From assembly GCA_016742175.1 (NCBI GenBank), contig JACVCH010000005.1:62001-126000 (forward strand): a DNA stretch of 64,000 nt, written 5' to 3'. The notes beneath the pieces are model-generated. The model made no database searches, was not told the origin of the DNA, and worked only from the letters and a program-made list of their open reading frames with translations. The position numbers were made by a program, and so were the translations under genes. This DNA is from Rhizobiaceae bacterium (GTDB lineage Bacteria; Pseudomonadota; Alphaproteobacteria; Rhizobiales; Rhizobiaceae). Positions 1-64,000 of the stretch are shown here, in pieces. Each line of letters opens with the position of its first letter. The stretch's first letter is position 1.

Positions 1-1086
1 CGGGTTGACGCCCTTGTGCGGCTCCTTGCCGAAGAACTGCTTCACGACCTCATGCACCTTGGGCATGCGCGTCATGCCGCCGACGAGGACGACCTCGTCG
101 ATCTCGCCCGCATTAAGCCCGGCATCCTTGAGCGCCGCCTTGCAGGGGCCGACGGTGCGCTGCACGAGATCGTCGACGAGGCTCTCGAACTTGGCGCGCG
201 TCAGCTTCATCGTCAGGTGCTTCGGGCCGGTCTGGTCGGCGGTGATGAAGGGCAGGTTGATCTCGGTCTGCGCGGACGAAGACAACTCGATCTTGGCCTT
301 CTCGGCCGCTTCCTTGAGGCGCTGCAGAGCGAGCTTGTCGCCCTTCAGATCGATGCCCTGTTCCTTCTTGAACTCGGCCGCAAGGTATTCGACGAGGCGC
401 ATGTCGAAATCCTCGCCGCCAAGGAAGGTGTCGCCATTGGTCGACTTCACCTCGAACACGCCGTCGCCAATCTCGAGGATCGAAATGTCGAACGTGCCGC
501 CGCCGAGATCATAGACGGCGATGGTCTTGCCGTCCTTCTTGTCGAGGCCGTAGGCGAGCGCGGCCGCGGTCGGCTCGTTGATGATGCGCAGCACTTCGAG
601 GCCGGCGATCTTGCCGGCGTCCTTGGTCGCCTGGCGCTGGGCGTCGTTGAAATAGGCCGGAACGGTGATGACGGCCTTCTCGACCTTCTCGCCGAGATAG
701 GATTCTGCGGTTTCCTTCATCTTCTGAAGGATCATCGCGGAAATCTGCGAGGGAGAGTAATCGGTGTCGCTGGCCTTGACCCAGGCGTCGCCATTGGCGG
801 CCTTGACGATCTTGTAGGGCACCATGCCCTTGTCCTTCTGCGTCGTCGGGTCGTCGAAGGTGCGGCCGATGAGGCGCTTGATCGCAAAGAGGGTGTTTTC
901 GGGGTTCGTGACCGCCTGGCGCTTGGCCGGCTGGCCGACGAGACGTTCGCCGTCGCCGGTGAATGCGACGATGGACGGCGTCGTGCGTGCGCCTTCGGCG
1001 TTCTCGATCACCTTGGCGTCCTTGCCGTCCATGACGGCGACGCAGGAATTGGTCGTTCCAAGATCGATACCGATTACTTTAGCCAT
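1..1086 (-). CDS. dnaK: Chaperone DnaK (Hsp70), N-terminal part
   Basis: Cytosolic ATP-dependent chaperone that works with DnaJ and GrpE. The visible 362 residues begin [15 protein letters not shown] and cover nearly the whole nucleotide-binding domain: the phosphate-1 loop near residues 6-14, the [11 protein letters not shown] stretch, and the DLGGGTFD phosphate-2 motif. The last visible residues are [10 protein letters not shown]. The substrate-binding half of a protein of about 640 residues lies beyond the left edge, so the gene is cut by the window and not broken. The ATG follows a purine-rich stretch. A heat-shock type promoter lies about 130 bases upstream. Identity is certain from the sequence; dnaJ probably follows off-window. 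Confidence 0.98.
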
Positions 1087-1213
1087 TTTCTTCTTCTCTC
1101 CGCTTAAGCAGGCCGTCTGGACCCAATGCGAGGCGTTCCGGACGACGGCCCCTGTTCAGTGAAAATGCCGCCGCCGCCACCTGTCGACCAGGCCCGGCTC
1201 GGCTGTGCGGCGT

Positions 1214-1242
1214 ATATAAGAAGGCGTCATTTTTGGCGCAAG
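1214..1242 (-). promoter_or_regulatory. RpoH (sigma-32) type promoter of dnaK
   Basis: On the minus strand CTTG (1239-1242) is followed after exactly 18 bases by CTTATAT (1214-1220). This matches the alphaproteobacterial heat-shock pattern CTTG-N17/18-CYTAT. It points at dnaK and would leave a 5' leader of roughly 120 bases. The match is visible in the sequence; use by RpoH is inferred. Confidence 0.65.
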
Positions 1243-1282
1243 TGACGGCTTGCGGCGTTTTTGAACCGGATGTGATCGGTGC

Positions 1283-2269
1283 TCAGATTTCGGCCCATCC
1301 GCCGCCCGCGCCGGCGGCGTAGACGGCGTCGATGACCCGCTGATTACGCACCGAATTCTCGAGCGTGAAGATCGGAGTCTCTTCGCCGCCGGCAGCCCGG
1401 GCGAAGGCTTCGACCTCGAGCCGGTACTGCCGCGTCCCGGGAAATCGGAACACGCGCGCCTCCGCCCGCCGCTGGTCATGCAGTTCGATCCGGTGATGGT
1501 CGAAATCGCCGGCATTGAATGGCGCCTGGACCTGGATGAAGCCCTCCTCGCCGTGGAACGCCATCTCCTGTCGCAGCGCCATCTGCGTCGAGCAGTAGAA
1601 GGAGAGGTCGAACGTGCCGAAATCGGCGCTGACGCTGGCATAGATGTCGGTGCCGAAATCCGGGTCGCGCTCGATCGTCGCGCGCACCCGCTTCGGCTCG
1701 CCGCCCGTCGCGATCCGGGTCGTGACGACGGGGTAGACGCCGATGTCCGGCAGCGCCCCGCCGCCGAGCTCGGGACGGTTGCGCATGTTGTCGGGGTCGC
1801 GGTTGAAATAGGAGAACGCCCCCTGCACGTGCCGCAGCCGGCCGATCGCGCCGCCCGCGATCAGGTCGCGCACCTTCGCCCATTGCGGGTGGTAGAACAC
1901 CATGAAGGCTTCGGAGATCGCGACCCTGTTGCGGTTGCGCGCGTCGATCACCGGCTGGATGTCGATGGCCTTCAGGGCCAGCGGCTTTTCCACCAGCACA
2001 TGCTTGCCGGCATCGGCCGCCTTGATCGCCCACTCCACGTGGTCGGACGTCGGCAGCGGGATGTAGACGCCGTCGACCGTATCGGAGGCGAGCAGCGCTT
2101 CGTAGGAGCCGAACGCATGCGGGGCGCCGAACCGGTCCGCCAGCGCGCGGGCGCGCGCCGCGTCGCGGCTGGCGATGGCGGCGAGCACGCCGTTCTCGGA
2201 TTCGAGAATGGCCGGTATCACGTGATCGCGCGCGATCTTGGCCGTCGACAGAACTCCCCAGCGAAACAT
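1283..2269 (-). CDS. Gfo/Idh/MocA family oxidoreductase
   Basis: NAD(P)-dependent oxidoreductase of 328 residues. The N-terminal nucleotide-binding fold begins [11 protein letters not shown] (about residues 5-15), and the family EKP motif with its catalytic Lys is at 94-96. The C-terminal half is the usual beta-sheet dimerisation domain. The opening is typical of the glucose-fructose oxidoreductase/xylose 1-dehydrogenase branch, so a sugar or cyclitol is the probable substrate; I cannot name it. Start choice: AGGAG directly abuts an ATG at 2275 but sits 6 bases before the ATG at 2269, so 2269 is preferred. The gene is monocistronic and lies downstream of dnaK's promoter region on the same strand. 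Confidence 0.85.
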
Positions 2270-2344
2270 CGCCATCTCCTTGTCCGCCGCCGGGAATAGA
2301 CCCCGGCGCGCTTCGTTACCCGTTCGTTAACGGAGTGGGTCCTC

Positions 2345-2929
2345 ATGCGAAACCGAAAAACGCTCGCGCTTGCCGCACTTGCCGCAGCACTTCTCCAGAT
2401 CAGTCCGGCGATGGCCAATCCGGCCTATCATGCGCGTGCAGTCCGCGCCGCGCTCGATCTCCCGGAGGTCAACCGCCGACCGGCGGCCGACCGCCGATGT
2501 CTCGCCCAGGCGCTCTATCACGAAGCGCGCGGCGAGAGCGTTGCCGGCCAGGTCGCCGTCGCGCAGGTCATCATCAACCGCGTGAAAAGCCGCGTCTATC
2601 CGGACACGGTCTGCGGCGTCGTCTACCAGAACCGACACCGGCGCAACGCCTGCCAGTTCTCCTTCGCATGCGACGACATCTCCGATAGGCCCCGCGAACG
2701 GGCGGCTTATGCCAGGGCCGAGCAGATCGCCGCCGAAATCCTGTGCGGTTCGCAATGCGCCGGCGCCCGCAAGCTCGTCCGCCTCTCGGCGATGATCGGC
2801 GACGTCGCGCGCGCCACGCACTACCACGCGACGAGCGTCATGCCGTCCTGGGGCCGAAAGAAGACGCGCCTGGCGACCATCGGTCGCCACATCTTCTACA
2901 CGAGCAAACGTGTCACGCGCAGCATGTAA
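2345..2929 (+). CDS. SleB-like cell wall hydrolase, secreted
   Basis: A 194-residue protein with a signal peptide (Arg/Lys start, Ala/Leu core, cleavage near SPAMA-NP, about residue 24). It is followed by a Hydrolase_2 (SleB/CwlJ) domain with the characteristic LAQALYHEARGE segment, whose Glu is the presumed catalytic residue. Cysteines in the core (VCGVVYQ, NACQFSFAC) fit an exported, disulphide-bonded protein. It probably acts on peptidoglycan glycan strands in the periplasm. SleB was defined in spores, but this family is common as a single-domain hydrolase in Hyphomicrobiales. GGAG lies 9 bases before the ATG. It is convergent with yceI, 8 bases apart. Confidence 0.85.
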   Translation: MRNRKTLALAALAAALLQISPAMANPAYHARAVRAALDLPEVNRRPAADRRCLAQALYHEARGESVAGQVAVAQVIINRVKSRVYPDTVCGVVYQNRHRRNACQFSFACDDISDRPRERAAYARAEQIAAEILCGSQCAGARKLVRLSAMIGDVARATHYHATSVMPSWGRKKTRLATIGRHIFYTSKRVTRSM

Positions 2930-2937
2930 CGACCGGA

Positions 2938-3510
2938 TCAGTTGCGCCGCGCCGTGAAATCCATGTCGAAGCGCACGATGTTGGAATAGATCGGCGTGCC
3001 GACATCCATGCCGTAGGGCGCGCGTCGGATGTCGCCCCTGACGCGGAAGTGGATGGCGCTGCGATCGAGATCGGTCAGCTCGACCGAGAAGGTCTCCGGC
3101 AGCGTGTGGCCGCGTGCGGTCAGCCGCCCCTCGACATTCGCCGTCGTGTCGCCGGTGCGCCGCACCGAGGTCGAGCGGAACGTGATCACCGGTGCATTGG
3201 CGACGTCGAAGACGGCGTTGGAACGCAGGAACTCGTCGACGCGGGACTGGCCGGTGAAAACCGTCTGCGGCCGGATGGCGATCTCGACCTGCGAGCGCTC
3301 GACGGCCGACGGATCGATCCGGATCGCGCCCGAAAAATCGGCGAAGCGCCCGTTGATGCCGCCGCCGCCGACCTGGCCGACGAAGAAGCTGATCGTCGAT
3401 CGGTCGTTGAGGATCGAATAGCGGCCCGCCGCATCGGAAAGGTTCGAAACCGCGCCGGCCGCCGGCGCGAGGACGAGGCAAAGAAACAGAACTGCGAGAC
3501 GCCAGGTCAT
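2938..3510 (-). CDS. YceI family periplasmic lipid-binding protein
   Basis: A 190-residue YceI-like lipocalin-fold protein thought to bind isoprenoid or fatty amide ligands in the periplasm. A signal peptide (MTWRLAVLFLCLVLAPAAGA) precedes the barrel. Family signatures include ISFFVGQVGGGGINGRF near the N-terminus and the RGHTLPE segment. The upstream ATG at 3525 is rejected because its codons 2-3 are themselves the Shine-Dalgarno (GGAGGT), 6 bases before the ATG at 3510. The cytochrome b561 gene lies 32 bases upstream on the same strand, the usual yceJ-yceI pairing. Confidence 0.88.
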   Translation of the reverse strand: MTWRLAVLFLCLVLAPAAGAVSNLSDAAGRYSILNDRSTISFFVGQVGGGGINGRFADFSGAIRIDPSAVERSQVEIAIRPQTVFTGQSRVDEFLRSNAVFDVANAPVITFRSTSVRRTGDTTANVEGRLTARGHTLPETFSVELTDLDRSAIHFRVRGDIRRAPYGMDVGTPIYSNIVRFDMDFTARRN

Positions 3511-3542
3511 GGCGACACCTCCCATCCCCTCCGACGTCGATT

Positions 3543-4124
3543 TTACGATTGCCGGGGCGTGCGGTCCAGCCTGTGGTGAACGGGGCGCAACATGCGCGTC
3601 AACGTTGCGTCGCCGAGCCGGAAATGATGCCGAAGCGCGGCGGCGACGTGGATGGCGACGAGGCCGACCAGCACCCAGGCGAGGATTTCATGCACCTCAG
3701 CCCACCAGCTTTCCGCCGCGACAGACCGCTCGAGCGGCAGATGCGGCACGATCACCAGATAGAACGCAAAGGTCGGGATCGCGAGCTCCGAGGAGGAGAC
3801 CAGCGCCCAGCCGGTCAGCGGCAGCGCCACCATGAGCACGTAGAGGCTGGCATGTCCGAGCTGCGCCGCGATACGCTCAATCCGCGTCGTCCCGAGCGGA
3901 TGCGGCGAGCGGCCGACGAGCCGCCAGCCGATCCGCATGCCGACGAGCACGAGCGTCAGGAAGCCGAAGGATTTGTGCCACTGGATGAGCTCGAAGGCGA
4001 GGCGCTGGTCGTCGAGCCGCACCATGACGAGCCCCACGATAAGTTGGCCGACGATCAGGAGCGCGATCAGCCAGTGAAGGATGATCGCGACCAGCCCATA
4101 GCCTTCATCGGTGTTGCGCAGCAT
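3543..4124 (-). CDS. Cytochrome b561 (YceJ-like) membrane protein
   Basis: A 193-residue inner-membrane diheme cytochrome b561 of the prokaryotic type. Four hydrophobic helices carry candidate haem-ligand histidines: ILHW in helix 1, WHKSFGF before helix 2, LGHASLY in helix 3, and VHEILAW/AIHVAAALRHHF in helix 4. It probably moves electrons across the inner membrane. It is the upstream partner of yceI and presumably cotranscribed. No good Shine-Dalgarno precedes the ATG, so the start is the least certain part. Confidence 0.88.
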   Translation of the reverse strand: MLRNTDEGYGLVAIILHWLIALLIVGQLIVGLVMVRLDDQRLAFELIQWHKSFGFLTLVLVGMRIGWRLVGRSPHPLGTTRIERIAAQLGHASLYVLMVALPLTGWALVSSSELAIPTFAFYLVIVPHLPLERSVAAESWWAEVHEILAWVLVGLVAIHVAAALRHHFRLGDATLTRMLRPVHHRLDRTPRQS

Positions 4125-4184
4125 CGCCGGCCGCCGGACAAATGATCGCGATCATAGCCCGGCGGATGGCAGAAATCACCTGCG

Positions 4185-6590
4185 TCAGGTGCGCAGAACG
4201 CCGCCCGTCGTCTTCTCGACATTGGCGACGATCTTGCCCGCCAGCGCCTCGAAATCCTCGTCGGTCAGGGTGCGGTCGGTCGGCTGGATCGCGACTTCGA
4301 TGGCGATCGACTTTTTCCCCGAGCCCAGCGAGGCGCCTTCGAAGATGTCGAAGACGCGGACGTCCGTGACGAGCTTCTTGTCTGCCCCGGCCGCGGCCTT
4401 GACGATTGCCGCCGCCTCGACGCCCCTGTCGACGACGAAGGCGAAATCGCGCTTCACGGCCTGGAAGGGCGAAAGGTCGAGCCGCGGCTTGGTGCGCGTC
4501 GGCTTGGCCTTCGGCTCTGGGATCGCATCGAGATAGATTTCGAAGCCGGCGAGCGGCCCGCCCGCGTCGAGCGCTTCCAGCGTCCGCGGATGGAACTCGC
4601 CGAACGTGCCGAGCACGATCTTCGGCCCGAGCTTGATCGTTCCGGAGCGGCCGGGGTGATACCAGTCCGGTCCACCCGCCTCGACCTGAAGCTTGTCCAC
4701 CGGCGCGCCCGCGGCCTCCAGCGCAGCGAAGGCGTCGGCCTTGGCGTCGAAGACGCCGACGGGACCGGCATTGCCCGCCCAATGGCGACCCTGGCCGTCG
4801 AGCTTCGCCGTGCCCCGGCGGATGCCGGCGGCGACGCGGCGCTGCTGATCGGCGCCGTCGCCTTCATAGATGCCGGAAACCTCGAACAGCGCGACGTCGC
4901 CCATGCCCCGGTCGGCGTTGCGCTGCGCGGCGGCGATCAGGCCGGGCAGCAGCGAGGGCCGCATGTTCGACATGTCTGACGCGATCGGGTTGGCCAGCTT
5001 GAGCGCCGGCTGGCCGCCGCCGAAGAGTTTCGCGTGCGCCTCGGGGATGAACGACCAGGTCACGGCCTCCATCATGCCGCGCACGGCGAGCGCGCGCTTG
5101 GCGGAACGGGTGCGGATCTGGATCGGCGTCAGCATCTTGCCGTTGACCGCGCCGAAGGTCGGCAGCGGCTCGGCCACGATCCGGTCGACGCCGTGAATGC
5201 GCATCACCTCCTCGACGATGTCGGCCTTGCCGTCGACATCCGGCCGCCAGGACGGCACCGCGACCTCGATCGCATCGCCCTTGTCCTGCGGCGCGAAGCC
5301 GAGCCGGTCGAGGATCGAGATCGATTCGGTCTTCGCCACGTTGAGCCCGGTCAGGCGTTTGACTTCGACAACCGGCATCGAGATGCGCTTGGCCTCATAT
5401 CCCGCATAGCCGACGACTTCGGTCTCGCAAGGGCTGCCGCCGCAGATGTCGAGGACCAACTGAGTCGCAAGCTCGATCCCCGGCACCATGAATTCGGGAT
5501 CGACGCCGCGTTCGAAGCGGTAGCGCGCATCGGTGATGATGCCGAGATCGCGGCCCGTCCGCGCGATGTTGAGCGGCGACCAGAGCGCGGATTCGATCAG
5601 CACGTCGGTCGTTGCCTCGTCGCAACCCGAATGCTCACCGCCCATGACGCCGGCGATGGATTCGACGCCGTTGTCGTCCGCGATGACGCACATCGAGCCG
5701 TTGAGTTGATACTCCCGTCCGTCGAGCGCCAGCACCTTCTCGCCATCCTTGGCCGCGCGCACGACGAGGTCGCCGGCGACCTTGGCGGCGTCGAAGACGT
5801 GCAGCGGCCGGCCGCGGTCGAAGGTCACGTAATTGGTGATGTCGACCAGCGCATTGATCGGGCGCAGCCCGATCGCGATCAGCCGCTGCTGCATCCATTT
5901 CGGCGACGCGCCGTTCTTCACGCCCTTGACGAGGCGCAGCGCGAAGCCGGGGCAGAGTTCCGGATCGGCGATCGTGACCTTCACCGGCGTCTCGCCCTTG
6001 CCTGCGACCGGAGTGATAGCTGGCGTCTTCAGCGTGCCGAGCCCGGAAGCGGCCAGATCGCGCGCGATGCCGTAAACGCTGGTGGCATCGGGCCGGTTCG
6101 GCGTCAAATTGATCTCGATCACCGGGTCGTCGAGCTTGGCATAGGTCGCGAACGGCGTACCGACGGGCGCATCGGTCGGCAGGTCGATGATGCCGTCATG
6201 CTCGTCCGAAAGCTGCAACTCGCGCTCCGAGCACATCATGCCGTGGCTCTCGACGCCGCGGATCTTGCCGACGGACAGCGTGACGTCGATGCCGGGCACG
6301 TAGGAGCCGGGCGCCGCGAAAGCGCCGACGAGGCCCTCGCGCGCATTCGGCGCGCCGCACACGACCTGGATCGGCTTCCCGTCGCCGGTGTCGACCATCA
6401 GCACGCGCAATTTGTCGGCGTCGGGATGCTGGGCTGCGCTCACCACCCTGGCGATCACGAACGGCTTCAGCGCCGCCTTGTCGTCGACGGCCTCGACCTC
6501 GAGGCCGATCATGGTCAGCCGCTCGCAGATCTCGGCCAGCGAGGCGTCGGTGTCGAGATGGTCATTGAGCCAGGAAAGCGTGAATTTCAT
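4185..6590 (-). CDS. pheT: Phenylalanyl-tRNA synthetase beta subunit
   Basis: A 801-residue beta chain of the alpha2-beta2 PheRS that charges tRNA-Phe. Domains in order are the [13 protein letters not shown]-terminus, an OB-fold tRNA-binding domain (about 40-150, with HPDADKLRV), the B3/4 editing domain, B5, the catalytic-like core, and the C-terminal FDX-ACB anticodon-binding domain ending in GGVLRT. Length is normal. Unusually it does not follow pheS directly: three small genes lie between them on the same strand. Those genes are tightly spaced, so pheST may still be one transcript. Confidence 0.97.
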
Positions 6591-6611
6591 CGGTCTCGTC
6601 CAGTTTGGTCG

Positions 6612-7010
6612 TCAGCGTTCGATCGAAAAGCCGTCGAAGCGCGGAAGGTCGTCGGATATGTGAAGAAACGGCAGCCGCCGCTTCTCGAAGGCGTGCATGG
6701 TCGGCGGATAGCGCTCCGGCTCGTCCATGAAACCGAGCGACAGATAGGTCTCGCCCGGCAGCTTGTCGTCGCGATAGCCGATCTGGCTGCCGCAGTGCTC
6801 GCAAAAGCGCCGCTCCACGCCGCCGGCCCGCCACGTCTTCGGCTCGCCGTGCCAGGTCAGGTCATCGTCGCGAAAGGCGACGAAGGCCATCACCGGCGCG
6901 CCGGTCTGCTTGCGGCAGTCGCGGCAGTGGCAATAGGAGCGCCAGAACGGTTCTGCGCTCGCCTCGGCGGAGATCAGGCCGCAGCGGCAGGAGCCGGAAT
7001 GAAGTGCCAT
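6612..7010 (-). CDS. GFA-like (CENP-V/GFA) zinc protein
   Basis: A 132-residue GFA-domain protein, the fold of glutathione-dependent formaldehyde-activating enzyme. Zinc-ligand motifs are intact: CRCG near residue 8, CHCRDC near 28, and CEHCG near 70. The substrate is unknown; most family members are not formaldehyde enzymes. Start: a TTG at 7025 is possible, but ATG at 7010 lies one base after the stop of the DUF2442 gene, which suggests translational coupling. It sits between pheS and pheT as the third gene of an inserted trio. Confidence 0.85.
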   Translation of the reverse strand: MALHSGSCRCGLISAEASAEPFWRSYCHCRDCRKQTGAPVMAFVAFRDDDLTWHGEPKTWRAGGVERRFCEHCGSQIGYRDDKLPGETYLSLGFMDEPERYPPTMHAFEKRRLPFLHISDDLPRFDGFSIER

Positions 7011-7011
7011 G

Positions 7012-7290
7012 CTATTCGGCCGCAATCTGTGGCTTGACGGCGTTGGGATACTTCCATCCCTTCAGCATGCCGCGAACGGAAAGGTCTTCATCGACATCCG
7101 GCCAATGAACGCCGTCCAGCATCAGTTCCACCTTGTTGCGCTCGGCTGCACTTGCCGACAGCAAGCGGGGATACCACCAGAGCGGCGTCACGACTTCACG
7201 TCCGTCCGCGAGCCTCACATGCAGGCTTGCCGGATCGCACCACGCCTCGACGGGGCGCTCACTGTCCGGATACGGATCTGAAGAATTCAT
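7012..7290 (-). CDS. DUF2442 domain protein
   Basis: A 92-residue small acidic protein with a DUF2442 core; the LADGREVVTPLWWYPRL segment is characteristic. Function is unknown. GGAGG stands 6 bases before the ATG. Its start overlaps the end of the DUF4160 gene by 32 bases, and its stop is one base from the GFA start, so all three are probably translated from one message. DUF2442 and DUF4160 genes are often adjacent in bacteria. They are sometimes suspected to be toxin-antitoxin pairs, but nothing in this sequence proves that. Confidence 0.8.
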   Translation of the reverse strand: MNSSDPYPDSERPVEAWCDPASLHVRLADGREVVTPLWWYPRLLSASAAERNKVELMLDGVHWPDVDEDLSVRGMLKGWKYPNAVKPQIAAE

Positions 7291-7507
7291 CCCACGCCTC
7301 CAGCAATTCTTTCCTGTGCTCGTTGGCCACTTCGAGGATACGCTTCAAGTCCGAGCTCTTGAAGCCTTGATGTTCCGCGAACTCGAGCGTGGTCAGCCAG
7401 ACCTTCGCCTTGCCGCCCTGTCCCGACGCATGGATATGGGGCGGTTCGCCCATATCCGATCCGTAGAAGTGAAAGCGGATGCCATATTTGCGAAGGACCG
7501 TCGGCAT
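7259..7507 (-). CDS. DUF4160 domain protein
   Basis: An 82-residue DUF4160 protein. It starts MPTVLRKYGIRFHFYGSD and continues with EPPHIHA, the conserved histidine motif of the family. Function is unknown. The ATG lies 2 bases after the pheS stop (TAG at 7510-7512), and the 3' end overlaps the DUF2442 gene by 32 bases. The arrangement pheS-DUF4160-DUF2442-GFA-pheT implies insertion into an ancestral pheST operon without breaking the transcript. Confidence 0.82.
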   Translation of the reverse strand: MPTVLRKYGIRFHFYGSDMGEPPHIHASGQGGKAKVWLTTLEFAEHQGFKSSDLKRILEVANEHRKELLEAWDEFFRSVSGQ

Positions 7508-7509
7508 CC

Positions 7510-8595
7510 CTAGCTCGACAACCCCCCGAACAAGGTCGGCATGTCGAGCGGCCGGAAGCCATAGTGCGACAGCCAGCGGACATCGGCGTCGAAGAAGGCG
7601 CGCAGGTCCGGCATGCCGTATTTCAGCATCGCGATGCGGTCGATGCCCATGCCCCAGGCGAAGCCCTGATATTCGTCCGGATCGAGCCCGCCGGCGCGCA
7701 GCACGTTCGGATGAACCATGCCGCAGCCGAGGATTTCCATCCAGTCATTGCCCTCGCCGAAGCGCACCTCGCCCGGCCGCGATCGATCGCACTGGATATC
7801 GACTTCCATCGACGGCTCGGTGAAGGGGAAGAAGGACGGGCGGAAGCGCATCTTCACGCTCGGCACCTCGAAGAACGCCTTGCAGAACTCCTCCAGCACC
7901 CACTTCATGTTGGCGACGTTCGCGGTCTTGTCGACGACGAGGCCTTCGACCTGATGGAACATCGGCGAGTGCGTCGCGTCGGAATCCTGCCGGTAGGTCT
8001 TGCCGGGAATGACGATGCGGATCGGCGGCTTCTGCGCCTCCATCGTGCGGATCTGCACCGGCGACGTGTGCGTGCGCAACAGCTTGCGCTCTCCCGCCGC
8101 GTCCGGCTGGAAGAAGAACGTGTCGTGCATCTCGCGCGCCGGATGGCCTTCGGGGAAGTTCAGCGCGGTGAAATTGTAGTAGTCCGTCTCGATGTCCGGA
8201 CCTTCGGCGATGGCAAAGCCCATATCGCCGAAGATCGCCGTGATCTCGTCGATCACCTGGCTGATCGGATGGATGCGCCCGCGCTCGGCCGGCGTCTGGC
8301 GCACCGGCAGCGTCACGTCCAGCGTTTCCGCCGCGAGCCTGGCGTCGATCGCCGCATCGCGCAGTTCGCTCCTGCGCGCGGTGATGGCGTCGGTGACGCG
8401 CAGCTTCAGGCCGTTGATCGCCGGCCCCATCGTCTGGCGCTCGTCGGCGCTCATCGCGCCCAGCGTCTTCAGCTTCTCCGAGATCGAGCCCTTCTTGCCG
8501 AGCGCGGCGACGCGCACGGCCTCGATCGACTGCTCGTCGCCGGCCGACGCGATGTCGCTCATCAGGCTCGTTTCCAGGGATTGCAGATCGCTCAT
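7510..8595 (-). CDS. pheS: Phenylalanyl-tRNA synthetase alpha subunit
   Basis: A 361-residue catalytic alpha chain of PheRS. It has the N-terminal coiled-coil arm (about 1-85), then the class II aminoacylation core: the [10 protein letters not shown] region, the motif 2 region ([10 protein letters not shown]), and motif 3 ([14 protein letters not shown]). It ends VPTLFGG-like as usual ([10 protein letters not shown]). It is preceded by a hairpin-T terminator that separates it from rplT, so expression probably involves attenuation or a separate promoter. Confidence 0.97.
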
Positions 8596-8631
8596 CTTGA
8601 ATTCCAGCTCGAAAGAAGGTGCAGGCAGCGC

Positions 8632-8668
8632 AAAAGAAAAACCCGCGCAGGCGTTGCCAGCGCGGGTT
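8632..8668 (-). terminator. Rho-independent terminator/attenuator between rplT and pheS
   Basis: The 9-bp arms 8640-8648 and 8660-8668 pair around an 11-base loop. On the minus strand they are followed by a T-rich run (TTTTCTTTT). It lies after the rplT stop and before the pheS start, so it either ends the infC-rpmI-rplT transcript or attenuates pheS. Confidence 0.75.
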
Positions 8669-8709
8669 CCCGATATCAGGTCGAACGAGTTCGGGAAAGA
8701 CGCTGGCGC

Positions 8710-9111
8710 TTAGGCGACAACGCTTTCAAACTGGTTCGGGGTCGTGTCCTTGAGATAGTCGAGCGAGGCCTTCGACTTGACGACGAGCGCGGCGAACGCC
8801 TGCGGCTCGTGGATCGCCATGTCGGAGAGAACCTTGCGGTCGATCTCGATGCCGGCCTTGTTCAGGCCGTCGATGAAGCGGCCATAGGTCAGGCCGTGCT
8901 CGCGGACGGCAGCGTTGATGCGCTGGATCCAGAGCGCGCGGAAATTGCGCTTGCGGTTCTTGCGATCGCGGTAGGCATACTGCAGCGACTTCTCGACTGC
9001 CTGCTTGGCGATGCGGATGGTGTTCTTGCGGCGGCCGTAGAAACCCTTGGCGGCCTTCAGAACCTTCTTGTGCTTGGCGTGGGACGTAACGCCCCTCTTG
9101 ACGCGTGCCAT
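8710..9111 (-). CDS. rplT: 50S ribosomal protein L20
   Basis: A 133-residue L20 starting [19 protein letters not shown], with the conserved [16 protein letters not shown] and IQRINAA segments. It binds 23S rRNA early in 50S assembly. In other bacteria L20 also represses its own operon by binding the message near rpmI. It lies 35 bases downstream of rpmI on the same strand. Confidence 0.98.
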
Positions 9112-9146
9112 GTCATGATCTCCTTAAATTCTTGGGTCCGAGGGCC

Positions 9147-9356
9147 TTAGAGGCCGCCGCCATTGGGCAGATAATTCTTGATGACCTTCTTCCCATCGGG
9201 CTCGGCCAGAACCATCGTGCCGCGTGCGTCGCGGATGAACTTGTTGGAACGTTTGATCATGCCATGGCGCTTGCCTGCGGCAGCCGCCTTGACCTTGCCA
9301 GTTCCGGTTATCTTGAACCGCTTCTTGGCAGAAGACTTCGTCTTCATCTTGGGCAT
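9147..9356 (-). CDS. rpmI: 50S ribosomal protein L35
   Basis: A 69-residue basic L35: [15 protein letters not shown] opening, with the KRHGMIKRS and MVLAEPD segments. It is cotranscribed with rplT. The 220 bases upstream form several short stem-loops and hold no gene. It is separated from infC by a methyltransferase gene, which is uncommon. Confidence 0.98.
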
Positions 9357-9385
9357 TTTGCTTCTCCGTTATTGTGCGCTCACGC

Positions 9386-9448
9386 GAGCCGACTTGCGTC
9401 GGCAGCTCCGCGAGGGCGTCGGATAACCGACGGCAGCCGGTCGGCTGC
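9386..9448 (-). promoter_or_regulatory. Stem-loop-rich leader of rpmI-rplT
   Basis: Three consecutive short hairpins lie in the rpmI 5' region: 9389-9393 with 9398-9402, 9417-9422 with 9427-9432, and 9433-9438 with 9443-9448. By analogy with the L20-controlled leaders of other bacteria this may be an autoregulatory mRNA element. The pairings are visible; the role is inferred and no known leader sequence was recognised. Confidence 0.35.
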
Positions 9449-9576
9449 TTCTCGCTTCGCTCGATATTTGATGAGCTTCAAGCATTTCGAGCCGACACGG
9501 CATGCCCTGCCGGACGGCTCACGAACGGGCGGTCTATAAACGCACGGCGGAAAAAGCGCAACAGGAGTCTGCGGCC

Positions 9577-10194
9577 TTACGGCAGGTGCAGGAGAACCGG
9601 CAGATAGCCGGCGCCCTGCGCCCATTCGATCAGTTCGAAACCCGGGATCGCGAGAAAGAAGACGAGGCCGTCTGTCAGCGTCCGATACATCAGGGCTGGC
9701 CGCGCGATCACCGTTTCGGTGTCACGGTAGAGCGAGAATTTCGGCCAGAAGCGCGGAACGGCCAAGAGATAGTCGCGATAGGGCTGACCGAACGTCTCGC
9801 CGAGAAAGCGCTCCTCGCGCGCGATCACGACGTGAAAGGCGGCAATCGTCGCCATCCCGAAGACGAGCGCGACCACGACGCTTCCGGTTTGCGCGCCTGC
9901 CCCGACGGCCGCAAGGGCGGAGAAGACATAGAGCGGATTTCGCGTGATCGAATAGGGACCGGTCGTCACGATCTCGGCCGATTTGCGCCCGCCGATATGG
10001 AGCGTGCACCACAGGCGTCCGAGGATCGCAGCGCCGATCAAACCGATCCCGAATGCCTCGACGAATTCGTGAACTGCCGTGTCCGGCGAGCCGACGAATG
10101 CCAGGCCGACGGCCGCCGCCGCGATGAGAAGCGCGAGAACCAGCCGGCGCAGTCTTTGAAATCGGCCCAATGCGTCGCGCTTGGCCTGGCTCAT
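9577..10194 (-). CDS. Isoprenylcysteine carboxyl methyltransferase-like membrane protein
   Basis: A 205-residue integral membrane protein with 4-5 hydrophobic helices and the ICMT/PEMT family signature: GPYSITRNPLYV followed by the REERFLGETFGQPYRDYL segment, which form the SAM-binding end. Bacterial members methylate small lipid or isoprenoid-like substrates; the substrate here is unknown. It lies between infC and rpmI on the same strand, an unusual site. The infC terminator hairpin lies just upstream, so it probably has its own promoter. Confidence 0.78.
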   Translation of the reverse strand: MSQAKRDALGRFQRLRRLVLALLIAAAAVGLAFVGSPDTAVHEFVEAFGIGLIGAAILGRLWCTLHIGGRKSAEIVTTGPYSITRNPLYVFSALAAVGAGAQTGSVVVALVFGMATIAAFHVVIAREERFLGETFGQPYRDYLLAVPRFWPKFSLYRDTETVIARPALMYRTLTDGLVFFLAIPGFELIEWAQGAGYLPVLLHLP

Positions 10195-10229
10195 GTTGAA
10201 CGCACCAAATACGCGATCTCCAGAAGGAA

Positions 10230-10260
10230 GCCGACACCGGTGACGTGTTGCGGTGTCGGC
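10230..10260 (-). terminator. Terminator hairpin after infC
   Basis: Perfect 10-bp arms (10230-10239 and 10251-10260) around an 11-base loop begin 9 bases past the infC stop on the minus strand. They are followed by TTCCTTC, a weak T-run. Probable terminator, perhaps leaky. Confidence 0.6.
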
Positions 10261-10268
10261 CGTTCGAC

Positions 10269-10805
10269 CTATCGCGGCGCGAGCACCATCATCATCTGGC
10301 GGCCTTCGAGCTTCGGCTCGGCCTCGACCTTGGCGATCTCGGCGACTTCCTCGCGCACACGGTTCAGGAGCTTCATGCCGAGCTCCATATGCGCCATTTC
10401 GCGGCCGCGGAAACGAAGCGTCAGCTTCACCTTGTCGCCTTCGTCGAAGAACCGGCGCACGGCCTTCATCTTCACCTCGTAGTCGTGGGTGTCGATGTTG
10501 GGACGCATCTTGATCTCCTTGATCTCGATGGTCTTCTGCTTCTTGCGCGCTTCTGCAGCCTTCTTCTGGCTGGCATACTTCATCTTGCCGAGATCGGTGA
10601 TCTTGCAGACGGGGGGCGTCTGGTTCGGCGAGATTTCCACGAGATCCATCCCCGCATCCTCGGCGAGGATCAGGGCTTCATTGATCGACACGACGCCACG
10701 GTTCTGGCCTTCGGCATCGATGAGCTGCACCTGCGGTACACGGATATCACGGTTTGAGCGCGGGCCTTCCTTGGTCGGCGCCGCGGCTTTGAACGGTCTG
10801 CGAAT
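10269..10805 (-). CDS. infC: Translation initiation factor IF-3 (AUU start)
   Basis: IF-3 of 178 residues, read from an ATT start codon at 10803-10805. The frame has no ATG near the true N-terminus; an internal GTG at 10730 would remove the conserved beginning. From the ATT the protein starts (M)[15 protein letters not shown] followed by [18 protein letters not shown], the normal alphaproteobacterial IF-3 N-terminus. GAGGAG (10815-10820) lies 9 bases upstream. The C-terminal domain ends [10 protein letters not shown]. An AUU start is the known basis of IF-3 autoregulation in E. coli, because IF-3 discriminates against non-standard start codons on its own message. Confidence 0.93.
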
Positions 10806-11004
10806 GGTCGTAGTCTCCTCAAATCATTGACGTTCGGGGTCAAAATTCGTCTGTCGCGAACGAGCTTGCGCTTCTGTCGCCGCGCCACGGGGCGTGTCAA
10901 TAGCACAGGCGGCGCGAAAAATCACGGGCTTCGCGAAAAAGTGGCGGGGTGGCCGCGCCATGCTATCAGATGGCGCAAAACGGCTGCCGATCAAGGAGAC
11001 GACC

Positions 11005-11781
11005 ATGGACCGCCCAGCGCCCGCCACGATTCACGTCGACGGGATCGACATCGCCTATCGCCGCCGCGCCGGCCATGCGCCGGGCATCGTCTGGCTCGGC
11101 GGCTATCGCTCCGACATGCTCGGCACCAAGGCCGAGGCGCTGGACGCATGGGCGGCCGGGACGGGCCGCGCGAGCCTGCGGCACGATTATTCCGGCCACG
11201 GCGAATCCGGTGGCGCATTCGTCGACGGCACCATCTCGAAATGGCTCGCCGAGAGCTTGGCCGTCTTCCGCAGCCAGACCGAAGGGCCGCAGGTCCTCGT
11301 CGGCTCGTCCATGGGCGCCTGGATCGCGCTTCGCATGGTTCAGGAATTGCAGAAGGCCGGCGAGGGCGAGCGGATCGGCGCGCTCTTGCTGCTCGCGCCC
11401 GCGCCCGATTTCACCGTCGAACTGATGGAGCCGGAGCTCTCTAAGGCGCACCGGCGCGACCTCGAGACCAAGGGCTACATGGAGGAGCACTCCGAATATT
11501 CGCCGGAGCCGAACATCTACACGCGCGCGCTGTTCGAGGACGGGCGCGCCAACCGCGTGATGATCGGCATCATCGACACCCATTGCCCGGTCACAATCAT
11601 CCAGGGCCTTGCCGATCCCGACGTGCCCCACACCCATGCCTTGAAGCTGGTCGAGCACCTCCCGTCCGACGACGTCACGATATCGCTGGTGAAGGACGGC
11701 GACCACCGCCTCTCGCGCCCGCAGGACATCGCGCTGATCCTCAAGGCAGCCGAAGGGCTTTGCGAGCGGATTGCCGCCTGA
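11005..11781 (+). CDS. Alpha/beta hydrolase
   Basis: A 258-residue alpha/beta-hydrolase of the short serine-aminopeptidase/thioesterase-like type. The nucleophile elbow GSSMGAW is intact (about residue 101), the oxyanion loop is GGYRSDMLG, and the C-terminal His is in GDHRLSRP. This family is often called palmitoyl-protein or acyl thioesterase-like; the substrate is unknown. Start choice: AAGGAG (10993-10998) is 6 bases before the ATG at 11005, and upstream in-frame ATGs lack a site. Its TGA overlaps the ATG of the BenE-like transporter gene by one base, so the pair is translationally coupled. Confidence 0.88.
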   Translation: MDRPAPATIHVDGIDIAYRRRAGHAPGIVWLGGYRSDMLGTKAEALDAWAAGTGRASLRHDYSGHGESGGAFVDGTISKWLAESLAVFRSQTEGPQVLVGSSMGAWIALRMVQELQKAGEGERIGALLLLAPAPDFTVELMEPELSKAHRRDLETKGYMEEHSEYSPEPNIYTRALFEDGRANRVMIGIIDTHCPVTIIQGLADPDVPHTHALKLVEHLPSDDVTISLVKDGDHRLSRPQDIALILKAAEGLCERIAA

Positions 11782-12935
11782 TGCGGCTATCGGTCGTCGT
11801 CTCGTCCTTCGTCGCGGCAGTCGTCGGCTTCGGCTCGACCTTGGCGCTCGTCATCGCGGCCGCCGTCGCGGTCGGGGCGACGACACAGCAGACCGCCAGC
11901 ATGGTCACCGCCGTCTGCCTCGCCAAGGCCGCCGAGGCGGCGTTCCTTTCGTGGTGGACGCGCATGCCGGTCATCACGGCATGGACTACGCCGGGCGCCG
12001 CGCTTCTGGGCGCCAGCGCCGGCTTCACGATGGCCGAGGCCGTCGGCGCGTTCATCGGGGCCGCACTTCTCCTGACGCTGACCGGCCTCGTTCGCCCGCT
12101 GACGCGCCTCGTCTCGATGATCCCGTCCTCGGTCGCATCGGGCATGCTCGCCGGAATCGTCGTCGCCTTCGTCATGGGCGCGGCGCGGGCGGTCGGCATG
12201 GACGCCGTCCTCGTCCTGCCGCTCCTCGTCGCCTTCTTCGTCCTGAGGCTCTTCAATCCGGCCCTGTCGGTGCTGGCCGTTCTGGTCGGTGGCGGCGTGC
12301 TGGCCTTGGCGCTCGGCCGCGTCGGCAGCCTGCCGCCCTTCGAGGTCTCGACGCTGGTATGGACCTCGCCCGACTTCTCGCTGACGGCATTCGTCGGCCT
12401 TGCCGTGCCGCTCTACCTCGTCACCATGGCCTCGCAGAACCTTGCAGGCATCGCCGTCCTGCGGGCGGCCGGCTACAGCCCGCCGACCGGGCTGCTGATC
12501 GGAACGACCGGCTTCGTCTCGCTCCTCTCCGCGCCGTTCAATGCGCTGACGACCAACCTCGCCGCCATCTCGGCGGCGATCTGCACCGACCCCGACGCCC
12601 ATCCCGATCCGGCGAAGCGATGGCTCACGGGACCGTTCTATGCGCTCTGGTACGTCGTCTTCGCGATCTTCGGCGCCTCGCTCGTCGCGCTCTTCGACGT
12701 CCTGCCGCAAAGCCTCGTCCTGCTCGTCGCCGGCATCGGCCTTCTGGCGCCGCTGACCAACGCGCTCGGCCTCGCGATGGCCGACCCGGCCGAGCGGGTC
12801 CCTGCCATCGTCGCCTTTTCGGTCACGGCCTCGGGCCTGACCATCGGTGGGGTCGGGGCGGCCTTCTGGGGACTGCTGGCCGGGCTGTTCGTGCTCGTCC
12901 TCGACCGTCTGGCGGCGCGCTGGAAGCGGAGTTGA
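11781..12935 (+). CDS. BenE-family benzoate/H+ symporter-like permease
   Basis: A 384-residue inner-membrane protein with about 11-12 hydrophobic segments and the BenE pattern, including the VVGFGSTLALV opening, the WTTPGAALL segment and the late N-A-LTTNLAA segment. BenE proteins are predicted proton symporters for benzoate or related aromatic acids, but most homologues have untested substrates. No benzoate-degradation genes are nearby. The start overlaps the stop of the upstream hydrolase gene (TGATG), which suggests the two act together, perhaps import plus hydrolysis or efflux. Confidence 0.82.
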   Translation: MRLSVVVSSFVAAVVGFGSTLALVIAAAVAVGATTQQTASMVTAVCLAKAAEAAFLSWWTRMPVITAWTTPGAALLGASAGFTMAEAVGAFIGAALLLTLTGLVRPLTRLVSMIPSSVASGMLAGIVVAFVMGAARAVGMDAVLVLPLLVAFFVLRLFNPALSVLAVLVGGGVLALALGRVGSLPPFEVSTLVWTSPDFSLTAFVGLAVPLYLVTMASQNLAGIAVLRAAGYSPPTGLLIGTTGFVSLLSAPFNALTTNLAAISAAICTDPDAHPDPAKRWLTGPFYALWYVVFAIFGASLVALFDVLPQSLVLLVAGIGLLAPLTNALGLAMADPAERVPAIVAFSVTASGLTIGGVGAAFWGLLAGLFVLVLDRLAARWKRS

Positions 12936-13036
12936 CCGGGCGATGTCCGATTTTTCTTGAAGTCGGTTTCGCCCGTTCCCATCTCGAAATGAAGCAGCCG
13001 GATGGGCTGCGAGCCACCGAAAAGGAACGGGTGACG

Positions 13037-13465
13037 ATGACGAAAGCACTGATCCGTCCTGCATGGACGCCTGCCACCATCGCCTTGATGGTCATCGGCT
13101 TCATGGTGTTCTGGCCGCTCGGCCTCGCCATGCTCGCCTACATCATCTGGGGCGACCGCCTCGACGCCTTCAAGGGCGACATCAATCGCGCGACGGACGG
13201 CTTCTTCTCTTCCTGTCGCAAGGCGTCGTATCGCACGGGCGCGCCGCGCACCGGCAATGTCGCCTTCGACGACTGGCGCGAAAAGGAACTCGACCGTCTC
13301 AACGAGGAGCGCCGCAAGCTCGACGAGATGCGCAGCGAGTTCGACGAATACGCCCGCGAGCTTCGCCGCGCCAAGGACCAGGAAGAGTTCGACCGCTTCA
13401 TGGCCAATCGCTCGCGCAACACGCCGGACAAGCCGCAGGACGGCGAGATCCTCAACCCGGCCTGA
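13037..13465 (+). CDS. DUF2852 membrane-anchored coiled-coil protein
   Basis: A 142-residue protein of the DUF2852 family found in Alphaproteobacteria. One N-terminal transmembrane helix (about residues 13-36, IALMVIGFMVFWPLGLAML) is followed by a linker. A charged coiled coil rich in Glu/Arg/Lys (about 75-130) completes it. Function is unknown. AAAGGAA lies about 10 bases before the ATG at 13037. A strong terminator follows, so it is probably monocistronic. Confidence 0.85.
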   Translation: MTKALIRPAWTPATIALMVIGFMVFWPLGLAMLAYIIWGDRLDAFKGDINRATDGFFSSCRKASYRTGAPRTGNVAFDDWREKELDRLNEERRKLDEMRSEFDEYARELRRAKDQEEFDRFMANRSRNTPDKPQDGEILNPA

Positions 13466-13492
13466 TTGGCCGCGATTGGGATGAATACGAAG

Positions 13493-13519
13493 CGGCGCCG
13501 CGCAAGCGGCGCCGTTTTT
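13493..13519 (+). terminator. Rho-independent terminator of the DUF2852 gene
   Basis: Eight-base GC arms 13493-13500 and 13507-13514 around loop CGCAAG are followed immediately by TTTTT (13515-13519), 27 bases past the stop. Confidence 0.88.
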
Positions 13520-13559
13520 CATTGACCTTCCGCAACGTCGAATCACTTAAGCTGGCATC

Positions 13560-14312
13560 ATGGTTCTCGGCCTCTTCAAATCACGTCCGCGCATCCCCGC
13601 CGCCCAGATCGAGCGCATGCACGACGTCGCCGCGCGCACGCTGCCGCTTCGGATCGTCGAGAACGCGCGCGCCAAGCGGCTGACGCTGCGCATCGAGGCC
13701 GGCGGCAAGGGCCTGCGCATCACCGTGCCGCCGGGCATCGACCCCCGCGAAGTCGACCGCTTCCTCGACCGCCATCAGGGCTGGCTGGAGAGCCGGCTGG
13801 CGAAGCTGCCGGACGACGCCGCCCTGCGTCCGGGCGCGAAGCTGCCCTTGCGCGGCGTGCCGCACCGGATCGTGCACGAGGCGGGACGCGGCACGGTGAC
13901 GGCAGGCGAAATCGAAGGCGAGCCGGCTCTCATCGTCCATGGCGACCGCGCGCATCTGCAACGCCGCCTTGCCGACTTCCTGAAGCGCGAGGCCAAGCGC
14001 GACATCGAGATCCTCGTCGCCAAGCACACCGCCGCCGTCGGCCGCCGGGCCAAGGCGGTGCGCTATCGCGACACGACGAGCCGCTGGGGCTCCTGCACCT
14101 CCGACGGCACGCTCTCTTTCTCCTGGCGCATCATGATGGCGCCGAAGACGGTGATCGACTACCTCGTCGCGCACGAAGTGGCGCATCTGAAGGAGATGAA
14201 CCACGGCCCGAAATTCTGGGCGCTCTGCCGCCAGCTCTGCCCGCGCACCGACGAGGCCCGCGCCTGGCTGAAGAAGAACGGCGGCGCGCTGCAGGCGATC
14301 CGGTTCGAATAG
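13560..14312 (+). CDS. YgjP-like (DUF45) zinc metallopeptidase
   Basis: A 250-residue member of the M48-related YgjP/WLM-like family. The zinc site HEVAHLKEMNH, with its catalytic Glu, is near residues 203-213, and the upstream RDTTSRWGSC block is the family hallmark. No signal peptide is present, so it is cytoplasmic. Substrates are unknown; relatives are tied to DNA-protein crosslink repair and protein quality control, but that is not shown for this branch. The gene stands alone before the trp genes. Confidence 0.88.
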   Translation: MVLGLFKSRPRIPAAQIERMHDVAARTLPLRIVENARAKRLTLRIEAGGKGLRITVPPGIDPREVDRFLDRHQGWLESRLAKLPDDAALRPGAKLPLRGVPHRIVHEAGRGTVTAGEIEGEPALIVHGDRAHLQRRLADFLKREAKRDIEILVAKHTAAVGRRAKAVRYRDTTSRWGSCTSDGTLSFSWRIMMAPKTVIDYLVAHEVAHLKEMNHGPKFWALCRQLCPRTDEARAWLKKNGGALQAIRFE

Positions 14313-14361
14313 GTCTGGCAGCCAGCCCTGTTTCACCTGTCAGGAAGGGCGAGGCATGGAC

Positions 14362-14382
14362 CCCCTGTGACGAGCACAGGGG
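14362..14382. repeat. Isolated 8-bp hairpin in the trpF upstream region
   Basis: CCCCTGTG (14362-14369), loop ACGAG, and CACAGGGG (14375-14382) form a perfect stem without a T-run. It lies in the 237-base gene-free stretch between the metallopeptidase and trpF. It resembles the small palindromic intergenic elements scattered in Hyphomicrobiales genomes, but only one copy is visible here. Confidence 0.4.
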
Positions 14383-14549
14383 TGACGGTGGCGAGGTTGA
14401 CGCCGGACTTGCAACGCACGACACGACACATGCTTCGCCACCAGATTTGCCATCACCATACCGCTACGGCTCATCCGCGTCTGCGGCGCAGAACCATGGC
14501 GCGGTCCTACTCCTCGACTTCGCCGTGATTCCATGGCACTTGCGCGACC

Positions 14550-15227
14550 ATGACCCTCGACATCAAGATCTGCGGCTTGAAGACGGATGCGGCCGTCGAC
14601 GCGGCGCTGGCCGGCGGCGCGTCGCATGTCGGCTTCATCTTCTTCGAAAAGAGCCCGCGTCACGTGAGCCTCGACGAGGCCGCGCGCCTCGCGGGCCGCG
14701 CCAGCGGCCAGGCGAAGTCAGTCGCCGTCACGGTCGATGCCGACGATGCCATGCTCGACGCGATCGTTTCTGCCATTTCGCCCGACATGCTGCAGCTTCA
14801 CGGACGTGAGACGCCGGCGCGCGTTGCCGAGGTCAAAGCGCGCTACGGCCTGCAGGTGATAAAGGCCTTTTCGGTCAAAGATGCCGCTGATCTCGACGCG
14901 GTCGCGCCCTATCGCGGCATCGCCGACGGCTTCCTCTTCGATGCCAAGCCACCCAAGGGCTCCGACCTTCCCGGCGGCAATGGCGTCTCGTTCGACTGGT
15001 GGCTTCTCGCCGCCCTTGACCCCGGCCTCGATTACATGCTTTCCGGGGGCCTCAACGCTGGCAACATCGCCGATGCGCTGCGGCAGGCGAACCCGCCCGG
15101 CATCGACATATCGTCCGGTGTCGAAAGCGCTCCGGGCGTCAAGGACCCGGCGCTGATCGCGAAATTCTTCGAGGCGGTCGAGGCCGCCCGCGCCGGCCTG
15201 CCGGCTTCAAGGGAGTTGACGACATGA
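14550..15227 (+). CDS. trpF: Phosphoribosylanthranilate isomerase
   Basis: A 225-residue TIM barrel for the third step of tryptophan synthesis, PRA to CdRP. The catalytic Cys is in KICGLK (residues 6-11), and the general-acid Asp is expected in VTVDADD. The phosphate-binding segments LSGGLNAGN and DISSGVE are intact. Its TGA overlaps the trpB ATG by 4 bases, so translation is coupled. As usual in rhizobia, trpFBA is separate from trpE and trpDC. Confidence 0.97.
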
Positions 15228-16444
15228 ACAGTCCCGTTGCGCCCAATTCCTTCCGCACCGGACCCGACACGGAAGGCATGTTTGGCATCTTCGGCGGCCG
15301 CTTCGTCGCCGAGACGCTGATGCCGCTGATCCTCGATCTGGAAGAGCACTGGAAGGTCGCGCGCACCGATCCGGCCTTCAAGGCCGAGCTCGATCATCTC
15401 AACACGCACTACACCGGTCGGCCCTCGCCGCTCTATTTCGCAGAGCGACTGACGGAGCATCTCGGCGGCGCCAAGATCTACTTCAAGCGCGACGAGCTGA
15501 ACCATACCGGCTCGCACAAGATCAACAATTGCCTCGGCCAGATTCTGCTGGCACGCCGCATGGGCAAGACGCGCATCATCGCCGAAACCGGCGCCGGCCA
15601 GCACGGCGTCGCGACGGCCACCGTCTGCGCCCGGTTCGGCCTGCCCTGCGTCGTCTATATGGGCGCGACCGATGTCGAGCGTCAGGCGCCCAACGTCTTC
15701 CGCATGAAGCTTCTCGGTGCCGAAGTAATCCCGGTCTCGTCCGGCCACGGCACGCTCAAGGACGCGATGAACGAGGCGTTGCGCGACTGGGTCACCAATG
15801 TCGAGGACACCTATTACCTGATCGGAACCGCCGCTGGCCCGCATCCCTATCCCGAGCTCGTGCGTGAATTCCAGTCCGTCATCGGCAAGGAACTGCGCGA
15901 TCAGATGATGGCGGCGGAAGGCCGTCTGCCGGACCTGCTGGTCGCAGCCGTCGGCGGCGGCTCCAACGCCATCGGCCTGTTCCACCCGTTCCTCGACGAC
16001 GCCTCGGTCAAGATCGTCGGCGTCGAGGCGGGCGGCAAGGGGCTCGACGGCGAGGAGCATTGCGCCTCGCTGACCGCCGGCGCGCCCGGCGTGCTGCACG
16101 GCAACCGCACCTATCTGCTGCAGAACGAGGACGGCCAGATCAAGGACGGCCACTCGATCTCGGCCGGCCTCGACTATCCGGGCATCGGGCCGGAGCATTC
16201 CTGGCTGAAGGAAACCAACCGCGTCGAATACGTCCCGATCATGGACGACGAGGCGCTCGAGGCGTTCCAGCTCCTGACCCGGCTCGAAGGCATCATCCCC
16301 GCCCTCGAACCGGCCCACGCACTCGCCGAAGTCGTCAAGCGCGCACCCAAGATGGGGCAGGACCAGATCATCGTGATGAATCTCTGCGGCCGCGGCGACA
16401 AGGACATCTTCACCGTCGGCAAGATCCTGGGCATGGGGCTCTAA
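15224..16444 (+). CDS. trpB: Tryptophan synthase beta chain
   Basis: A 406-residue PLP enzyme that condenses indole and serine. The PLP lysine is in [10 protein letters not shown] (about residue 98), the GAGQHG substrate loop follows, and the phosphate site GGGSNAIG is intact. It forms the alpha2-beta2 complex with TrpA, encoded 4 bases downstream. Length and motifs are normal. Confidence 0.98.
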
Positions 16445-16448
16445 TCAT

Positions 16449-17288
16449 ATGACCACTCGCATCGACCGCCGCATGGCCGACCTGAAGGCCGAAGGCCGGC
16501 CCGCCCTCGTCACCTATTTCATGGGCGGCGATCCGGATTACGACACCTCGCTGTCGATCATGAAGGCGCTGCCGAAGGCAGGTTCCGACATCATCGAACT
16601 CGGCATGCCGTTTTCAGACCCGATGGCCGATGGTCCCGCGATCCAGGCGGCTGGCCTGCGGGCGCTCAAGGCCGGCCAGACTCTGAAGAAGACGCTGCAG
16701 ATGGCGTCGGACTTCCGCAAGGACGACGACGCCACCCCGATCGTCCTGATGGGCTACTACAACCCCATCTATATCTATGGCGTCGAGAAATTCCTTGCCG
16801 ATGCCAAGGCGTCCGGCATCGACGGGCTGATCGTCGTCGACCTGCCGCCGGAAATGGACGGCGAATTGTGCATCCCGGCGCTGAAGGCCGGCATCAACTT
16901 CATTCGCCTGGCAACCCCCACCACCGACGACAAGCGCCTGCCCAAGGTGCTCGAGAACACGTCGGGCTTCGTCTACTACGTCTCGATGCTGGGCATCACC
17001 GGCTCGGCCCTTCCGGATACGTCGAAGGTCGCGGGCGCGGTGGCACGCATCAAGGGCCACACGGACCTGCCGATCTGCGTCGGCTTCGGCGTCAAGACGG
17101 CCGAGCAGGCGCGCGCGATCGGCGCTTCGGCGGATGGCGTCGTGGTCGGCACGGCGATCGTCAACGCGGTCGCCAACGTGCTCGGCCCGAAAGGCGAGAA
17201 GACCGCCGATCCGGCCGAGGCCGTCGCGACCCTCGTGTCCGGCCTCGCGCAGGGCGTCCGTTCCGCGCGCCTTGCACAGGCCGTCTGA
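16449..17288 (+). CDS. trpA: Tryptophan synthase alpha chain
   Basis: A 279-residue TIM barrel that cleaves indole-3-glycerol phosphate and channels indole to TrpB. The catalytic Glu lies in [10 protein letters not shown] and the Asp in the ADGP segment just after it (about residues 50-62). The phosphate-binding GFGVKT loop is present. It lies 4 bases after trpB and 35 bases before accD, so it is probably in the same operon. Confidence 0.98.
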
Positions 17289-17323
17289 CACCCCATTTTC
17301 CAGATAGAACGGAAGGCTCCGCG

Positions 17324-18247
17324 ATGAACTGGATCAACAATTACGTCCGCCCCAAGATCAATTCGATGCTCGGCCGGCGCGACATGCCCGAAAACCTCTG
17401 GATCAAGGATCCGGAGAGCGGCGAGATGGTGTTCCACAAGGATCTGGAGAGCAACCAGTACGTGATCCCGTCTAGCGGGCATCACATGAAGATCTCGGCG
17501 AAGGAGCGCCTGCGCTATTTCTTCGACGACGGCCATTACGAGACGATCGAGAACCCGAAGGTCGCCATCGACCCGCTGAAGTTCCGCGACGAGAAGCGCT
17601 ACACCGACCGCCTGCGCGACGCCAAGGCGAAGACCGGCATGGAAGACGCCATCGTCAACGCCACCGGCACCATCGACGGCTTGCCGATCGTTGCCACCGT
17701 GCAGGATTTCGCCTTCATGGGCGGCTCGCTCGGCATGGCCGCAGGCGACGCGATCATTCGCGGCTTCGAGACCGCAGTCGAGCAGCAGCGCCCGCTGGTG
17801 CTCTTCGCCGCTTCCGGCGGTGCGCGGATGCAGGAAGGCATCCTGTCCCTGATGCAGCTTGCCCGCACCACCGTTGCGGTCGACCGGCTCAAGGAAGCCG
17901 GCCTGCCCTATATCGTCGTCCTCACCAATCCGACGACCGGCGGCGTGACTGCCTCCTACGCGATGCTGGGCGACGTCCATATCGCCGAGCCCGGCGCGCT
18001 GATCGGCTTCGCCGGTCCACGCGTCATCGAGCAGACGATCCGCGAGAAGCTGCCGGAAGGCTTCCAGCGCGCCGAATATTTGATGGATCACGGCATGGTC
18101 GACATGGTTGTCTCGCGGCTGGAACTGAAGGCGACCATTTCAGGGCTCCTGAAGATTCTGACGCATGCGCCCGCAGCCGACATGCCTGCCCTGGCCGACA
18201 TGTCACTGCCTGCGGCCGAGTCCGCCGACAACCGCGCTCCCGCCTGA
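17324..18247 (+). CDS. accD: Acetyl-CoA carboxylase carboxyltransferase beta subunit
   Basis: A 307-residue AccD, which with AccA transfers carboxyl from biotin to acetyl-CoA. The carboxyltransferase core is standard ([34 protein letters not shown]). The N-terminal zinc ribbon of E. coli AccD uses four cysteines; here the matching region ([13 protein letters not shown] and [10 protein letters not shown]) has none, so zinc binding is lost. I recall the same cysteine-free form from other rhizobial AccD proteins. GGAAGG lies 7 bases before the ATG. The trpA-accD-folC order is typical of the group. Confidence 0.97.
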
Positions 18248-18268
18248 TCCTCCGGTCCGGATACCGCC

Positions 18269-19600
18269 ATGACCCTCCTGACCGCCGGGCAGCAGATCGA
18301 GCGGCTGATGTCGCTGCACCCGAAGGGCTTCGACCTGTCGCTGGAGCGCATCCGCCGGCTGCTCGAACGGCTGGACAACCCGCAGGATCGCCTGCCGCCG
18401 GTGATCCACATCGCCGGCACCAACGGCAAGGGCTCGGCCGCCGCGTTTTCGCGCGCGATGATCGAGGCGGCAGGCCGGCTCGTCCACGTCCACACCTCGC
18501 CGCATCTGGTGCGCTGGCACGAACGCTATCGGCTGGGTGAGGCGGGCGGCGGACAACTCGTCGACGACGCCGTCTTCGCCGACGCGATCGCCCGCGTGGC
18601 CGAAGCCAATCAGGGCGAGACGATCACCGTCTTCGAAATCCTTACGGCGGTCGGCTTCGTGCTCTTTTCCGAGCATCCGGCCGACGCCGCCATCCTGGAG
18701 GTTGGCCTCGGCGGCCGCTTCGATGCGACCAACGTCATCGCGCGGCCGGCCGTCGCGGTCATCATGCCGATCTCGCTCGACCACGAAGCCTATCTCGGCG
18801 ACCGGGTGGAACTCATCGCGGTGGAGAAGGCCGGCATCATCAAGCGCGGCGCGCCGGTCGTCATCGGCGCGCAGGAGCATGACGCTGCGCGCGACGTGCT
18901 GGTCGACACGGCCGAGCGGCTCGGCTGCCCGCTTCTCGTCTACGGCCAGGATTTCATCGCCTACGAGGAAAACGGCCGGATGATCTATCAGGACGAGGGA
19001 GGTCTCCTCGACCTGACGCCGCCACGCCTCGTCGGGCGCCACCAGTTCGCCAATGCCGCCACCGCCATCGCCGCCGTCAAGGCGGCCGGTTTCGACGGTT
19101 CGCTGCGTGTCGCCGATCGCGCGATGAAGAAGGTCGAGTGGTCCGGCCGCATGCAGAAGCTGACGGATGGCGACCTCGTCGACCTGGCGCCGGCCGGCTC
19201 CGAAATCTGGCTCGACGGTGGGCACAATCCCGGCGCCGGTGCCGTCATCGCCGAAGCCATGGCCGAGCAGGAGGAAAAGCGCCCGCGGCCGCTCTTCCTC
19301 ATCGCCGGCATGATCAACACCAAGGACCAGTCCGGCTATTTCGCGGCCTTCAAGGGCATGGCGCGTCATGTCTTCACCGTGCCGGTGACGCACTCGGACG
19401 CCGGCGTCCCCAACGACGAACTTGCCGCGCGCGCCATGGAGGCGGGCCTGTCGGCCGAGCCCGTCTCGTCGGTCGAAAGCGCGCTGCGCCTTCTGGCCGA
19501 TACCTGGAACGGGCTGGAAGTGCCGCCGCGCATCCTGATCTGCGGCTCGCTCTATCTCGCCGGCGAAGTGCTCGAGAAGAACGGCACCCCGCCGCGCTGA
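18269..19600 (+). CDS. folC: Folylpolyglutamate/dihydrofolate synthase
   Basis: A 443-residue Mur-ligase-like enzyme that makes dihydrofolate from dihydropteroate plus glutamate and extends folate polyglutamate tails. The ATP loop is IAGTNGKGS (about residues 48-56), with the HTSPHLVRWHER folate loop and EVGLGGRFDATN metal-binding region following. It is the last gene of the trpFBA-accD-folC run and converges on trxA across a shared hairpin. Confidence 0.97.
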   Translation: MTLLTAGQQIERLMSLHPKGFDLSLERIRRLLERLDNPQDRLPPVIHIAGTNGKGSAAAFSRAMIEAAGRLVHVHTSPHLVRWHERYRLGEAGGGQLVDDAVFADAIARVAEANQGETITVFEILTAVGFVLFSEHPADAAILEVGLGGRFDATNVIARPAVAVIMPISLDHEAYLGDRVELIAVEKAGIIKRGAPVVIGAQEHDAARDVLVDTAERLGCPLLVYGQDFIAYEENGRMIYQDEGGLLDLTPPRLVGRHQFANAATAIAAVKAAGFDGSLRVADRAMKKVEWSGRMQKLTDGDLVDLAPAGSEIWLDGGHNPGAGAVIAEAMAEQEEKRPRPLFLIAGMINTKDQSGYFAAFKGMARHVFTVPVTHSDAGVPNDELAARAMEAGLSAEPVSSVESALRLLADTWNGLEVPPRILICGSLYLAGEVLEKNGTPPR

Positions 19601-19610
19601 CGGCCAAAAG

Positions 19611-19636
19611 AAAAAGCCCGGCGCGATGGCCGGGCT
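19611..19636 (-). terminator. Terminator of trxA, shared with folC
   Basis: Arms 19615-19622 and 19629-19636 (8 bp) surround a 6-base loop. On the minus strand they are followed by TTTTTCTTTT, 22 bases past the trxA stop. On the plus strand the same stem lies just after folC but without a T-run. Confidence 0.82.
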
Positions 19637-19658
19637 CGTGATCTTCAGATCGAATCGA

Positions 19659-19979
19659 TCAGACGTTGCCGCTGATCCAGGACGACAGCGCCGTCTTCGG
19701 CGCCGCGCCGACCTTCATGTCGGCGACTTCGCCGCCCTTGAAGAGCATCAGCGTCGGGATCGAGCGCACGCCGAACTGAGCCGCGAGCTCGGGGTTCTCG
19801 TCGATATTCACCTTGGCGATCTTCACCTTGCCGCCCATCTCGGCGGCGATCTCGTCGAGCGCAGGCGCGATCATCTTGCAGGGGCCGCACCATTCGGCCC
19901 AGAAATCCACGACCACGGGCTCGGCCGCCTGCAGCACGTCTGTCTGGAAATTGTTCTTGTCGATCTTGACCGTGGCCAT
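19659..19979 (-). CDS. trxA: Thioredoxin 1
   Basis: A 106-residue cytosolic thioredoxin with the WCGPC active site (about residues 29-33), the conserved [11 protein letters not shown] context, cis-Pro in RSIPTLMLF, and a normal C-terminus. AAGGAG stands 7 bases before the ATG at 19979; the longer frame upstream is not family-like. It is the general dithiol reductant for ribonucleotide reductase and peroxiredoxins. The 182 bases upstream contain no gene. Confidence 0.98.
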
Positions 19980-20161
19980 TTGGGTCTCCTTGGGAACCGT
20001 CGTCGAGGCTGATGTGGTGCGGCGCGCTGCCGGCTTCAAGCCGCAGGCAAAAAGGGAATCGCATCGCAAAACCTCAGCACGATTCGGCCCCGCGTTCAAA
20101 CCGAACCGGGGCCGTGTGCAATTTCGACGGTTGCAAACCGGCGCCGAAGCGCCGATCCAGA

Positions 20162-20941
20162 TCAGAACTTCGCGGTCAGCGCCAGGCGCGGGATGATCAC
20201 GTCGTTGCTGAAGTCGTAGCTGATCGTCTCACCGGGGAAGGTCACGTTGTCGACCGCGTCGACCGTCGTGTCGGCGAGATTGGCGTAGAGCGTCTCGAAG
20301 CGCAGGGAGAGGCGGTCGGTCATGCGATATTCGATGCCGACGCTGAGCGCATAGCCGAAGCGCATGCCCGAATCGGACCAGTCCGGGGAGGTATAGCCGA
20401 GCTGGGGCAGGTCGAGCGTGAAGCGGTTGGTGACGTGTCCGGCCGCGACGCCGGCGCTGGCGAAGACCAGCATCCGGTCGAACGCATAGCCCCCGCGTGC
20501 GCGCAGCGTGCCCAGGCCGCCGAACTCGGTCGTATAGCTCGTGTTGGTATCGACGCCGTTGAATATCGGGTTCGGATTGGGGTCGACACGCGAGAAGCTG
20601 TTTCGCACATCTGTCCAGACATAGCCGAAATCGGCTTCGAGGCCGCCGACGAATGCGCCGCTCTGGAAGTTGATGCCGGCAAGCGCGCCGGCCGCCATGC
20701 CGGCCTCGCTCCCGTCGATGCTGGCGGGAAAGAGCCCGTTCTGGACGTCGAGCGTGATCAGCGGCCCGCCGAACGCGCCGCGCTCCGCCCGACCGTTGCT
20801 GACCGCGACGCCGCCGAACGCGCCGAGATAGCCGCCGGACCAGTCCGTCGCGCCTACCGGCGCCTCGGCCGGCCAGTTCATATCGCCGGCCAGGGCAGGC
20901 GAGGCGCACAAGGCGATTGCCAAAGCAGCAACGCGAAGCAT
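20162..20941 (-). CDS. Outer-membrane beta-barrel protein (Omp25/31-like)
   Basis: A 259-residue protein with a signal peptide ([19 protein letters not shown]) followed by the rhizobial eight-strand barrel pattern. The [11 protein letters not shown] start, alternating hydrophobic/aromatic strands, RYEFxxx-like strand ends and a terminal Phe (LALTAKF) are the BAM recognition features. The Omp25/Omp31/RopB-like family is abundant in Hyphomicrobiales; the specific role is unknown. The 268 bases between it and the divergent histidine kinase gene hold both promoters and no gene. Confidence 0.85.
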
Positions 20942-21209
20942 CCGGAAAACTCCCCAAAATTCGGGCGATCGCCGCCCGTGCCCCTAATTCATGTCCGCTC
21001 GATGCTGCCAAAAGATGGATAACGGACGGTTAACGCCTGTGGCCGGTATGCGAGCGGTGGCCGCTTCAGTAGCCGTCAAGCCTTAACTTAATGGAAAGCG
21101 GAAGCCGGTAAGTTGTTGCAAGTCGAAAGGGCAAATTCGAAGCGCGACACTTGGGGCGACATAGTAAACGAGTGGTTGCGTTTCTCGACGGCAGACGGGG
21201 GAAATCGCG

Positions 21210-22643
21210 GTGTTGAAGAAGCTGGCCTCGCGCTATCAGGCGCTGATCGAGTATTTCGTGCCGGATTCGCTGCGCGGCGACCGCGATTCGCTCAACCAGG
21301 CGCGCATGTTCCTGATCAGCCATACGGTGGGGCCGGTCCTCGGCAACTCGGTGCCGCTGGCGCTGTTCTTCTTTGATCCGACGATCGGGTTCGACATTCC
21401 GATCCTTTCGCTGCTGATCACGGCGTTCTGGGTCTATCCCTTCCTATTGAAGCGCGGCTTCGACTACGACAAGCTGGTGCTCGCCTCGGTCGTCAACCTC
21501 AATCTGTGCATCTTCTGGAGTTGCTATTTCAACGGCGGTGTCCTGTCGCCGACCCTGCCGTGGATTCTGATCATCCCGATCCTCTCCTTCTTCTATATCG
21601 GCGGCGTTCGCCGACTGCAGGCGAGGCTTCTCGGAGTGTTCGTGCTGTCCTTCGGCACCTTCCTGGCGTTCTATTTGACGACGAATCCGCCGGTTCAGGA
21701 CATTCCCGACTTGGCGCTGGTCGGGCTCGGCATCGTCTCGACGGTCGCGGCGCTCTGCTATGTCGCGACGATGGCGATCTACTATGCGCGGATCTTCGAT
21801 GCGGGCGTCGAGCTTGAAAACGAGGTGCAGCGCCGCCGCGCGGCGACCGAGGAACTGCGCGGCGCGATCCTGGCCGCCGACGAGGCGAACCACCACAAGG
21901 CCGAATTCCTCGCCCGCATGAGCCACGAGTTGAAGACGCCGCTCAATGCGGTGATCGGCTACGGCCAGATCCTGCGCGACGAAGCCGAGGACAGCCGCGA
22001 TCGCCAGACGCTTGAGGACGTCAACCGTATCCTCGACGCGGGCGCCTATCTGCTGCGTCTGATCAACATCATCCTCGACCTGTCGAAGATCGAGGCGGGC
22101 CGGATGCAGTTCACCGTCTCCGCGCATTCGCTCGGGGGCGTTCTGGACGATGCCGTCGCGGCGATGCGCGAGCAGGCGGAGCGGGCCGGAAACAGCCTTG
22201 GCGTGCGCGCCGACGCCGTCGCGCATTTCGTCGAAACGGACAGGCAGCGGCTGTTGCAGGTCATCGGCGAGATTCTCGACAACGCCGTCACCCATGCGCC
22301 CGGCGTTGCGGTCGAGATCGGCTGCCGGCCGGTGGCGACGGAAAGGGGCGCGGCCTATGCGGTGACGATCCAGGACCGCGGCGCGGGCATCGATCCGGAG
22401 CGTCTCGCGCGGTTGTTCGAAGCCCTGGCCGACAGCCGCGACGCGTCCGCCAGCCGTTATGGCGGCACAGGCCTCAATCTGACCGTCATCAAGAAGCTGG
22501 CCGAAGCACTGGGCTGCGAACTCGGCGTCGAAAGCACGGTCGGCGAGGGAACCTGCTTCACCTTGCAGATTCCACTCGAATGGACGCCCGCGAAGTCGGT
22601 TTCCGAACCCGTCGGCGTCGCCGATGCGTCGCTTGCCGCGTAA
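21210..22643 (+). CDS. Six-helix membrane sensor histidine kinase (first paralogue)
   Basis: A 477-residue kinase with a GTG start. The N-terminal half has six hydrophobic segments (about 31-55, 62-80, 89-110, 115-131, 138-156, 167-196) and no periplasmic domain, HAMP or PAS, so the ligand is probably sensed in the membrane. A short coiled coil leads to HisKA, with phospho-acceptor His239 in SHELKTPLN. HATPase_c follows: N-box EILDNAVTHA, G1 DRGAGID, G2 GGTGLNL. The segment YFNGGVLSPTLPW is shared with the kinase at 24159. The next gene, on the same strand after 138 bases, is an alpha-oxoamine synthase. CqsS and LqsS, receptors for alpha-hydroxyketone signals, have a similar six-helix layout. 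No receiver domain is attached. Confidence 0.88.
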   Translation: MLKKLASRYQALIEYFVPDSLRGDRDSLNQARMFLISHTVGPVLGNSVPLALFFFDPTIGFDIPILSLLITAFWVYPFLLKRGFDYDKLVLASVVNLNLCIFWSCYFNGGVLSPTLPWILIIPILSFFYIGGVRRLQARLLGVFVLSFGTFLAFYLTTNPPVQDIPDLALVGLGIVSTVAALCYVATMAIYYARIFDAGVELENEVQRRRAATEELRGAILAADEANHHKAEFLARMSHELKTPLNAVIGYGQILRDEAEDSRDRQTLEDVNRILDAGAYLLRLINIILDLSKIEAGRMQFTVSAHSLGGVLDDAVAAMREQAERAGNSLGVRADAVAHFVETDRQRLLQVIGEILDNAVTHAPGVAVEIGCRPVATERGAAYAVTIQDRGAGIDPERLARLFEALADSRDASASRYGGTGLNLTVIKKLAEALGCELGVESTVGEGTCFTLQIPLEWTPAKSVSEPVGVADASLAA

Positions 22644-22781
22644 CGTCATGCGGCAGGTCTTCGGCATTGGCTCGTTATTAACCAACGCCAAAGTCAAGAA
22701 GTAGGCGTCAAGTCGTTTTAACTCTCTTTTATTTGAAGTGATGCAGATTGTCAGCAACCAACAAGCACAGCGGGGGCTGAC

Positions 22782-24122
22782 ATGAAAAACTACATGACAA
22801 TTGATGGCGTGCCGGCTGCGGCGCTCGAAGGAAGCATGCGCGACTTTCGCGTTCTCGAAGGCGTCGATCTTCTGGCGCGCTGCAACGCCTTCCACGAATG
22901 GCAGGACACGCGCCGCCACTCCGGTACCTGGCCGTTCTCGCGCGCCACGGAAACGGGCCCGGCGGCAAGCTGCGCGGTGCGCGACGACCGCGGCAATCTG
23001 TGCACCGGCGTCAACTTCGCCTCGCAGGACTATCTGAGCCTGTCCTCGCACCCGGCGGTGCTGGAAGCGGCCAAGGCGGCGATCGACGAGTTTGGCGTCC
23101 ATTCGGCCGGTTCGCCCGCGCTCGTCGGCAACACCTCCATCTCGGTCGCGCTCGAAGATCGTCTGGCGCGCTTCCTGAAGATGAAGGAAGCGGTATTGTT
23201 TCCCACCGGATGGGCCGCCGGCTTCGGTGTCATCAAGGGTCTCGTCCGCTCGCACGACTACATCGTCATGGACGCCCTGGCGCATGCCTGCCTGCAGGTC
23301 GGCGCACAAGCCGCGACGCGCAACGTCGTCCTCTTCCGCCATCTCGACGTCGAACATTGCCGCACGCGCCTTCAGGACATCCGCAAGCGCGATCCCAAGG
23401 CCGGCATCATGATCGTCACCGAGGGCCTGTTCTCGATGGACAGCGACACGCCTGACCTCGGCGCGATGCAGGCGCTGGCGCATGAATTCGGCGCGGTGCT
23501 GATGGTCGACGTCGCCCATGATCTGGGCTGCCTCGGCGAGGACGGCACCGGCCATATCGGCATCCAGGACATGCTGGGCAAGGTCGATCTGGTGATGGGC
23601 AGCTTCTCCAAGACCTTCGGCTCGAATGGCGGCTTCGTCGCCACCAATTCGCGGGCGGTGAAGGAATATCTGCGCTTCTATTCGCCGAGCTGCACCTTCT
23701 CCAACGCCCTGTCGCCGGCGCAGGTGGCGACCATCACCAAGGCGCTCGACATCGTCGAATCGTCCGAGGGCGCGGTGCTGCGCGGCAGGCTGATGCACAA
23801 CATCCTGGCGCTGCGGGCCGGCATCCGCGAGCGCGGCATGGATTGCTATGGCGATCCGTCGGCGATCGTGGCCGTGAAGACCGGCGACGAGGCGCTCGCC
23901 CGCATGACCGCGCGGGCCCTGCCCGAGCTCGGCCTGATCTCGAACCTCGTCGAGTTCCCGGCCGTCGGCAAGGGTCTGGCGCGCTTCCGCCTGCAGGTCA
24001 TGGCCGGCCACACCGACGCCGAGATCACGGCGGCCGCCGACCGCATGAAAGCGGCGATGCAGCTCGGCCAGGCCCGGCTCGACGCCGGCTACGATCAGAC
24101 GGAAACGCGCCTGGCGGGCTGA
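22782..24122 (+). CDS. Alpha-oxoamine synthase (CqsA/LqsA or palmitoyltransferase-like)
   Basis: A 446-residue PLP fold-type I enzyme of the alpha-oxoamine synthase family, which condenses an amino acid with an acyl-CoA. The PLP lysine is K277 in MGSFSKTFGSNGG. The PLP-stacking His region (DALAHACLQVG) and the Asp/His motif (VDVAHDLG, where most members have VDEAHS) are present. Relatives include 8-amino-7-oxononanoate synthase, KBL, serine palmitoyltransferase and the CqsA/LqsA autoinducer synthases. No biotin, haem or sphingolipid genes are near; it lies between two sensor kinases. A run of G lies 6 bases before the ATG. I infer synthesis of a lipid-like ketone or aminoketone; the substrates cannot be read from sequence. 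Confidence 0.8.
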   Translation: MKNYMTIDGVPAAALEGSMRDFRVLEGVDLLARCNAFHEWQDTRRHSGTWPFSRATETGPAASCAVRDDRGNLCTGVNFASQDYLSLSSHPAVLEAAKAAIDEFGVHSAGSPALVGNTSISVALEDRLARFLKMKEAVLFPTGWAAGFGVIKGLVRSHDYIVMDALAHACLQVGAQAATRNVVLFRHLDVEHCRTRLQDIRKRDPKAGIMIVTEGLFSMDSDTPDLGAMQALAHEFGAVLMVDVAHDLGCLGEDGTGHIGIQDMLGKVDLVMGSFSKTFGSNGGFVATNSRAVKEYLRFYSPSCTFSNALSPAQVATITKALDIVESSEGAVLRGRLMHNILALRAGIRERGMDCYGDPSAIVAVKTGDEALARMTARALPELGLISNLVEFPAVGKGLARFRLQVMAGHTDAEITAAADRMKAAMQLGQARLDAGYDQTETRLAG

Positions 24123-24158
24123 GACGACGAGGCGCGCGATTTTTCGGGGGAAAGCCAG

Positions 24159-25580
24159 ATGCGCTCGATGACGGATAACTGGATCATCAACTCGTTCATT
24201 CCAGGTGCGGTGCTCAACAGCCGCACCGGACTGGAAATGGCGCGGATCTTCGTCTTCACGCACCTGGCCGGCCCGCTGATCGCGCAGCCGATGGGCATCT
24301 TCCTCTATGTCGTCTCGCCGCAGATGACGCCGCAACTGGCCATCATGGTCGCCGGCATCAATTCCTTCCTCCTGTTGCCGATCGTCCTGAAGATGACGGG
24401 CAGCATGCAGCTCGCCACACTCCTGTCGTTCCAGGGGCTGACGGCGCTGTCGCTGTTCGGGACCTATTTCTACGGCGGGTTCACCTCGCCCTTCCTGCCA
24501 TGGCTGATCATCAGCCTTCTCCTGGGGCTCTTCTACCTTTCCAAGCGCCTCAAGCTGGTGCTCGGCCTGTTCGGCGCCAATCTGGGGGTGTTCCTCGCCT
24601 GCGTCTGGCAGTTGGGCCTGCCCAACGACATTGCCGCGCAGGACCTGCGCGCCCTCGTCTGGCTGTCGATCACCGCCGCCACGGTCTACATGACCTGGAT
24701 GGCGCTCTACTACGCCCGCGTCATGGCGCTGCGCACAGAGCTGCAGACCGAGGCCGACCGCTACCGGCACACCGTGCTCGAACTCGAACGCACGCGCGAG
24801 ATCGCCGAGCGGGCCAACCGCAACCGGTCGGTCTTCTTCGCCAAGATGAGCCACGAATTGCGCACGCCGCTCAACGTCATCATCGGCTATTCGGAAATCC
24901 TCCTCGAGGACTGCGCCGACCAGCCGGGCGGCAGCGGCCAGAAGGCGCAGGACCTTGCCCGCATCAACGCGGCCGGCAAGCACCTGCTCGCGCTTGTCTC
25001 CGAAGTGCTCGACACCGAATCCGTCGAGAAGAACGTGCAGGGGGTGGAGATCACCGAATTCAGGCTGGGCGATCTGTGCGACGACGTCGTCGCCAACGCC
25101 TATCCGATCGTGAACAACAATTCGAGCCGCCTCGTGGTCGACTGCCCCGTGCGCTCCGAAATGCTTCGCACCGACCGCACAAAGGTCGCGCAGATCCTGA
25201 TCAATCTTCTGGGCAATGCGGGCAAGTTCACCAAGTCCGGAACCGTCACGCTCACGCTGCATGTGGAGAAGTCGATCGCCGACGATCGCCTCATCGCCAG
25301 CGTCAGCGACACCGGCATCGCGCCCGAGGCGCTGTCCAAGCTGTTCGAGAACTACATCCAGGCGGACGCGACCATCTCATCGCGCTTCGGCGGCACGGGC
25401 ATGGGCCTCGCGATCACGCGCAAGTTCTGCTCGCTTCTGGGCGGAGAGATTGACGTGAAGAGCAAGCTCGGCGAAGGATCGACCTTCACGGTCGATATTC
25501 CCGCTCGTCTTGCAGCCAGGGCGAAGAATGAAGAAATCAGCGAAGTCGTCATGCCGGGATTACCGAAGGTGGCGGCTTAA
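24159..25580 (+). CDS. Six-helix membrane sensor histidine kinase (second paralogue)
   Basis: A 473-residue kinase built like the one at 21210. It has six hydrophobic segments (about 27-53, 58-80, 83-108, 111-126, 131-152, 165-192) and the shared motif YFYGGFTSPFLPW. A coiled coil leads to HisKA with His232 in SHELRTPLNVIIGY, then HATPase_c (LLGNAGKF, DTGIAPE, GGTGMGLAIT). It starts 36 bases after the oxoamine synthase stop, so cotranscription is likely. The REC-GGDEF-EAL gene follows after 87 bases and is a natural phosphotransfer partner. The two kinases differ enough to suggest different ligands or a heteromer rather than a recent duplication. Confidence 0.88.
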   Translation: MRSMTDNWIINSFIPGAVLNSRTGLEMARIFVFTHLAGPLIAQPMGIFLYVVSPQMTPQLAIMVAGINSFLLLPIVLKMTGSMQLATLLSFQGLTALSLFGTYFYGGFTSPFLPWLIISLLLGLFYLSKRLKLVLGLFGANLGVFLACVWQLGLPNDIAAQDLRALVWLSITAATVYMTWMALYYARVMALRTELQTEADRYRHTVLELERTREIAERANRNRSVFFAKMSHELRTPLNVIIGYSEILLEDCADQPGGSGQKAQDLARINAAGKHLLALVSEVLDTESVEKNVQGVEITEFRLGDLCDDVVANAYPIVNNNSSRLVVDCPVRSEMLRTDRTKVAQILINLLGNAGKFTKSGTVTLTLHVEKSIADDRLIASVSDTGIAPEALSKLFENYIQADATISSRFGGTGMGLAITRKFCSLLGGEIDVKSKLGEGSTFTVDIPARLAARAKNEEISEVVMPGLPKVAA

Positions 25581-25667
25581 TAGTCTGGAAACAAAGTAAC
25601 GCGTAGTATGTATTCGGGGTTTACGCGATCTGACAAAAGATCGTGACGTTCGGTCGGGGTGGGCCAG

Positions 25668-27536
25668 ATGAGCATTGCAAGCAACATCCTCACGCAGGAG
25701 TTCGCGCGGGACGATCAACCGGCGGTGACCGCGAAACCGCGGATTCTCGTCGTCGATGACGTGGCCGACAATCGCGAGATCCTGACTCGACGTCTCGTCC
25801 GACGCGATTTCGAGGTGGTCGAGGCTTCGGGCGGGCTGGAGGCACTTGCCTGCATCGAAGCGGAACAGTTCGACATCGTCCTTCTCGACATCATGATGCC
25901 CGACATGTCCGGCAACGAAGTCCTGCGCACCTTGCGCGGCCGGTTCGACGAAACCAGCCTGCCGGTGATCATGGTCACCGCCAAGAGCCAGAGCGAGGAC
26001 GTCGTCGAAAGTCTCGGACTCGGCGCCAACGACTACATCACCAAGCCCGTCGACTTCGCGGTCGCGGTCGCGCGCATCAACGCGCAGCTCGAGCGCAGCA
26101 AGCTCGCGAACGCCGACCGCCTCGCCCGCCTGTCGCTGGAAAAGGCGTCGCGCAGGCTGGACGAGCGGCTGGAGAAGACGGAGCAGCAGCTTCATGAAGA
26201 GGCGCATCTGCGCTCGGTCTCGGAAGACCGCCTGCGCTACCTCGCCTACCACGACCCGCTGACCAACCTCATGAACCGGCAGGGCTTCCGGGATTCGCTC
26301 TATCAGGTCCTGGACCAGATTCCGGTGACCGACCGCGAGCCCGTCCTGCTCTTCATCGATCTCGATGGCTTCAAGGCCGTCAACGACACCTATGGTCACG
26401 ACGTCGGCGACAAGCTTCTGGCGCAGTTCGGCAAGCGCCTGGTCGAGCAGTTGCCGGCGGGCGCGCCCGCGGCCCGGCTCGGCGGCGACGAATTCGCGCT
26501 CGTCATCGACGTCGAATCGACCGAGGCCGATCTTCGCGCGCTGGCCGAGAACCTGGTCGAAACCCTGTCCGCGCCCTTCAGCATCGACGGCAAGCCGATC
26601 CGCGTCGGCGTAAGCTGCGGTGCCGCCTGGGCGCGCTGCTTCACCGGCGATCTCGACGGCCTCGTCAAGGCGGCGGACCTTGCCATGTACCGCGCCAAGA
26701 GCAAGGGCACGGGCGGCGTCGTCCTGTTCGAGACGCACATGCTGGAAGAACAGCACCAGCGCCGCCTGCTCGAGCAGGATTTCCGCCTCGCCGTCTCGAC
26801 GATGCAGTTCGAAGTCTTCTACCAGCCGATCGTCGACGTGCGCACGCGCGACACCATCGCCTTCGAAGCGCTCCTGCGCTGGCCGCATCCGACGCGCGGC
26901 ATGATATCGCCGGAGATCTTCATCCCGATCGCCGAGCGCACGAACCTCATCGCGCAGATCGGCGCCTGGGCGCTGCGGCAAGCCTGCCAGCAGGCGACGC
27001 AATGGCCCGACCACATCTCCGTCTCGGTCAATCTGTCGCCGATCCAGTTCGAGAATCCGGCGCTGCTGTCGACCCTGATCAACACGCTCGCGACGACCGG
27101 CCTCGCGCCGCACAGGCTGGAACTGGAGATCACCGAATCCGCACTTCTCGGCGCCGAGGGCCGCAACATCAAGATGCTCGAGGCGATCCGCGAACTTGGC
27201 GTCCGGATATCGATCGACGATTTCGGCACCGGCTATTCGTCGCTCGCCTATCTGCAGAATTTCCGCTTCGACAAGATCAAGATCGACAAGCGCTTCATCC
27301 AGAAACTCGACAACAGCGACTCCGACGCGGCGATCGTGCGCTCGATCCTCCTGCTCGGCGAGACGATCGGCATTCCGACGACGGCCGAAGGCATCGAGAC
27401 CGAAATCCAGCTTGCGTCGGTGATGGACCATGGCTGTCGGCAGGGACAGGGGTACCTCTTCAGCAGGCCGATGACCGCCGACGATGTCGACCGTTTCATC
27501 GCCCGCAACGAGCGCCCGTCCCCGCTCGCGCAGTAA
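25668..27536 (+). CDS. Response regulator with GGDEF and EAL domains (REC-GGDEF-EAL)
   Basis: A 622-residue c-di-GMP enzyme. The receiver domain (about 25-140) has phospho-acceptor D74 in VLLDIMMPD and the conserved Lys in ITKPVD. A coiled coil (150-185) follows. The GGDEF domain has an intact motif at 272-276 but no RxxD inhibitory site before it. The EAL domain starts with EALLRW at 400 and keeps VNLSP, EITES, DDFGTG, KIDKRF, EGIET and QGYLFSRP, so phosphodiesterase activity is expected. The ATG at 25668 is chosen over a GTG at 25659; support is modest. It is the last gene of the kinase/synthase block and its probable output. Confidence 0.9.
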   Translation: MSIASNILTQEFARDDQPAVTAKPRILVVDDVADNREILTRRLVRRDFEVVEASGGLEALACIEAEQFDIVLLDIMMPDMSGNEVLRTLRGRFDETSLPVIMVTAKSQSEDVVESLGLGANDYITKPVDFAVAVARINAQLERSKLANADRLARLSLEKASRRLDERLEKTEQQLHEEAHLRSVSEDRLRYLAYHDPLTNLMNRQGFRDSLYQVLDQIPVTDREPVLLFIDLDGFKAVNDTYGHDVGDKLLAQFGKRLVEQLPAGAPAARLGGDEFALVIDVESTEADLRALAENLVETLSAPFSIDGKPIRVGVSCGAAWARCFTGDLDGLVKAADLAMYRAKSKGTGGVVLFETHMLEEQHQRRLLEQDFRLAVSTMQFEVFYQPIVDVRTRDTIAFEALLRWPHPTRGMISPEIFIPIAERTNLIAQIGAWALRQACQQATQWPDHISVSVNLSPIQFENPALLSTLINTLATTGLAPHRLELEITESALLGAEGRNIKMLEAIRELGVRISIDDFGTGYSSLAYLQNFRFDKIKIDKRFIQKLDNSDSDAAIVRSILLLGETIGIPTTAEGIETEIQLASVMDHGCRQGQGYLFSRPMTADDVDRFIARNERPSPLAQ

Positions 27537-27537
27537 G

Positions 27538-28398
27538 TCAGCTAAGAACGACGCGCGGCTCTGCGACGCCCTTGATCGAGAGCCGGCGAGAGAACGTCAT
27601 GCCGGAGCACGGCTCCGCCTCACGTTCGCCGGCATTCATGTCCTGCATGGCCGAGGTGACGAAAAGCGTGTCGAAATCCGCGCCGCCGAAGGCCGGGCAG
27701 GAAAGCTGGCCGGCGGGGAAAAGCTCCGCGCCAATGAACTTGCCTGACGGATCGTAGCAGGCGACACGCCCCGCGCCCCATTGGGCATTCCAGAAATTGC
27801 CTGCTGAATCGAGCACGGCGCCATCGGGGTTCAGCTTTTCACCCCGCAGGTCGAGATAGAGTTCCGGCTCGCCGACTGGCCAGCCATCGGCGGAGCCGAG
27901 CCGCTGCCGCCAGACCTTCTGCAGCCGCGTGTCGGCGAAGTAGGCGATCTCCCGCTCGGGATCGAAACATATCGCGTTGGGGATCGTGACGGCCTGGCGC
28001 AGTTCACGCATTTCGCCGCGATGGTAGCGCCGGATGCTGCCGGCGTCGCGCTCCGCACGCTTGCCCATGGTGCCGATCCAGAAGCCGCCCCATGGGTCGG
28101 CACGGCCGTCATTGGTGCGCAGATGCGGCGCGAGTTGGAGAGGCGCGATCAGTTCGCGTTTGTCCGTGTCGAGATCGACGCGCCAGAGCCCCGACCGCTC
28201 GGCGACCAGCACATGGGTGTGATCGATCCATCCGCCAGCGGAAACGTGGTCGCCGAAGTGATGGACCTTCGTCTCTCCGTCCTTTCGGCGCAGCATGCGA
28301 TCGTTGACGATGTCGAACCAGATCAGCTCGCCGCGTTCGGGATGCCAGAGCGCGCCTTCGCCGAGTTCGCAGCGCTGCGCGTCGAATACGTCGTTCAT
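27538..28398 (-). CDS. SMP-30/gluconolactonase-family sugar lactonase
   Basis: A 286-residue six-bladed propeller of the SMP-30/gluconolactonase/LRE family. Metal-binding positions appear in CELGEGALWHPE (Glu), RTNDGRADPWGGFWIGTMG (Asn/Asp) and LNPDGAVLD (Asp). It probably opens D-galactono-1,4-lactone and/or L-arabinono-lactone made by the galactose dehydrogenase encoded at 30046. It is divergent from dgoK (83 bases), which carries the next part of the pathway. Its end is one base from the stop of the REC-GGDEF-EAL gene. Confidence 0.88.
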   Translation of the reverse strand: MNDVFDAQRCELGEGALWHPERGELIWFDIVNDRMLRRKDGETKVHHFGDHVSAGGWIDHTHVLVAERSGLWRVDLDTDKRELIAPLQLAPHLRTNDGRADPWGGFWIGTMGKRAERDAGSIRRYHRGEMRELRQAVTIPNAICFDPEREIAYFADTRLQKVWRQRLGSADGWPVGEPELYLDLRGEKLNPDGAVLDSAGNFWNAQWGAGRVACYDPSGKFIGAELFPAGQLSCPAFGGADFDTLFVTSAMQDMNAGEREAEPCSGMTFSRRLSIKGVAEPRVVLS

Positions 28399-28481
28399 GC
28401 CTTACTCCATGGCGTCTGATGAGCATCGAAAACCGGCCGCGAACATGCAAGAAGTGCTGAAGCAAATCGAACGAGGCTGAG

Positions 28482-29399
28482 ATGACGCCGACATTGATCG
28501 CGCTCGACTGGGGAACGAGCTCGCTGCGCGCCTACCTTCTCGGCGCTGGCGGCCTCGTTATCGAAGAGTGCACCGAACCGCTCGGGATCATGAAGATCGC
28601 CGATCGCAATTTTGCCGCCCCCTACGACGCCGTCACGGGCGACTGGCGCGCGCGCTGGCCGCACCTGAACGCGCTGGCTTCGGGCATGATCGGCAGCGCC
28701 CAGGGCTGGGTCGAAGCGCCCTATGCACGGCTGCCCGCCGGCATCGACGACATCGCGCATGCCCTCGTTCCCGTCCCCGGCACGTCGCTTCACATCGTGC
28801 CTGGCCTGTTGCAGACGGGCGATGCGGCCAATGTCATGCGCGGCGAGGAGACCCAGATCTTCGGCGCGCTGAAGATCGCGCCGGAACTTGGCGCACGAGG
28901 CGAACTCGTCCTGCCCGGAACGCATTCGAAGTGGGTTTCGCTCGCCAAGGGCAAGGTGGCCCGCTTCGAAACCTACATGACCGGCGAACTCTTCGCCGTC
29001 CTGCGCGACCATTCGATCCTCGGCGCCTTTGCGAAGACGGGCGAGCCCCCGCATCCGCGCGATGCCGAAAACGCGTTCCTGCGCGGCGTCGATGCCGTCA
29101 GGAACGGCGATGGCCGCGCCGACCAGCTCCTGTTCTCGGCCCGCGCCCTCGTTCTGGCCGGCGAACTCGACCCGGCCTGCAGCCTCGACTATCTGTCGGG
29201 CCTGCTGATCGGCGCCGAACTGGCCTCGGCGCTGGAAGAAAGGCGGGCAGCACCCGTCCTGATCGGCGACAAGGCCCTGTGCGCGCGCTACCGGCTGGCG
29301 TTCTCCCGCTTCGGGCTGGATAAAGTCGACGAGATCGAAGGCGCTGCCGTCGCGGGCCTCTGGGCGATCGCCTTGGCCGCCGGGCTGGCCAGTCAATAG
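28482..29399 (+). CDS. dgoK: 2-dehydro-3-deoxygalactonokinase
   Basis: A 305-residue DgoK that phosphorylates 2-keto-3-deoxygalactonate with ATP. The N-terminus (IALDWGTSSLRAYLL) and PGTHSKWV segment are diagnostic. It is the fourth step of the De Ley-Doudoroff galactose route. dgoA follows, with its Shine-Dalgarno inside the dgoK stop region, so the two are coupled. Confidence 0.95.
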   Translation: MTPTLIALDWGTSSLRAYLLGAGGLVIEECTEPLGIMKIADRNFAAPYDAVTGDWRARWPHLNALASGMIGSAQGWVEAPYARLPAGIDDIAHALVPVPGTSLHIVPGLLQTGDAANVMRGEETQIFGALKIAPELGARGELVLPGTHSKWVSLAKGKVARFETYMTGELFAVLRDHSILGAFAKTGEPPHPRDAENAFLRGVDAVRNGDGRADQLLFSARALVLAGELDPACSLDYLSGLLIGAELASALEERRAAPVLIGDKALCARYRLAFSRFGLDKVDEIEGAAVAGLWAIALAAGLASQ

Positions 29400-29411
29400 A
29401 GGATGAACCGC

Positions 29412-30044
29412 ATGAGCGAACTCCAGCCTTATCTCGACCGCCTGCCGCTGATCGCGATCCTGCGCGGCGTCACGCCGGACGAGATATTGCCGATCGCGGG
29501 CGAACTTGTCGCGGGGGGATTTTCCATCATCGAAGTGCCGCTGAATTCGCCCAATGCCGTCGAAAGCATCCGCCGGCTTACTGCCGAACATGGCGATCGC
29601 GTCCTGATCGGCGCCGGCACCGTCACGCGGCCGGACCAGGTCGATGACGTCGCAAGGGCGGGCGGGCGCATCATCGTGATGCCGCATGCCGATTTCGAAG
29701 TCATTCGCGCCGCGAAGGCCGCAGGATTGGTCTGCGCGCCGGGGATCGCGACCCCGACGGAAGGCTTCGCCGCGCTCGGCGCCGGGGCCGATGCGCTGAA
29801 GCTCTTCCCGGCCGAATTGCTGCCGCCAACGGTCCTGAAGGCGATGCGATCCGTCTTTTCGAAGGAAACGCGGTTCCTGCCGGTCGGCGGCATCACGCCG
29901 CAAACCATGGCATCGTATCGCGCTGCCGGCGCGGCCGGCTTCGGCCTCGGCTCCGCGCTCTACAAGCCGGGAATGGGCGCGGCGGAGGTCGGCGCCAACG
30001 CCCGCGCCTTCGTGAAAGCCTGGCGCGATCTCGACGCTGGCTAG
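29412..30044 (+). CDS. dgoA: 2-dehydro-3-deoxy-6-phosphogalactonate aldolase
   Basis: A 210-residue class I aldolase that splits KDPGal to pyruvate and glyceraldehyde 3-phosphate. The Schiff-base Lys is in DALKLFPAE (about residue 126), the Glu is in IEVPLNS, and the phosphate loop is VGGITP. ATG at 29412 is preferred over 29403 because TAGAGGA then sits 8 bases upstream; the earlier ATG overlaps that site. It converges on the galactose dehydrogenase gene. Confidence 0.94.
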   Translation: MSELQPYLDRLPLIAILRGVTPDEILPIAGELVAGGFSIIEVPLNSPNAVESIRRLTAEHGDRVLIGAGTVTRPDQVDDVARAGGRIIVMPHADFEVIRAAKAAGLVCAPGIATPTEGFAALGAGADALKLFPAELLPPTVLKAMRSVFSKETRFLPVGGITPQTMASYRAAGAAGFGLGSALYKPGMGAAEVGANARAFVKAWRDLDAG

Positions 30045-30045
30045 G

Positions 30046-30978
30046 TCAGCCATCGTCGTGGAAGGCGGGTGCCGGCACGCGCTTGCCCAGCATGAAGGCG
30101 TCCGCCACATGGACCAGCGGCGCGAGGTCGACATCGACCCGGCGCTCGGCAACCAGCGCCGCGAAGTGCCGGTAGAGCCCGTCATATTCCCCGTCCGGCC
30201 CCTCCGCGACGCGTTGCCCGTCGACATCGAGCACCGCGCCGCCGGACGAGAGCCGGACATGGCCTTCGGCGGTCGCAATGTCGATGTTCCAGCTTTGCGG
30301 CCCGGTCTGGCGCCAGTCGAATTCGGCCCGGATCGGCGTTCCCAGATGATCGGCGAACCGAATATCGGCAGCGATCGGCGCGGCGCGGTTCTCGGGAAAT
30401 TCGAGCGTGGCGCTCGAAACATGCACGGGATGCGGCACGATCTCGGTCAGGATCGAAAGCGCATTGATGCCCGGATCGAAGACGCCGAGCCCGCCCGGCT
30501 GCCAGATCCACTCCTGCCCCGGATGCCAGCGGCGGACATCCTCCTTCCAGACGATCTCGACGGACTGGATGGTGCGCTCCGCCAGCAGCGCCTTCGCCTG
30601 CGGCACGGCATGGGCATGGCGCGAATGCCAGGTGGCGAACAGCGCGACGCCCTTGTCGCGCGCCAGCCGGACCAGAGCCTGCACCTCCGCGACGCTCGCG
30701 CCCGGCGGCTTTTCCAGCATCACGTGCCTGCCGGCCGAAAGCGCCTGCCAGGCGGCATCGAACCGCGCCTGCGGCGGCATGCAGAGCGACACGGCTCCGA
30801 TCTCCGGCCGCGCGGAGAGAAGTTCGTCGATGGTCGCGAAATTGGCGACGCCGTTGACCGTCGTGTGACGGCTGACGGTTGCGGCGAGGCGGAAATAGTC
30901 GCTCTTTTCGATGGACGGCAGATGCTGGTCGCGGGCGATCTTGCCGACGCCGACGATGGCGACGTCAATGGCTGTCAC
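30046..30978 (-). CDS. gal: D-galactose (L-arabinose) 1-dehydrogenase, Gfo/Idh family
   Basis: A 310-residue NAD(P)-dependent dehydrogenase that makes galactono- or arabinono-lactone. The nucleotide-binding segment is AIVGVGKIARDQH, the EKP motif is in LEKPPGAS, and the WHPGQEWIWQPGGLGV block is the signature of Pseudomonas galactose dehydrogenase and Azospirillum arabinose dehydrogenase. A GTG at 30978 is chosen as start; it overlaps the dehydratase stop by 14 bases, so the gene is coupled to it. The enzyme serves both sugars in characterised relatives, which fits the mixed pathway here. Confidence 0.9.
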   Translation of the reverse strand: MTAIDVAIVGVGKIARDQHLPSIEKSDYFRLAATVSRHTTVNGVANFATIDELLSARPEIGAVSLCMPPQARFDAAWQALSAGRHVMLEKPPGASVAEVQALVRLARDKGVALFATWHSRHAHAVPQAKALLAERTIQSVEIVWKEDVRRWHPGQEWIWQPGGLGVFDPGINALSILTEIVPHPVHVSSATLEFPENRAAPIAADIRFADHLGTPIRAEFDWRQTGPQSWNIDIATAEGHVRLSSGGAVLDVDGQRVAEGPDGEYDGLYRHFAALVAERRVDVDLAPLVHVADAFMLGKRVPAPAFHDDG

Positions 30979-32707
30979 GACCGACCGCCTTTCCGCGCGC
31001 GCCCTTGAGGAAGTCGAAATCGGCGCCGGTATCCGCGCCCTCGACATGGGTGTGGAAGAGTTGCGCGTAGCCGCCGCGCGGCGGGTCCGCGAGTGGCTTC
31101 CAGCGCGCAAGGCGCGCGGCCATCTCGGCATCCGAAATGTCGAGATGAAGCCTGCGGTTCGGCACGTCGACCTCGATCGTGTCGCCCGTCTCGACGATCG
31201 CCAGCGGCCCGCCGACGGCGGCCTCGGGCGCGGTATGCAGGATGACGGTTCCGTAAGCCGTGCCTGACATACGCGCATCCGAAATGCGCACCATGTCGGT
31301 GATGCCCTTCTTCAGCACCTTCGGCGGCAGCCCCATATTGCCGACCTCCGCCATGCCGGGATATCCCTTCGGGCCGCAGTTCTTCATCACCATGATCGAG
31401 GTTTCGTCGATGTCGAGCGCGTCGTCATTGATCTTGGCCTTGTAGTCGTCGATGTCCTCGAAGACGACGGCGCGGCCGCGATGGGTGAGGAGATGCGGGC
31501 TCGCCGCGGACGGCTTCAGCACCGCGCCCTTCGGCGCCAGGTTTCCCTTGAGCACCGCGATCCCGCCCTGGCTGGTCAGCGCCTTCTCCACCGGCAGGAT
31601 GACGTCCTCGTTCCAGTTGCGCGCGTCGGCGACCTCGCTCCAGATCGTCTCGCCCGAAACGGTGATGGCGTCCCTGTTCAGGAGGCCCGCTTCCCCGAGC
31701 CGCTTGATGACGACGGGAAGACCGCCGGCATAGAAGAACTCTTCCATCAGATACTTGCCCGAGGGCATGAGGTTGACGATGGTCGGCACGTCGCGGCCGA
31801 GCCTGTCCCAGTCGTCGAGCGTCAGGTCGACGCCGACGCGGCCGGCGATGGCGAGAAGATGGATCACGGCATTGGTCGACCCGCCGATCGCGCCATTCGT
31901 CCGGATAGCGTTCTCGAAGGCCTGCCGCGTCAGGATGTCGGAGGGTTTCAGATCGTCCTTGACCATGTCGACGATGCGCCGACCCGTCAGATGCGCCATC
32001 ACGCGGCGGCGGCTATCGACGGCGGGAATCGCGGCGTTGCCGGAGAGCGCCATGCCGAGCGCCTCGGCCATCGAGGCCATGGTCGAGGCGGTGCCCATCG
32101 TGTTGCACGAACCGGGGCTGCGCGACATCGCCTGCTCCGCTTCCAGGAAATCCTCGCCCGTCATCTTGCCGGCCTTGATGTCTTCCGACATCTGCCAGAG
32201 CGCCGTGCCCGAGCCGACCCGGTTGCCCCGGAACCAGCCATTGAGCATCGGCCCTCCTGACACGGCGATGGCCGGAATGTCGACGCTGGCCGCGCCCATG
32301 AGGAGCGCCGGCGTGGTCTTGTCGCAGCCGACCAGCAGCACGACGCCGTCGATCGGGTTGGCGCGCAGCGCCTCCTCGACATCCATGGCCGCGAGGTTGC
32401 GAAACATCATGGCGGAGGGGCGCAGCGAGCTTTCGCCCGTCGAGAAGACCGGGAACTCCACCGGCAGCCCGCCCGCCTCGTAGATGCCGTGCTTCACGCG
32501 CTGGGCGAGATCGCGCAGATGCGCGTTGCAGGGCGTCAGTTCCGACCAGGTGTTGCAGATGCCGATCACAGGTCGCCCGTCGAAGAGGTCGGCCGGCAAT
32601 CCTTGGTTCTTCATCCACGAGCGGTGGTAGATGTGGTCGCGCGACGTGCCGCCATACCACTCCTGCGAGCGCAGCTTGCGGGGCCATTCGGCCTTGGTGA
32701 AACTCAT
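30965..32707 (-). CDS. IlvD/Edd-family sugar-acid dehydratase (arabinonate/galactonate)
   Basis: A 580-residue Fe-S dehydratase of the IlvD/Edd superfamily, in the sugar-acid branch (L-arabinonate, D-xylonate or D-galactonate dehydratase). Cluster cysteines occur in ICNTWSEL, VGCDKTTPA and RSPGSCNTMG. The C-terminal KNCGPKGYPGM and DARMSGTAYG blocks are normal. It converts the lactonase product to a 2-keto-3-deoxy acid, feeding DgoK/DgoA (C6) or GguC/AraD1 (C5). It lies 24 bases after gguC and overlaps the dehydrogenase gene. Confidence 0.92.
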   Translation of the reverse strand: MSFTKAEWPRKLRSQEWYGGTSRDHIYHRSWMKNQGLPADLFDGRPVIGICNTWSELTPCNAHLRDLAQRVKHGIYEAGGLPVEFPVFSTGESSLRPSAMMFRNLAAMDVEEALRANPIDGVVLLVGCDKTTPALLMGAASVDIPAIAVSGGPMLNGWFRGNRVGSGTALWQMSEDIKAGKMTGEDFLEAEQAMSRSPGSCNTMGTASTMASMAEALGMALSGNAAIPAVDSRRRVMAHLTGRRIVDMVKDDLKPSDILTRQAFENAIRTNGAIGGSTNAVIHLLAIAGRVGVDLTLDDWDRLGRDVPTIVNLMPSGKYLMEEFFYAGGLPVVIKRLGEAGLLNRDAITVSGETIWSEVADARNWNEDVILPVEKALTSQGGIAVLKGNLAPKGAVLKPSAASPHLLTHRGRAVVFEDIDDYKAKINDDALDIDETSIMVMKNCGPKGYPGMAEVGNMGLPPKVLKKGITDMVRISDARMSGTAYGTVILHTAPEAAVGGPLAIVETGDTIEVDVPNRRLHLDISDAEMAARLARWKPLADPPRGGYAQLFHTHVEGADTGADFDFLKGARGKAVGRDSH

Positions 32708-32731
32708 GTGCGCCGGTCTCCGGTCCGTTCG

Positions 32732-33736
32732 TCAAAGCGCATGGACGGCAACCCGCTTGCGATCGTCGGCGCGGCTGTCGATGGCAAGGCCGTTGTGAAG
32801 CGGCAGGCCGAAGCCGGGCGCCGAGATTTCGAACCTGTCGCCCGGCTCCGTCGTCACGCCATCGGCGAAGGACAGCGTGGCCGTGCCGAACATGTGGACA
32901 TGCACGTCGCCCGGCTGCCGGAACAGCGCGTATTTGAAGTGGTGATGTTCGAGATTCGCGATCGAGTGCGACATGTTCGCCTCGCCCGACAGGAACGGCT
33001 TTTCGAAGATCACCTGCGCCCCGCGCCGGATGCGCGATGTGCCGCGCACGTCCTGCGGCAGCGCGCCGATGCGGATTTCGGGGCCGAAGGACGACGGCCT
33101 CAGCTTGGAATGGGCCAGGTAGAGATAGTTGCGGCGCTCCATCACATGGTCGGAGAACTCGTTCGACAGGGCGAAGCCGACGCGGAACGGCGTGCCGTCG
33201 CCGCCGATCACGTAGATGCCCGCAAGCTCCGGCTCCTCGCCTGCGTCCTCGGCGAATAGGGGCGAGGCGAGGTCGCCGCCGGGTGCGACGACGCACGTTC
33301 CGTTGCCCTTGTAGAACCATTCCGGCTGCACGCCGGCGGAGCCGTTCGCCGGCTTGCCGTTCTCGAGGCCCATGCGGAACATCTTCATCGAATCCGTCAG
33401 CGTCTCCTCCGCCGCGGCCGCCTTCTGGTGCATGGCGTCGCGCGTCGCCGCCGATCCAAGATGCGTCAGCCCGGTTCCGGTGACGTGGAGATGGGCGGGG
33501 TCGGGATGGGTGATCGGCGGCAGGATGCGGCCCTCGCCATAGGCGCGGTCGAGGTCGACGGCCGCGCCGAAGCCGAGCGCCGCGATATGCGACTTCAGGT
33601 CGAGGCCGGGCGTCTCCGCGCAATGGAGGGCGAGCGCGTGGACGCTGGCAGCGCCCTTGACCTCGTAGGCTTCCTTGCCTTCGCGCGCGACGACGGCGAT
33701 CGAGCCGTCCGGTTTCCTGATTTGCGAGAGCAGCAT
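32732..33736 (-). CDS. gguC: GguC/AraD1, fumarylacetoacetase-fold 2-keto-3-deoxyarabinonate dehydratase
   Basis: A 334-residue protein of the FAH superfamily matching Agrobacterium GguC, also called AraD1. It is believed to dehydrate 2-keto-3-deoxy-L-arabinonate to alpha-ketoglutarate semialdehyde. FAH-type metal positions are visible in the VVAPGGDL, PFRVGFALSNEFSDH and FGPEIRIG regions. It is the fourth gene of the chvE-gguA-gguB-gguC set. Its presence adds an L-arabinose branch to the galactose pathway. The semialdehyde dehydrogenase is not obvious, though the aldehyde dehydrogenase at 44156 is a distant candidate. Confidence 0.88.
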   Translation of the reverse strand: MLLSQIRKPDGSIAVVAREGKEAYEVKGAASVHALALHCAETPGLDLKSHIAALGFGAAVDLDRAYGEGRILPPITHPDPAHLHVTGTGLTHLGSAATRDAMHQKAAAAEETLTDSMKMFRMGLENGKPANGSAGVQPEWFYKGNGTCVVAPGGDLASPLFAEDAGEEPELAGIYVIGGDGTPFRVGFALSNEFSDHVMERRNYLYLAHSKLRPSSFGPEIRIGALPQDVRGTSRIRRGAQVIFEKPFLSGEANMSHSIANLEHHHFKYALFRQPGDVHVHMFGTATLSFADGVTTEPGDRFEISAPGFGLPLHNGLAIDSRADDRKRVAVHAL

Positions 33737-33745
33737 GGGTGCCTC

Positions 33746-34948
33746 CTAGGCGCGGTTCTTGTTGTAGACGTCGAAGATCACGGCAGCGAGCAGCACCAGC
33801 CCCTTGATGACCTGCTGGTAGTCGATGCCGATGCCGAGGATCGACATGCCGTTGTTCATCACGCCCATGATGAAGGCGCCGATGACGGCCCCCACGATGG
33901 TGCCGACCCCGCCGGCCATCGACGCGCCGCCGATGAAGACGGCCGCGATCACGTCGAGCTCGAAGGAGAGGCCGGCCTTCGGCGTCGCGGTGTTGAGGCG
34001 CGCGGCGAAGACGAGGCCGGCGAGCGCGGCGAGCATGCCCATATTGGCGAAGGTCAGGAACACCAGCCGCTCGGTGCGGATGCCGGAAAGCTTGGCCGCC
34101 TTCTCGTTGCCGCCGATGGCATAGATGCGCCGGCCGATGGTCGTCCGGTTGGCGACGAAGGAATAGATCGCGATCAGGAGCGCCATGACGATGAAGACGT
34201 TGGGCAGGCCCCGGAACGACGCCATCAGGAAGCTCATATAGACGAGGGCGGCGAAGATCAGCGCGTTCTTGACGGCGAAGAGGATGAAGGGCTCCTCGAC
34301 CGTGCCGCGCTTCTGCTCCTGCCGGCGCGCACGCACCGCGAGGTAGAAGAGAAGGCCGGCAACGGCGACGCCCGCGACGAGCGAGAAGACGTTGAGCGCC
34401 TCGCCATTGAAGATGTCCGGCACGAAGCCCGAGGCGATGAGCTGGAAGGTGGGCGGGAAGGGACCGACCGACTGGCCGGCCAGTAGCCACAGCGTCAGCC
34501 CCTTGAAGACGAGCATGCCGGCCAGCGTCACGATGAAGGAGGGGATACGGTAATAGGCGATCCAGAACCCCTGCGCGGCGCCGATCGCTGCCCCAACGCC
34601 GAGGCACAGGATCGCCGCGACGACGAAGTTCATGTCCCACTGGACGATCATCACGGCGGCGAGTGCGCCGACGAAGCCGAGCACCGAGCCGACGGACAGG
34701 TCGATGTGCCCGGACACGATGACGAGCAGCATGCCCACCGCCATGATGACGATGTAGCTGTTCTGCAGGATGAGGTTGGTCAAATTTACCGGCCGCAGCA
34801 ATATGCCGCCGGTGGCGAACTGGAAGAACGCCATGATGACGACGAGCGCGATCAGGATGCCGTACTCGCGCATGTTGTTGCGCAGGAAACGGGCGCCCGA
34901 TGGCGTGGAGGCAGCGGTTCCGGCCGCCTGGTCGATGGTCTGGGCCAT
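33746..34948 (-). CDS. gguB: Sugar ABC transporter permease GguB
   Basis: A 400-residue BPD_transp_2 permease with about 10-11 helices, larger than RbsC because of extra loops, as in the XylH/GguB branch. The conserved motif GHIDLSVGSVLGF is near residues 85-97, and the C-terminal GASMAGGVGTIVGA segment is present. ATG at 34948 has AGGTGG 8 bases upstream; a GTG at 34960 overlaps that site and is rejected. It forms the importer with GguA and ChvE. Confidence 0.94.
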   Translation of the reverse strand: MAQTIDQAAGTAASTPSGARFLRNNMREYGILIALVVIMAFFQFATGGILLRPVNLTNLILQNSYIVIMAVGMLLVIVSGHIDLSVGSVLGFVGALAAVMIVQWDMNFVVAAILCLGVGAAIGAAQGFWIAYYRIPSFIVTLAGMLVFKGLTLWLLAGQSVGPFPPTFQLIASGFVPDIFNGEALNVFSLVAGVAVAGLLFYLAVRARRQEQKRGTVEEPFILFAVKNALIFAALVYMSFLMASFRGLPNVFIVMALLIAIYSFVANRTTIGRRIYAIGGNEKAAKLSGIRTERLVFLTFANMGMLAALAGLVFAARLNTATPKAGLSFELDVIAAVFIGGASMAGGVGTIVGAVIGAFIMGVMNNGMSILGIGIDYQQVIKGLVLLAAVIFDVYNKNRA

Positions 34949-34952
34949 GGGT

Positions 34953-36479
34953 CTATCCACCTGACTTGACGATCATGGACATGATCTTTTCCTGCGTTGC
35001 GTCTGCGGAGGGCAATTCGCCGACGAACCGCCCCCGGTTCATGACGTAGAGCCGGTCGGTGATGCCGAGGAGTTCCGGCATCTCCGACGAGATGACGATC
35101 AGCGATTTGCCGGCGGCCGCGAGGTCGCGGATGATCGTGTAGATCTCGAACTTGGCGCCGACGTCGATGCCGCGCGTCGGCTCGTCGAGGATGAGGATGT
35201 CGGGGTCGGCGAACAGCCATTTCGACAGGACGACCTTCTGCTGGTTGCCGCCCGAAAGGTTCACCGTCGCCTGCTCGATCGAGGAGCTTCGGATGTTGAT
35301 GCGGCGCCGGTAGTCCTCGGCGACCTCGCTCTCGCGGTGCTTGTCGATGACGCCCTGATTGGAGATCGCCGGAAGGTTCGCGAGCGGCACGTTGCGCCGG
35401 ATCGTCTGGTCGAGGACGAGGCCGAAGGTCTTGCGGTCCTCGGTCGCATAGGCGAGCCCGGCCGCGATCGCCTTCGGCACCGAAGAAAGGTCGGTCTTCT
35501 GGCCGTGGACGAACGCCTCGCCCGCCTGCCACTGGCCGTAGGAGCGGCCGAAAAGGCTCATGGCAAGTTCGGTACGCCCGGCGCCCATCAGCCCGGCGAT
35601 GCCCAGCACCTCGCCCTTGTTGAGCGTGAAGGAGACGTCGTCGACGACGCGGCGCTGCCCGTCGATCGGGTGCGTGACGGACCAGTTGCGCACCTCCAGC
35701 ACCGGCCCGCCGATCTTTGGCTGGCGTGGCGGATAGCGGTCCGACAGCGCGCGCCCGACCATGTCGCGGATGACGTCGTCCTCGCGCGCCGGCGCGGCGC
35801 GGCAGTCGAGCGTGCGCACGGTCGCACCGTCGCGCAGGATGGTGATGGCATCGGCGACCTTCGAGACTTCGTTGAGCTTGTGCGAGATCAGGATCGACGA
35901 GATGCCGCGCTCGCGCAGTTCCATCAGCAGCGCGAGAAGCGCGTCGCTGTCCTGTTCGTTGAGCGAGGAGGTCGGCTCGTCGAGGATCAGGAGCCGCACT
36001 TCCTTCGACAGCGCCTTGGCGATCTCGACGAGTTGCTGCTTGCCGAGGCCGAGATGCGCGATCTTCGTGCCCGGCTTTTCGGAGAGGCCGACGCGGGCAA
36101 GCAGTTCCTCGGCGCGCCGGTTGGTCTCGCGCCAGTCGATGACGCCGTTCTGCGCGCGCTCGTTGCCGAGGAAGATGTTCTCGGCGATGGAGAGCAGCGG
36201 CACCAACGCCAGTTCCTGGTGGATGATGATGATACCGTCGCGCTCGCTATCGCGAATGCCGGAGAAGGTCTTCACCTCGCCGTCATAGACGATGTCGCCA
36301 TCGTACTCGCCATGCGGATAGACGCCCGAAAGGACCTTCATCAAGGTCGACTTGCCGGCCCCGTTCTCGCCGACGAGCGCGTGAATCTCCCCGCGGCGGA
36401 CCTTGAAGCTGACATTGTCGAGCGCCTTGACCCCAGGAAATTCCTTGGTGATCGCGCGCATTTCGAGGATCGTTTCCAT
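34953..36479 (-). CDS. gguA: Sugar ABC transporter ATP-binding protein GguA
   Basis: A 508-residue double-domain ATPase. In the first domain Walker A is GENGAGKST, the signature lies around [16 protein letters not shown], and Walker B is [10 protein letters not shown]. In the second, the Walker A-like loop is degenerate (GLMGAGRTE), the signature is [13 protein letters not shown], and Walker B is [12 protein letters not shown]. This is the RbsA/XylG pattern. A hairpin plus T-run separates it from chvE, which would lower its expression relative to the binding protein. Confidence 0.95.
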
Positions 36480-36510
36480 CGCTCTCGCGTCGCCGGCAGG
36501 GGATGAAAAA

Positions 36511-36542
36511 AAACTCGGGCCAGGCCTTCCGCCCGACCCGAG
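36511..36542 (-). terminator. Leaky terminator between chvE and gguA
   Basis: On the minus strand, arms at 36514-36519 and 36537-36542, with further inner pairing, are followed by eight T residues. The placement right after chvE suits a partial terminator that lets the binding protein be made in excess of the membrane components. Confidence 0.75.
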
Positions 36543-36558
36543 AGGCGGGGAGGAACCC

Positions 36559-37629
36559 TCAGTTCTCGATTTCGTCGGCGGTGTAGTAGCCGCTGTCGAC
36601 CAGAACCTCGCGCCAGTTGGCCTCGGTCACCGGAACGGGCTCAAGCAGGTAGGACGGCACGACCTTGACGCCATTGTCGTAGGTCTCGGTGTCGTTGATC
36701 TCCGGCTCGCCTTCGTTCAGCACCGCCTCGACCATGCCGACGGTGACGCGGGCGAGTTCGCGGGTGTCCTTGAAGATGGTCGAATACTGGTCGCCGCGAA
36801 GGATCGCCTTGACGGACGGCACCTCGGCGTCCTGGCCGGACACGATCGGCATTTCCATGTCGCCGGTGCCGTAGCCGACGCCCTTGAGCGAAGAGATGAT
36901 GCCGATCGACAAGCCGTCATAGGGCGAGAGCACGCCATGGACCTGATCGTCCGTGTAGTTGGCCGACAGGAGGTTGTCCATGCGCGCCTGCGCCACGGAG
37001 CCGTCCCAGCGCAGGGTGCCGACGGTCTGCATACCGGTCTGGCCGGACTTGATGACGATGTCGCCTGAATCGATCATCGGCTGCAGCACCGACATCCCGC
37101 CATCGTAGAAGAAGAACGCGTTGTTGTCGTCCGGCGAGCCGCCGAAGAGCTCGACGTTCCACGGCTTCACGTCCGGGAAGCGCTCCTTGAGGCCCGCGAC
37201 CAGCGTCTCGGCCTGCTGCACGCCGACCTTGAAATTGTCGAAGGTGGCGTAATAGTCGACATGCTCGCTGTCGCGGATCAGACGGTCGTAGGCGATCACC
37301 TCGATGCCGGCGGCATCGGCATTGGCGAGCGCGTTGGAAAGCGTGGTGCCGTCGATCGCGGCGATCACCAGCACGTTGACGCCCTTGGTAATCATGTTCT
37401 CGATCTGGGCGAGCTGGTTCGGAATGTCGTCCTCGGCATACTGCAGATCGGTCTCGTAGCCGGCTTCCTTGAACTGCTCGACCATCGAATTGCCGTCCGA
37501 GATCCAGCGGGCCGAGGATTGGGTCGGCATGGCGATTCCGACGAACCCCTTGTCCTGCGCAAAAGCCGGCGCGGATGCGAGGCATGCGGTCAAAGCTGTG
37601 GCGGCAAGCGCCAGGCGCACGAATTTCAT
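36559..37629 (-). CDS. chvE: Periplasmic sugar-binding protein ChvE
   Basis: A 356-residue periplasmic binding protein with a signal peptide ([25 protein letters not shown]). The ligand-binding fold includes [33 protein letters not shown] and [10 protein letters not shown]. This is the multiple-sugar binder of Agrobacterium (glucose, galactose, arabinose), which there also signals to VirA; no vir genes are seen here. ATG at 37629 has GGGAGG 6 bases upstream; earlier in-frame starts are not family-like. It is divergent from gbpR, as in Agrobacterium. Confidence 0.95.
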
Positions 37630-37724
37630 GATTTCCTCCCAAGGATAGGACCGATCCTCCATCGGCTTCCAACAGCGATATGTCCGAGCGCTATGACGGT
37701 CAAATGCGCTTTCCACGTCTGGAT

Positions 37725-37740
37725 ATATCGATCATGATAT
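37725..37740. promoter_or_regulatory. Candidate GbpR operator
   Basis: ATATC (37725-37729) and GATAT (37736-37740) form an inverted repeat with a 6-base centre in the chvE/gbpR divergent region. A related CGATATGTCC lies at 37676-37685, nearer chvE. The LysR-type spacing fits a GbpR site. The repeat is visible; binding is inferred. Confidence 0.45.
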
Positions 37741-37767
37741 GTCGTAGACGGTATGAGGGCTTCGATC

Positions 37768-38754
37768 ATGAGCACGGAACTGCATGGCGCGACGGGTCGG
37801 CTGCTGCGGCGCGGCCTGAAATTCACCCATCTGCGGCTTCTGGCGGCGCTCGTCGAGCATGAGCAGATCAGCGCTGCTGCCGCGCAGCTTGCGATGTCGC
37901 AGCCGGCGGCCTCGCGCCTCCTGGCGGAGATGGAAACGATCGCCGCGACGAAGCTTTACGCCCGCCATCCGCGTGGCGTGACGCTGACGCCCGCAGGCCT
38001 GAAGCTGGCGCAGTGGGCACGCCGCATCCTGCACGACGTGGACGCCGCCGAGCGCGAGATCGAGGAGATCGACGAGGGGCGGCGCGGGTCGGTGTCAATC
38101 GGTTCGGTCACCGGCCCGGCGCTCGACCTCGTCCTGCCCGTACTCAAGCAGATTCGCGTCACCCATCCGGGGATCATTGCCAATGTCGACGTCGACACCA
38201 GTGACCGGCTGGTCGACCTGCTTCTCGCCGGATCGCTCGATTTCTACATCGGCCGCGTCCCGCGCGATGCCGATCACAGCAAGTTCGCGGCCCGCGCCGT
38301 CGGCCCCGAACCCGTCAGCCTGATCGTGCGGCCCGATCATCCACTGACCCGCGCGACGGATTTGACGCTCGTCGATTGCGTCGAGTTCGACTGGATATTG
38401 CAGGCGCCGGGCGGCCTCCTGCGCCATACGGTCGAAACCTACCTGCTCGAAAAACGCGTGCCGCTGCCCGCGCGTGTCTTGTCGACGTCGTCGACCCTGA
38501 TGACGCTCGCCCTCATTTCCCAGTCCAACGCGATCGCGCCGATCGCCCGCGCCGTCGGGTCGTTCTTCGGCGGCGCTGAGGGAATGGACGGACGCATCGC
38601 CGTCCTGCCGGTGGCGCAGGACCTCTCGGTCTCGCCCTATTCGATCCTGACTCTGGGCGGCCGCAAGCTCTCTCCGGCCTCGCAGGTCGTCTACGACCAG
38701 ATCGAACGAAAGGCCGCCAATCTGGCGGTCGCGGAAACGGCCAGCGCAACCTGA
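37768..38754 (+). CDS. gbpR: LysR-family regulator GbpR
   Basis: A 328-residue LTTR. The helix-turn-helix is at about residues 20-60 (ISAAAAQLAMSQPAASRLL), and the effector-binding domain starts near 90 (GSVSIGSV). In Agrobacterium GbpR activates chvE in response to galactose and arabinose, and the divergent position is the same here. GAGGG lies 8 bases before the ATG at 37768; the ATG at 37753 has no site. It probably also represses itself. Confidence 0.9.
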   Translation: MSTELHGATGRLLRRGLKFTHLRLLAALVEHEQISAAAAQLAMSQPAASRLLAEMETIAATKLYARHPRGVTLTPAGLKLAQWARRILHDVDAAEREIEEIDEGRRGSVSIGSVTGPALDLVLPVLKQIRVTHPGIIANVDVDTSDRLVDLLLAGSLDFYIGRVPRDADHSKFAARAVGPEPVSLIVRPDHPLTRATDLTLVDCVEFDWILQAPGGLLRHTVETYLLEKRVPLPARVLSTSSTLMTLALISQSNAIAPIARAVGSFFGGAEGMDGRIAVLPVAQDLSVSPYSILTLGGRKLSPASQVVYDQIERKAANLAVAETASAT

Positions 38755-38778
38755 AGCAGCAAAAACTCCGACGCCCGG

Positions 38779-38814
38779 TTTACAAAAATAATATAGTATG
38801 ATTTTTTAAAGATC
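38779..38814 (+). promoter_or_regulatory. AT-rich promoter/operator region of ytfQ
   Basis: A markedly AT-rich stretch in GC-rich surroundings lies 35-70 bases before the ytfQ ATG and includes TATAGTATGAT. A small GGGCG-CGA-CGCCC hairpin (about 38815-38827) stands between it and the GGGAGGAG ribosome site. It probably holds the ytf promoter and a regulator site; exact boxes are uncertain. Confidence 0.4.
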
Positions 38815-38848
38815 GGGCGCGACGCCCTTTCTTTGGGAGGAGAATTCC

Positions 38849-39808
38849 ATGAAGTCGAACATCTTGTTCGGCGCGAGCCTGCTCGCGTCGGTGGCCGTCA
38901 TGTCGTCTGCAGCAAGCGCGCAGACCATCGGCTTTTCGCAGATCGGATCGGAATCGGGCTGGCGCGCGGCCGAAACGACGCTGACGCGCATGGAGGCGGA
39001 AAAGCGCGGCATCGACCTGAAATTCGCCGATGCCCAGCAGAAGCAGGAAAACCAGATCAAGGCGCTGCGCTCCTTCATCGCGCAGGGCGTCGACGGCATC
39101 CTGCTGGCGCCCGTCGTCGCCACCGGCTGGGATTCGGTTCTGGAGGAGGCCAAGGAGGCCGACATTCCGGTCGTCCTTCTCGACCGCATGGTCGATTCCT
39201 CCGACGACCTCTACCTGACCGCCGTCGGCTCCGACCTCGTCCATGAAGGCAAGGTCGCGGGCGAGTGGCTGGTCGGCGAGGTGGGAGACGCCGAATGCAA
39301 CGTGGTCGAGCTTCAGGGCACCACCGGCTCGTCGCCGGCCATCGACCGCAAGGCCGGCTTCGAGGAAGGCATTTCGGGCCACGACAACATCAAGATCGTG
39401 CGCAGCCAGACCGGCGACTTCACCCGCGCCAAGGGCAAGGAAGTGATGGAATCCTTCCTCAAGGCCGAGGGCGGCGGCGCGAATATCTGTGCGCTCTACG
39501 CCCACAATGACGACATGGCCGTCGGCGCCATCCAGGCGATCAAGGAAGCAGGCCTCAAGCCCGGTGAAGACATCAAGATCGTCTCCATCGACGCCGTCCC
39601 GGACATCTTCCAGGCCATGGCGGCCGGCGAGGCGAACGCGACCGTCGAACTGACGCCGAACATGGCCGGCCCGGCCTTCGATGCGCTCGACGCCTTCATG
39701 AAGGACGGCACCGTGCCGCCGAAATTCATCCAGACCGAATCGAAGCTGTTCACCCAGGCCGACGATCCGGCCGCGATCTACGAAGAGAAGAAGGACCTCG
39801 GCTACTGA
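38849..39808 (+). CDS. ytfQ: Galactofuranose-type sugar-binding protein YtfQ
   Basis: A 319-residue periplasmic binding protein. The signal peptide is MKSNILFGASLLASVAVMSS up to SAQ, followed by TIGFSQIGSESGWR, a strong YtfQ signature, and the AHNDDMAVGAIQAI segment. E. coli YtfQ binds galactofuranose; rhizobial YtfQ-type systems can also take galactose or arabinose. It heads ytfQ-ytfR-ytfT-yjfF. A perfect 12-bp hairpin follows its stop. Confidence 0.93.
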   Translation: MKSNILFGASLLASVAVMSSAASAQTIGFSQIGSESGWRAAETTLTRMEAEKRGIDLKFADAQQKQENQIKALRSFIAQGVDGILLAPVVATGWDSVLEEAKEADIPVVLLDRMVDSSDDLYLTAVGSDLVHEGKVAGEWLVGEVGDAECNVVELQGTTGSSPAIDRKAGFEEGISGHDNIKIVRSQTGDFTRAKGKEVMESFLKAEGGGANICALYAHNDDMAVGAIQAIKEAGLKPGEDIKIVSIDAVPDIFQAMAAGEANATVELTPNMAGPAFDALDAFMKDGTVPPKFIQTESKLFTQADDPAAIYEEKKDLGY

Positions 39809-39822
39809 TCCGGCCGATCCAT

Positions 39823-39852
39823 GTCCGCCCCGCATGCGCGTGCGGGGCGGAC
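39823..39852 (+). repeat. Strong 12-bp hairpin after ytfQ
   Basis: Arms 39823-39834 and 39841-39852 pair perfectly around TGCGCG. No T-run follows, so it looks more like a message-stabilising or processing hairpin that keeps binding-protein mRNA abundant than a full terminator. An in-frame ATG for ytfR lies at its base and is not used on this reading. Confidence 0.75.
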
Positions 39853-39880
39853 CTTGCCTGTCGACAGCATCGAGACCTGC

Positions 39881-41434
39881 ATGAATCTTGTGCCTGAAAG
39901 CCCGCCGCTCCTGCGCGCGGAGCATCTGTCCAAATCGTTTCCCGGCACCAAGGCCCTCGACGATGTCGGCTTTGCGCTGCGCGCCAGCGAGGTTCACGCG
40001 CTGCTCGGCGAGAACGGCGCGGGCAAGTCGACGCTGATCAAGTGCCTGACCGGCGCCTATCGCCGCGATGCCGGCGACATCCTGCTCGACGGCCGGTCGA
40101 TCGATCCGAAGGATACGCTGCACGCGCAGCGCCTCGGGATCGGAACCGTCTATCAGGAGGTCAATCTCCTGCCCAATCTGACGGTCGCGGAGAACCTGTT
40201 CCTCGGGCACCAGCCGATGCGCTTCGGCTTGATCTCGCCGCGTCGGATGAATGCCGATGCCGAGGCGCTGCTCGCCCAGTACGGCCTCGCCATCGATCCG
40301 GCCCGCCAGCTCGACAGCTATTCGGTGGCCGTGCAGCAGGTCGTCGCGATCGCCCGCGCGGTCTCGCTGTCCGGCAAGGTGCTGATCCTCGACGAGCCCA
40401 CCGCCAGCCTCGACCAGCACGAGGTCCAGATGCTGTTCGGCGTCATCCGCGGCCTCAAGGCGCGCGGGCTCGGCATCATCTTCATTTCGCATTTCCTCGA
40501 CCAAGTGTTCGCGATTTCGGATCGGATCACGGTCCTGCGCAACGGCCGGTTGGTCGGGACCGAGCCAACCGCGAATATCGACCGGCTGAAGCTCATCAAC
40601 ATGATGCTCGGGCGCGAACTGGCCGAGGAAACGCGCAAGACCGGACGCGTCGCGCCGGCGCGCACGGACACTGCGAAATTCCGGTTCGAGGGCATGGGCA
40701 AGCGCGGCCGCATCGCCCCCTTCGACCTTGATGTCCATGCCGGCGAAGTGGTCGGCATGGCGGGTCTCCTCGGCTCCGGCCGAACCGAGACCGCCGAACT
40801 CCTCTTCGGCGTCTCCGGTCATGATGGTGGGGAGGCGCGCAAGGACGGCCGGCCCGTCCGGCTTGCCTCGCCGCGCGATGCGGTGGCGGCGGGCTTCGGC
40901 TTCCTTCCCGAGGACCGCAAGAGCCACGGCATCATCTCCGAACTCAGCGTTCGCGAGAACATCGTGCTCGCGCTGCAGGCCCGGCTCGGCTGGATGAAGC
41001 GGATTTCGAGCCGACGGCAAATGGCGATGGCCGACGATTTCATCCGCCGGCTCGACATCCGGACGTCCGACGCCGAAAAGCCGGTCGGACAACTGTCCGG
41101 CGGCAACCAGCAGAAGGTCATGCTGGCGCGCTGGCTCGCGACCAATCCGGAATTTCTCATTCTCGACGAGCCGACGCGCGGCATCGATGTCGGCGCCCAT
41201 GCCGAGATCATCCGACTGATCGAAGAACTGTGCGCCGGCGGCATGTCGCTGCTCGTCATCTCGTCCGAACTCGACGAACTCGTCGTCTACAGCAACCGCG
41301 TCGTCGTCGTGCGCGACCGGACCCATGTCGCCGAACTCGTCGGCGAGAACGTGACGGCCGAGCGCATGGTGCAGGCGATCGCCGCGCCGGAAAAGGCATC
41401 CGCCTACGCCGCGTCGTCTGAGACCGTGTCATGA
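39881..41434 (+). CDS. ytfR: Sugar ABC transporter ATP-binding protein YtfR
   Basis: A 517-residue double ATPase of the RbsA type. The first domain has [12 protein letters not shown] and LILDEPTASL; the second has degenerate GLLGSGRTE, signature [15 protein letters not shown] and [14 protein letters not shown] at 39881 is chosen because the earlier in-frame ATG (39821) falls at the ytfQ hairpin and adds residues unlike the family; no strong ribosome site precedes either. Its stop overlaps the ytfT start (ATGA). Confidence 0.92.
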   Translation: MNLVPESPPLLRAEHLSKSFPGTKALDDVGFALRASEVHALLGENGAGKSTLIKCLTGAYRRDAGDILLDGRSIDPKDTLHAQRLGIGTVYQEVNLLPNLTVAENLFLGHQPMRFGLISPRRMNADAEALLAQYGLAIDPARQLDSYSVAVQQVVAIARAVSLSGKVLILDEPTASLDQHEVQMLFGVIRGLKARGLGIIFISHFLDQVFAISDRITVLRNGRLVGTEPTANIDRLKLINMMLGRELAEETRKTGRVAPARTDTAKFRFEGMGKRGRIAPFDLDVHAGEVVGMAGLLGSGRTETAELLFGVSGHDGGEARKDGRPVRLASPRDAVAAGFGFLPEDRKSHGIISELSVRENIVLALQARLGWMKRISSRRQMAMADDFIRRLDIRTSDAEKPVGQLSGGNQQKVMLARWLATNPEFLILDEPTRGIDVGAHAEIIRLIEELCAGGMSLLVISSELDELVVYSNRVVVVRDRTHVAELVGENVTAERMVQAIAAPEKASAYAASSETVS

Positions 41435-42423
41435 ACGCGCGCTTCCTGAGGCGGATCGCCCCGCAGATCGCGACGCTCGCCGCGGTCGTCGCCCTGATCG
41501 CCTTCGTCTTTCCCGGCTTCTTCGACATCTCCCTTGCCAATGGCCGGCTCTACGGGAGCCCGATCGACATCCTGAACCGCGGCGCGCCGGTCGCGCTGCT
41601 CGCCATCGGCATGACGCTGGTCATCGCGACGGGCGGCATCGACCTGTCGGTCGGCGCCGTCATGGCCATCTGCGGCGCGGTCGCGGCATGGTGCGTGCGC
41701 CAGGACTACGGCCTGGTCTCCACGCTCGCCGTCAGCCTGTCCGCGGGCTTGGCCTGCGGCGTTTGGAACGGCTTCCTCGTTGCCGTGCTGCGCATCCAGC
41801 CGATCGTCGCGACGCTCATCCTGATGGTCGCCGGGCGTGGCATCGCGCAGCTCATCACCGAAGGCGCCATCCTCACCTTCAATCATGAAGGCCTGATCTT
41901 CATGGGTTCCGGCGCGGTCTTCGCCATCCCGACGCCGGTCCTCCTCTGGCTGGCGATGGGCGCGCTCGTCACGCTGATCGTCAGGCGCAGCGCGCTCGGC
42001 CTCCTGATCGAGGCGATTGGCGTCAACCAGCGGGCCTCGATGCTGTCGGGCGTCAACGCGCGGGTGCTGATCGTCGCCGTCTACATGACGTCCGGCCTTT
42101 GCGCCGCGCTTGCCGGCATCATCGCCGCTGCAGACATCCGCGGCGCCGACGCCAACAATGCCGGCCTCTGGCTGGAGCTCGACGCCATCCTCGCCGTCGT
42201 CATCGGCGGAACGTCGCTTCTCGGCGGCCGGTTCTCGATCGTCGCTTCGCTGATCGGCGCCATGATCATCCAGGCGGTGAACACCGGCATCCTCCTGTCG
42301 GGCTTCCCGCCCGAGTTCAACCTCGTCATCAAGGCCGGGATCATCCTCGTCATCCTCGTCCTGCAGTCGCCCGCCTTGCGCGTCGCGACGACCTTCATCA
42401 AGCCGGCGCGGAGTTTGCGATGA
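41431..42423 (+). CDS. ytfT: Sugar ABC transporter permease YtfT
   Basis: A 330-residue BPD_transp_2 permease with 8-10 helices. The conserved TGGIDLSVGAVMA motif is near residues 67-79, and the late GGTSLLGGRFSI segment is present. Both ends overlap neighbours by four bases (ATGA), so ytfR-ytfT-yjfF are translationally coupled. It pairs with YjfF as a heterodimeric channel. Confidence 0.93.
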   Translation: MNARFLRRIAPQIATLAAVVALIAFVFPGFFDISLANGRLYGSPIDILNRGAPVALLAIGMTLVIATGGIDLSVGAVMAICGAVAAWCVRQDYGLVSTLAVSLSAGLACGVWNGFLVAVLRIQPIVATLILMVAGRGIAQLITEGAILTFNHEGLIFMGSGAVFAIPTPVLLWLAMGALVTLIVRRSALGLLIEAIGVNQRASMLSGVNARVLIVAVYMTSGLCAALAGIIAAADIRGADANNAGLWLELDAILAVVIGGTSLLGGRFSIVASLIGAMIIQAVNTGILLSGFPPEFNLVIKAGIILVILVLQSPALRVATTFIKPARSLR

Positions 42424-43397
42424 ACGCGCGCCTGTTCCCGCTTGCCGCGACCATCGCGATCTTTCTCGTCGCCTATGCGATCTGCTACGCGCAGTTCCCG
42501 GCGATGCTCTCGACGCGCGTCGTCGGCAACCTCCTGACCGACAACGCGTTTCTCGGCATCGCGGCGGTCGGCATGACCTTCGTCATCCTGTCGGGCGGCA
42601 TCGACCTGTCGATCGGCTCGGTCATCGCCTTTTCGGGCGTCTTCATCGCCGTTCTCCTGCGCGACACCGGCCTCGATCCGCTGCCGGTCTTCGTGATGCT
42701 GCTCGTCATCACCACGCTTTTCGGCGCGGCGATGGGCGCGGTCATCTATTTCCTCGAAATGCCGCCCTTCATCGTCACCCTCGCCGGCATGTTCCTGGCG
42801 CGCGGCATGGCTTACGTCCTGTCCATCGACAGCGTGCCCATCGCGCACGAGACCTATGACGCGCTGCAGTCGCTCTACTGGCTGATGCCGGGCAAGGGGC
42901 GCCTCACCTTCATCGGCGGGCTGATGCTGGTCGTCTTCCTCGCCGGCATCCTCGTCGCGCATCGAACCCGCTTCGGCACCAACGTCTATGCGCTCGGCGG
43001 CGGCGTGCAGACCGCCCGGCTGATGGGGGTGCCCGTCGCGCGCACGACGATCCTGATCTACGCCCTTTCGGGCTTCCTGGCCGGCCTGTCCGGCATCGTC
43101 TTCTCCCTCTACACCTCGGCCGGCTACTCGCTCGCGACCGTCGGCGTCGAGCTCGACGCCATCGCCGCCGTCGTCATCGGCGGGACGCTCCTGACCGGCG
43201 GCAGCGGCTTTGTCGCCGGTACCTTCTTCGGGGTGTTGATCATGGGGCTGATCCAGACCTATGTGATCTTCGACGGCACCTTGTCGAGCTGGTGGACGAA
43301 GATCGCGATCGGTCTCTTGCTTCTGGCGTTCATCGTGCTGCAGAAGGGTTTGGTCGTTCTGACCGAGCGGCGGCAGTCGGCCGCGAGAACAGGGTAG
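42420..43397 (+). CDS. yjfF: Sugar ABC transporter permease YjfF
   Basis: A 325-residue permease, paralogous to YtfT, with the SGGIDLSIGSVIAFSG motif and GGTLLTGGSGFVAGT near the end. It completes the YtfQ-YtfR-YtfT-YjfF importer. The DgoR-like regulator gene starts 9 bases after its stop and probably shares the transcript. Confidence 0.93.
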   Translation: MNARLFPLAATIAIFLVAYAICYAQFPAMLSTRVVGNLLTDNAFLGIAAVGMTFVILSGGIDLSIGSVIAFSGVFIAVLLRDTGLDPLPVFVMLLVITTLFGAAMGAVIYFLEMPPFIVTLAGMFLARGMAYVLSIDSVPIAHETYDALQSLYWLMPGKGRLTFIGGLMLVVFLAGILVAHRTRFGTNVYALGGGVQTARLMGVPVARTTILIYALSGFLAGLSGIVFSLYTSAGYSLATVGVELDAIAAVVIGGTLLTGGSGFVAGTFFGVLIMGLIQTYVIFDGTLSSWWTKIAIGLLLLAFIVLQKGLVVLTERRQSAARTG

Positions 43398-43406
43398 GGG
43401 AAAAAG

Positions 43407-44153
43407 TTGCTCAAGACAGCGATATCGGGACAGGTTGCCAGGAACAGCCATTCCCATGTCGTGCACGAATTGGGCAAGTCGATCGTCGGCGGCGTCTATC
43501 GCAGCGGCTCGATCCTTCCAGGCGACACCGAACTGGCCGAGCGCTTCGACGTCTCGCGCACCGTCCTGCGCGAAGCCATGAAGACCCTGACGGCGAAGGG
43601 TCTGGTCGTGCCCCGGGCGCGTATCGGAACGCGCGTGACCGAGAGCTCGACCTGGAATTTCTTCGACGCCGACGTCCTGACCTGGCATCTGGAACGCGGC
43701 GTGGACTTCGCCTTCCTGCACCACCTGTCCGACATGCGACTGTCCTTCGAGCCGAATGCCGCGCGTCTTGCCGCCGACCGCGCCACCAAGGCCGACATCG
43801 AACGCCTCTACGCCTGCGCCGACGCCATGGAGAACGCCAATTCGGAGGAAAGCTTCGCGCTCGCCGACCTGGCCCTGCACATCGCCGTCCTGGACGCCTC
43901 GAAGAACCCGTTCATGTATTCGGTCGGCACGCTGATCGAGGCGGCGCTGGTGACCAGCTTCAAGGTCAGTTCGCCCTATGGCGAGGTGGCGCGGCAGAAC
44001 GCGACCGCGAAGGCCCATCGCGCCATCGTGGAGCGGATCGAAGCGCGCGACCCGGACGGCGCCGCCCGCGCGATCGAACATGTCATCGTCGACGGCCGCG
44101 ACCGGATCGCGAAGACGGCCCATTCCGCGTCGAACGAGCCCGCCGCGACGTAG
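43407..44153 (+). CDS. GntR/FadR-family regulator, DgoR-like
   Basis: A 248-residue GntR regulator with a TTG start preceded by AGGGG. The winged helix (about 15-80) has LAERFDVSRTVLREAMKTL; the FCD domain has metal-binding residues in LHIAVLDAS and AHRAIVERI. DgoR and related proteins repress galactonate genes and bind sugar acids. Being last in the ytf operon, it probably represses that operon or dgoKA. No copy of the AACTGT palindrome from the next region is seen near it. Confidence 0.87.
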   Translation: MLKTAISGQVARNSHSHVVHELGKSIVGGVYRSGSILPGDTELAERFDVSRTVLREAMKTLTAKGLVVPRARIGTRVTESSTWNFFDADVLTWHLERGVDFAFLHHLSDMRLSFEPNAARLAADRATKADIERLYACADAMENANSEESFALADLALHIAVLDASKNPFMYSVGTLIEAALVTSFKVSSPYGEVARQNATAKAHRAIVERIEARDPDGAARAIEHVIVDGRDRIAKTAHSASNEPAAT

Positions 44154-44155
44154 CC

Positions 44156-45649
44156 TCAGAGCGGGCTCGCGATGGCTTTCGTCTCCAGGTAGGAATCGAA
44201 GACTTCCCGGCCGCGCTCGCGGCCCCAGCCTGACTGGCGGAAACCGCCGAAGGGCATGGCGCTGTCGCCGACGAAGTGCCGGTTGATGCCGATCGTGCCG
44301 GCCCGCAGGCGCGCCGCCATCTTGTGCGCGACCTGCAGGTTCTGCGTGAAGATGCTGGCCGCAAGCCCATACGGGCTGTCATTGGCCTGCCGGGCGATGC
44401 CGTCGAGATCGTCATCGGTGTAGCGCAGGACACTGAGGACCGGCCCGAAGATTTCCTCGCGCACGACGCTCATCTGCGGGTTAAGGCCGGCGAGGATCGT
44501 CGGCTTGTAGAAGTAGCCGTCGCTCTCCATCGCCTCGCCGCCGGTGACGACGGACGCTCCCTCGCGCACGCCCTGCGCAGTCATCGACGACACGCGTTCG
44601 AGCTGCGTCGACGAGATCAGCGGACCCATCTGGCTGCCTTCGGCAAGGCCGTAGCCGACCTTCAGCGACTGCGCGGCGGAGGCGACGCCGTCGACGAGCC
44701 TGTCGAACACGCTTTCATGCGCATAGACGCGCGAGCCGGCCGTGCAGATCTGCCCCGCATTCGAGAAGATGCCGCTGGCGACGCCGGGAATGGCGAGCGA
44801 CAGGTCGGCGTCGGGGAAGACGATGACCGGGCTCTTGCCGCCGAGTTCGAGCGACACGCGCTTCAGGTTTGTCGCCGCCGCAGCCGTTGCGATCGAGCGG
44901 CCGGTGCGGGTCGAGCCGGTGAACGCGATCTTGTCGATGTCGGGGTGGCTGGCCATCGCAGCGCCCACCTCGGCGCCGCCGAGGACAACGTTGAAGACGC
45001 CCTTCGGAAAGCCCGCCTCGAGCGCCAGTTCAGCGAGGTAAAGCGCGGTCAGCGGCGTCTGCTCGGCCGGCTTCAGCACGATCGTGCAGCCTGCCGCCAG
45101 TGCCGGTGCGATCTTCCACGCCGCCATCATCAGCGGCCCGTTCCACGGCACGATCTGGCCGACGACGCCGACGGGTTCGCGCAGCGTATAGGCGTGCCAT
45201 TCGCCGGGCGAGGAAACCGGGATCGTCTCGCCCGTCAGCTTCGTCGGCCAGCCGGCCGTGTAGCGGATGAGGTCGACGGACGGGCCGACATGGCCCGCCT
45301 TGGCGACCGCGACCGGCATGCCGTTATTGATCGATTCCAGTTCGGCGATCGTGTCGGCATGATGCTCGATCAGGTCGGCGAGGCGCCAGATGAGCTTCGA
45401 GCGCTCGTTGGGTTTCATCATGCGCCACGGCCCGTCCTCGAAGGCGCGGCGCGCGGCCGCGACCGCCAGGTCGACATCGGCGCCCGTGCCGCAGGGCACG
45501 TCGGCGATGACCTTGCCGAGGCCGGGGTCCATGATCTGCGAGACGGCACCGTTCGCCGCCTGTCTCCATTTGCCGTCGATCAGCATGCCGTGCCGGCGGG
45601 CGATGTAGCGCGTCGTCGCCGCGCCGGGCGACTTGATGTGAACGTTCAT
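44156..45649 (-). CDS. Aldehyde dehydrogenase (NAD(P)+)
   Basis: A 497-residue ALDH. The NAD fold includes VGVVGQIVPWNGPL, FTGSTRTG and SLELGGKSP (general-base Glu); the catalytic Cys is in NAGQICTAGSR (about residue 300). All active-site residues are present. GGAGA lies 6 bases before the ATG. It is 20 bases downstream of an alcohol dehydrogenase gene, so the pair oxidises an alcohol to an acid in two steps. They share a promoter with one copy of the island palindrome. Converges on the DgoR-like gene 2 bases away. Confidence 0.94.
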   Translation of the reverse strand: MNVHIKSPGAATTRYIARRHGMLIDGKWRQAANGAVSQIMDPGLGKVIADVPCGTGADVDLAVAAARRAFEDGPWRMMKPNERSKLIWRLADLIEHHADTIAELESINNGMPVAVAKAGHVGPSVDLIRYTAGWPTKLTGETIPVSSPGEWHAYTLREPVGVVGQIVPWNGPLMMAAWKIAPALAAGCTIVLKPAEQTPLTALYLAELALEAGFPKGVFNVVLGGAEVGAAMASHPDIDKIAFTGSTRTGRSIATAAAATNLKRVSLELGGKSPVIVFPDADLSLAIPGVASGIFSNAGQICTAGSRVYAHESVFDRLVDGVASAAQSLKVGYGLAEGSQMGPLISSTQLERVSSMTAQGVREGASVVTGGEAMESDGYFYKPTILAGLNPQMSVVREEIFGPVLSVLRYTDDDLDGIARQANDSPYGLAASIFTQNLQVAHKMAARLRAGTIGINRHFVGDSAMPFGGFRQSGWGRERGREVFDSYLETKAIASPL

Positions 45650-45669
45650 GGGAATGTCTCCGGACCGGG

Positions 45670-46755
45670 TCAGGCGGCCATGTCGATGACCTGGCGAACC
45701 GGCGCGCCGGTGCGCAGGTTGTCGAAGGCGGCGTTGATGTCGCTGAGCCTGATCTTGTCGGAGATCAGATGGTCGAGTTCGAGCCGGCCCTGCATGTAGT
45801 ATTGCAGGATGTTCGGGATATCGACGCGGAACTGGTTGGAGCCCATGGACGAGCCCTGGATCTTGCGGTCGCGGATGAACCAGGAGCCTTCGAGTTCCAG
45901 CTTCATGCCGGGCTTGAACATGCCGAGGATGGTGGCGACACCGCCCTGCCGCAGCATGGCGAAGGCCTGCTCGGCGGTCTTCTTCAGCCCGAGCGCCTCG
46001 AACGAATAGGGCACGCCGCCATCCGTCATGTCGATCACCGCGGCGACCGGATCGGTCGTCGAAGCATTGATCGTGTCGGTCGCGCCGAGTTTCCGGGCGA
46101 GCTCCAGCTTGCCGTCGAGCATGTCGACCGCGATGATGCGTCCCGCGCCGGCGAGCCGAGCGCCGCTGACGACCGACAGGCCGACGCCTCCGCAGCCGAT
46201 GATGACGACCGTCGAGCCCGGCTTCACCTTGGCCGCGTGAACGACCGCGCCGACGCCGGTCAGGACGCCGCAGCCGACCAGGGAGGCGCGGTCGAGCGGG
46301 ATGTCGGGATTGATCTTCACGATGGCATGTTCGTGCACCAGCATCATCTCGCCGAAGGACGAGAGGTTGGAGAACTGGTGCATCAATTTTCCATTGAGCC
46401 AGAGGCGCTGGGCCTTGCCCGCGGGCAGTTTCACGTCCACGCTTTCGCAGATGTTCGGATGGCCGGTGACGCATTGCGGACAGGAGCCGCAGAACACCGA
46501 AAGGCACGTCACCACATGGTCGCCCTTCTTCACGTAGGTCACGTCCTCGCCGACTGCTTCCACGATGCCGGCGGATTCATGGCCCGGGACGAACGGCGTC
46601 GGATAGGGATAGGTGCCGTCGGCGAAGTGGAGATCGGAGTGGCAGACGCCGGCAAAGGCGGTGCGCACGAGCACCTCGCGCCGCCCGGGCTTGCCGATCT
46701 GGACGTCCTCGATCGTCATGGGTTGGCCGGCTTCCCAGATGACTGCAGCTTTCAT
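45670..46755 (-). CDS. Zinc-dependent alcohol dehydrogenase (MDR family)
   Basis: A 361-residue medium-chain dehydrogenase. Catalytic zinc ligands are in GVCHSDLH and PGHESAG, structural zinc cysteines in CGSCPQCVTGHPNIC, and the NAD fold in IIGCGGVGLSVV. It resembles class III-like/aryl-alcohol members; the substrate is unknown. ATG at 46755 is preceded by AGGA. It is first gene of the adh-aldh pair and faces the ABC permease genes across a 306-base promoter region. Confidence 0.93.
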   Translation of the reverse strand: MKAAVIWEAGQPMTIEDVQIGKPGRREVLVRTAFAGVCHSDLHFADGTYPYPTPFVPGHESAGIVEAVGEDVTYVKKGDHVVTCLSVFCGSCPQCVTGHPNICESVDVKLPAGKAQRLWLNGKLMHQFSNLSSFGEMMLVHEHAIVKINPDIPLDRASLVGCGVLTGVGAVVHAAKVKPGSTVVIIGCGGVGLSVVSGARLAGAGRIIAVDMLDGKLELARKLGATDTINASTTDPVAAVIDMTDGGVPYSFEALGLKKTAEQAFAMLRQGGVATILGMFKPGMKLELEGSWFIRDRKIQGSSMGSNQFRVDIPNILQYYMQGRLELDHLISDKIRLSDINAAFDNLRTGAPVRQVIDMAA

Positions 46756-46815
46756 GTGTCCGGTCCTGTTTCGACGGAGGGGATGGCCAAGCGGCGCTTC
46801 GCGAGGCATACTGCA

Positions 46816-46829
46816 ATCTGTTGACAGTT
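46816..46829. promoter_or_regulatory. Island operator, copy 1
   Basis: ATCTGTTGACAGTT, 12 or more of 14 positions matching the consensus palindrome AACTGT-TG-ACAGTT. It lies 60 bases before the alcohol dehydrogenase start. For the minus-strand promoter it would fall between a TTGACG -35 (46832-46837) and a weak -10. Confidence 0.75.
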
Positions 46830-46925
46830 GACGTCAAGAGGGATTGCACTAGGGTGCCTTTGCGATAAATGTGGTCAGAATTCCGCCCGAATCGGCGATC
46901 AAATGAGGCATTATCGGCATATGTA

Positions 46926-46959
46926 GACTGTTGACAGAATTCGTTTATGCGGCTTAGAT
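46926..46959 (+). promoter_or_regulatory. Island operator copy 2 on the permease promoter
   Basis: Operator GACTGTTGACAGAA at 46926-46939 contains a perfect -35 box TTGACA (46931-46936). After 17 bases a -10-like TTAGAT follows (46954-46959). Permease translation starts at 47062. The centre of copy 2 is 110 bases from copy 1, so both sides of the 306-base intergenic region are covered. Confidence 0.72.
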
Positions 46960-47061
46960 CGCTTTGACGATTTGTCGGCGCGCCGGAAACGGATGGCCGT
47001 CATCTGCTCCTGGGCCGGTCGAGGTCCCGATCCGGCGGATCAGACCGAAAGAGGTTGGCGC

Positions 47062-47979
47062 ATGGTCCATTTTCTAGCCAAACGCATCATGCAGTCGGTC
47101 CTGACGGTCCTCGGCGTCGTCACCGCCGCGTTCTTCCTCGTGCGGCTGGCCGGCGACCCGTCGCTGCTCCTCCTGTCGGCCGAGGCGTCGCAGGAAGACA
47201 TTGCCCGCATGCGCGAGGCACTCGGCCTCAACCGTCCCCTGATCGTCCAGTATCTCGACTTCATCTGGAGCGCCCTTCAGGGCGATTTCGGCGTGTCGCT
47301 TCGCCAGAACGTCTCGGCCATGTCGCTCGTCCTCGAGCGCGTGCCGGCGACGCTGGAGCTGGCGCTGACATCCTTCGTCGTCGGCATCGGCCTTGCCTTC
47401 ATCCTCGGCATCGCCATGCGGATGACGAAGGCGCGCTGGCTGCGCGAAGTGATCATGTGGGTCGCGCTGACCCGCCAGGCCATCCCGATCTTCTCCTTCG
47501 GCCTGCTAATGATCCTGATCTTCTCAGTCTGGCTGCGCTGGCTGCCGTCGCTCGGCCGGGGAACATGGTCCCATCTCGTCCTGCCGGCGCTGACGCTCGG
47601 CACCTACGAGCTCGCCCTCTATCTGCGCCTCTTCAACGCGTCGCTGGCGACCGAACAGCGGCAGGACTATGTCCGCACCGCCTATGCCAAGGGGCAGGGG
47701 CGCATCCAGGTCCTGCTCGGCCACATGCTTCCCAACGCGCTCCTGCCGCTGGTCACTGTCGCCGGCATCAATCTCGGCCTCCTGCTCGGCGGAACGGTCG
47801 TGACGGAGACCGTCTTCAGTTGGCCCGGCGTCGGCCGGCTGATCGTGCAGTCCGTCAGCCAGCGCGACTTTCCCGTCATCATCGCCGGCGTCTTCCTGAT
47901 CTCGCTGATGTTCGTCGTCATCAATCTGATCGTGGACATCCTCTACGGTATCCTCGATCCGCGCGTGAGGTTGGCCTGA
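47062..47979 (+). CDS. Dipeptide/opine-type ABC permease (DppB-like)
   Basis: A 305-residue BPD_transp_1 permease with six helices. The DppB pattern is clear: RLAGDPSLLL, ALGLNRPLIVQYLDFI and the EAA loop near AYAKGQGRIQVLLGHMLPNALLP. ATG at 47062 has AAGAGG 7 bases upstream; the longer frame is not family-like. Its stop overlaps the next permease ATG by one base. Confidence 0.93.
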   Translation: MVHFLAKRIMQSVLTVLGVVTAAFFLVRLAGDPSLLLLSAEASQEDIARMREALGLNRPLIVQYLDFIWSALQGDFGVSLRQNVSAMSLVLERVPATLELALTSFVVGIGLAFILGIAMRMTKARWLREVIMWVALTRQAIPIFSFGLLMILIFSVWLRWLPSLGRGTWSHLVLPALTLGTYELALYLRLFNASLATEQRQDYVRTAYAKGQGRIQVLLGHMLPNALLPLVTVAGINLGLLLGGTVVTETVFSWPGVGRLIVQSVSQRDFPVIIAGVFLISLMFVVINLIVDILYGILDPRVRLA

Positions 47980-48824
47980 TGCTTCGCCTGGGTATCCTTC
48001 GAACCATCGCCGTCACGCTTCTGGCGCTGATGCTGGTCCTCATTCTCGTCATCCCGCTTCTGCCCTTCTACGATCCCTATACGCAGAATCTCGGCGGCAG
48101 CCTCCTGCCGATGGGCGGCAGGTCGTTCGACGGCAAATTCTACCTCCTGGGAACCGACACGCTCGGCCGCGACATGCTGAGCCGGCTGGCGCTCGCCGGC
48201 CAGGTCTCGGTGATGATCGGCCTCGGCGCCGTCTTCGTCAGCCTCGTCATCGGCGTCGCGCTCGGGCTTATCGCGGGCTATTTCCGCGGCCCGCTCGAAT
48301 CCGTCATCATGGGCATCGCCGACCTGCAGCTTTCCATCCCGCGCGTCCTGCTGCTGATCGCGGTCGCCGCGATCATCGGGCCGAGCGTGACCATGCTGGC
48401 GCTGCTTCTCGGCCTAACGAGCTGGGTCTCCTATGGCCGCGTGGCGCGCGGCATGGCGCTCAGCCTGCGCGAGCGCGAATTCGTCCTGTCGGCGCGCACG
48501 CAGGGCGCGAGTGCGACATGGAACATCCGCAAGCACCTCCTGCCCAACGTCATGCCCCAGATGCTCATCGTCGGCTCCTACGAGTTCGGCCAGATCATCG
48601 TCATGGAAGCCTCGCTGAGCTATCTCGGCCTCGGCGTCCAGCCGCCTCTGCCGAGCTGGGGCATGATGGTCAGCGAAGGCCAGACCTATCTCGCGCTCGC
48701 CCCCTCGCTCGTCGTCCTCCCAAGCATCGCCCTCTTCGTCCTCGTCGCCGGCCTGCAATTCCTGTCCCAGGCCTTCACGTCGGAGAACGAGGTCGTCGGC
48801 GCACCCGAAAGGTCCAAACCATGA
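47979..48824 (+). CDS. Dipeptide/opine-type ABC permease (DppC-like)
   Basis: A 281-residue DppC-like permease. GTDTLGRDMLSRL near residues 57-70 is diagnostic, and the EAA loop is ARTQGASATWNIRKHLLPNVM. It pairs with the upstream permease. Its TGA overlaps the ATG of the ATPase gene (ATGA). Confidence 0.93.
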   Translation: MLRLGILRTIAVTLLALMLVLILVIPLLPFYDPYTQNLGGSLLPMGGRSFDGKFYLLGTDTLGRDMLSRLALAGQVSVMIGLGAVFVSLVIGVALGLIAGYFRGPLESVIMGIADLQLSIPRVLLLIAVAAIIGPSVTMLALLLGLTSWVSYGRVARGMALSLREREFVLSARTQGASATWNIRKHLLPNVMPQMLIVGSYEFGQIIVMEASLSYLGLGVQPPLPSWGMMVSEGQTYLALAPSLVVLPSIALFVLVAGLQFLSQAFTSENEVVGAPERSKP

Positions 48825-50899
48825 GCGTCCCGACGCACGAGGCCGAGCCGATCCTGGTCGTCCGCAACCTGTCGATCGACATCCCCAAAGCGGATGGCAT
48901 CACGCGGCTGGTCGACGACGTCTCGTTCGACGTGCGTCCGGGCGAAGTGTTCGGCATCGTCGGCGAATCCGGCTCGGGCAAGAGCATCACCATGCAGGCG
49001 GTGCTGGGCCTCCTGTCCTCGCCGCTGAAGATCACCTCCGGCAGCATCAAGCTGCGCGGCCGCGAACTGACGGATCTGAGCTTCGAGGAGATGCGCAAGA
49101 TCCGCGGCAAGGTGATGTCGATCGTCTTCCAGGACCCGATGACGACCCTCAACCCTGTCCTGCGGATCGGCGCTCAGATCGGCGAGGCCGTGCGGCTGCA
49201 CAATCCTTCCATGTCCAAGCAGGACGTGAACAGGCGCGTCCTCGATCTCCTGTCGCTGGTCGGCATACCCAATCCGGAACGCCGGGCGCGCCAGTTCCCG
49301 AACGAGTTTTCGGGCGGCATGCGCCAGCGCGTCGTCATCGCCATCGCCATGGCGAACGAACCCGATCTCCTGATCGCCGACGAACCGACCACGGCGCTGG
49401 ACGTGACGATCCAGGCGCAGGTCATGGCGGTGCTTGCTGAAATCCGCCAGCGCACGGGCGCTGCCATGGTGCTGATCACCCACGATCTTGGCCTCGTCGC
49501 CGAGACCGCCGACCGCATGGCCGTCATGTATGGCGGACGGATGATGGAAACCTCACCGGCACGCACCATGTTCGAGGCGCCGGCCCATCCCTACACGGCC
49601 GGGCTGATCGAAAGCCTGCCGCGCATCGACCGCAGCGTCAGCCAGCTCTATTCGATCCCCGGCTTCGTGCCGGATCTTGCCAACCGTCCGAGCGGCTGCG
49701 TCTTCCATCCGCGCTGCGCGATGTCGAACGGCCGCGCGCCGTGCCGCGAGCAGCAGCCGCCCTTGCGCGAGGTCGGCGAGGAGCGCCTGTCGGCATGTCA
49801 CTTCCCCGAAGAGGTCGCCGCCTGGCAGGCCGAGCAGGAGCGCCTGATCGCGGTCCCCGACGGGTCGGTCCAGCCGCCGGCCGCCGGCGCAAGCTCGATC
49901 CTCAAGGTCGAGGCGCTGGAAAAGGAGTTCAAGGTCGGCTCCGCCTTCTTCGGCAAGGGCGAGCGCATGAAGGCGCTGCGCGGCATTTCGTTCGACCTGA
50001 AACAGGGCAAGACGCTCGGTCTCGTCGGCGAATCCGGTTGCGGCAAGTCCACCCTCGCGCGCGTGCTGCTGCGGCTTCTCGATGCCTCGGGCGGCAACGT
50101 ATTCTTGAACGGCGAACCTTTTCTCGAATTGAAGGGCAGCCGCCTGCGCGAGCGACGGCGTGATCTCCAGGTTGTCTTCCAGGATCCGTACTCCTCGCTC
50201 GACCCGCGCATGACCGTGCACGAAGTCATCGCCGAACCGCTGCGCATCCAGGGCAAGTACGATGCCGCCCGCATCGACCAGCTTCTCGAGCATGTCGGCC
50301 TGACGCCGGAAGCCGGCAAGCGCCGGCCGCCCGAATTCTCCGGCGGCCAGAAGCAGCGCATCGCCATCGCCCGCGCGCTGGCGCTCAATCCGGACGTCCT
50401 GATCCTCGACGAAGCCGTGTCGGCGCTCGACGTGTCGATCCAGGCGCAGGTCATCAATTTGTTGAAGACGCTTCAGGCGGAACTCGGCCTGACCTACGTC
50501 TTCATCTCGCACGACCTCTCCGTCGTCCGTCACATCTCCGACGAGGTCGCGGTCATGTATCTCGGCCGGATCGTCGAGCACGGGCCGGTGCGGCGCGTCT
50601 TCGAGCACCCTGCGCATCCCTATACGCAGGCGCTCCTTTCCGCGATTCCGCAGCGCGGCCATGCAGGCACGGCCACCGAGCGCATCATCCTGACGGGCGA
50701 CCTGCCCAACCCCATGTCGCCGCCCTCCGGCTGCGCATTCCGCACCCGCTGCTTCCGTGCGGTCGACGAGTGCGCGCGTGTCGAACCCGAACTCGCGCCG
50801 CGAACGGCGCCCGGCCATCTGAGCGCGTGCCTGTTCGCCGGCGAACATGGACCGGAAGCGTACGCTCGCCAGCGGCAGCCGGAAGAGACGGACGCCTGA
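48821..50899 (+). CDS. Fused dual ABC ATPase (DppD-DppF/GsiA-like)
   Basis: A 692-residue protein carrying two complete ATPase domains. The first has Walker A GESGSGKS at 48-55 and signature FSGGMRQRV; the second has GESGCGKS at 403-410 and FSGGQKQRIAIARAL. Each is followed by the oligopeptide C-terminal domain with cysteines (CVFHPRCAMS and CAFRTRCFRA) that may hold an Fe-S cluster. It energises the importer together with the two permeases; the binding proteins are encoded at 56747 and beyond 63879. In many species the two domains are separate genes. Confidence 0.93.
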   Translation: MSVPTHEAEPILVVRNLSIDIPKADGITRLVDDVSFDVRPGEVFGIVGESGSGKSITMQAVLGLLSSPLKITSGSIKLRGRELTDLSFEEMRKIRGKVMSIVFQDPMTTLNPVLRIGAQIGEAVRLHNPSMSKQDVNRRVLDLLSLVGIPNPERRARQFPNEFSGGMRQRVVIAIAMANEPDLLIADEPTTALDVTIQAQVMAVLAEIRQRTGAAMVLITHDLGLVAETADRMAVMYGGRMMETSPARTMFEAPAHPYTAGLIESLPRIDRSVSQLYSIPGFVPDLANRPSGCVFHPRCAMSNGRAPCREQQPPLREVGEERLSACHFPEEVAAWQAEQERLIAVPDGSVQPPAAGASSILKVEALEKEFKVGSAFFGKGERMKALRGISFDLKQGKTLGLVGESGCGKSTLARVLLRLLDASGGNVFLNGEPFLELKGSRLRERRRDLQVVFQDPYSSLDPRMTVHEVIAEPLRIQGKYDAARIDQLLEHVGLTPEAGKRRPPEFSGGQKQRIAIARALALNPDVLILDEAVSALDVSIQAQVINLLKTLQAELGLTYVFISHDLSVVRHISDEVAVMYLGRIVEHGPVRRVFEHPAHPYTQALLSAIPQRGHAGTATERIILTGDLPNPMSPPSGCAFRTRCFRAVDECARVEPELAPRTAPGHLSACLFAGEHGPEAYARQRQPEETDA

Positions 50900-50927
50900 C
50901 GCGACCGCAAGGCGAAGTGAAAGCGCC

Positions 50928-52505
50928 CTACTTGAAGAGATTGCCCGGATTGATGATGCCGTCCGGGTCGAGGTGCCGCTTCAGGTTCGACAAAAGACCG
51001 GCGGTCTCGGGAAGCCGCGTTTTGAGATAGGGATATTTCCGCCCGATCTGCATGTGGACGCCGCCCATCGCGCGCCACTCCGCCATGATGTCCTGCGAAA
51101 GTTCGGCGACCGCGCGTGCGGCCTCGGGATTGGGTTCGCGCCTGCGCAACCTGGCGTGCTCGGCCTCGTTCATGAACTGCGTGTGGATCGGGTAGGGCGC
51201 ATCCGACCAGCGGATCAGCGTCTCGATGCCGACGCCCGAGGGGCCGTGGGTGGATAGTAGATAGCCGCGATCGATGCCGTTCGTCTTCATTGCCCCGGCA
51301 TGACGCTCGAAGGCGGCTTCGGTGCGCTGGAAGCATTCGCCGCCGCGCGAATTCGGAACGACCGTGTGCAGCCAGTTCATCCGCTTGCCGGACGGCGTCA
51401 GGAGCCCGTTCATACGCGGAAACGGGATCGCCCGCATGACGCGCGGAACCGAGGCCGGGATGGGCTTGCCGCCGGCGTCCTTGGCGATCTGCTGCACCCG
51501 CCGCAGGCGCGAGCGCGCATCCTGCCGGTCGCGGCCCTCGACGATGCAGTTCATCAGGTAGCCGATCTTCGACGCGAAGCGCCGCCCCTGCATCGCGATG
51601 CGCGCGGCGTTCGCGACGCCCGAGACGAACGAGCCGCTGCCCGAGACCACCGAACCGAGCGTCTTGAAATCCGCCGCCAGTCCCTCGCTCTCCATCCGGC
51701 TGCGCGCCGAGAACGGGTCCATGCCGAGGCATTCGCTGGCCAGAAGCTCCGAGCCGATCTGCCCCATGGCCCCAAGCTGCGCGACGGGGTCGTCGAAGGA
51801 ATAGGAGCACACGCCCGTCTCCGCCGCTGCCGGGATGAGCTGCAGCGTGATCTCGACCTTGATGCCGAACGCCCCGCTGTCGCCGAGGAAGATGCCCGTC
51901 AGGTCGGGGCCGTAATTGCGAAAGAAGGGGCTCGCAGGATCGCTCGACGCGGCCGAGCCGGTGACGAGAAGTTCGCCGGTGCCGGTGACGAGCCTTAGGC
52001 CGAGAACGCTTTCTGCCGACGTTCCGCGCGAGGCCGAACCATAGAATTTCGCGCCTTGCGAAAGGCTTGCGCCGATCGTCGCGAACAGGCCGGAAAACGT
52101 GCCCCAGAAGGGTGTGGTCAGGCCAAGCGGGCGAAGTGCATCGCGCAGCGCCGACCAGGTCACGCCAGGCTGGACCGTCACGTAGCGATCGACGGCGTTG
52201 ATCTCGACGATACGGTTCATGCGCGTCATGTCGACGATGACGGTCCGCGCGTCGGACGGAATGTAGCCGGCGCTGTAGGACAGGCCCGCTCCCCGCGTGG
52301 CGAGCGACAGCCGCAACTCCCGCGCCGCGCGCACCAGGCCCGCCACTTCGTCGGCCGAAATCGGCGAGGCGACGGCGAGCGGCGCGTGCTCGGCCGTGTA
52401 GTAGATATCGGTGCGGTAGAGTTCGAGATCGTCCGTCGACAAAGCGAGCCCCGGCGCGCGCGACGACAGTTCGGCGACGAGGGACGGATCGGCGGCGGGT
52501 GTCAT
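50928..52505 (-). CDS. FAD-linked oxidase (VAO/GlcD family)
   Basis: A 525-residue flavoprotein. The FAD-binding type 4 domain (about 45-230) has the RGAGLSYSAG pyrophosphate loop, and the C-terminal catalytic domain ends DPDGIINPGNLFK, as in the vanillyl-alcohol oxidase/4-cresol dehydrogenase/GlcD family. No signal peptide is evident. Substrates of this family range from phenols to hydroxy acids and lactones; the specific one is unknown. Its ATG overlaps the stop of the hydantoinase-like gene (ATGA), so the two enzymes are coupled. Confidence 0.85.
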   Translation of the reverse strand: MTPAADPSLVAELSSRAPGLALSTDDLELYRTDIYYTAEHAPLAVASPISADEVAGLVRAARELRLSLATRGAGLSYSAGYIPSDARTVIVDMTRMNRIVEINAVDRYVTVQPGVTWSALRDALRPLGLTTPFWGTFSGLFATIGASLSQGAKFYGSASRGTSAESVLGLRLVTGTGELLVTGSAASSDPASPFFRNYGPDLTGIFLGDSGAFGIKVEITLQLIPAAAETGVCSYSFDDPVAQLGAMGQIGSELLASECLGMDPFSARSRMESEGLAADFKTLGSVVSGSGSFVSGVANAARIAMQGRRFASKIGYLMNCIVEGRDRQDARSRLRRVQQIAKDAGGKPIPASVPRVMRAIPFPRMNGLLTPSGKRMNWLHTVVPNSRGGECFQRTEAAFERHAGAMKTNGIDRGYLLSTHGPSGVGIETLIRWSDAPYPIHTQFMNEAEHARLRRREPNPEAARAVAELSQDIMAEWRAMGGVHMQIGRKYPYLKTRLPETAGLLSNLKRHLDPDGIINPGNLFK

Positions 52506-53893
52506 GCCGCGAAGCTTCGCCGGACATATTGCCCGGTGCCGATCGCATCCTCGACGAGCTTTCCGTCCGCAACGACCGGCCGGCCGCGCACGATCGTGTG
52601 CAGGACGCGGCCCTTCAGATCCCAGCCGTCATAGATCGTGTAGCCGGCATCGCTTTGCGTCGTCGCATTGCTGGCGCGTTGGGTGCCTTCGAGATCGACG
52701 ATCGCGAAATCGGCGTCGAAGCCGACGACGATGCCGCCCTTGCGCCCCCACAGCCCCATCGACCGCGCCGGCTTTTCGGCCAGCAGCGAGACGAGGCGCC
52801 GGATAGGCACGCCGCGCTTGTGGTGACCCTCCGACAGCATGACTGGCAGCAGCGTCTCGAGCCCCGGACAGCCGGGCGAGGCCTTCCAGATGCCGCCCGC
52901 CTTGGCGCAGGCCGTACGATGGACGTGGTCCGTCGCAACCGTGTCGACAGAGCCGGAGGCGATGCCGGCCCACAGCGCTTCGCGGTCGGCGGCCTCGCGC
53001 AGCGGCGGGTTGATCTTGCCGACATCGCCGCCGGTCCAGTCGACATCATGCGTCAGGTAGTGTGGGCACGTCTCGATGGTGATGTCGACCCCGCTCGCGC
53101 GCGCATGCTCGGCGGCCGCGAGCGCTTCCGCCGACGAGGTGTGGACGACATAGATCGGCGCGCCGGCGGCCTTGCACAGGAGCGCCGCGCGCTGGATCGC
53201 GTCGGCCTCGATGAAGGGCGGGCGGCTGGCGTTCCAGGCGGCAAGACCGCCCTTGCCGTCCGGGTCGGCGGCCATCACAGCCTTGCGCAGGAACTGCGCC
53301 ACCTCGATGTTCTCGGGATGCGGGCAGAGCACCGCGCCGTTTTCGGTGCATGCCACGGCAAGGCGATAGAGAAACGCGTCGTCGATGTCCGGCAGGCCGA
53401 GCCGCGCGCCTTCGCCGCCGCGATTGTTCATGAAGATCTTGAAGCTCGGCACGCCGAATTCGCGGACATAATGCGGAACCGCGGCAAGCTGGTCTTCGGT
53501 CGAGATGATGAGGTGGTAGCCGAAATCGATCCGCGCGCCGGCCGTCGTGACCGCAACCACGTCGTCGAAAATCTCGCGGTGCTCCTCGGCAGCGAGGAGA
53601 TAGGGGATCATCGTCGTGATGCCGCCCGAGGCGGCCGCGCCGGTCTCCGAGATCGCGTCGCTCGCCGCGCGCGGCCGCGAGATGTCGGCGCCGTGACCGA
53701 GATGGAGATGCACGTCGATGATGCCGGGCAGGACGGTCAATCCGCGCGCATCGAGCGTCCGCTTCGCCTCAGCGGATGTTCCGGGCGACAGGATGGCCGC
53801 GATCTTTCCGTCGACGACGGCGACGTCCGCCGGCGCAGGGTCGGCATTCGGGAGCGCCACCGAACCGTTCCTGATCAAGAAGTCATAGGTCAT
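52502..53893 (-). CDS. Hydantoinase/dihydropyrimidinase-like amidohydrolase
   Basis: A 463-residue cyclic amidohydrolase. Metal ligands: H62 and H64 in DVHLHLG, presumed carbamylated K152 in SFKIFM, His in VVHTSS and CPHYLTHD, and Asp in ATDHVH. All are present, so a binuclear zinc site is expected. The fold covers D-hydantoinase, dihydropyrimidinase and allantoinase; the substrate loops are not diagnostic. ATG at 53893 follows GGAGGG by 4 bases; a TTG at 53908 is less likely. It heads a minus-strand pair with the FAD oxidase under operator copy 3. Confidence 0.88.
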   Translation of the reverse strand: MTYDFLIRNGSVALPNADPAPADVAVVDGKIAAILSPGTSAEAKRTLDARGLTVLPGIIDVHLHLGHGADISRPRAASDAISETGAAASGGITTMIPYLLAAEEHREIFDDVVAVTTAGARIDFGYHLIISTEDQLAAVPHYVREFGVPSFKIFMNNRGGEGARLGLPDIDDAFLYRLAVACTENGAVLCPHPENIEVAQFLRKAVMAADPDGKGGLAAWNASRPPFIEADAIQRAALLCKAAGAPIYVVHTSSAEALAAAEHARASGVDITIETCPHYLTHDVDWTGGDVGKINPPLREAADREALWAGIASGSVDTVATDHVHRTACAKAGGIWKASPGCPGLETLLPVMLSEGHHKRGVPIRRLVSLLAEKPARSMGLWGRKGGIVVGFDADFAIVDLEGTQRASNATTQSDAGYTIYDGWDLKGRVLHTIVRGRPVVADGKLVEDAIGTGQYVRRSFAA

Positions 53894-54012
53894 GGGGCCC
53901 TCCGGCAAATGGAATCTTCAGGCATAGAGCCGTCCGAAGTTGCTTTCGTCGTCACGCGAAAGTCCCTGTTGAGACGCGACGCCGGCAACGCCGCGGAGAA
54001 TTCTGCTGGACA

Positions 54013-54047
54013 TCCATAGGGGAAATGAATGTAAACTGTCAACAGAT
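54013..54047 (-). promoter_or_regulatory. Island operator copy 3 with amidohydrolase promoter
   Basis: AACTGTCAACAGAT at 54034-54047. On the minus strand it contains TTGACA (54037-54042), followed after 18 bases by TATGGA (54013-54018), a plausible promoter for the hydantoinase-like gene. It is also 45 bases before the double-hydrolase start on the plus strand, so both may be controlled. Confidence 0.75.
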
Positions 54048-54092
54048 CGGCGAGAGTCACGCTTGCGAGATCGCAGGAAAGGCGACGTTGAA

Positions 54093-55778
54093 ATGAACTC
54101 GGCTGAAAGATGGCCCGTCGACAGGGGGTTCGCGAAAACCGCCCTTGGCAGCCTGCACTACGTCCGCCAAGGCGCAGGTCCCGCGCTGGTCATGCTCCAC
54201 GCCGCGCCCTGTTCGGCCAAGGTCATGGAGCCTCTCCAAGCCGAGTGGGCCGATCATTTCACCACCTTCGCCTTCGACCTTCCGGGCTTCGGCCTATCCG
54301 ATGCACCGGCCACTGACCGGGTCGAAACCCATCATCTGGCGGATGCGGTCGCGGCGGCGATCACCGCGCTCGGCCTCGGCAAGGTCACGCTCTACGGTCG
54401 CCATACCGGCGCCGGCGTTGCGGTCGAGATCGCAAGGCGTCATCCCGATCTGTGCGCCTTCGTCCTGACCGACGGCTATCCGGTCTTCGCCAATCCCTAT
54501 GACGAGGAGCGCTTGGCGGAATACCTGACGCCGATCGAGCCCGTCTGGGACGGCAGCCATTTGACATGGACCTGGTTCCGCTATCGCGAGCAGCACATGT
54601 TCTGGCCGTGGGACCGGCCGGCCCTCGCCAGCCGCGCGGACACCGACCTCCCGGACCTCGACTTTCTCCATCGCGGAACGGTCGAGCTTCTGGAGGCGCG
54701 CGAATCCTACCAACGCGTCTATGCGTCGGCGTTCCGGCACCCCGGCCTCGCCGTCATCGACGAGGTCGAGGTGCCCGTCTGCTACGGCAACCGTCCGGGC
54801 GACAGCCAGCACAAGACCGTGCGGCTTTACCCCGATCACGCCTGGGTCCATGTCTTCTCGCGCGACCCGGACGAGGCCGCCGCCGAGGAGCTGCAGATCC
54901 TGCGCGCGCATGGCCGGTCCGACCCGGCGCCAGCGTTTCGCGGTCCGTCGATCCATGGACGGTCGACGCTGCGCGACTACATCCCCGACGCGCTGGCGCC
55001 GATCTACACGCGGGCAGCCGGGCTCGACCGCGACGGCACGCCGCTTCTCGTCCTCCACGACCTCCCCGGCGGCATCGATCTCCACCTTGACGACATCGAC
55101 CGGCTCGGCCGGACGCGGCCCGTCCTCGGCTTCGACTTCCTCGGCAACGGCAATTCCCGCGTCGCGCGCGATTTTGTCACGTCCATCGAAGCCTATGCCG
55201 AACAGATCGAACGCGTTCTCGGCCATCTCGGCTGGGAAAAAATCCACCTCCTTGCGAACGGAACTTCGGCGGCCGTCGCTGCGGAGTTCGCATCGCGTCA
55301 CCCGGAGCGAGTCGCAAAAATCGCATTCCGATCGCCGCCGCTGATCGAACCCGATCCGGCCTTCGCCGCCGCCTACGCGCCTGACACCTCGCCCGAATGG
55401 TCGGGCGGCAACCTGTTGAAACTCTGGCACCATCTGCGCGACCAGGAACTCTGGTGGCCGTGGTTCGAGCGCAGGATCGGCAATGCGAAGAAGACCGAGC
55501 CGCGCATCGACCCGGAAGCGCTACAGCGCCGTGCGCTGGTCCTCTTAAAGCAGCCCTGGCACTACCAGGCGATCTGGCGTGCCGTGCTCGAATACGACCT
55601 TCCGACCCGCCTGCCGAAGGTGACCCATCCTGCCACGGTCGTCAGCGAACCCCGCGACATCTTCGCCTTCGCCGCGCCGCGCGCCGCCGCTTCGCTCGGC
55701 AGCGGGCCGGTCATGGACCTCTCCGATCCCGACGCGCTCGACCGTCTCGGCGCGTGGTTCGACGCGCCGCGTCAGTAG
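54093..55778 (+). CDS. Tandem alpha/beta-hydrolase protein with replaced nucleophiles
   Basis: A 561-residue protein made of two alpha/beta-hydrolase-like halves (about 1-280 and 300-561). In the first half the oxyanion region is LHAAPCSAK, FDLPGFGLSD is intact, and the nucleophile elbow reads YGRHTGAG, placing His104 where Ser is expected. In the second half the elbow reads LLANGTSAAV (Gly390 at that place). Neither half keeps G-x-S-x-G. WPWD and WPWF repeats in both halves show internal duplication. It may be a lyase, binding protein or hydrolase with a different mechanism. ATG at 54093 is chosen over TTG at 54063. Its 3' end overlaps the bicupin gene by 7 bases. Confidence 0.8.
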   Translation: MNSAERWPVDRGFAKTALGSLHYVRQGAGPALVMLHAAPCSAKVMEPLQAEWADHFTTFAFDLPGFGLSDAPATDRVETHHLADAVAAAITALGLGKVTLYGRHTGAGVAVEIARRHPDLCAFVLTDGYPVFANPYDEERLAEYLTPIEPVWDGSHLTWTWFRYREQHMFWPWDRPALASRADTDLPDLDFLHRGTVELLEARESYQRVYASAFRHPGLAVIDEVEVPVCYGNRPGDSQHKTVRLYPDHAWVHVFSRDPDEAAAEELQILRAHGRSDPAPAFRGPSIHGRSTLRDYIPDALAPIYTRAAGLDRDGTPLLVLHDLPGGIDLHLDDIDRLGRTRPVLGFDFLGNGNSRVARDFVTSIEAYAEQIERVLGHLGWEKIHLLANGTSAAVAAEFASRHPERVAKIAFRSPPLIEPDPAFAAAYAPDTSPEWSGGNLLKLWHHLRDQELWWPWFERRIGNAKKTEPRIDPEALQRRALVLLKQPWHYQAIWRAVLEYDLPTRLPKVTHPATVVSEPRDIFAFAAPRAAASLGSGPVMDLSDPDALDRLGAWFDAPRQ

Positions 55779-56599
55779 CGGGACGGGCGGGGCACCGGTG
55801 CACCGGCCGCTCGCAGCTTCTCCGGCAGGATCGGCTGGTGAGTCGGGAAGAAGCTGAACGGATCGGCATCTTCCCAGAAGGTTTCCTGGCGGCCGCCAAG
55901 GCCACGAAACAGGATCAGCGCGCCGGTCGGCGATCCGTAGGGGCCGTGCTTTTCCATCGGCGGCCGGAAGCAGTACGCGCCGGCCTGCATCGTTCCCAAC
56001 TCGCCAGCCAGTTCGCCGGACAGAAGGAAGAATTCCTGCACGATCGGATGGCGCTCGGCGCGTTCGCCGCGGCGAAAGGCGATGGTCGCCGTGATGTAGG
56101 TCGTCTCGCCCGTAACCGGGTCTTCGCGCAGCACGCGCATGCGCGCCCCGGCCTTCATTTCGCCCAGCCCGAACTTGTCGAAATCACCGTCCCATTGGCC
56201 GGACGAGACGTCGACATGGCGGACCAAGCGACTGGCGACCACGGCCGCGTCCGTCTCGACACCTTCCGGCCGAGCGTCGGATCGGAAATAGAGAAGATGC
56301 GCCCCGCGCGGCGACGTGATCGCGTTCTCGTCAAATCCGCTCGGCAGGAACGCATACGCGTTCTCGCCGTAGCGCACACTCCCGATATCGATCTCGCCGT
56401 CGAGGATGTAGAGTTCCTCGTCGAACGCCAATGCCGCGGTGTCCCGTGCCGCACCCGTTGGAATTTCGAGCACGCAGCTCAACGCACCGGATGCGTCGTC
56501 GCGGCTCAGCACCTTCATGCGCGCGCCGTTCAGGCCGAGCGGAGCGGCGTCTTCCCACGCCAGATGCTGCGCTTGGACGAAATCGATATGTGGACGCAT
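55772..56599 (-). CDS. Bicupin protein (ChrR-like/DUF4437-like)
   Basis: A 275-residue protein with two cupin barrels. The first spans about 40-110 (ALAFDEELYILDGEIDIG, AFLPSGFDEN) and the second about 170-245 (HPIVQEFFLLSGELAGEL, FRPPMEKHGPYG). The second barrel has histidines at the usual metal positions; the first is less clear. Such bicupins can be metal-dependent hydrolases or dioxygenases. Ureidoglycine aminohydrolase is also a bicupin, but the sequence opening and partners do not fit that pathway. It is divergent from the solute-binding protein gene across operator copy 4. Confidence 0.75.
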   Translation of the reverse strand: MRPHIDFVQAQHLAWEDAAPLGLNGARMKVLSRDDASGALSCVLEIPTGAARDTAALAFDEELYILDGEIDIGSVRYGENAYAFLPSGFDENAITSPRGAHLLYFRSDARPEGVETDAAVVASRLVRHVDVSSGQWDGDFDKFGLGEMKAGARMRVLREDPVTGETTYITATIAFRRGERAERHPIVQEFFLLSGELAGELGTMQAGAYCFRPPMEKHGPYGSPTGALILFRGLGGRQETFWEDADPFSFFPTHQPILPEKLRAAGAPVPRPSRY

Positions 56600-56667
56600 T
56601 CCCGTCTCCCTGCCTGCGATATCGGTTCGACAATGGCTATATCACTGCTTTCCATGTTCACAAAGAC

Positions 56668-56701
56668 AACTGTTGACAGTTTTCAGGCGTGGACCTAGGC
56701 T
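56668..56701 (+). promoter_or_regulatory. Island operator copy 4 (perfect) with binding-protein promoter
   Basis: AACTGTTGACAGTT at 56668-56681 is a perfect 6-2-6 palindrome. It contains TTGACA (56673-56678), then 17 bases and TAGGCT (56696-56701) as a -10. It lies 66 bases before the solute-binding protein ATG and 69 bases before the divergent bicupin ATG. Confidence 0.8.
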
Positions 56702-56746
56702 CAGCGTCATGGGGATCGTCCCGCATCGCGCAATGGGAGACGCTGA

Positions 56747-58249
56747 ATGACCTATTTTCGCAAGATATTGAACGGCATGGGGGCGGCCGCGCTTGCAGCC
56801 GCAATCCTCGCAGCGCCGACCGGCGCACTGGCCGCGCCCGAGACCATCGCCGTGGCGCTGCCGGGCGACTTCCCGGGCCTCGACCCGAGCAAGGACACCT
56901 CGCCGCTGGGCTTCAACTACCGGCTCAACGTCTTCGACGCGCTGACCGAACTGCAGCGCGACGGACAGATGAACCCGCGCCTCGCCGAGGAGTGGACCTT
57001 TTCCGAAGACCTGACGGAATGGACGTTCAAGCTGCGCGAGGGCGTGAAATTTCACGACGGCAGCCCGTTCAGCGCCGACGACGTCGTTTTCACCATCGAG
57101 CGTATCCTCGCCGACGAGGCGACCCCCGTCCGCACCTTCCTGAAGCTGGTGAAGTCGGTCGAGAAGGTCGACGACAACACGGTCAAGTTCACGCTGGTCC
57201 AGCCCTACGGCATCTTCCACCGCCAGATCAGCTACGTGAACATCATGTCGAAGACCTATTTCGATCAGGTCGGCGACGAGGGCTATGCCACCAAGCCGGT
57301 CGGCACGGGTCCCTACAAGCTGGTCGAGTGGGTCAAGGACGACCGCATGGTGCTCGAGGCCAACCCGGACTACTGGCGCGGCGCACCGGCGATCAAGCAG
57401 GCGACCTACCGTCCAATCCCGTCGGAGGCGAGCCGCGCCTCGGCGCTCCTGTCCGGCGAGGTCGATCTCGTGCCGGCGCTGCCGCCGTCGCTGATGGACC
57501 AGCTCAAGTCCTCCCCCGAGCTCACGGTCGACGTCGCGCCCGGTTTCCGCGTGATCTTCGCCGCGTTCAACGTCAACACCCCGCCGCTCGACAACCCGCT
57601 CATCCGCGAGGCGATCGACAAGGCCATCGACCGAAAGGCCATCGCCGAGCAGTTGCTGCGCGGGCTCGGCAAGCCGACCGGCATCATGGTCCCGCCGATG
57701 AACATCGGCTACGATTCCTCCTTCACGCCCGTCGAATACGATGCCGAGGCCGCGAAGGCGCTCGTCGAGGAAGCCGGCTACAATGGCGAGGTCATCTCGA
57801 TCCAGTATCCGAACAACAACATCGTCATGGCGAACGAGGTCGTGCAGGCGATCGCCGGCTACATGACGGCGGTCGGCCTGAAGGTCGAGATCAAGCCGAT
57901 GGAATTCACCGGCTTCTTCCCGCTCTGGCTGCAGTCGAAGCTCGACAGCATGTACTTCTTCGCCTTCGGCTCGTCGCAATACCATGCCGAGACCGTACTG
58001 ACGACGATGTACGAGGAAGGCTCGCACGCCTACAAGGTCGATCCCGAAATCGACCGGCTCCTGAAGGAGCAGCGCACGCTGACGGACCCGGCCGAGCAGA
58101 CGAAGCTGATTGCCGACGCCTTCCGGCGCAGCAACGAGAACCGCTATCATCTGCCGCTCTATGACGAGATGCAGGCCTTCGGCGTGAAGGCGGAGATCGA
58201 CTACACGCCCTGGCCGGACGGCTTCGTGCGCCTCTACGATTTCAAATAG
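56747..58249 (+). CDS. Family 5 extracellular solute-binding protein
   Basis: A 500-residue periplasmic binding protein of the dipeptide/opine/nickel class. A signal peptide ends near LAAPTGALAA-PE (about residue 30). SBP_bac_5 features follow: ADDVVFTIERI, GTGPYKLVEW, EANPDYWRG and LIREAIDKAIDRKAI. It lacks a lipobox. GGGAGA is 6 bases before the ATG. It must serve the DppBC-like permeases encoded at 47062-50899, about 6 kb away. Its last 40 residues closely match the partial protein at the right edge, so the island has two related binding proteins. Confidence 0.94.
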   Translation: MTYFRKILNGMGAAALAAAILAAPTGALAAPETIAVALPGDFPGLDPSKDTSPLGFNYRLNVFDALTELQRDGQMNPRLAEEWTFSEDLTEWTFKLREGVKFHDGSPFSADDVVFTIERILADEATPVRTFLKLVKSVEKVDDNTVKFTLVQPYGIFHRQISYVNIMSKTYFDQVGDEGYATKPVGTGPYKLVEWVKDDRMVLEANPDYWRGAPAIKQATYRPIPSEASRASALLSGEVDLVPALPPSLMDQLKSSPELTVDVAPGFRVIFAAFNVNTPPLDNPLIREAIDKAIDRKAIAEQLLRGLGKPTGIMVPPMNIGYDSSFTPVEYDAEAAKALVEEAGYNGEVISIQYPNNNIVMANEVVQAIAGYMTAVGLKVEIKPMEFTGFFPLWLQSKLDSMYFFAFGSSQYHAETVLTTMYEEGSHAYKVDPEIDRLLKEQRTLTDPAEQTKLIADAFRRSNENRYHLPLYDEMQAFGVKAEIDYTPWPDGFVRLYDFK

Positions 58250-58264
58250 GACTGGGGCAGTCCG

Positions 58265-58297
58265 GGCGGGGCGGTTCGCTGCCCCGCCGCATTTTTT
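58265..58297 (+). terminator. Terminator after the solute-binding protein gene
   Basis: A stem of about 10 bp (58265-58274 with 58279-58288, loop TTCG, one G-T pair) is followed by CGCA-less spacing and TTTTTT at 58292-58297. The CoA ligase gene starts 21 bases later on the same strand without an obvious separate promoter, so the terminator is probably partial and raises the ratio of binding protein to enzyme. Confidence 0.82.
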
Positions 58298-58317
58298 GAA
58301 GACAACTGGATAGTTCG

Positions 58318-59700
58318 ATGCAGATCCAAGCCGGCACCTTCACCCTGCCCGACATGCTCCACCAGCCGTCCGAGGCGGTGGGCGCCTTGCAGGACGCTCT
58401 CCTGCAGAGAACGGTCGAGCTCTGCTACGAGCATCACCCCTACTATGCGAAGCTGATGCGCAGCGAGGGCATTCGGCCCGAGCACATCCGCAACCGCGAC
58501 GAATTGGAGCGCCTGCCGCCCTCCTCGAAGAAGGAGTTCCTGGCCGACCCCGAGGCCTTCCGCATGCGTCCCGAAGGTCTGCCGGGCAATGAGGGCACGC
58601 TGTGGAAAGTGCTCTATACGACCGGCACGACCACCGGCCGCCCCGCGCCGATCTACGTGACCGCGCACGACCATTTCGCCTACATGTATGCCTTCCAGGA
58701 CCGCAGGGACCTGATCGGACTTCGCGACACCGACCTGATCGCCAATCTTTTCCCGATGACCGGATTTCCGATGGGCGCTTATTCGCGCGCGGCCGACGAG
58801 GCCGGCGCCGTCGGCGCTGCCATCATGTTCGGCAATACCGGCCGCACCGACGCCATGTTCCCGGTCAACCGCAGCCTCGATGCGGCTGTCGCCGCCGCCG
58901 CGCGCCATCGCGTCACCGTGCTCTGGGGCGTTGCCGGCTTCGTCCGCCGCGTCCTGATGCGCGCGCAGGAACTCGGCGCGGATTTCTCCAGCGTCCGCAT
59001 GGTGATGACCACCGGCGAGGCATCGTCGCCGGCCATGCGCGAGGATTTCCGGCGCCGCATGCGCGAGCTCGGCTGCGCCGATACCGTCATCGTCAACCGC
59101 TACGGCTCGACCGAGCAGGGCGGCACGATGATCGAATGCTGCGAGGGCAGCGGCTTCCACTCCGGCCTGCCGGACCAGCTCTTCCACGAGGTCGTGGACG
59201 ACGAGACCGGCCGGCGCCTGCCCGACGGCACGCCCGGCATGCTCGCCGTCACCCATCTCAATCGCCGCGGCACGGTCTTCCTGCGCTACAAGGTCGGCGA
59301 TGTCGGCTCGCTCGACCATTCGCCCTGCCCGCATTGCGGGCGCACCTCCGTACGCTTGTCCTCGCGGCCGGTGCGCACCGGCGACATCATCAAGATCAAG
59401 GGCGCGCTGGTGAATCTCGGCAATCTGAAGGAGGAGTTCGACCGGATGCCCGGCGTCGACGAATACCAGATCGTCGTCACCTCGCAGGACCCGTCCGACC
59501 CGTTCTCCATGGACGACCTCGTCATCCGGCTCGCGCCGTCCGCGGATGCGCGCGACGGCATCGCCGCGCGCATGGCCGAGGAGGTGACGCGCCTCACCAA
59601 TCTGCGGCCGACGGTCGAGCTGGTCGAGCGCGACCAGATCTACGATCCGACCTCGCCGGCGAAGCCGAAGCGCATCGTCGACCTGCGGCAAGCGCGTTGA
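58318..59700 (+). CDS. PaaK-like acyl/aryl-CoA ligase
   Basis: A 460-residue adenylate-forming enzyme of the phenylacetate-CoA ligase type. The ATP loop is LYTTGTTTGRP (about 100-110), the YGSTEQGG motif is about 262, a four-Cys-like segment CPHCGRTS may bind zinc, and the C-terminal hinge is RTGDIIKIKGALVN. It should activate a carboxylate, possibly aromatic, as the CoA ester. The stop overlaps the TTG start of an enoyl-CoA hydratase gene by four bases, so the CoA ester is probably the next enzyme's substrate. Confidence 0.86.
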   Translation: MQIQAGTFTLPDMLHQPSEAVGALQDALLQRTVELCYEHHPYYAKLMRSEGIRPEHIRNRDELERLPPSSKKEFLADPEAFRMRPEGLPGNEGTLWKVLYTTGTTTGRPAPIYVTAHDHFAYMYAFQDRRDLIGLRDTDLIANLFPMTGFPMGAYSRAADEAGAVGAAIMFGNTGRTDAMFPVNRSLDAAVAAAARHRVTVLWGVAGFVRRVLMRAQELGADFSSVRMVMTTGEASSPAMREDFRRRMRELGCADTVIVNRYGSTEQGGTMIECCEGSGFHSGLPDQLFHEVVDDETGRRLPDGTPGMLAVTHLNRRGTVFLRYKVGDVGSLDHSPCPHCGRTSVRLSSRPVRTGDIIKIKGALVNLGNLKEEFDRMPGVDEYQIVVTSQDPSDPFSMDDLVIRLAPSADARDGIAARMAEEVTRLTNLRPTVELVERDQIYDPTSPAKPKRIVDLRQAR

Positions 59701-60419
59701 CGGGTGACGGCGTCGATCTCGTCGTCGAGGACGCCGTCGCCACGATCACGATCCGGCGCGAGGCGAGGCGCAACGCGCTCGGCCACCGCCATTTCGCCGA
59801 CCTCGTCCGTCTGCTCGATTGCGCCGACCGGGACGACGCCGTCGCCGTCATCGTCCTGACAGGCGCGGGCGACCGCGCGTTTTGCGCCGGTGCCGACATC
59901 AGTGCCGGGGAAGCCTTCTTCAAGAATATCGGCGAACGCCAGACCACGGGCCTCGGCGATTTCCTGCGCCGCGCGCATCGGCTGACCAAGCCGCTCGTCG
60001 GCCGCATCAACGGCCATTGCTATGCCGGCGGCGTCGGCCTGCTCGCCGCATGCGACATAGCCATCGCGGCCGACGACGCGCGCTTCGCCCTGCCGGAAAT
60101 CCGGCTCGGCCTGTTCCCCTTCGTCGTGCTGGCGGGGTTGCGCGGCAAGGTCGCTGCATCCTTCGCGACCGAACTCGCCGTCACCGGCGTGCCTGTCAGC
60201 GCCGAGCGCGCGGCGCTTATGGGCCTGATCAATGAAAGCGTGTCGCGCTCCGACCTCGACGCCGCCGTCGGGGCGCTTGCCGGCACCATCGCCACTCAGC
60301 CGCGCCGGGCCATGCAGAGCGGCCTGGCATCGCTTCGCCCGCTCGATGCCGCAGCCTTCGAAGCGGCTATTGCGCAGGCCGAGGAACAAACGCTCCGCCT
60401 CGCGGCAGCGCGTTCGTAA
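59697..60419 (+). CDS. Enoyl-CoA hydratase/isomerase family protein (TTG start)
   Basis: A 240-residue crotonase-fold enzyme. The oxyanion-hole segments are RAFCAGADIS (about 61-70) and NGHCYAGGVGLLAACD. The catalytic Glu position near LPEIRLG carries E as usual, and the second acidic residue is less clear. There is no ATG near the start; a TTG inside the ligase stop (TTGA) gives MTGDGVDLVVEDAVA, the normal length. It may hydrate or isomerise the CoA ester made by the ligase. Converges on an isochorismatase-fold gene 3 bases away. Confidence 0.84.
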   Translation: MTGDGVDLVVEDAVATITIRREARRNALGHRHFADLVRLLDCADRDDAVAVIVLTGAGDRAFCAGADISAGEAFFKNIGERQTTGLGDFLRRAHRLTKPLVGRINGHCYAGGVGLLAACDIAIAADDARFALPEIRLGLFPFVVLAGLRGKVAASFATELAVTGVPVSAERAALMGLINESVSRSDLDAAVGALAGTIATQPRRAMQSGLASLRPLDAAAFEAAIAQAEEQTLRLAAARS

Positions 60420-60422
60420 GCC

Positions 60423-61100
60423 TCAAATCTTCGAAAGCGCGTCCAGCGTCTCGTCGGTCGACATGACGTCGGCATACTTCGCCGACATGTCGAACAGGTT
60501 CACCAGGTGCGAGGTGTGCGACCGGTCGTAGACGGCGTCATGCGGCACCACCACCCGGTAATTGTAGGCGAAGGCGTCGACGACGCTGCCGCGCACGCAT
60601 CCGCTCGTCGTGCAGCCGGTCACGACCAGCGTGTCGACGGCATTGTTGATGAGATAGCTCGTCAGCGGCGTGCCGAAGAAGGCGCTCGGGTGTCGCTTAG
60701 GCAAAAGGATGTCGCCGGCGGCCGGCGCGACCGGCGGCACGAACTCGTAGCCCTTGGCGGCCACGCCCATCAGCGCCGGCACCTTGTCGGCGAGGCGCCC
60801 CGTATCGAACGCTTCCTTCGGCGCGACGTAAGGGTAGATCACCGGCCAGCCGTTCTTGCGGAACACCGGCAGCAGCTTTTCGATCTGGCTGACGGCCTTC
60901 CAGCCGACCTCGCCGCAGGAGGTCGGGAACTCCTTGATCGAGTCCCAGAACGGCTTGGGTTCGGTTCCGATCGTGCGGTACTGGACGTCGATGATGAGAA
61001 GCGCCGGCCGCGTGCCGATCCCCGACCGCTTGCCGAACCCGGCGGCCTCGTAGGCCTTGCGCTCGTCGAGGCTGATTACGTCATCCCAGATCGCCGTCAT
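60423..61100 (-). CDS. Isochorismatase-fold cysteine hydrolase 1 (N-carbamoylsarcosine amidase-like)
   Basis: A 225-residue cysteine hydrolase with the triad Asp in LLIIDVQ, Lys in LPKRHPSAFFGTPL and Cys in VTGCTTSGCVRGS. The cis-peptide and specificity regions resemble N-carbamoylsarcosine amidase and nicotinamidase-type amidases more than true isochorismatase. It should cleave a C-N bond, for example a carbamoyl or amide. Starts at 61115 or 61100 are both possible; 61100 has GGGA upstream and a family-like N-terminus. It is transcribed alone from a promoter under operator copy 5. Confidence 0.88.
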   Translation of the reverse strand: MTAIWDDVISLDERKAYEAAGFGKRSGIGTRPALLIIDVQYRTIGTEPKPFWDSIKEFPTSCGEVGWKAVSQIEKLLPVFRKNGWPVIYPYVAPKEAFDTGRLADKVPALMGVAAKGYEFVPPVAPAAGDILLPKRHPSAFFGTPLTSYLINNAVDTLVVTGCTTSGCVRGSVVDAFAYNYRVVVPHDAVYDRSHTSHLVNLFDMSAKYADVMSTDETLDALSKI

Positions 61101-61133
61101 GTCGTCGCGTCCCATGTGCAAGGTTTGCAAACA

Positions 61134-61166
61134 TGATTAGCACCGCAGGCCATATTGTCAACAGTT
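61134..61166 (-). promoter_or_regulatory. Island operator copy 5 with amidase promoter
   Basis: TATTGTCAACAGTT at 61153-61166. On the minus strand it provides TTGACA (61156-61161), then 16 bases and TAATCA (61134-61139), pointing at the isochorismatase-fold gene about 35 bases away. Confidence 0.73.
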
Positions 61167-61304
61167 CACAATTTGAGTTATGATGCCTTCGAGGAATACG
61201 CCGCCCGTTCACGTCCGGGCCGGATGCAAGTCTGGTGGATGACGGTGCCGCCTGCACGATCTTTGGCCAGTCGGCGTTGGCATTCGGTGCGTTTTCGGGC
61301 ATCT

Positions 61305-61318
61305 GTTTGTAGACAGTC
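61305..61318. promoter_or_regulatory. Island operator copy 6 (degenerate) before gntR
   Basis: GTTTGTAGACAGTC keeps the right half-site (GACAGT) and TGT of the left half. It lies 64 bases before the GntR gene, so it may mediate autoregulation; it is the weakest of the seven copies. Confidence 0.5.
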
Positions 61319-61381
61319 AACGCACAGATTATTCGGCTCCGGACCGCAAATCGCCGTCTTATCGCATCGAGGAACCGCACA

Positions 61382-62092
61382 ATGAGCAACATGCAGCCAA
61401 TCGTGAGCACATCCTTGAGTGCCGAGGCGTTCGACAAGGTCGTCGAGGCGATCACGTCCGGCGAGTTCGATCCCGGCCAGCGCCTGTCCGAGGCAGAGCT
61501 TGCCCGCAATCTCGGCATCAGCCGCGGTCCGCTGCGCGAAGCGCTCGGCCGGCTGGAGGGCAAGCTCGTCAAGCGCACCCCGCGCATCGGCGTGCACGTT
61601 ATCTCCTTCGCGAAGGAAGACCTGGAATCGCTCTTCCTGACCCGCGAGGCCCTCGAAGGCATGGCGGCGCGGCTGGCTGCCGAGCGCATGACCGACGAGC
61701 AGCTCAAGGATTTGCGGGCGCTGCTCGACACCCACGCCCACCAGCCGGAACTGGCCGCCGGCGAGGCCTATGTCCAGCGCTCGCGCGACGAGGACTTTCA
61801 CTTCTCCATCATCCGCGGCGCCAAGAGCGAGCGCCTGGAGCGGCTGCTGATGGACGAGATCTACTACCAGCTTCGCATCCACCGCCGCAAATCGAGCACG
61901 CAGGCCGGCCGCGCCAAGGCGGCGCTCAACGAGCACGTCCAGATCGTCCAGGCACTGGAAAGCCGCGACCCCGACCAGGCGGAAGCGGCAATGCGCACCC
62001 ATGTGCGCAACGCCCGGTTCAGCTCGATCGCGGCGATCGCGCAGGAACAGCCTGCGCCGGCCGCGGCGGGAAAGCGCACGGCGGTCGCCTGA
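61382..62092 (+). CDS. GntR/FCD-family regulator, probable regulator of the island
   Basis: A 236-residue regulator. The winged helix (about 10-75) has LARNLGISRGPLREALGRLEG; the FCD domain (85-215) has the metal-binding pattern around EDFHFSIIRGA and LNEHVQIVQAL. FCD members bind carboxylic acids and usually repress adjacent catabolic genes. It is the only regulator gene inside 44-64 kb, and seven copies of one palindrome occur in the promoters around it, including before its own gene. A strong terminator follows. Confidence 0.9.
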   Translation: MSNMQPIVSTSLSAEAFDKVVEAITSGEFDPGQRLSEAELARNLGISRGPLREALGRLEGKLVKRTPRIGVHVISFAKEDLESLFLTREALEGMAARLAAERMTDEQLKDLRALLDTHAHQPELAAGEAYVQRSRDEDFHFSIIRGAKSERLERLLMDEIYYQLRIHRRKSSTQAGRAKAALNEHVQIVQALESRDPDQAEAAMRTHVRNARFSSIAAIAQEQPAPAAAGKRTAVA

Positions 62093-62119
62093 ACGATCCG
62101 GCAAGTCCCAAAAGCCAGC

Positions 62120-62148
62120 AAGGCCGCGTCCCAAGGGCGCGGCCTTTT
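62120..62148 (+). terminator. Terminator of the gntR gene
   Basis: Perfect 9-bp arms 62120-62128 and 62138-62146 with a 9-base loop, running into TTTT. The same stem can also end the convergent amidohydrolase transcript. Confidence 0.85.
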
Positions 62149-62169
62149 CAGTTGGCGAGACGCTTCTGC

Positions 62170-63072
62170 TCAGCCCGGAAGGTTGAACACGCGCAGCGCG
62201 TTGTCGCGCAAAAGCTTGCGCTTGGAGACCGGGCGCATGTCGAACTCGTGAATCTCCGACATCGCACGCTCCGGGTCGATCACCCACCAGTCCGTTCCGA
62301 AGAGAAACTTGTCCTGCCCGTAGGTGTTGGCGAAATGGACGGCCGCCGCGCCCCAATGCTTGGGCGCATAGGCATCGCCGCACATGAAGACGTTGGAGTG
62401 CTTGGTTGCGACGCTGATCATCTCCTCCGTCCACGGATAGCCGAGATGGATGCCGATGATGGTCAGTTCCGGAAAATCGATCGCGATCCGGTCGAGCGCC
62501 ATCGGCCGGGCGACGGTGGCGAGCCGGTTGTCCGAACGGTAGACCAGGCAGTGCCCGACCTGCATCATGATCGGGATGCCGAGTTCGGCGCAGCGCGCAT
62601 AATAGGGGTAGTAGATCGCTGCATCCGGCGACTGACCGAACCAGTGCGGATAAAGATGCGCACCGACGAAGCCGTATTCATGCACCGCCTTGTCGAGTTC
62701 CTTCAGGCCGGCGATGCCGCGCAGCGGATCGATGCCGGCAAGTCCCGAATAGCGATGCGGGTACTGCTGGCAGGCCTCATGGATGTATTCGTAGGGGATT
62801 TCGGTCGATGTGCTCATGCGCCGGTCGCCGCAGCGCGTGGCGATGAGGAGCGAGCGCTCGATGCCGGCGCGGTCCATCTTCTCGATATATTCTTCCGGCG
62901 TCAGGCCCTTGCGCGGGCCATCGGCCATGCGCACCTTGTCGCGAAAGTTCTCGTCCGTCGGCACGCGCTTTTCCGCAATGACCCGCGGCGTGTAGAAATT
63001 CGTCACGATGTCGATCGCACCATAGCCATCGACGGTGTTTTCGGGACGGAACGGATAGCTGGTGGCGGTCAT
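62170..63072 (-). CDS. Amidohydrolase-2 family protein lacking the N-terminal HxH
   Basis: A 300-residue metal-hydrolase TIM barrel of the Amidohydro_2 (ACMSD/resorcylate decarboxylase-like) family. The later elements are visible: GAHLYPHWFG, IMMQVGH, IIGIHLGYPW and the catalytic Asp in LFGTDWW. The usual first metal motif (HxH or ExH) is replaced by DIVTNFYTP (about residues 21-29), as in a poorly characterised subgroup. It may be a hydrolase or a decarboxylase. It follows operator copy 7 and lies downstream of a second isochorismatase-fold gene on the same strand. Confidence 0.82.
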   Translation of the reverse strand: MTATSYPFRPENTVDGYGAIDIVTNFYTPRVIAEKRVPTDENFRDKVRMADGPRKGLTPEEYIEKMDRAGIERSLLIATRCGDRRMSTSTEIPYEYIHEACQQYPHRYSGLAGIDPLRGIAGLKELDKAVHEYGFVGAHLYPHWFGQSPDAAIYYPYYARCAELGIPIMMQVGHCLVYRSDNRLATVARPMALDRIAIDFPELTIIGIHLGYPWTEEMISVATKHSNVFMCGDAYAPKHWGAAAVHFANTYGQDKFLFGTDWWVIDPERAMSEIHEFDMRPVSKRKLLRDNALRVFNLPG

Positions 63073-63121
63073 CTCGGCTTCTCTGGATGCTGTTTAACAC
63101 AGACAGGCATCAAAATGCCCG

Positions 63122-63135
63122 AACTGTCAACAGTT
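63122..63135. promoter_or_regulatory. Island operator copy 7 (perfect)
   Basis: AACTGTCAACAGTT, a perfect 6-2-6 palindrome in the 65-base gap before the amidohydrolase gene. On the minus strand it holds TTGACA (63125-63130); no good -10 is seen at 16-18 bases. Confidence 0.75.
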
Positions 63136-63137
63136 TA

Positions 63138-63785
63138 CTAAATGGCGCTACCCGACTGTCCCGCCCACGACCGGGCGATATCGTCGGTCGTGACGATATC
63201 GGCGAACGACCATGCCATGCCGAACAGCGCATAGTGATTGCGCTCCGGCGTCGTCTCCGCAACCGCGTCGCGCACGACATAGGTCGCGTAGTCGCGCTGC
63301 CCTGCATCGCGAACGGTCGTCTCGACGCAGATGTTTGTCGTCACGCCGCACACCACGATGTTGCGGATCGCCATGCCGGTGAGCACAGGCTGCAGCCGCG
63401 TCCCGTAGAACGAGCTCGCCCGCGCCTTGTCGATGACGATCTCCTGCGGGCGCACGTCGAGTTCGGGGATCAGCTCGATCTCCTCGCTGCCTTCGCCCAG
63501 CGAGTTGAGGTCGATCCGCATCTGGTTGCGCGCCCGCCTGTGCAGGGCGAAGTCGACCATGCCGCGCGTGTAGACATAGCGCGTGAAGACGATCGGAACG
63601 CCGGCCTGGCGCGCAAGGTCGACCAGCCGCAGCGTCCCCGGTATGGCGTCGCGCAATGGCAGGACGTCCATGCCCACCTGCCCGAGCGAATATGAATTGT
63701 CGAAGAAGCCGCGCTGCATGTCGACGACGAGCAGGATCGTGTCCTGCCTGGGCACGTCGCCCGCGTGCATGGGGATTTCGAGCAT
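63138..63785 (-). CDS. Isochorismatase-fold cysteine hydrolase 2
   Basis: A 215-residue cysteine hydrolase. Triad: Asp in LLVVDMQRGF, Lys in VIDKARASSFYGT, and Cys in CGVTTNICVETTVRDA. The TTNICVE context matches the large family of ureidoacrylate/nicotinamidase-like amidases. It is only distantly similar to the first such enzyme at 60423, so two different amide or carbamate bonds may be cleaved in the pathway. ATG at 63785 (GGAACGG upstream) is chosen over TTG at 63812. It is cotranscribed with the binding protein gene at the right edge, with a hairpin between. Confidence 0.88.
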   Translation of the reverse strand: MLEIPMHAGDVPRQDTILLVVDMQRGFFDNSYSLGQVGMDVLPLRDAIPGTLRLVDLARQAGVPIVFTRYVYTRGMVDFALHRRARNQMRIDLNSLGEGSEEIELIPELDVRPQEIVIDKARASSFYGTRLQPVLTGMAIRNIVVCGVTTNICVETTVRDAGQRDYATYVVRDAVAETTPERNHYALFGMAWSFADIVTTDDIARSWAGQSGSAI

Positions 63786-63826
63786 GGACGGCACCGTTCC
63801 GGATTTCGCCAAAGGTTGTGAAAGAG

Positions 63827-63859
63827 GGGTCGCGCCGGGAGCCTCCCGCGACGCGACCC
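63827..63859 (-). terminator. Hairpin between the second binding protein and isochorismatase-fold genes
   Basis: Arms 63827-63834 and 63852-63859 (8 bp), with an inner 6-bp stem (63836-63841 with 63843-63848), precede CTCTTTC on the minus strand. This is the same position, after a solute-binding protein gene, as the terminator at 58265, so partial termination is likely. Confidence 0.55.
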
Positions 63860-63878
63860 GAGTAGGGAAGGGATAGGA

Positions 63879-64000
63879 CTACTCGAACTCGTAGAGCCGC
63901 ACGAAGCCATCCGGCCACGGCTCGTAGCCGAGCCCTTCCTTCATGCCGAAAGCCTGCATTTCGTCGTAGAGCGGCAACTCGTAGCGGTCTTCGTTGCTGA
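63879..64000 (-). CDS. Family 5 solute-binding protein, C-terminal end (cut by window)
   Basis: Only the last 40 codons are inside the window. They read SNEDRYELPLYDEMQAFG, then EPWPDGFVRLYEFE and TAG, nearly identical to the C-terminus of the binding protein at 56747 (RYHLPLYDEMQAFG, TPWPDGFVRLYDFK). It is therefore a paralogue that continues past the right edge. It probably feeds the same DppBC-like importer. Confidence 0.88.
   Translation of the reverse strand, partial: SNEDRYELPLYDEMQAFGMKEGLGYEPWPDGFVRLYEFE

Follow-up and report, generated by a model that had tools for sequence, protein, structure and literature searches.

Why should a PLP-dependent alpha-oxoamine synthase (AOS) lie between two membrane-bound sensor kinases and ahead of a c-di-GMP regulator? 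The locus that raises this question occupies positions 21210-27536 of the window, a stretch of 64,000 nucleotides from a Rhizobiaceae genome. ORFs and Pfam searches confirmed the order kinase-synthase-kinase-regulator, on the + strand throughout and with short gaps, that had been read from the letters alone. HK1, a six-helix sensor histidine kinase (21210..22643; 477 aa, GTG start), displayed HisKA (63.3 bits) and HATPase_c (81.1 bits) domains. It is followed by AOS, the proposed signal synthase (22782..24122; 446 aa; Aminotran_1_2, 147.3 bits), by HK2, the second six-helix kinase (24159..25580; 473 aa; HisKA 55.6 and HATPase_c 78.9 bits), and finally by a REC-GGDEF-EAL response regulator (25659..27536; 625 aa; REC 98.6, GGDEF 129.2 and EAL 248.5 bits). 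Each match was above its Pfam cut-off, and the intergenic gaps comprise 138, 36 and 78 bases. A gene for a small outer-membrane beta-barrel, omp (20162..20941, - strand; OMP_b-brl, 39.8 bits), is divergent from HK1. No inverted repeats of at least 12 bases were found in 20050-21300 or 22600-22830. The G+C content of the locus genes (0.627-0.668) does not stand out from that of the surroundings (0.654-0.670), and recent acquisition as judged by base composition was rejected. Four congeners possess neither AOS nor the six-helix domain; other genes follow trxA there.

NCBIfam assigned AOS to the alpha-oxoamine synthase superfamily, with every family model remaining below its curated cut-off. The best model was BioF (TIGR00858; 279 bits, cut-off 426), and scores were also obtained with the serine palmitoyltransferase (SPT) models NF047599, NF047600 and NF047603 (244.7, 240.8 and 195.3 bits; cut-offs 500, 640 and 670), KBL (226-247 bits; TIGR01822 225.9, cut-off 493), ALAS (TIGR01821; 187.6 bits, cut-off 338.55) and CqsA/LqsA (NF005526; 172.3 bits, cut-off 428). 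In the alignment, K277, which we take to be the PLP lysine, and H168, D243, H246 and R403, presumably the catalytic His/Asp/Arg residues, were identical in all 39 AOS and 15 CqsA rows and common to all AOS groups. Moreover, the AOS clade has residues found in that family only. AOS formed a separate clade with a support of 100/100, as did CqsA/LqsA (100/100), and membership of AOS in the BioF, KBL, SPT, ALAS or CqsA/LqsA families was rejected on this basis. Six rows that were still included in a first, quick tree were left out of the careful one (L140, for which the wrong ORF had been picked, L095, L247, L075, L251 and L207). The phylogeny that the sequence-only reading had called for thus put the synthase outside BioF and the sphingolipid enzymes; a sister grouping with BioF (AU test, p 0.41) or with SPT (p 0.38) was not rejected.

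It is very improbable that AOS merely replaces a missing housekeeping enzyme (BioF, KBL, ALAS or SPT) and that the kinases adjoin it for another reason. The profile search revealed no BioF above the cut-off in the window genome, which would fit such a replacement together with the best-model score and the sister grouping named above. However, a biotin synthase above the cut-off was likewise not found in this genome (best bioB match 37.7 bits, cut-off 225), which disfavours a BioF role, a true KBL (645.9 bits) and a true ALAS (668.8 bits) are encoded elsewhere, and both the separate clade and the conserved kinase linkage argue against it. Judged from its superfamily and conserved residues, AOS would join an acyl thioester to an alpha-amino acid or similar amine, giving a lipophilic ketone-type product.

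The sensor domains of HK1 (21255..21830, +) and HK2 (24186..24740, +; delimited by alignment with the HK1 domain) belong to the same family and are 31% identical. They are the two six-helix domains of the window genome (search at E <= 1e-10), both located at this locus. HK1 has the architecture of CqsS/LqsS-type proteins, namely six predicted membrane helices followed by HisKA-HATPase_c, with an AOS-superfamily gene adjoining. Its H, N, G1 and G2 boxes are recognisable in the alignment. The ATP-binding G1 box of HK2 lacks two residues present in nine aligned HK2 orthologues, and the signalling circuit of this particular strain may therefore be impaired. Structure prediction of the HK1 N-terminus gave a model with a mean pLDDT of 94.5 and seven DSSP helices, the first two of them consecutive, which we read as six membrane helices. 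Foldseek returned one clear PDB structure match, the membrane domain of the adenylyl cyclase Rv1625c/Cya (7yzk; TMq 0.65, prob 1.00, with an E-value of only 0.032). A PDB sequence search with the six-helix domain yielded nothing meaningful, and Pfam found weak matches only in 91 such domains (MASE6 in five, best E 0.033; MASE7 in one, E 0.0074). According to PMC12505454, the Rv1625c membrane domain mediates inhibition by C18 mono-unsaturated fatty acids. As described in PMC4821796, it can be functionally replaced by the six helices of CqsS, which brings the cyclase under control of CAI-1.

A relationship of the six-helix domain to CqsS/LqsS at the sequence level was rejected. Comparison by hhalign gave a probability of 0.2% (E 0.35), or 0.6% with an enlarged set, and none of the queries (a 117-sequence profile, the enlarged profile and a CqsA-linked subset) exceeded 1%; HMM searches produced no cross matches at E <= 10 in either direction. 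In contrast, kinases with a domain of this family were found in three other alphaproteobacteria (G845, G1003 and G682), in divergent orientation beside synthases above the CqsA/LqsA cut-off of 428 (460.7, 452.5 and 489.3 bits, respectively), which nest inside the CqsA clade. In blastp, the six-helix domain of L338 matched that of HK1 with 29% identity over 185 aa (E 6.6e-25); for the L341 domain, the identity was 34% and the aligned length 188 aa (E 1e-30). A GGDEF-EAL protein was absent from regions L338, L339 and L341 of these CqsA-linked kinases. L338 harbors one 232-aa ORF with a bare GGDEF motif, and a PAS-kinase-REC hybrid adjoins the synthase in L341. The loci of these three genomes resemble that of the window in the sensor family on a histidine kinase and the AOS-superfamily synthase beside it, and differ in having a CqsA/LqsA-family synthase, a single six-helix kinase and no GGDEF-EAL protein in the regions.

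These data also bear on whether the locus is a divergent, true member of CqsA/CqsS (LqsA/LqsS) whose synthase and receptor descended together, an explanation that overlaps functionally with a separate signalling circuit. Superfamily, six-helix kinase and the occurrence of this sensor family next to CqsA-type synthases of three genomes are compatible with it, and in the best tree a single branch sets AOS together with CqsA apart from the rest; but the support of that branch is only 19/9, AOS scores 172 bits against a cut-off of 428, and receptor homology is absent by hhalign. We regard common descent of this kind as rather unlikely. The occurrence of the six-helix family beside true CqsA/LqsA synthases lends unforeseen additional support to the likeness to Cqs/Lqs proposed from the letters; by sequence, both synthase and receptor lie outside Cqs/Lqs.

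Is the gene set conserved? The six-helix domain was present at 61 of the 80 AOS loci of named relatives, in exactly two copies at 52, and the linkage persists across several gene orders; the Aureimonas and Fulvimarina strains of L117 and L115 are examples with all genes of the set. Conservation of the gene set, asked for by the sequence-only reading, was thereby established. The combination was found in Hyphomicrobiales, Sphingomonadales, Caulobacterales and Burkholderiales, and AOS without kinases extends to Mycobacterium. The 'rhizobial' setting originally named is too narrow for a family with this spread. The domain occurs in 33 of the 297 genomes from the window's family, and AOS accompanies it in 32 of the 33 (Fisher p 2e-32); at genus level, AOS is present in 20 of the 20 genera with the domain (p 6e-17). 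Of the 43 domain matches in these genomes, 37 are no more than 8 kb from an AOS. As to the remaining six, four are in genomes that do have AOS but on a different contig, one is located 65 kb from AOS on the same contig, and one belongs to a genome (G239) with no AOS match. Where the flank was long enough, a kinase H-box motif occurred within 1.5 kb of AOS at 36 of 68 named loci and at 6 of 35 from the family; for most of the latter set, the distance to the kinase is about 2.7 kb. The same test was positive for none of 83 fetched BioF/KBL/SPT/ALAS-type matches, a number that counts some genes repeatedly, as they were retrieved with more than one family model. It is a strict test that caught only 3 of 15 CqsA/LqsA loci, where kinases reach past the flank or have other H-boxes. 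The gene set around AOS is more than chance. Judged by length, nine contigs are represented in both locus sets, the 80 named ones and the 40 of the family (e.g. L109/L039 and L131/L047), and the two sets of counts are therefore not independent.

The linkage has exceptions. Nineteen of the 80 named AOS loci lack six-helix kinases (eight from Mycobacterium, four from Methylobacterium, L145, L157, L182 and four on contigs below 6 kb). Of the 43 AOS-bearing genomes of the family, 11 are devoid of the domain, one of them seen on a 3.2 kb contig. Conversely, 12 of 17 fetched regions contained the domain with no AOS in view, five of the 12 being less than 9 kb long. No description of such gene sets was found in the open-access literature searched.

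In the three Mycobacterium loci that were read, AOS lies beside proteins judged by eye to be patatin-like, with no kinases. This is one reason to consider lipid homeostasis, in which AOS would make or remodel a sphingolipid-like membrane aminolipid while the kinases sense fatty acids or that lipid in the same cell and adjust c-di-GMP. The inclusion of SPT in the superfamily, the grouping with SPT at p 0.38 and a closest sensor fold that mediates fatty-acid inhibition (PMC12505454) are consistent with it. No other lipid-pathway gene, however, was seen recurring in the gene lists (part of the loci, by eye), AOS forms its own clade with family-only residues, and sensors of this family also accompany signal synthases of the CqsA/LqsA type. 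We consider lipid homeostasis unlikely, if somewhat less so than a divergent Cqs/Lqs system.

The REC-GGDEF-EAL protein possesses an intact receiver Asp motif and intact GGDEF and EAL signature motifs; the motif check revealed no I-site RxxD. In three genomes of one genus (L069-L071) the six-helix domain is fused to GGDEF-EAL beside AOS. By regex, only 35 of the 80 named loci and 26 of the 40 from the family showed a GGDEF protein with an EAL-like motif within 9 kb of AOS, and a single-domain REC follows HK1 in many relatives. The c-di-GMP output is therefore not universal among relatives.

The omp gene lies outside 21210-27536 and often belongs to the gene set: homologues were found within 9 kb of AOS at 28 of the 80 named loci and, in the family, at 25 of 40. 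The barrel type varies from OMP_b-brl in the window to OmpW in L047, L152 and L159 and a FadL type in L185. OmpW and FadL pass hydrophobic compounds. The omp model (pLDDT 90) was closest to generic small barrels of the OmpA and OmpW types and no PDB sequence matched it, which is no proof of a transport role.

With gene content, conservation, clade and predicted sensor fold as its observed part, we assign a probability of roughly 70% to the locus being a self-contained signal synthase/receptor circuit with direct c-di-GMP output. The signalling interpretation made from the letters was supported, and neither grouping with BioF or sphingolipid enzymes nor lost synteny, two of the three findings named as contradicting it, was observed. 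Superfamily and catalytic residues suggest that AOS would produce a lipophilic amino- or hydroxy-ketone-type compound, which may leave the cell, perhaps via the neighbouring barrel. Near-exclusive linkage, fold and the CqsA-linked relatives point to the six-helix domains of HK1 and HK2 as sensors of this putative ligand within the membrane. Given the gene order and the fusions of membrane domains to GGDEF-EAL, both kinases would alter REC phosphorylation on the regulator by a presumed phosphotransfer. The c-di-GMP level would then be set directly, not via a transcription factor.

The best reading of the locus is a ketone-type signalling family that is CqsA/CqsS-like yet separate. We lean, by a modest degree, towards a widespread second family of oxoamine-synthase cell-cell signalling, with its own clade, usually two receptors, direct c-di-GMP output (through a receptor that is at once the c-di-GMP enzyme in some relatives) and a six-helix lipid-receptor domain unrelated in sequence to CqsS/LqsS yet common to CqsA-type loci. 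If so, its signals would be the third class that c-di-GMP systems sense directly, and an exchange of synthase and receptor modules among AOS-based circuits would be suggested. So far, ketone autoinducers have been elucidated in a few relatives of Vibrio, Legionella and Janthinobacterium; if a parallel family extends through Hyphomicrobiales, Sphingomonadales, Caulobacterales and Burkholderiales, a large part of bacterial communication would become accessible. An output coupled directly to c-di-GMP would be immediate and measurable, in attachment and motility. Furthermore, the predicted receptor fold ties the sensor to the membrane domains of adenylyl cyclases, for which a function as receptors is a long-standing question.

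Among known systems, CqsA/CqsS (Vibrio), LqsA/LqsS/LqsR (Legionella) and JqsA/JqsS/JqsR (Janthinobacterium) also combine an AOS-superfamily synthase with a multi-helix membrane histidine kinase, and the kinases encoded at all 15 sampled loci above the CqsA/LqsA cut-off share an N-terminal membrane region. The window locus differs from Cqs/Lqs in its separate synthase clade, in a sensor kinship undetectable by sequence, in having two kinases instead of the one of the described clusters and in its REC-GGDEF-EAL output in place of a hybrid receiver or LqsR-type regulator. Rv1625c/Cya has a six-helix membrane domain that the predicted HK1 sensor fold resembles and, unlike the window system, delivers cAMP via a fused cyclase. 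To our knowledge, no synthase partner of Rv1625c/Cya has been described. PMC12505454 and PMC4821796 present it as a receptor in the membrane whose ligands are lipophilic. Direct sensing of quorum signals by c-di-GMP enzymes is exemplified by BDSF/RpfR and AI-2/rpHK1S-Z16 (reviewed in PMC8846402); as proposed here, both couple a cell-cell signal directly to c-di-GMP turnover, but their signals are fatty acids or AI-2, their sensors PAS9 or dCACHE_1 domains, and their synthases different.

Open reading frames and domain matches agreed with the sequence-only reading in placing an alpha-oxoamine synthase (AOS; 22782–24122) between two six-helix sensor histidine kinases (HK1, 21210–22643; HK2, 24159–25580) and ahead of a REC-GGDEF-EAL protein (25659–27536), all on the plus strand with intergenic gaps of 138, 36 and 78 bases. 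A small outer-membrane barrel gene (20162–20941) is divergent from HK1. The source genome comprises 4.30 Mb in 34 contigs and is 96% complete. Alignment showed that HK1 retained the conserved boxes. The G1 ATP-binding box of HK2 was two residues (six bases) short compared with nine aligned HK2 orthologues, which could stem from an error in sequencing or from a loss, or could mean that the kinase works in another way. Since the REC, GGDEF and EAL motifs of the fourth protein are all intact and a motif check found no inhibitory I-site, either direction of c-di-GMP control is possible.

Conservation of the four-gene order was borne out among relatives. The order HK1-AOS-HK2-REC-GGDEF-EAL recurred in loci L109 and L111–L118, the GGDEF part of L118 lying out of view; in L110 HK1-AOS alone was visible. 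Elsewhere the parts were kept in other arrangements, either as a head-to-head kinase pair with REC before AOS (e.g. Bradyrhizobium L136, Sphingomonas L159, Phenylobacterium L146) or as REC-AOS-HK-HK-REC-GGDEF-EAL (L181, L186 and L188, two of the three named Burkholderiales or Burkholderiaceae). Where other loci have the GGDEF/EAL protein, L152, L121 and L185 have a histidine kinase that contains a REC domain.

Synthase and sensor also occurred together across genomes. Among 297 family genomes, AOS (E ≤ 1e-60) was present in 43 and the six-helix domain (E ≤ 1e-10) in 33; 32 carried both, 11 AOS alone, one the domain alone and 253 neither (Fisher p 2e-32). The sole domain-only genome is 81% complete. 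Because family genomes are related to each other, the count was repeated at genus level (both 20, domain alone 0, AOS alone 6, neither 83; p 6e-17). In the named loci, the best 80 of 362 relatives detected by scanning named genomes, six-helix domains within 9 kb numbered two in 52 loci, one in 8, three in 1 and none in 19; the last were eight Mycobacterium and four Methylobacterium loci, L145, L157, L182 and four contigs below 6 kb. The 40 fetched family loci, drawn more from a ~53% identical branch, contained two domains in 6 cases, one in 21 and none in 13. Regular-expression matching placed a GGDEF protein bearing an EAL-like motif within 9 kb in 35 of the 80 named loci, each of which also had a six-helix domain, and in 26 of the 40 family loci, 24 of them with the domain.

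A lone AOS belonging to the window-type clade, 60–64% identical and without a six-helix kinase, was seen in Mycobacterium (L169, L172, L174, L175, L178, L179, L180 and L184). In the three of these loci that were read (L172, L174, L178), its neighbours were genes judged by eye to be patatin-like. Two Mycobacterium AOS nested among alphaproteobacterial rows in a quick tree, which suggests transfer. In Pseudomonas sp. H9 (L182) AOS is broken into two ORFs with no six-helix kinase close by. Outer-membrane proteins recurred in the four AOS loci examined, of OmpW type in L047 (6109–6765), L152 (12836–13480) and L159 (11504–12787) and of FadL type in L185 (6263–7651). The window's flanking genes trpA, accD, folC and trxA had no match among the 40 family loci, and SMP-30 had one (37%, L048). 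The trpA-to-trxA stretch is common to the window and four congeners (84–91% DNA identity) and is followed in the congeners by other genes. In the congener loci L323, L325 and L326, genes after trxA were unlike those of the window (20100–27536) and unlike one another; the region beyond trxA looks variable between the window and L323–L326.

HK1 and HK2 share the N-terminal six-helix domain. Of 147 copies in the loci, 131 precede a strict kinase H-box motif and 11 precede a variant H-box, five of the latter being HisKA+HATPase_c proteins by Pfam (L119, L120, L144, L156 and one of L185). Three copies were fused directly to GGDEF-EAL (L069–L071, one genus). Two were stop-interrupted and represent HK1 of a single contig seen twice (L043/L113, 2–916), where AOS and HK2 have uninterrupted ORFs. 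The predicted model of the HK1 domain (pLDDT 94.5) had one clear solved match, the adenylyl cyclase Rv1625c/Cya (7yzk; probability 1.00, TMq 0.65, E only 0.032). According to the available text of two reports, the Rv1625c/Cya membrane domain is required for inhibition by C18 mono-unsaturated fatty acids (PMC12505454) and can be substituted by the six helices of CqsS, bringing CAI-1 control (PMC4821796). Sequence kinship of the six-helix domain to CqsS/LqsS was sought and none was detected.

Phylogenetic placement of the synthase separated it from the known groups against which the sequence-only reading had set it. A carefully built tree of 77 rows joined AOS and 38 relatives in one clade (100/100), apart from CqsA/LqsA, KBL, ALAS and SPT (each a clade at 100/100) and from BioF, whose rows did not form a single clade. 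The deep branch joining AOS with CqsA had a support of 19/9, and groupings of AOS with BioF (p 0.41) or SPT (p 0.38) were not rejected. The closest solved relative was KBL (1fc4, 191 bits), and AOS scored below the curated cut-off of all NCBIfam models listed. Residues K277, H168, D243, H246 and R403 were common to all superfamily groups aligned. Q82 and H107 were among the positions invariant across the 39 AOS rows; other groups had Asn at the Q82 position in 37 of 38 rows, and His was not among the four commonest letters of CqsA at the H107 position. The window genome encodes its own KBL (645.9 bits) and ALAS (668.8 bits) separate from AOS, and searches of it for BioF, SPT (NF047599) and biotin synthase gave nothing over cut-off.

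The sensor domain itself, used as query in place of AOS, was found in 10 of 385 alphaproteobacterial genomes, the window's included (E ≤ 1e-8). Seventeen sensor-domain regions were fetched, one from family genome G239. Two (L334, L335) contained a window-type AOS. Three (L338, L339 and L341, from genomes G845, G1003 and G682) contained a divergently oriented synthase scoring 460.7, 452.5 and 489.3 against the CqsA/LqsA cut-off of 428 and nesting within the CqsA clade in a quick tree. Their sensor domains resembled that of HK1 (L338: 29% over 185 aa, E 7e-25; L341: 34% over 188 aa, E 1e-30), and G845 and G1003 carried both locus kinds. The remaining 12 regions showed no AOS, five being shorter than 9 kb. 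One of the AOS-free regions, L336 (G940), had a six-helix hybrid kinase, then a single-domain REC, adjoining riboflavin-type genes (by eye). One sensor family thus adjoins two AOS clades, one of them the known ketone-autoinducer synthase family; no other single observation argues as strongly that the window kinases sense an AOS product. The L338, L339 and L341 regions yielded no GGDEF-EAL protein, which assigns the c-di-GMP output to the window-type loci. No description of the alphaproteobacterial pairing seen in L338, L339 and L341, of a CqsA/LqsA-family synthase with a non-CqsS-type six-helix kinase, was found in the literature searched.

These results uphold, as a hypothesis, the proposal of a signal synthase/receptor system. 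AOS would make a lipophilic ketone-type product, which would cross the envelope, perhaps via the outer-membrane barrel, and be sensed in the membrane by the six-helix domains; HK1 and HK2 would then target the REC domain, with c-di-GMP altered through GGDEF/EAL activity. The mechanism probably runs in this order from synthase through six-helix kinases and REC to c-di-GMP.

No description of a window-type system was found in the open-access literature searched. Cqs/Lqs-type clusters are described, in the available text of PMC3376566 and PMC3566124, with gamma- and betaproteobacterial genera named, and the available text of a review of c-di-GMP sensing (PMC8846402) lists BDSF and AI-2 as the quorum signals for which there is direct evidence that they are sensed. 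By cut-offs, clade and sequence kinship the window synthase and receptors are not members of the Cqs families; that the system may nevertheless work like CqsA/CqsS is supported as a hypothesis.
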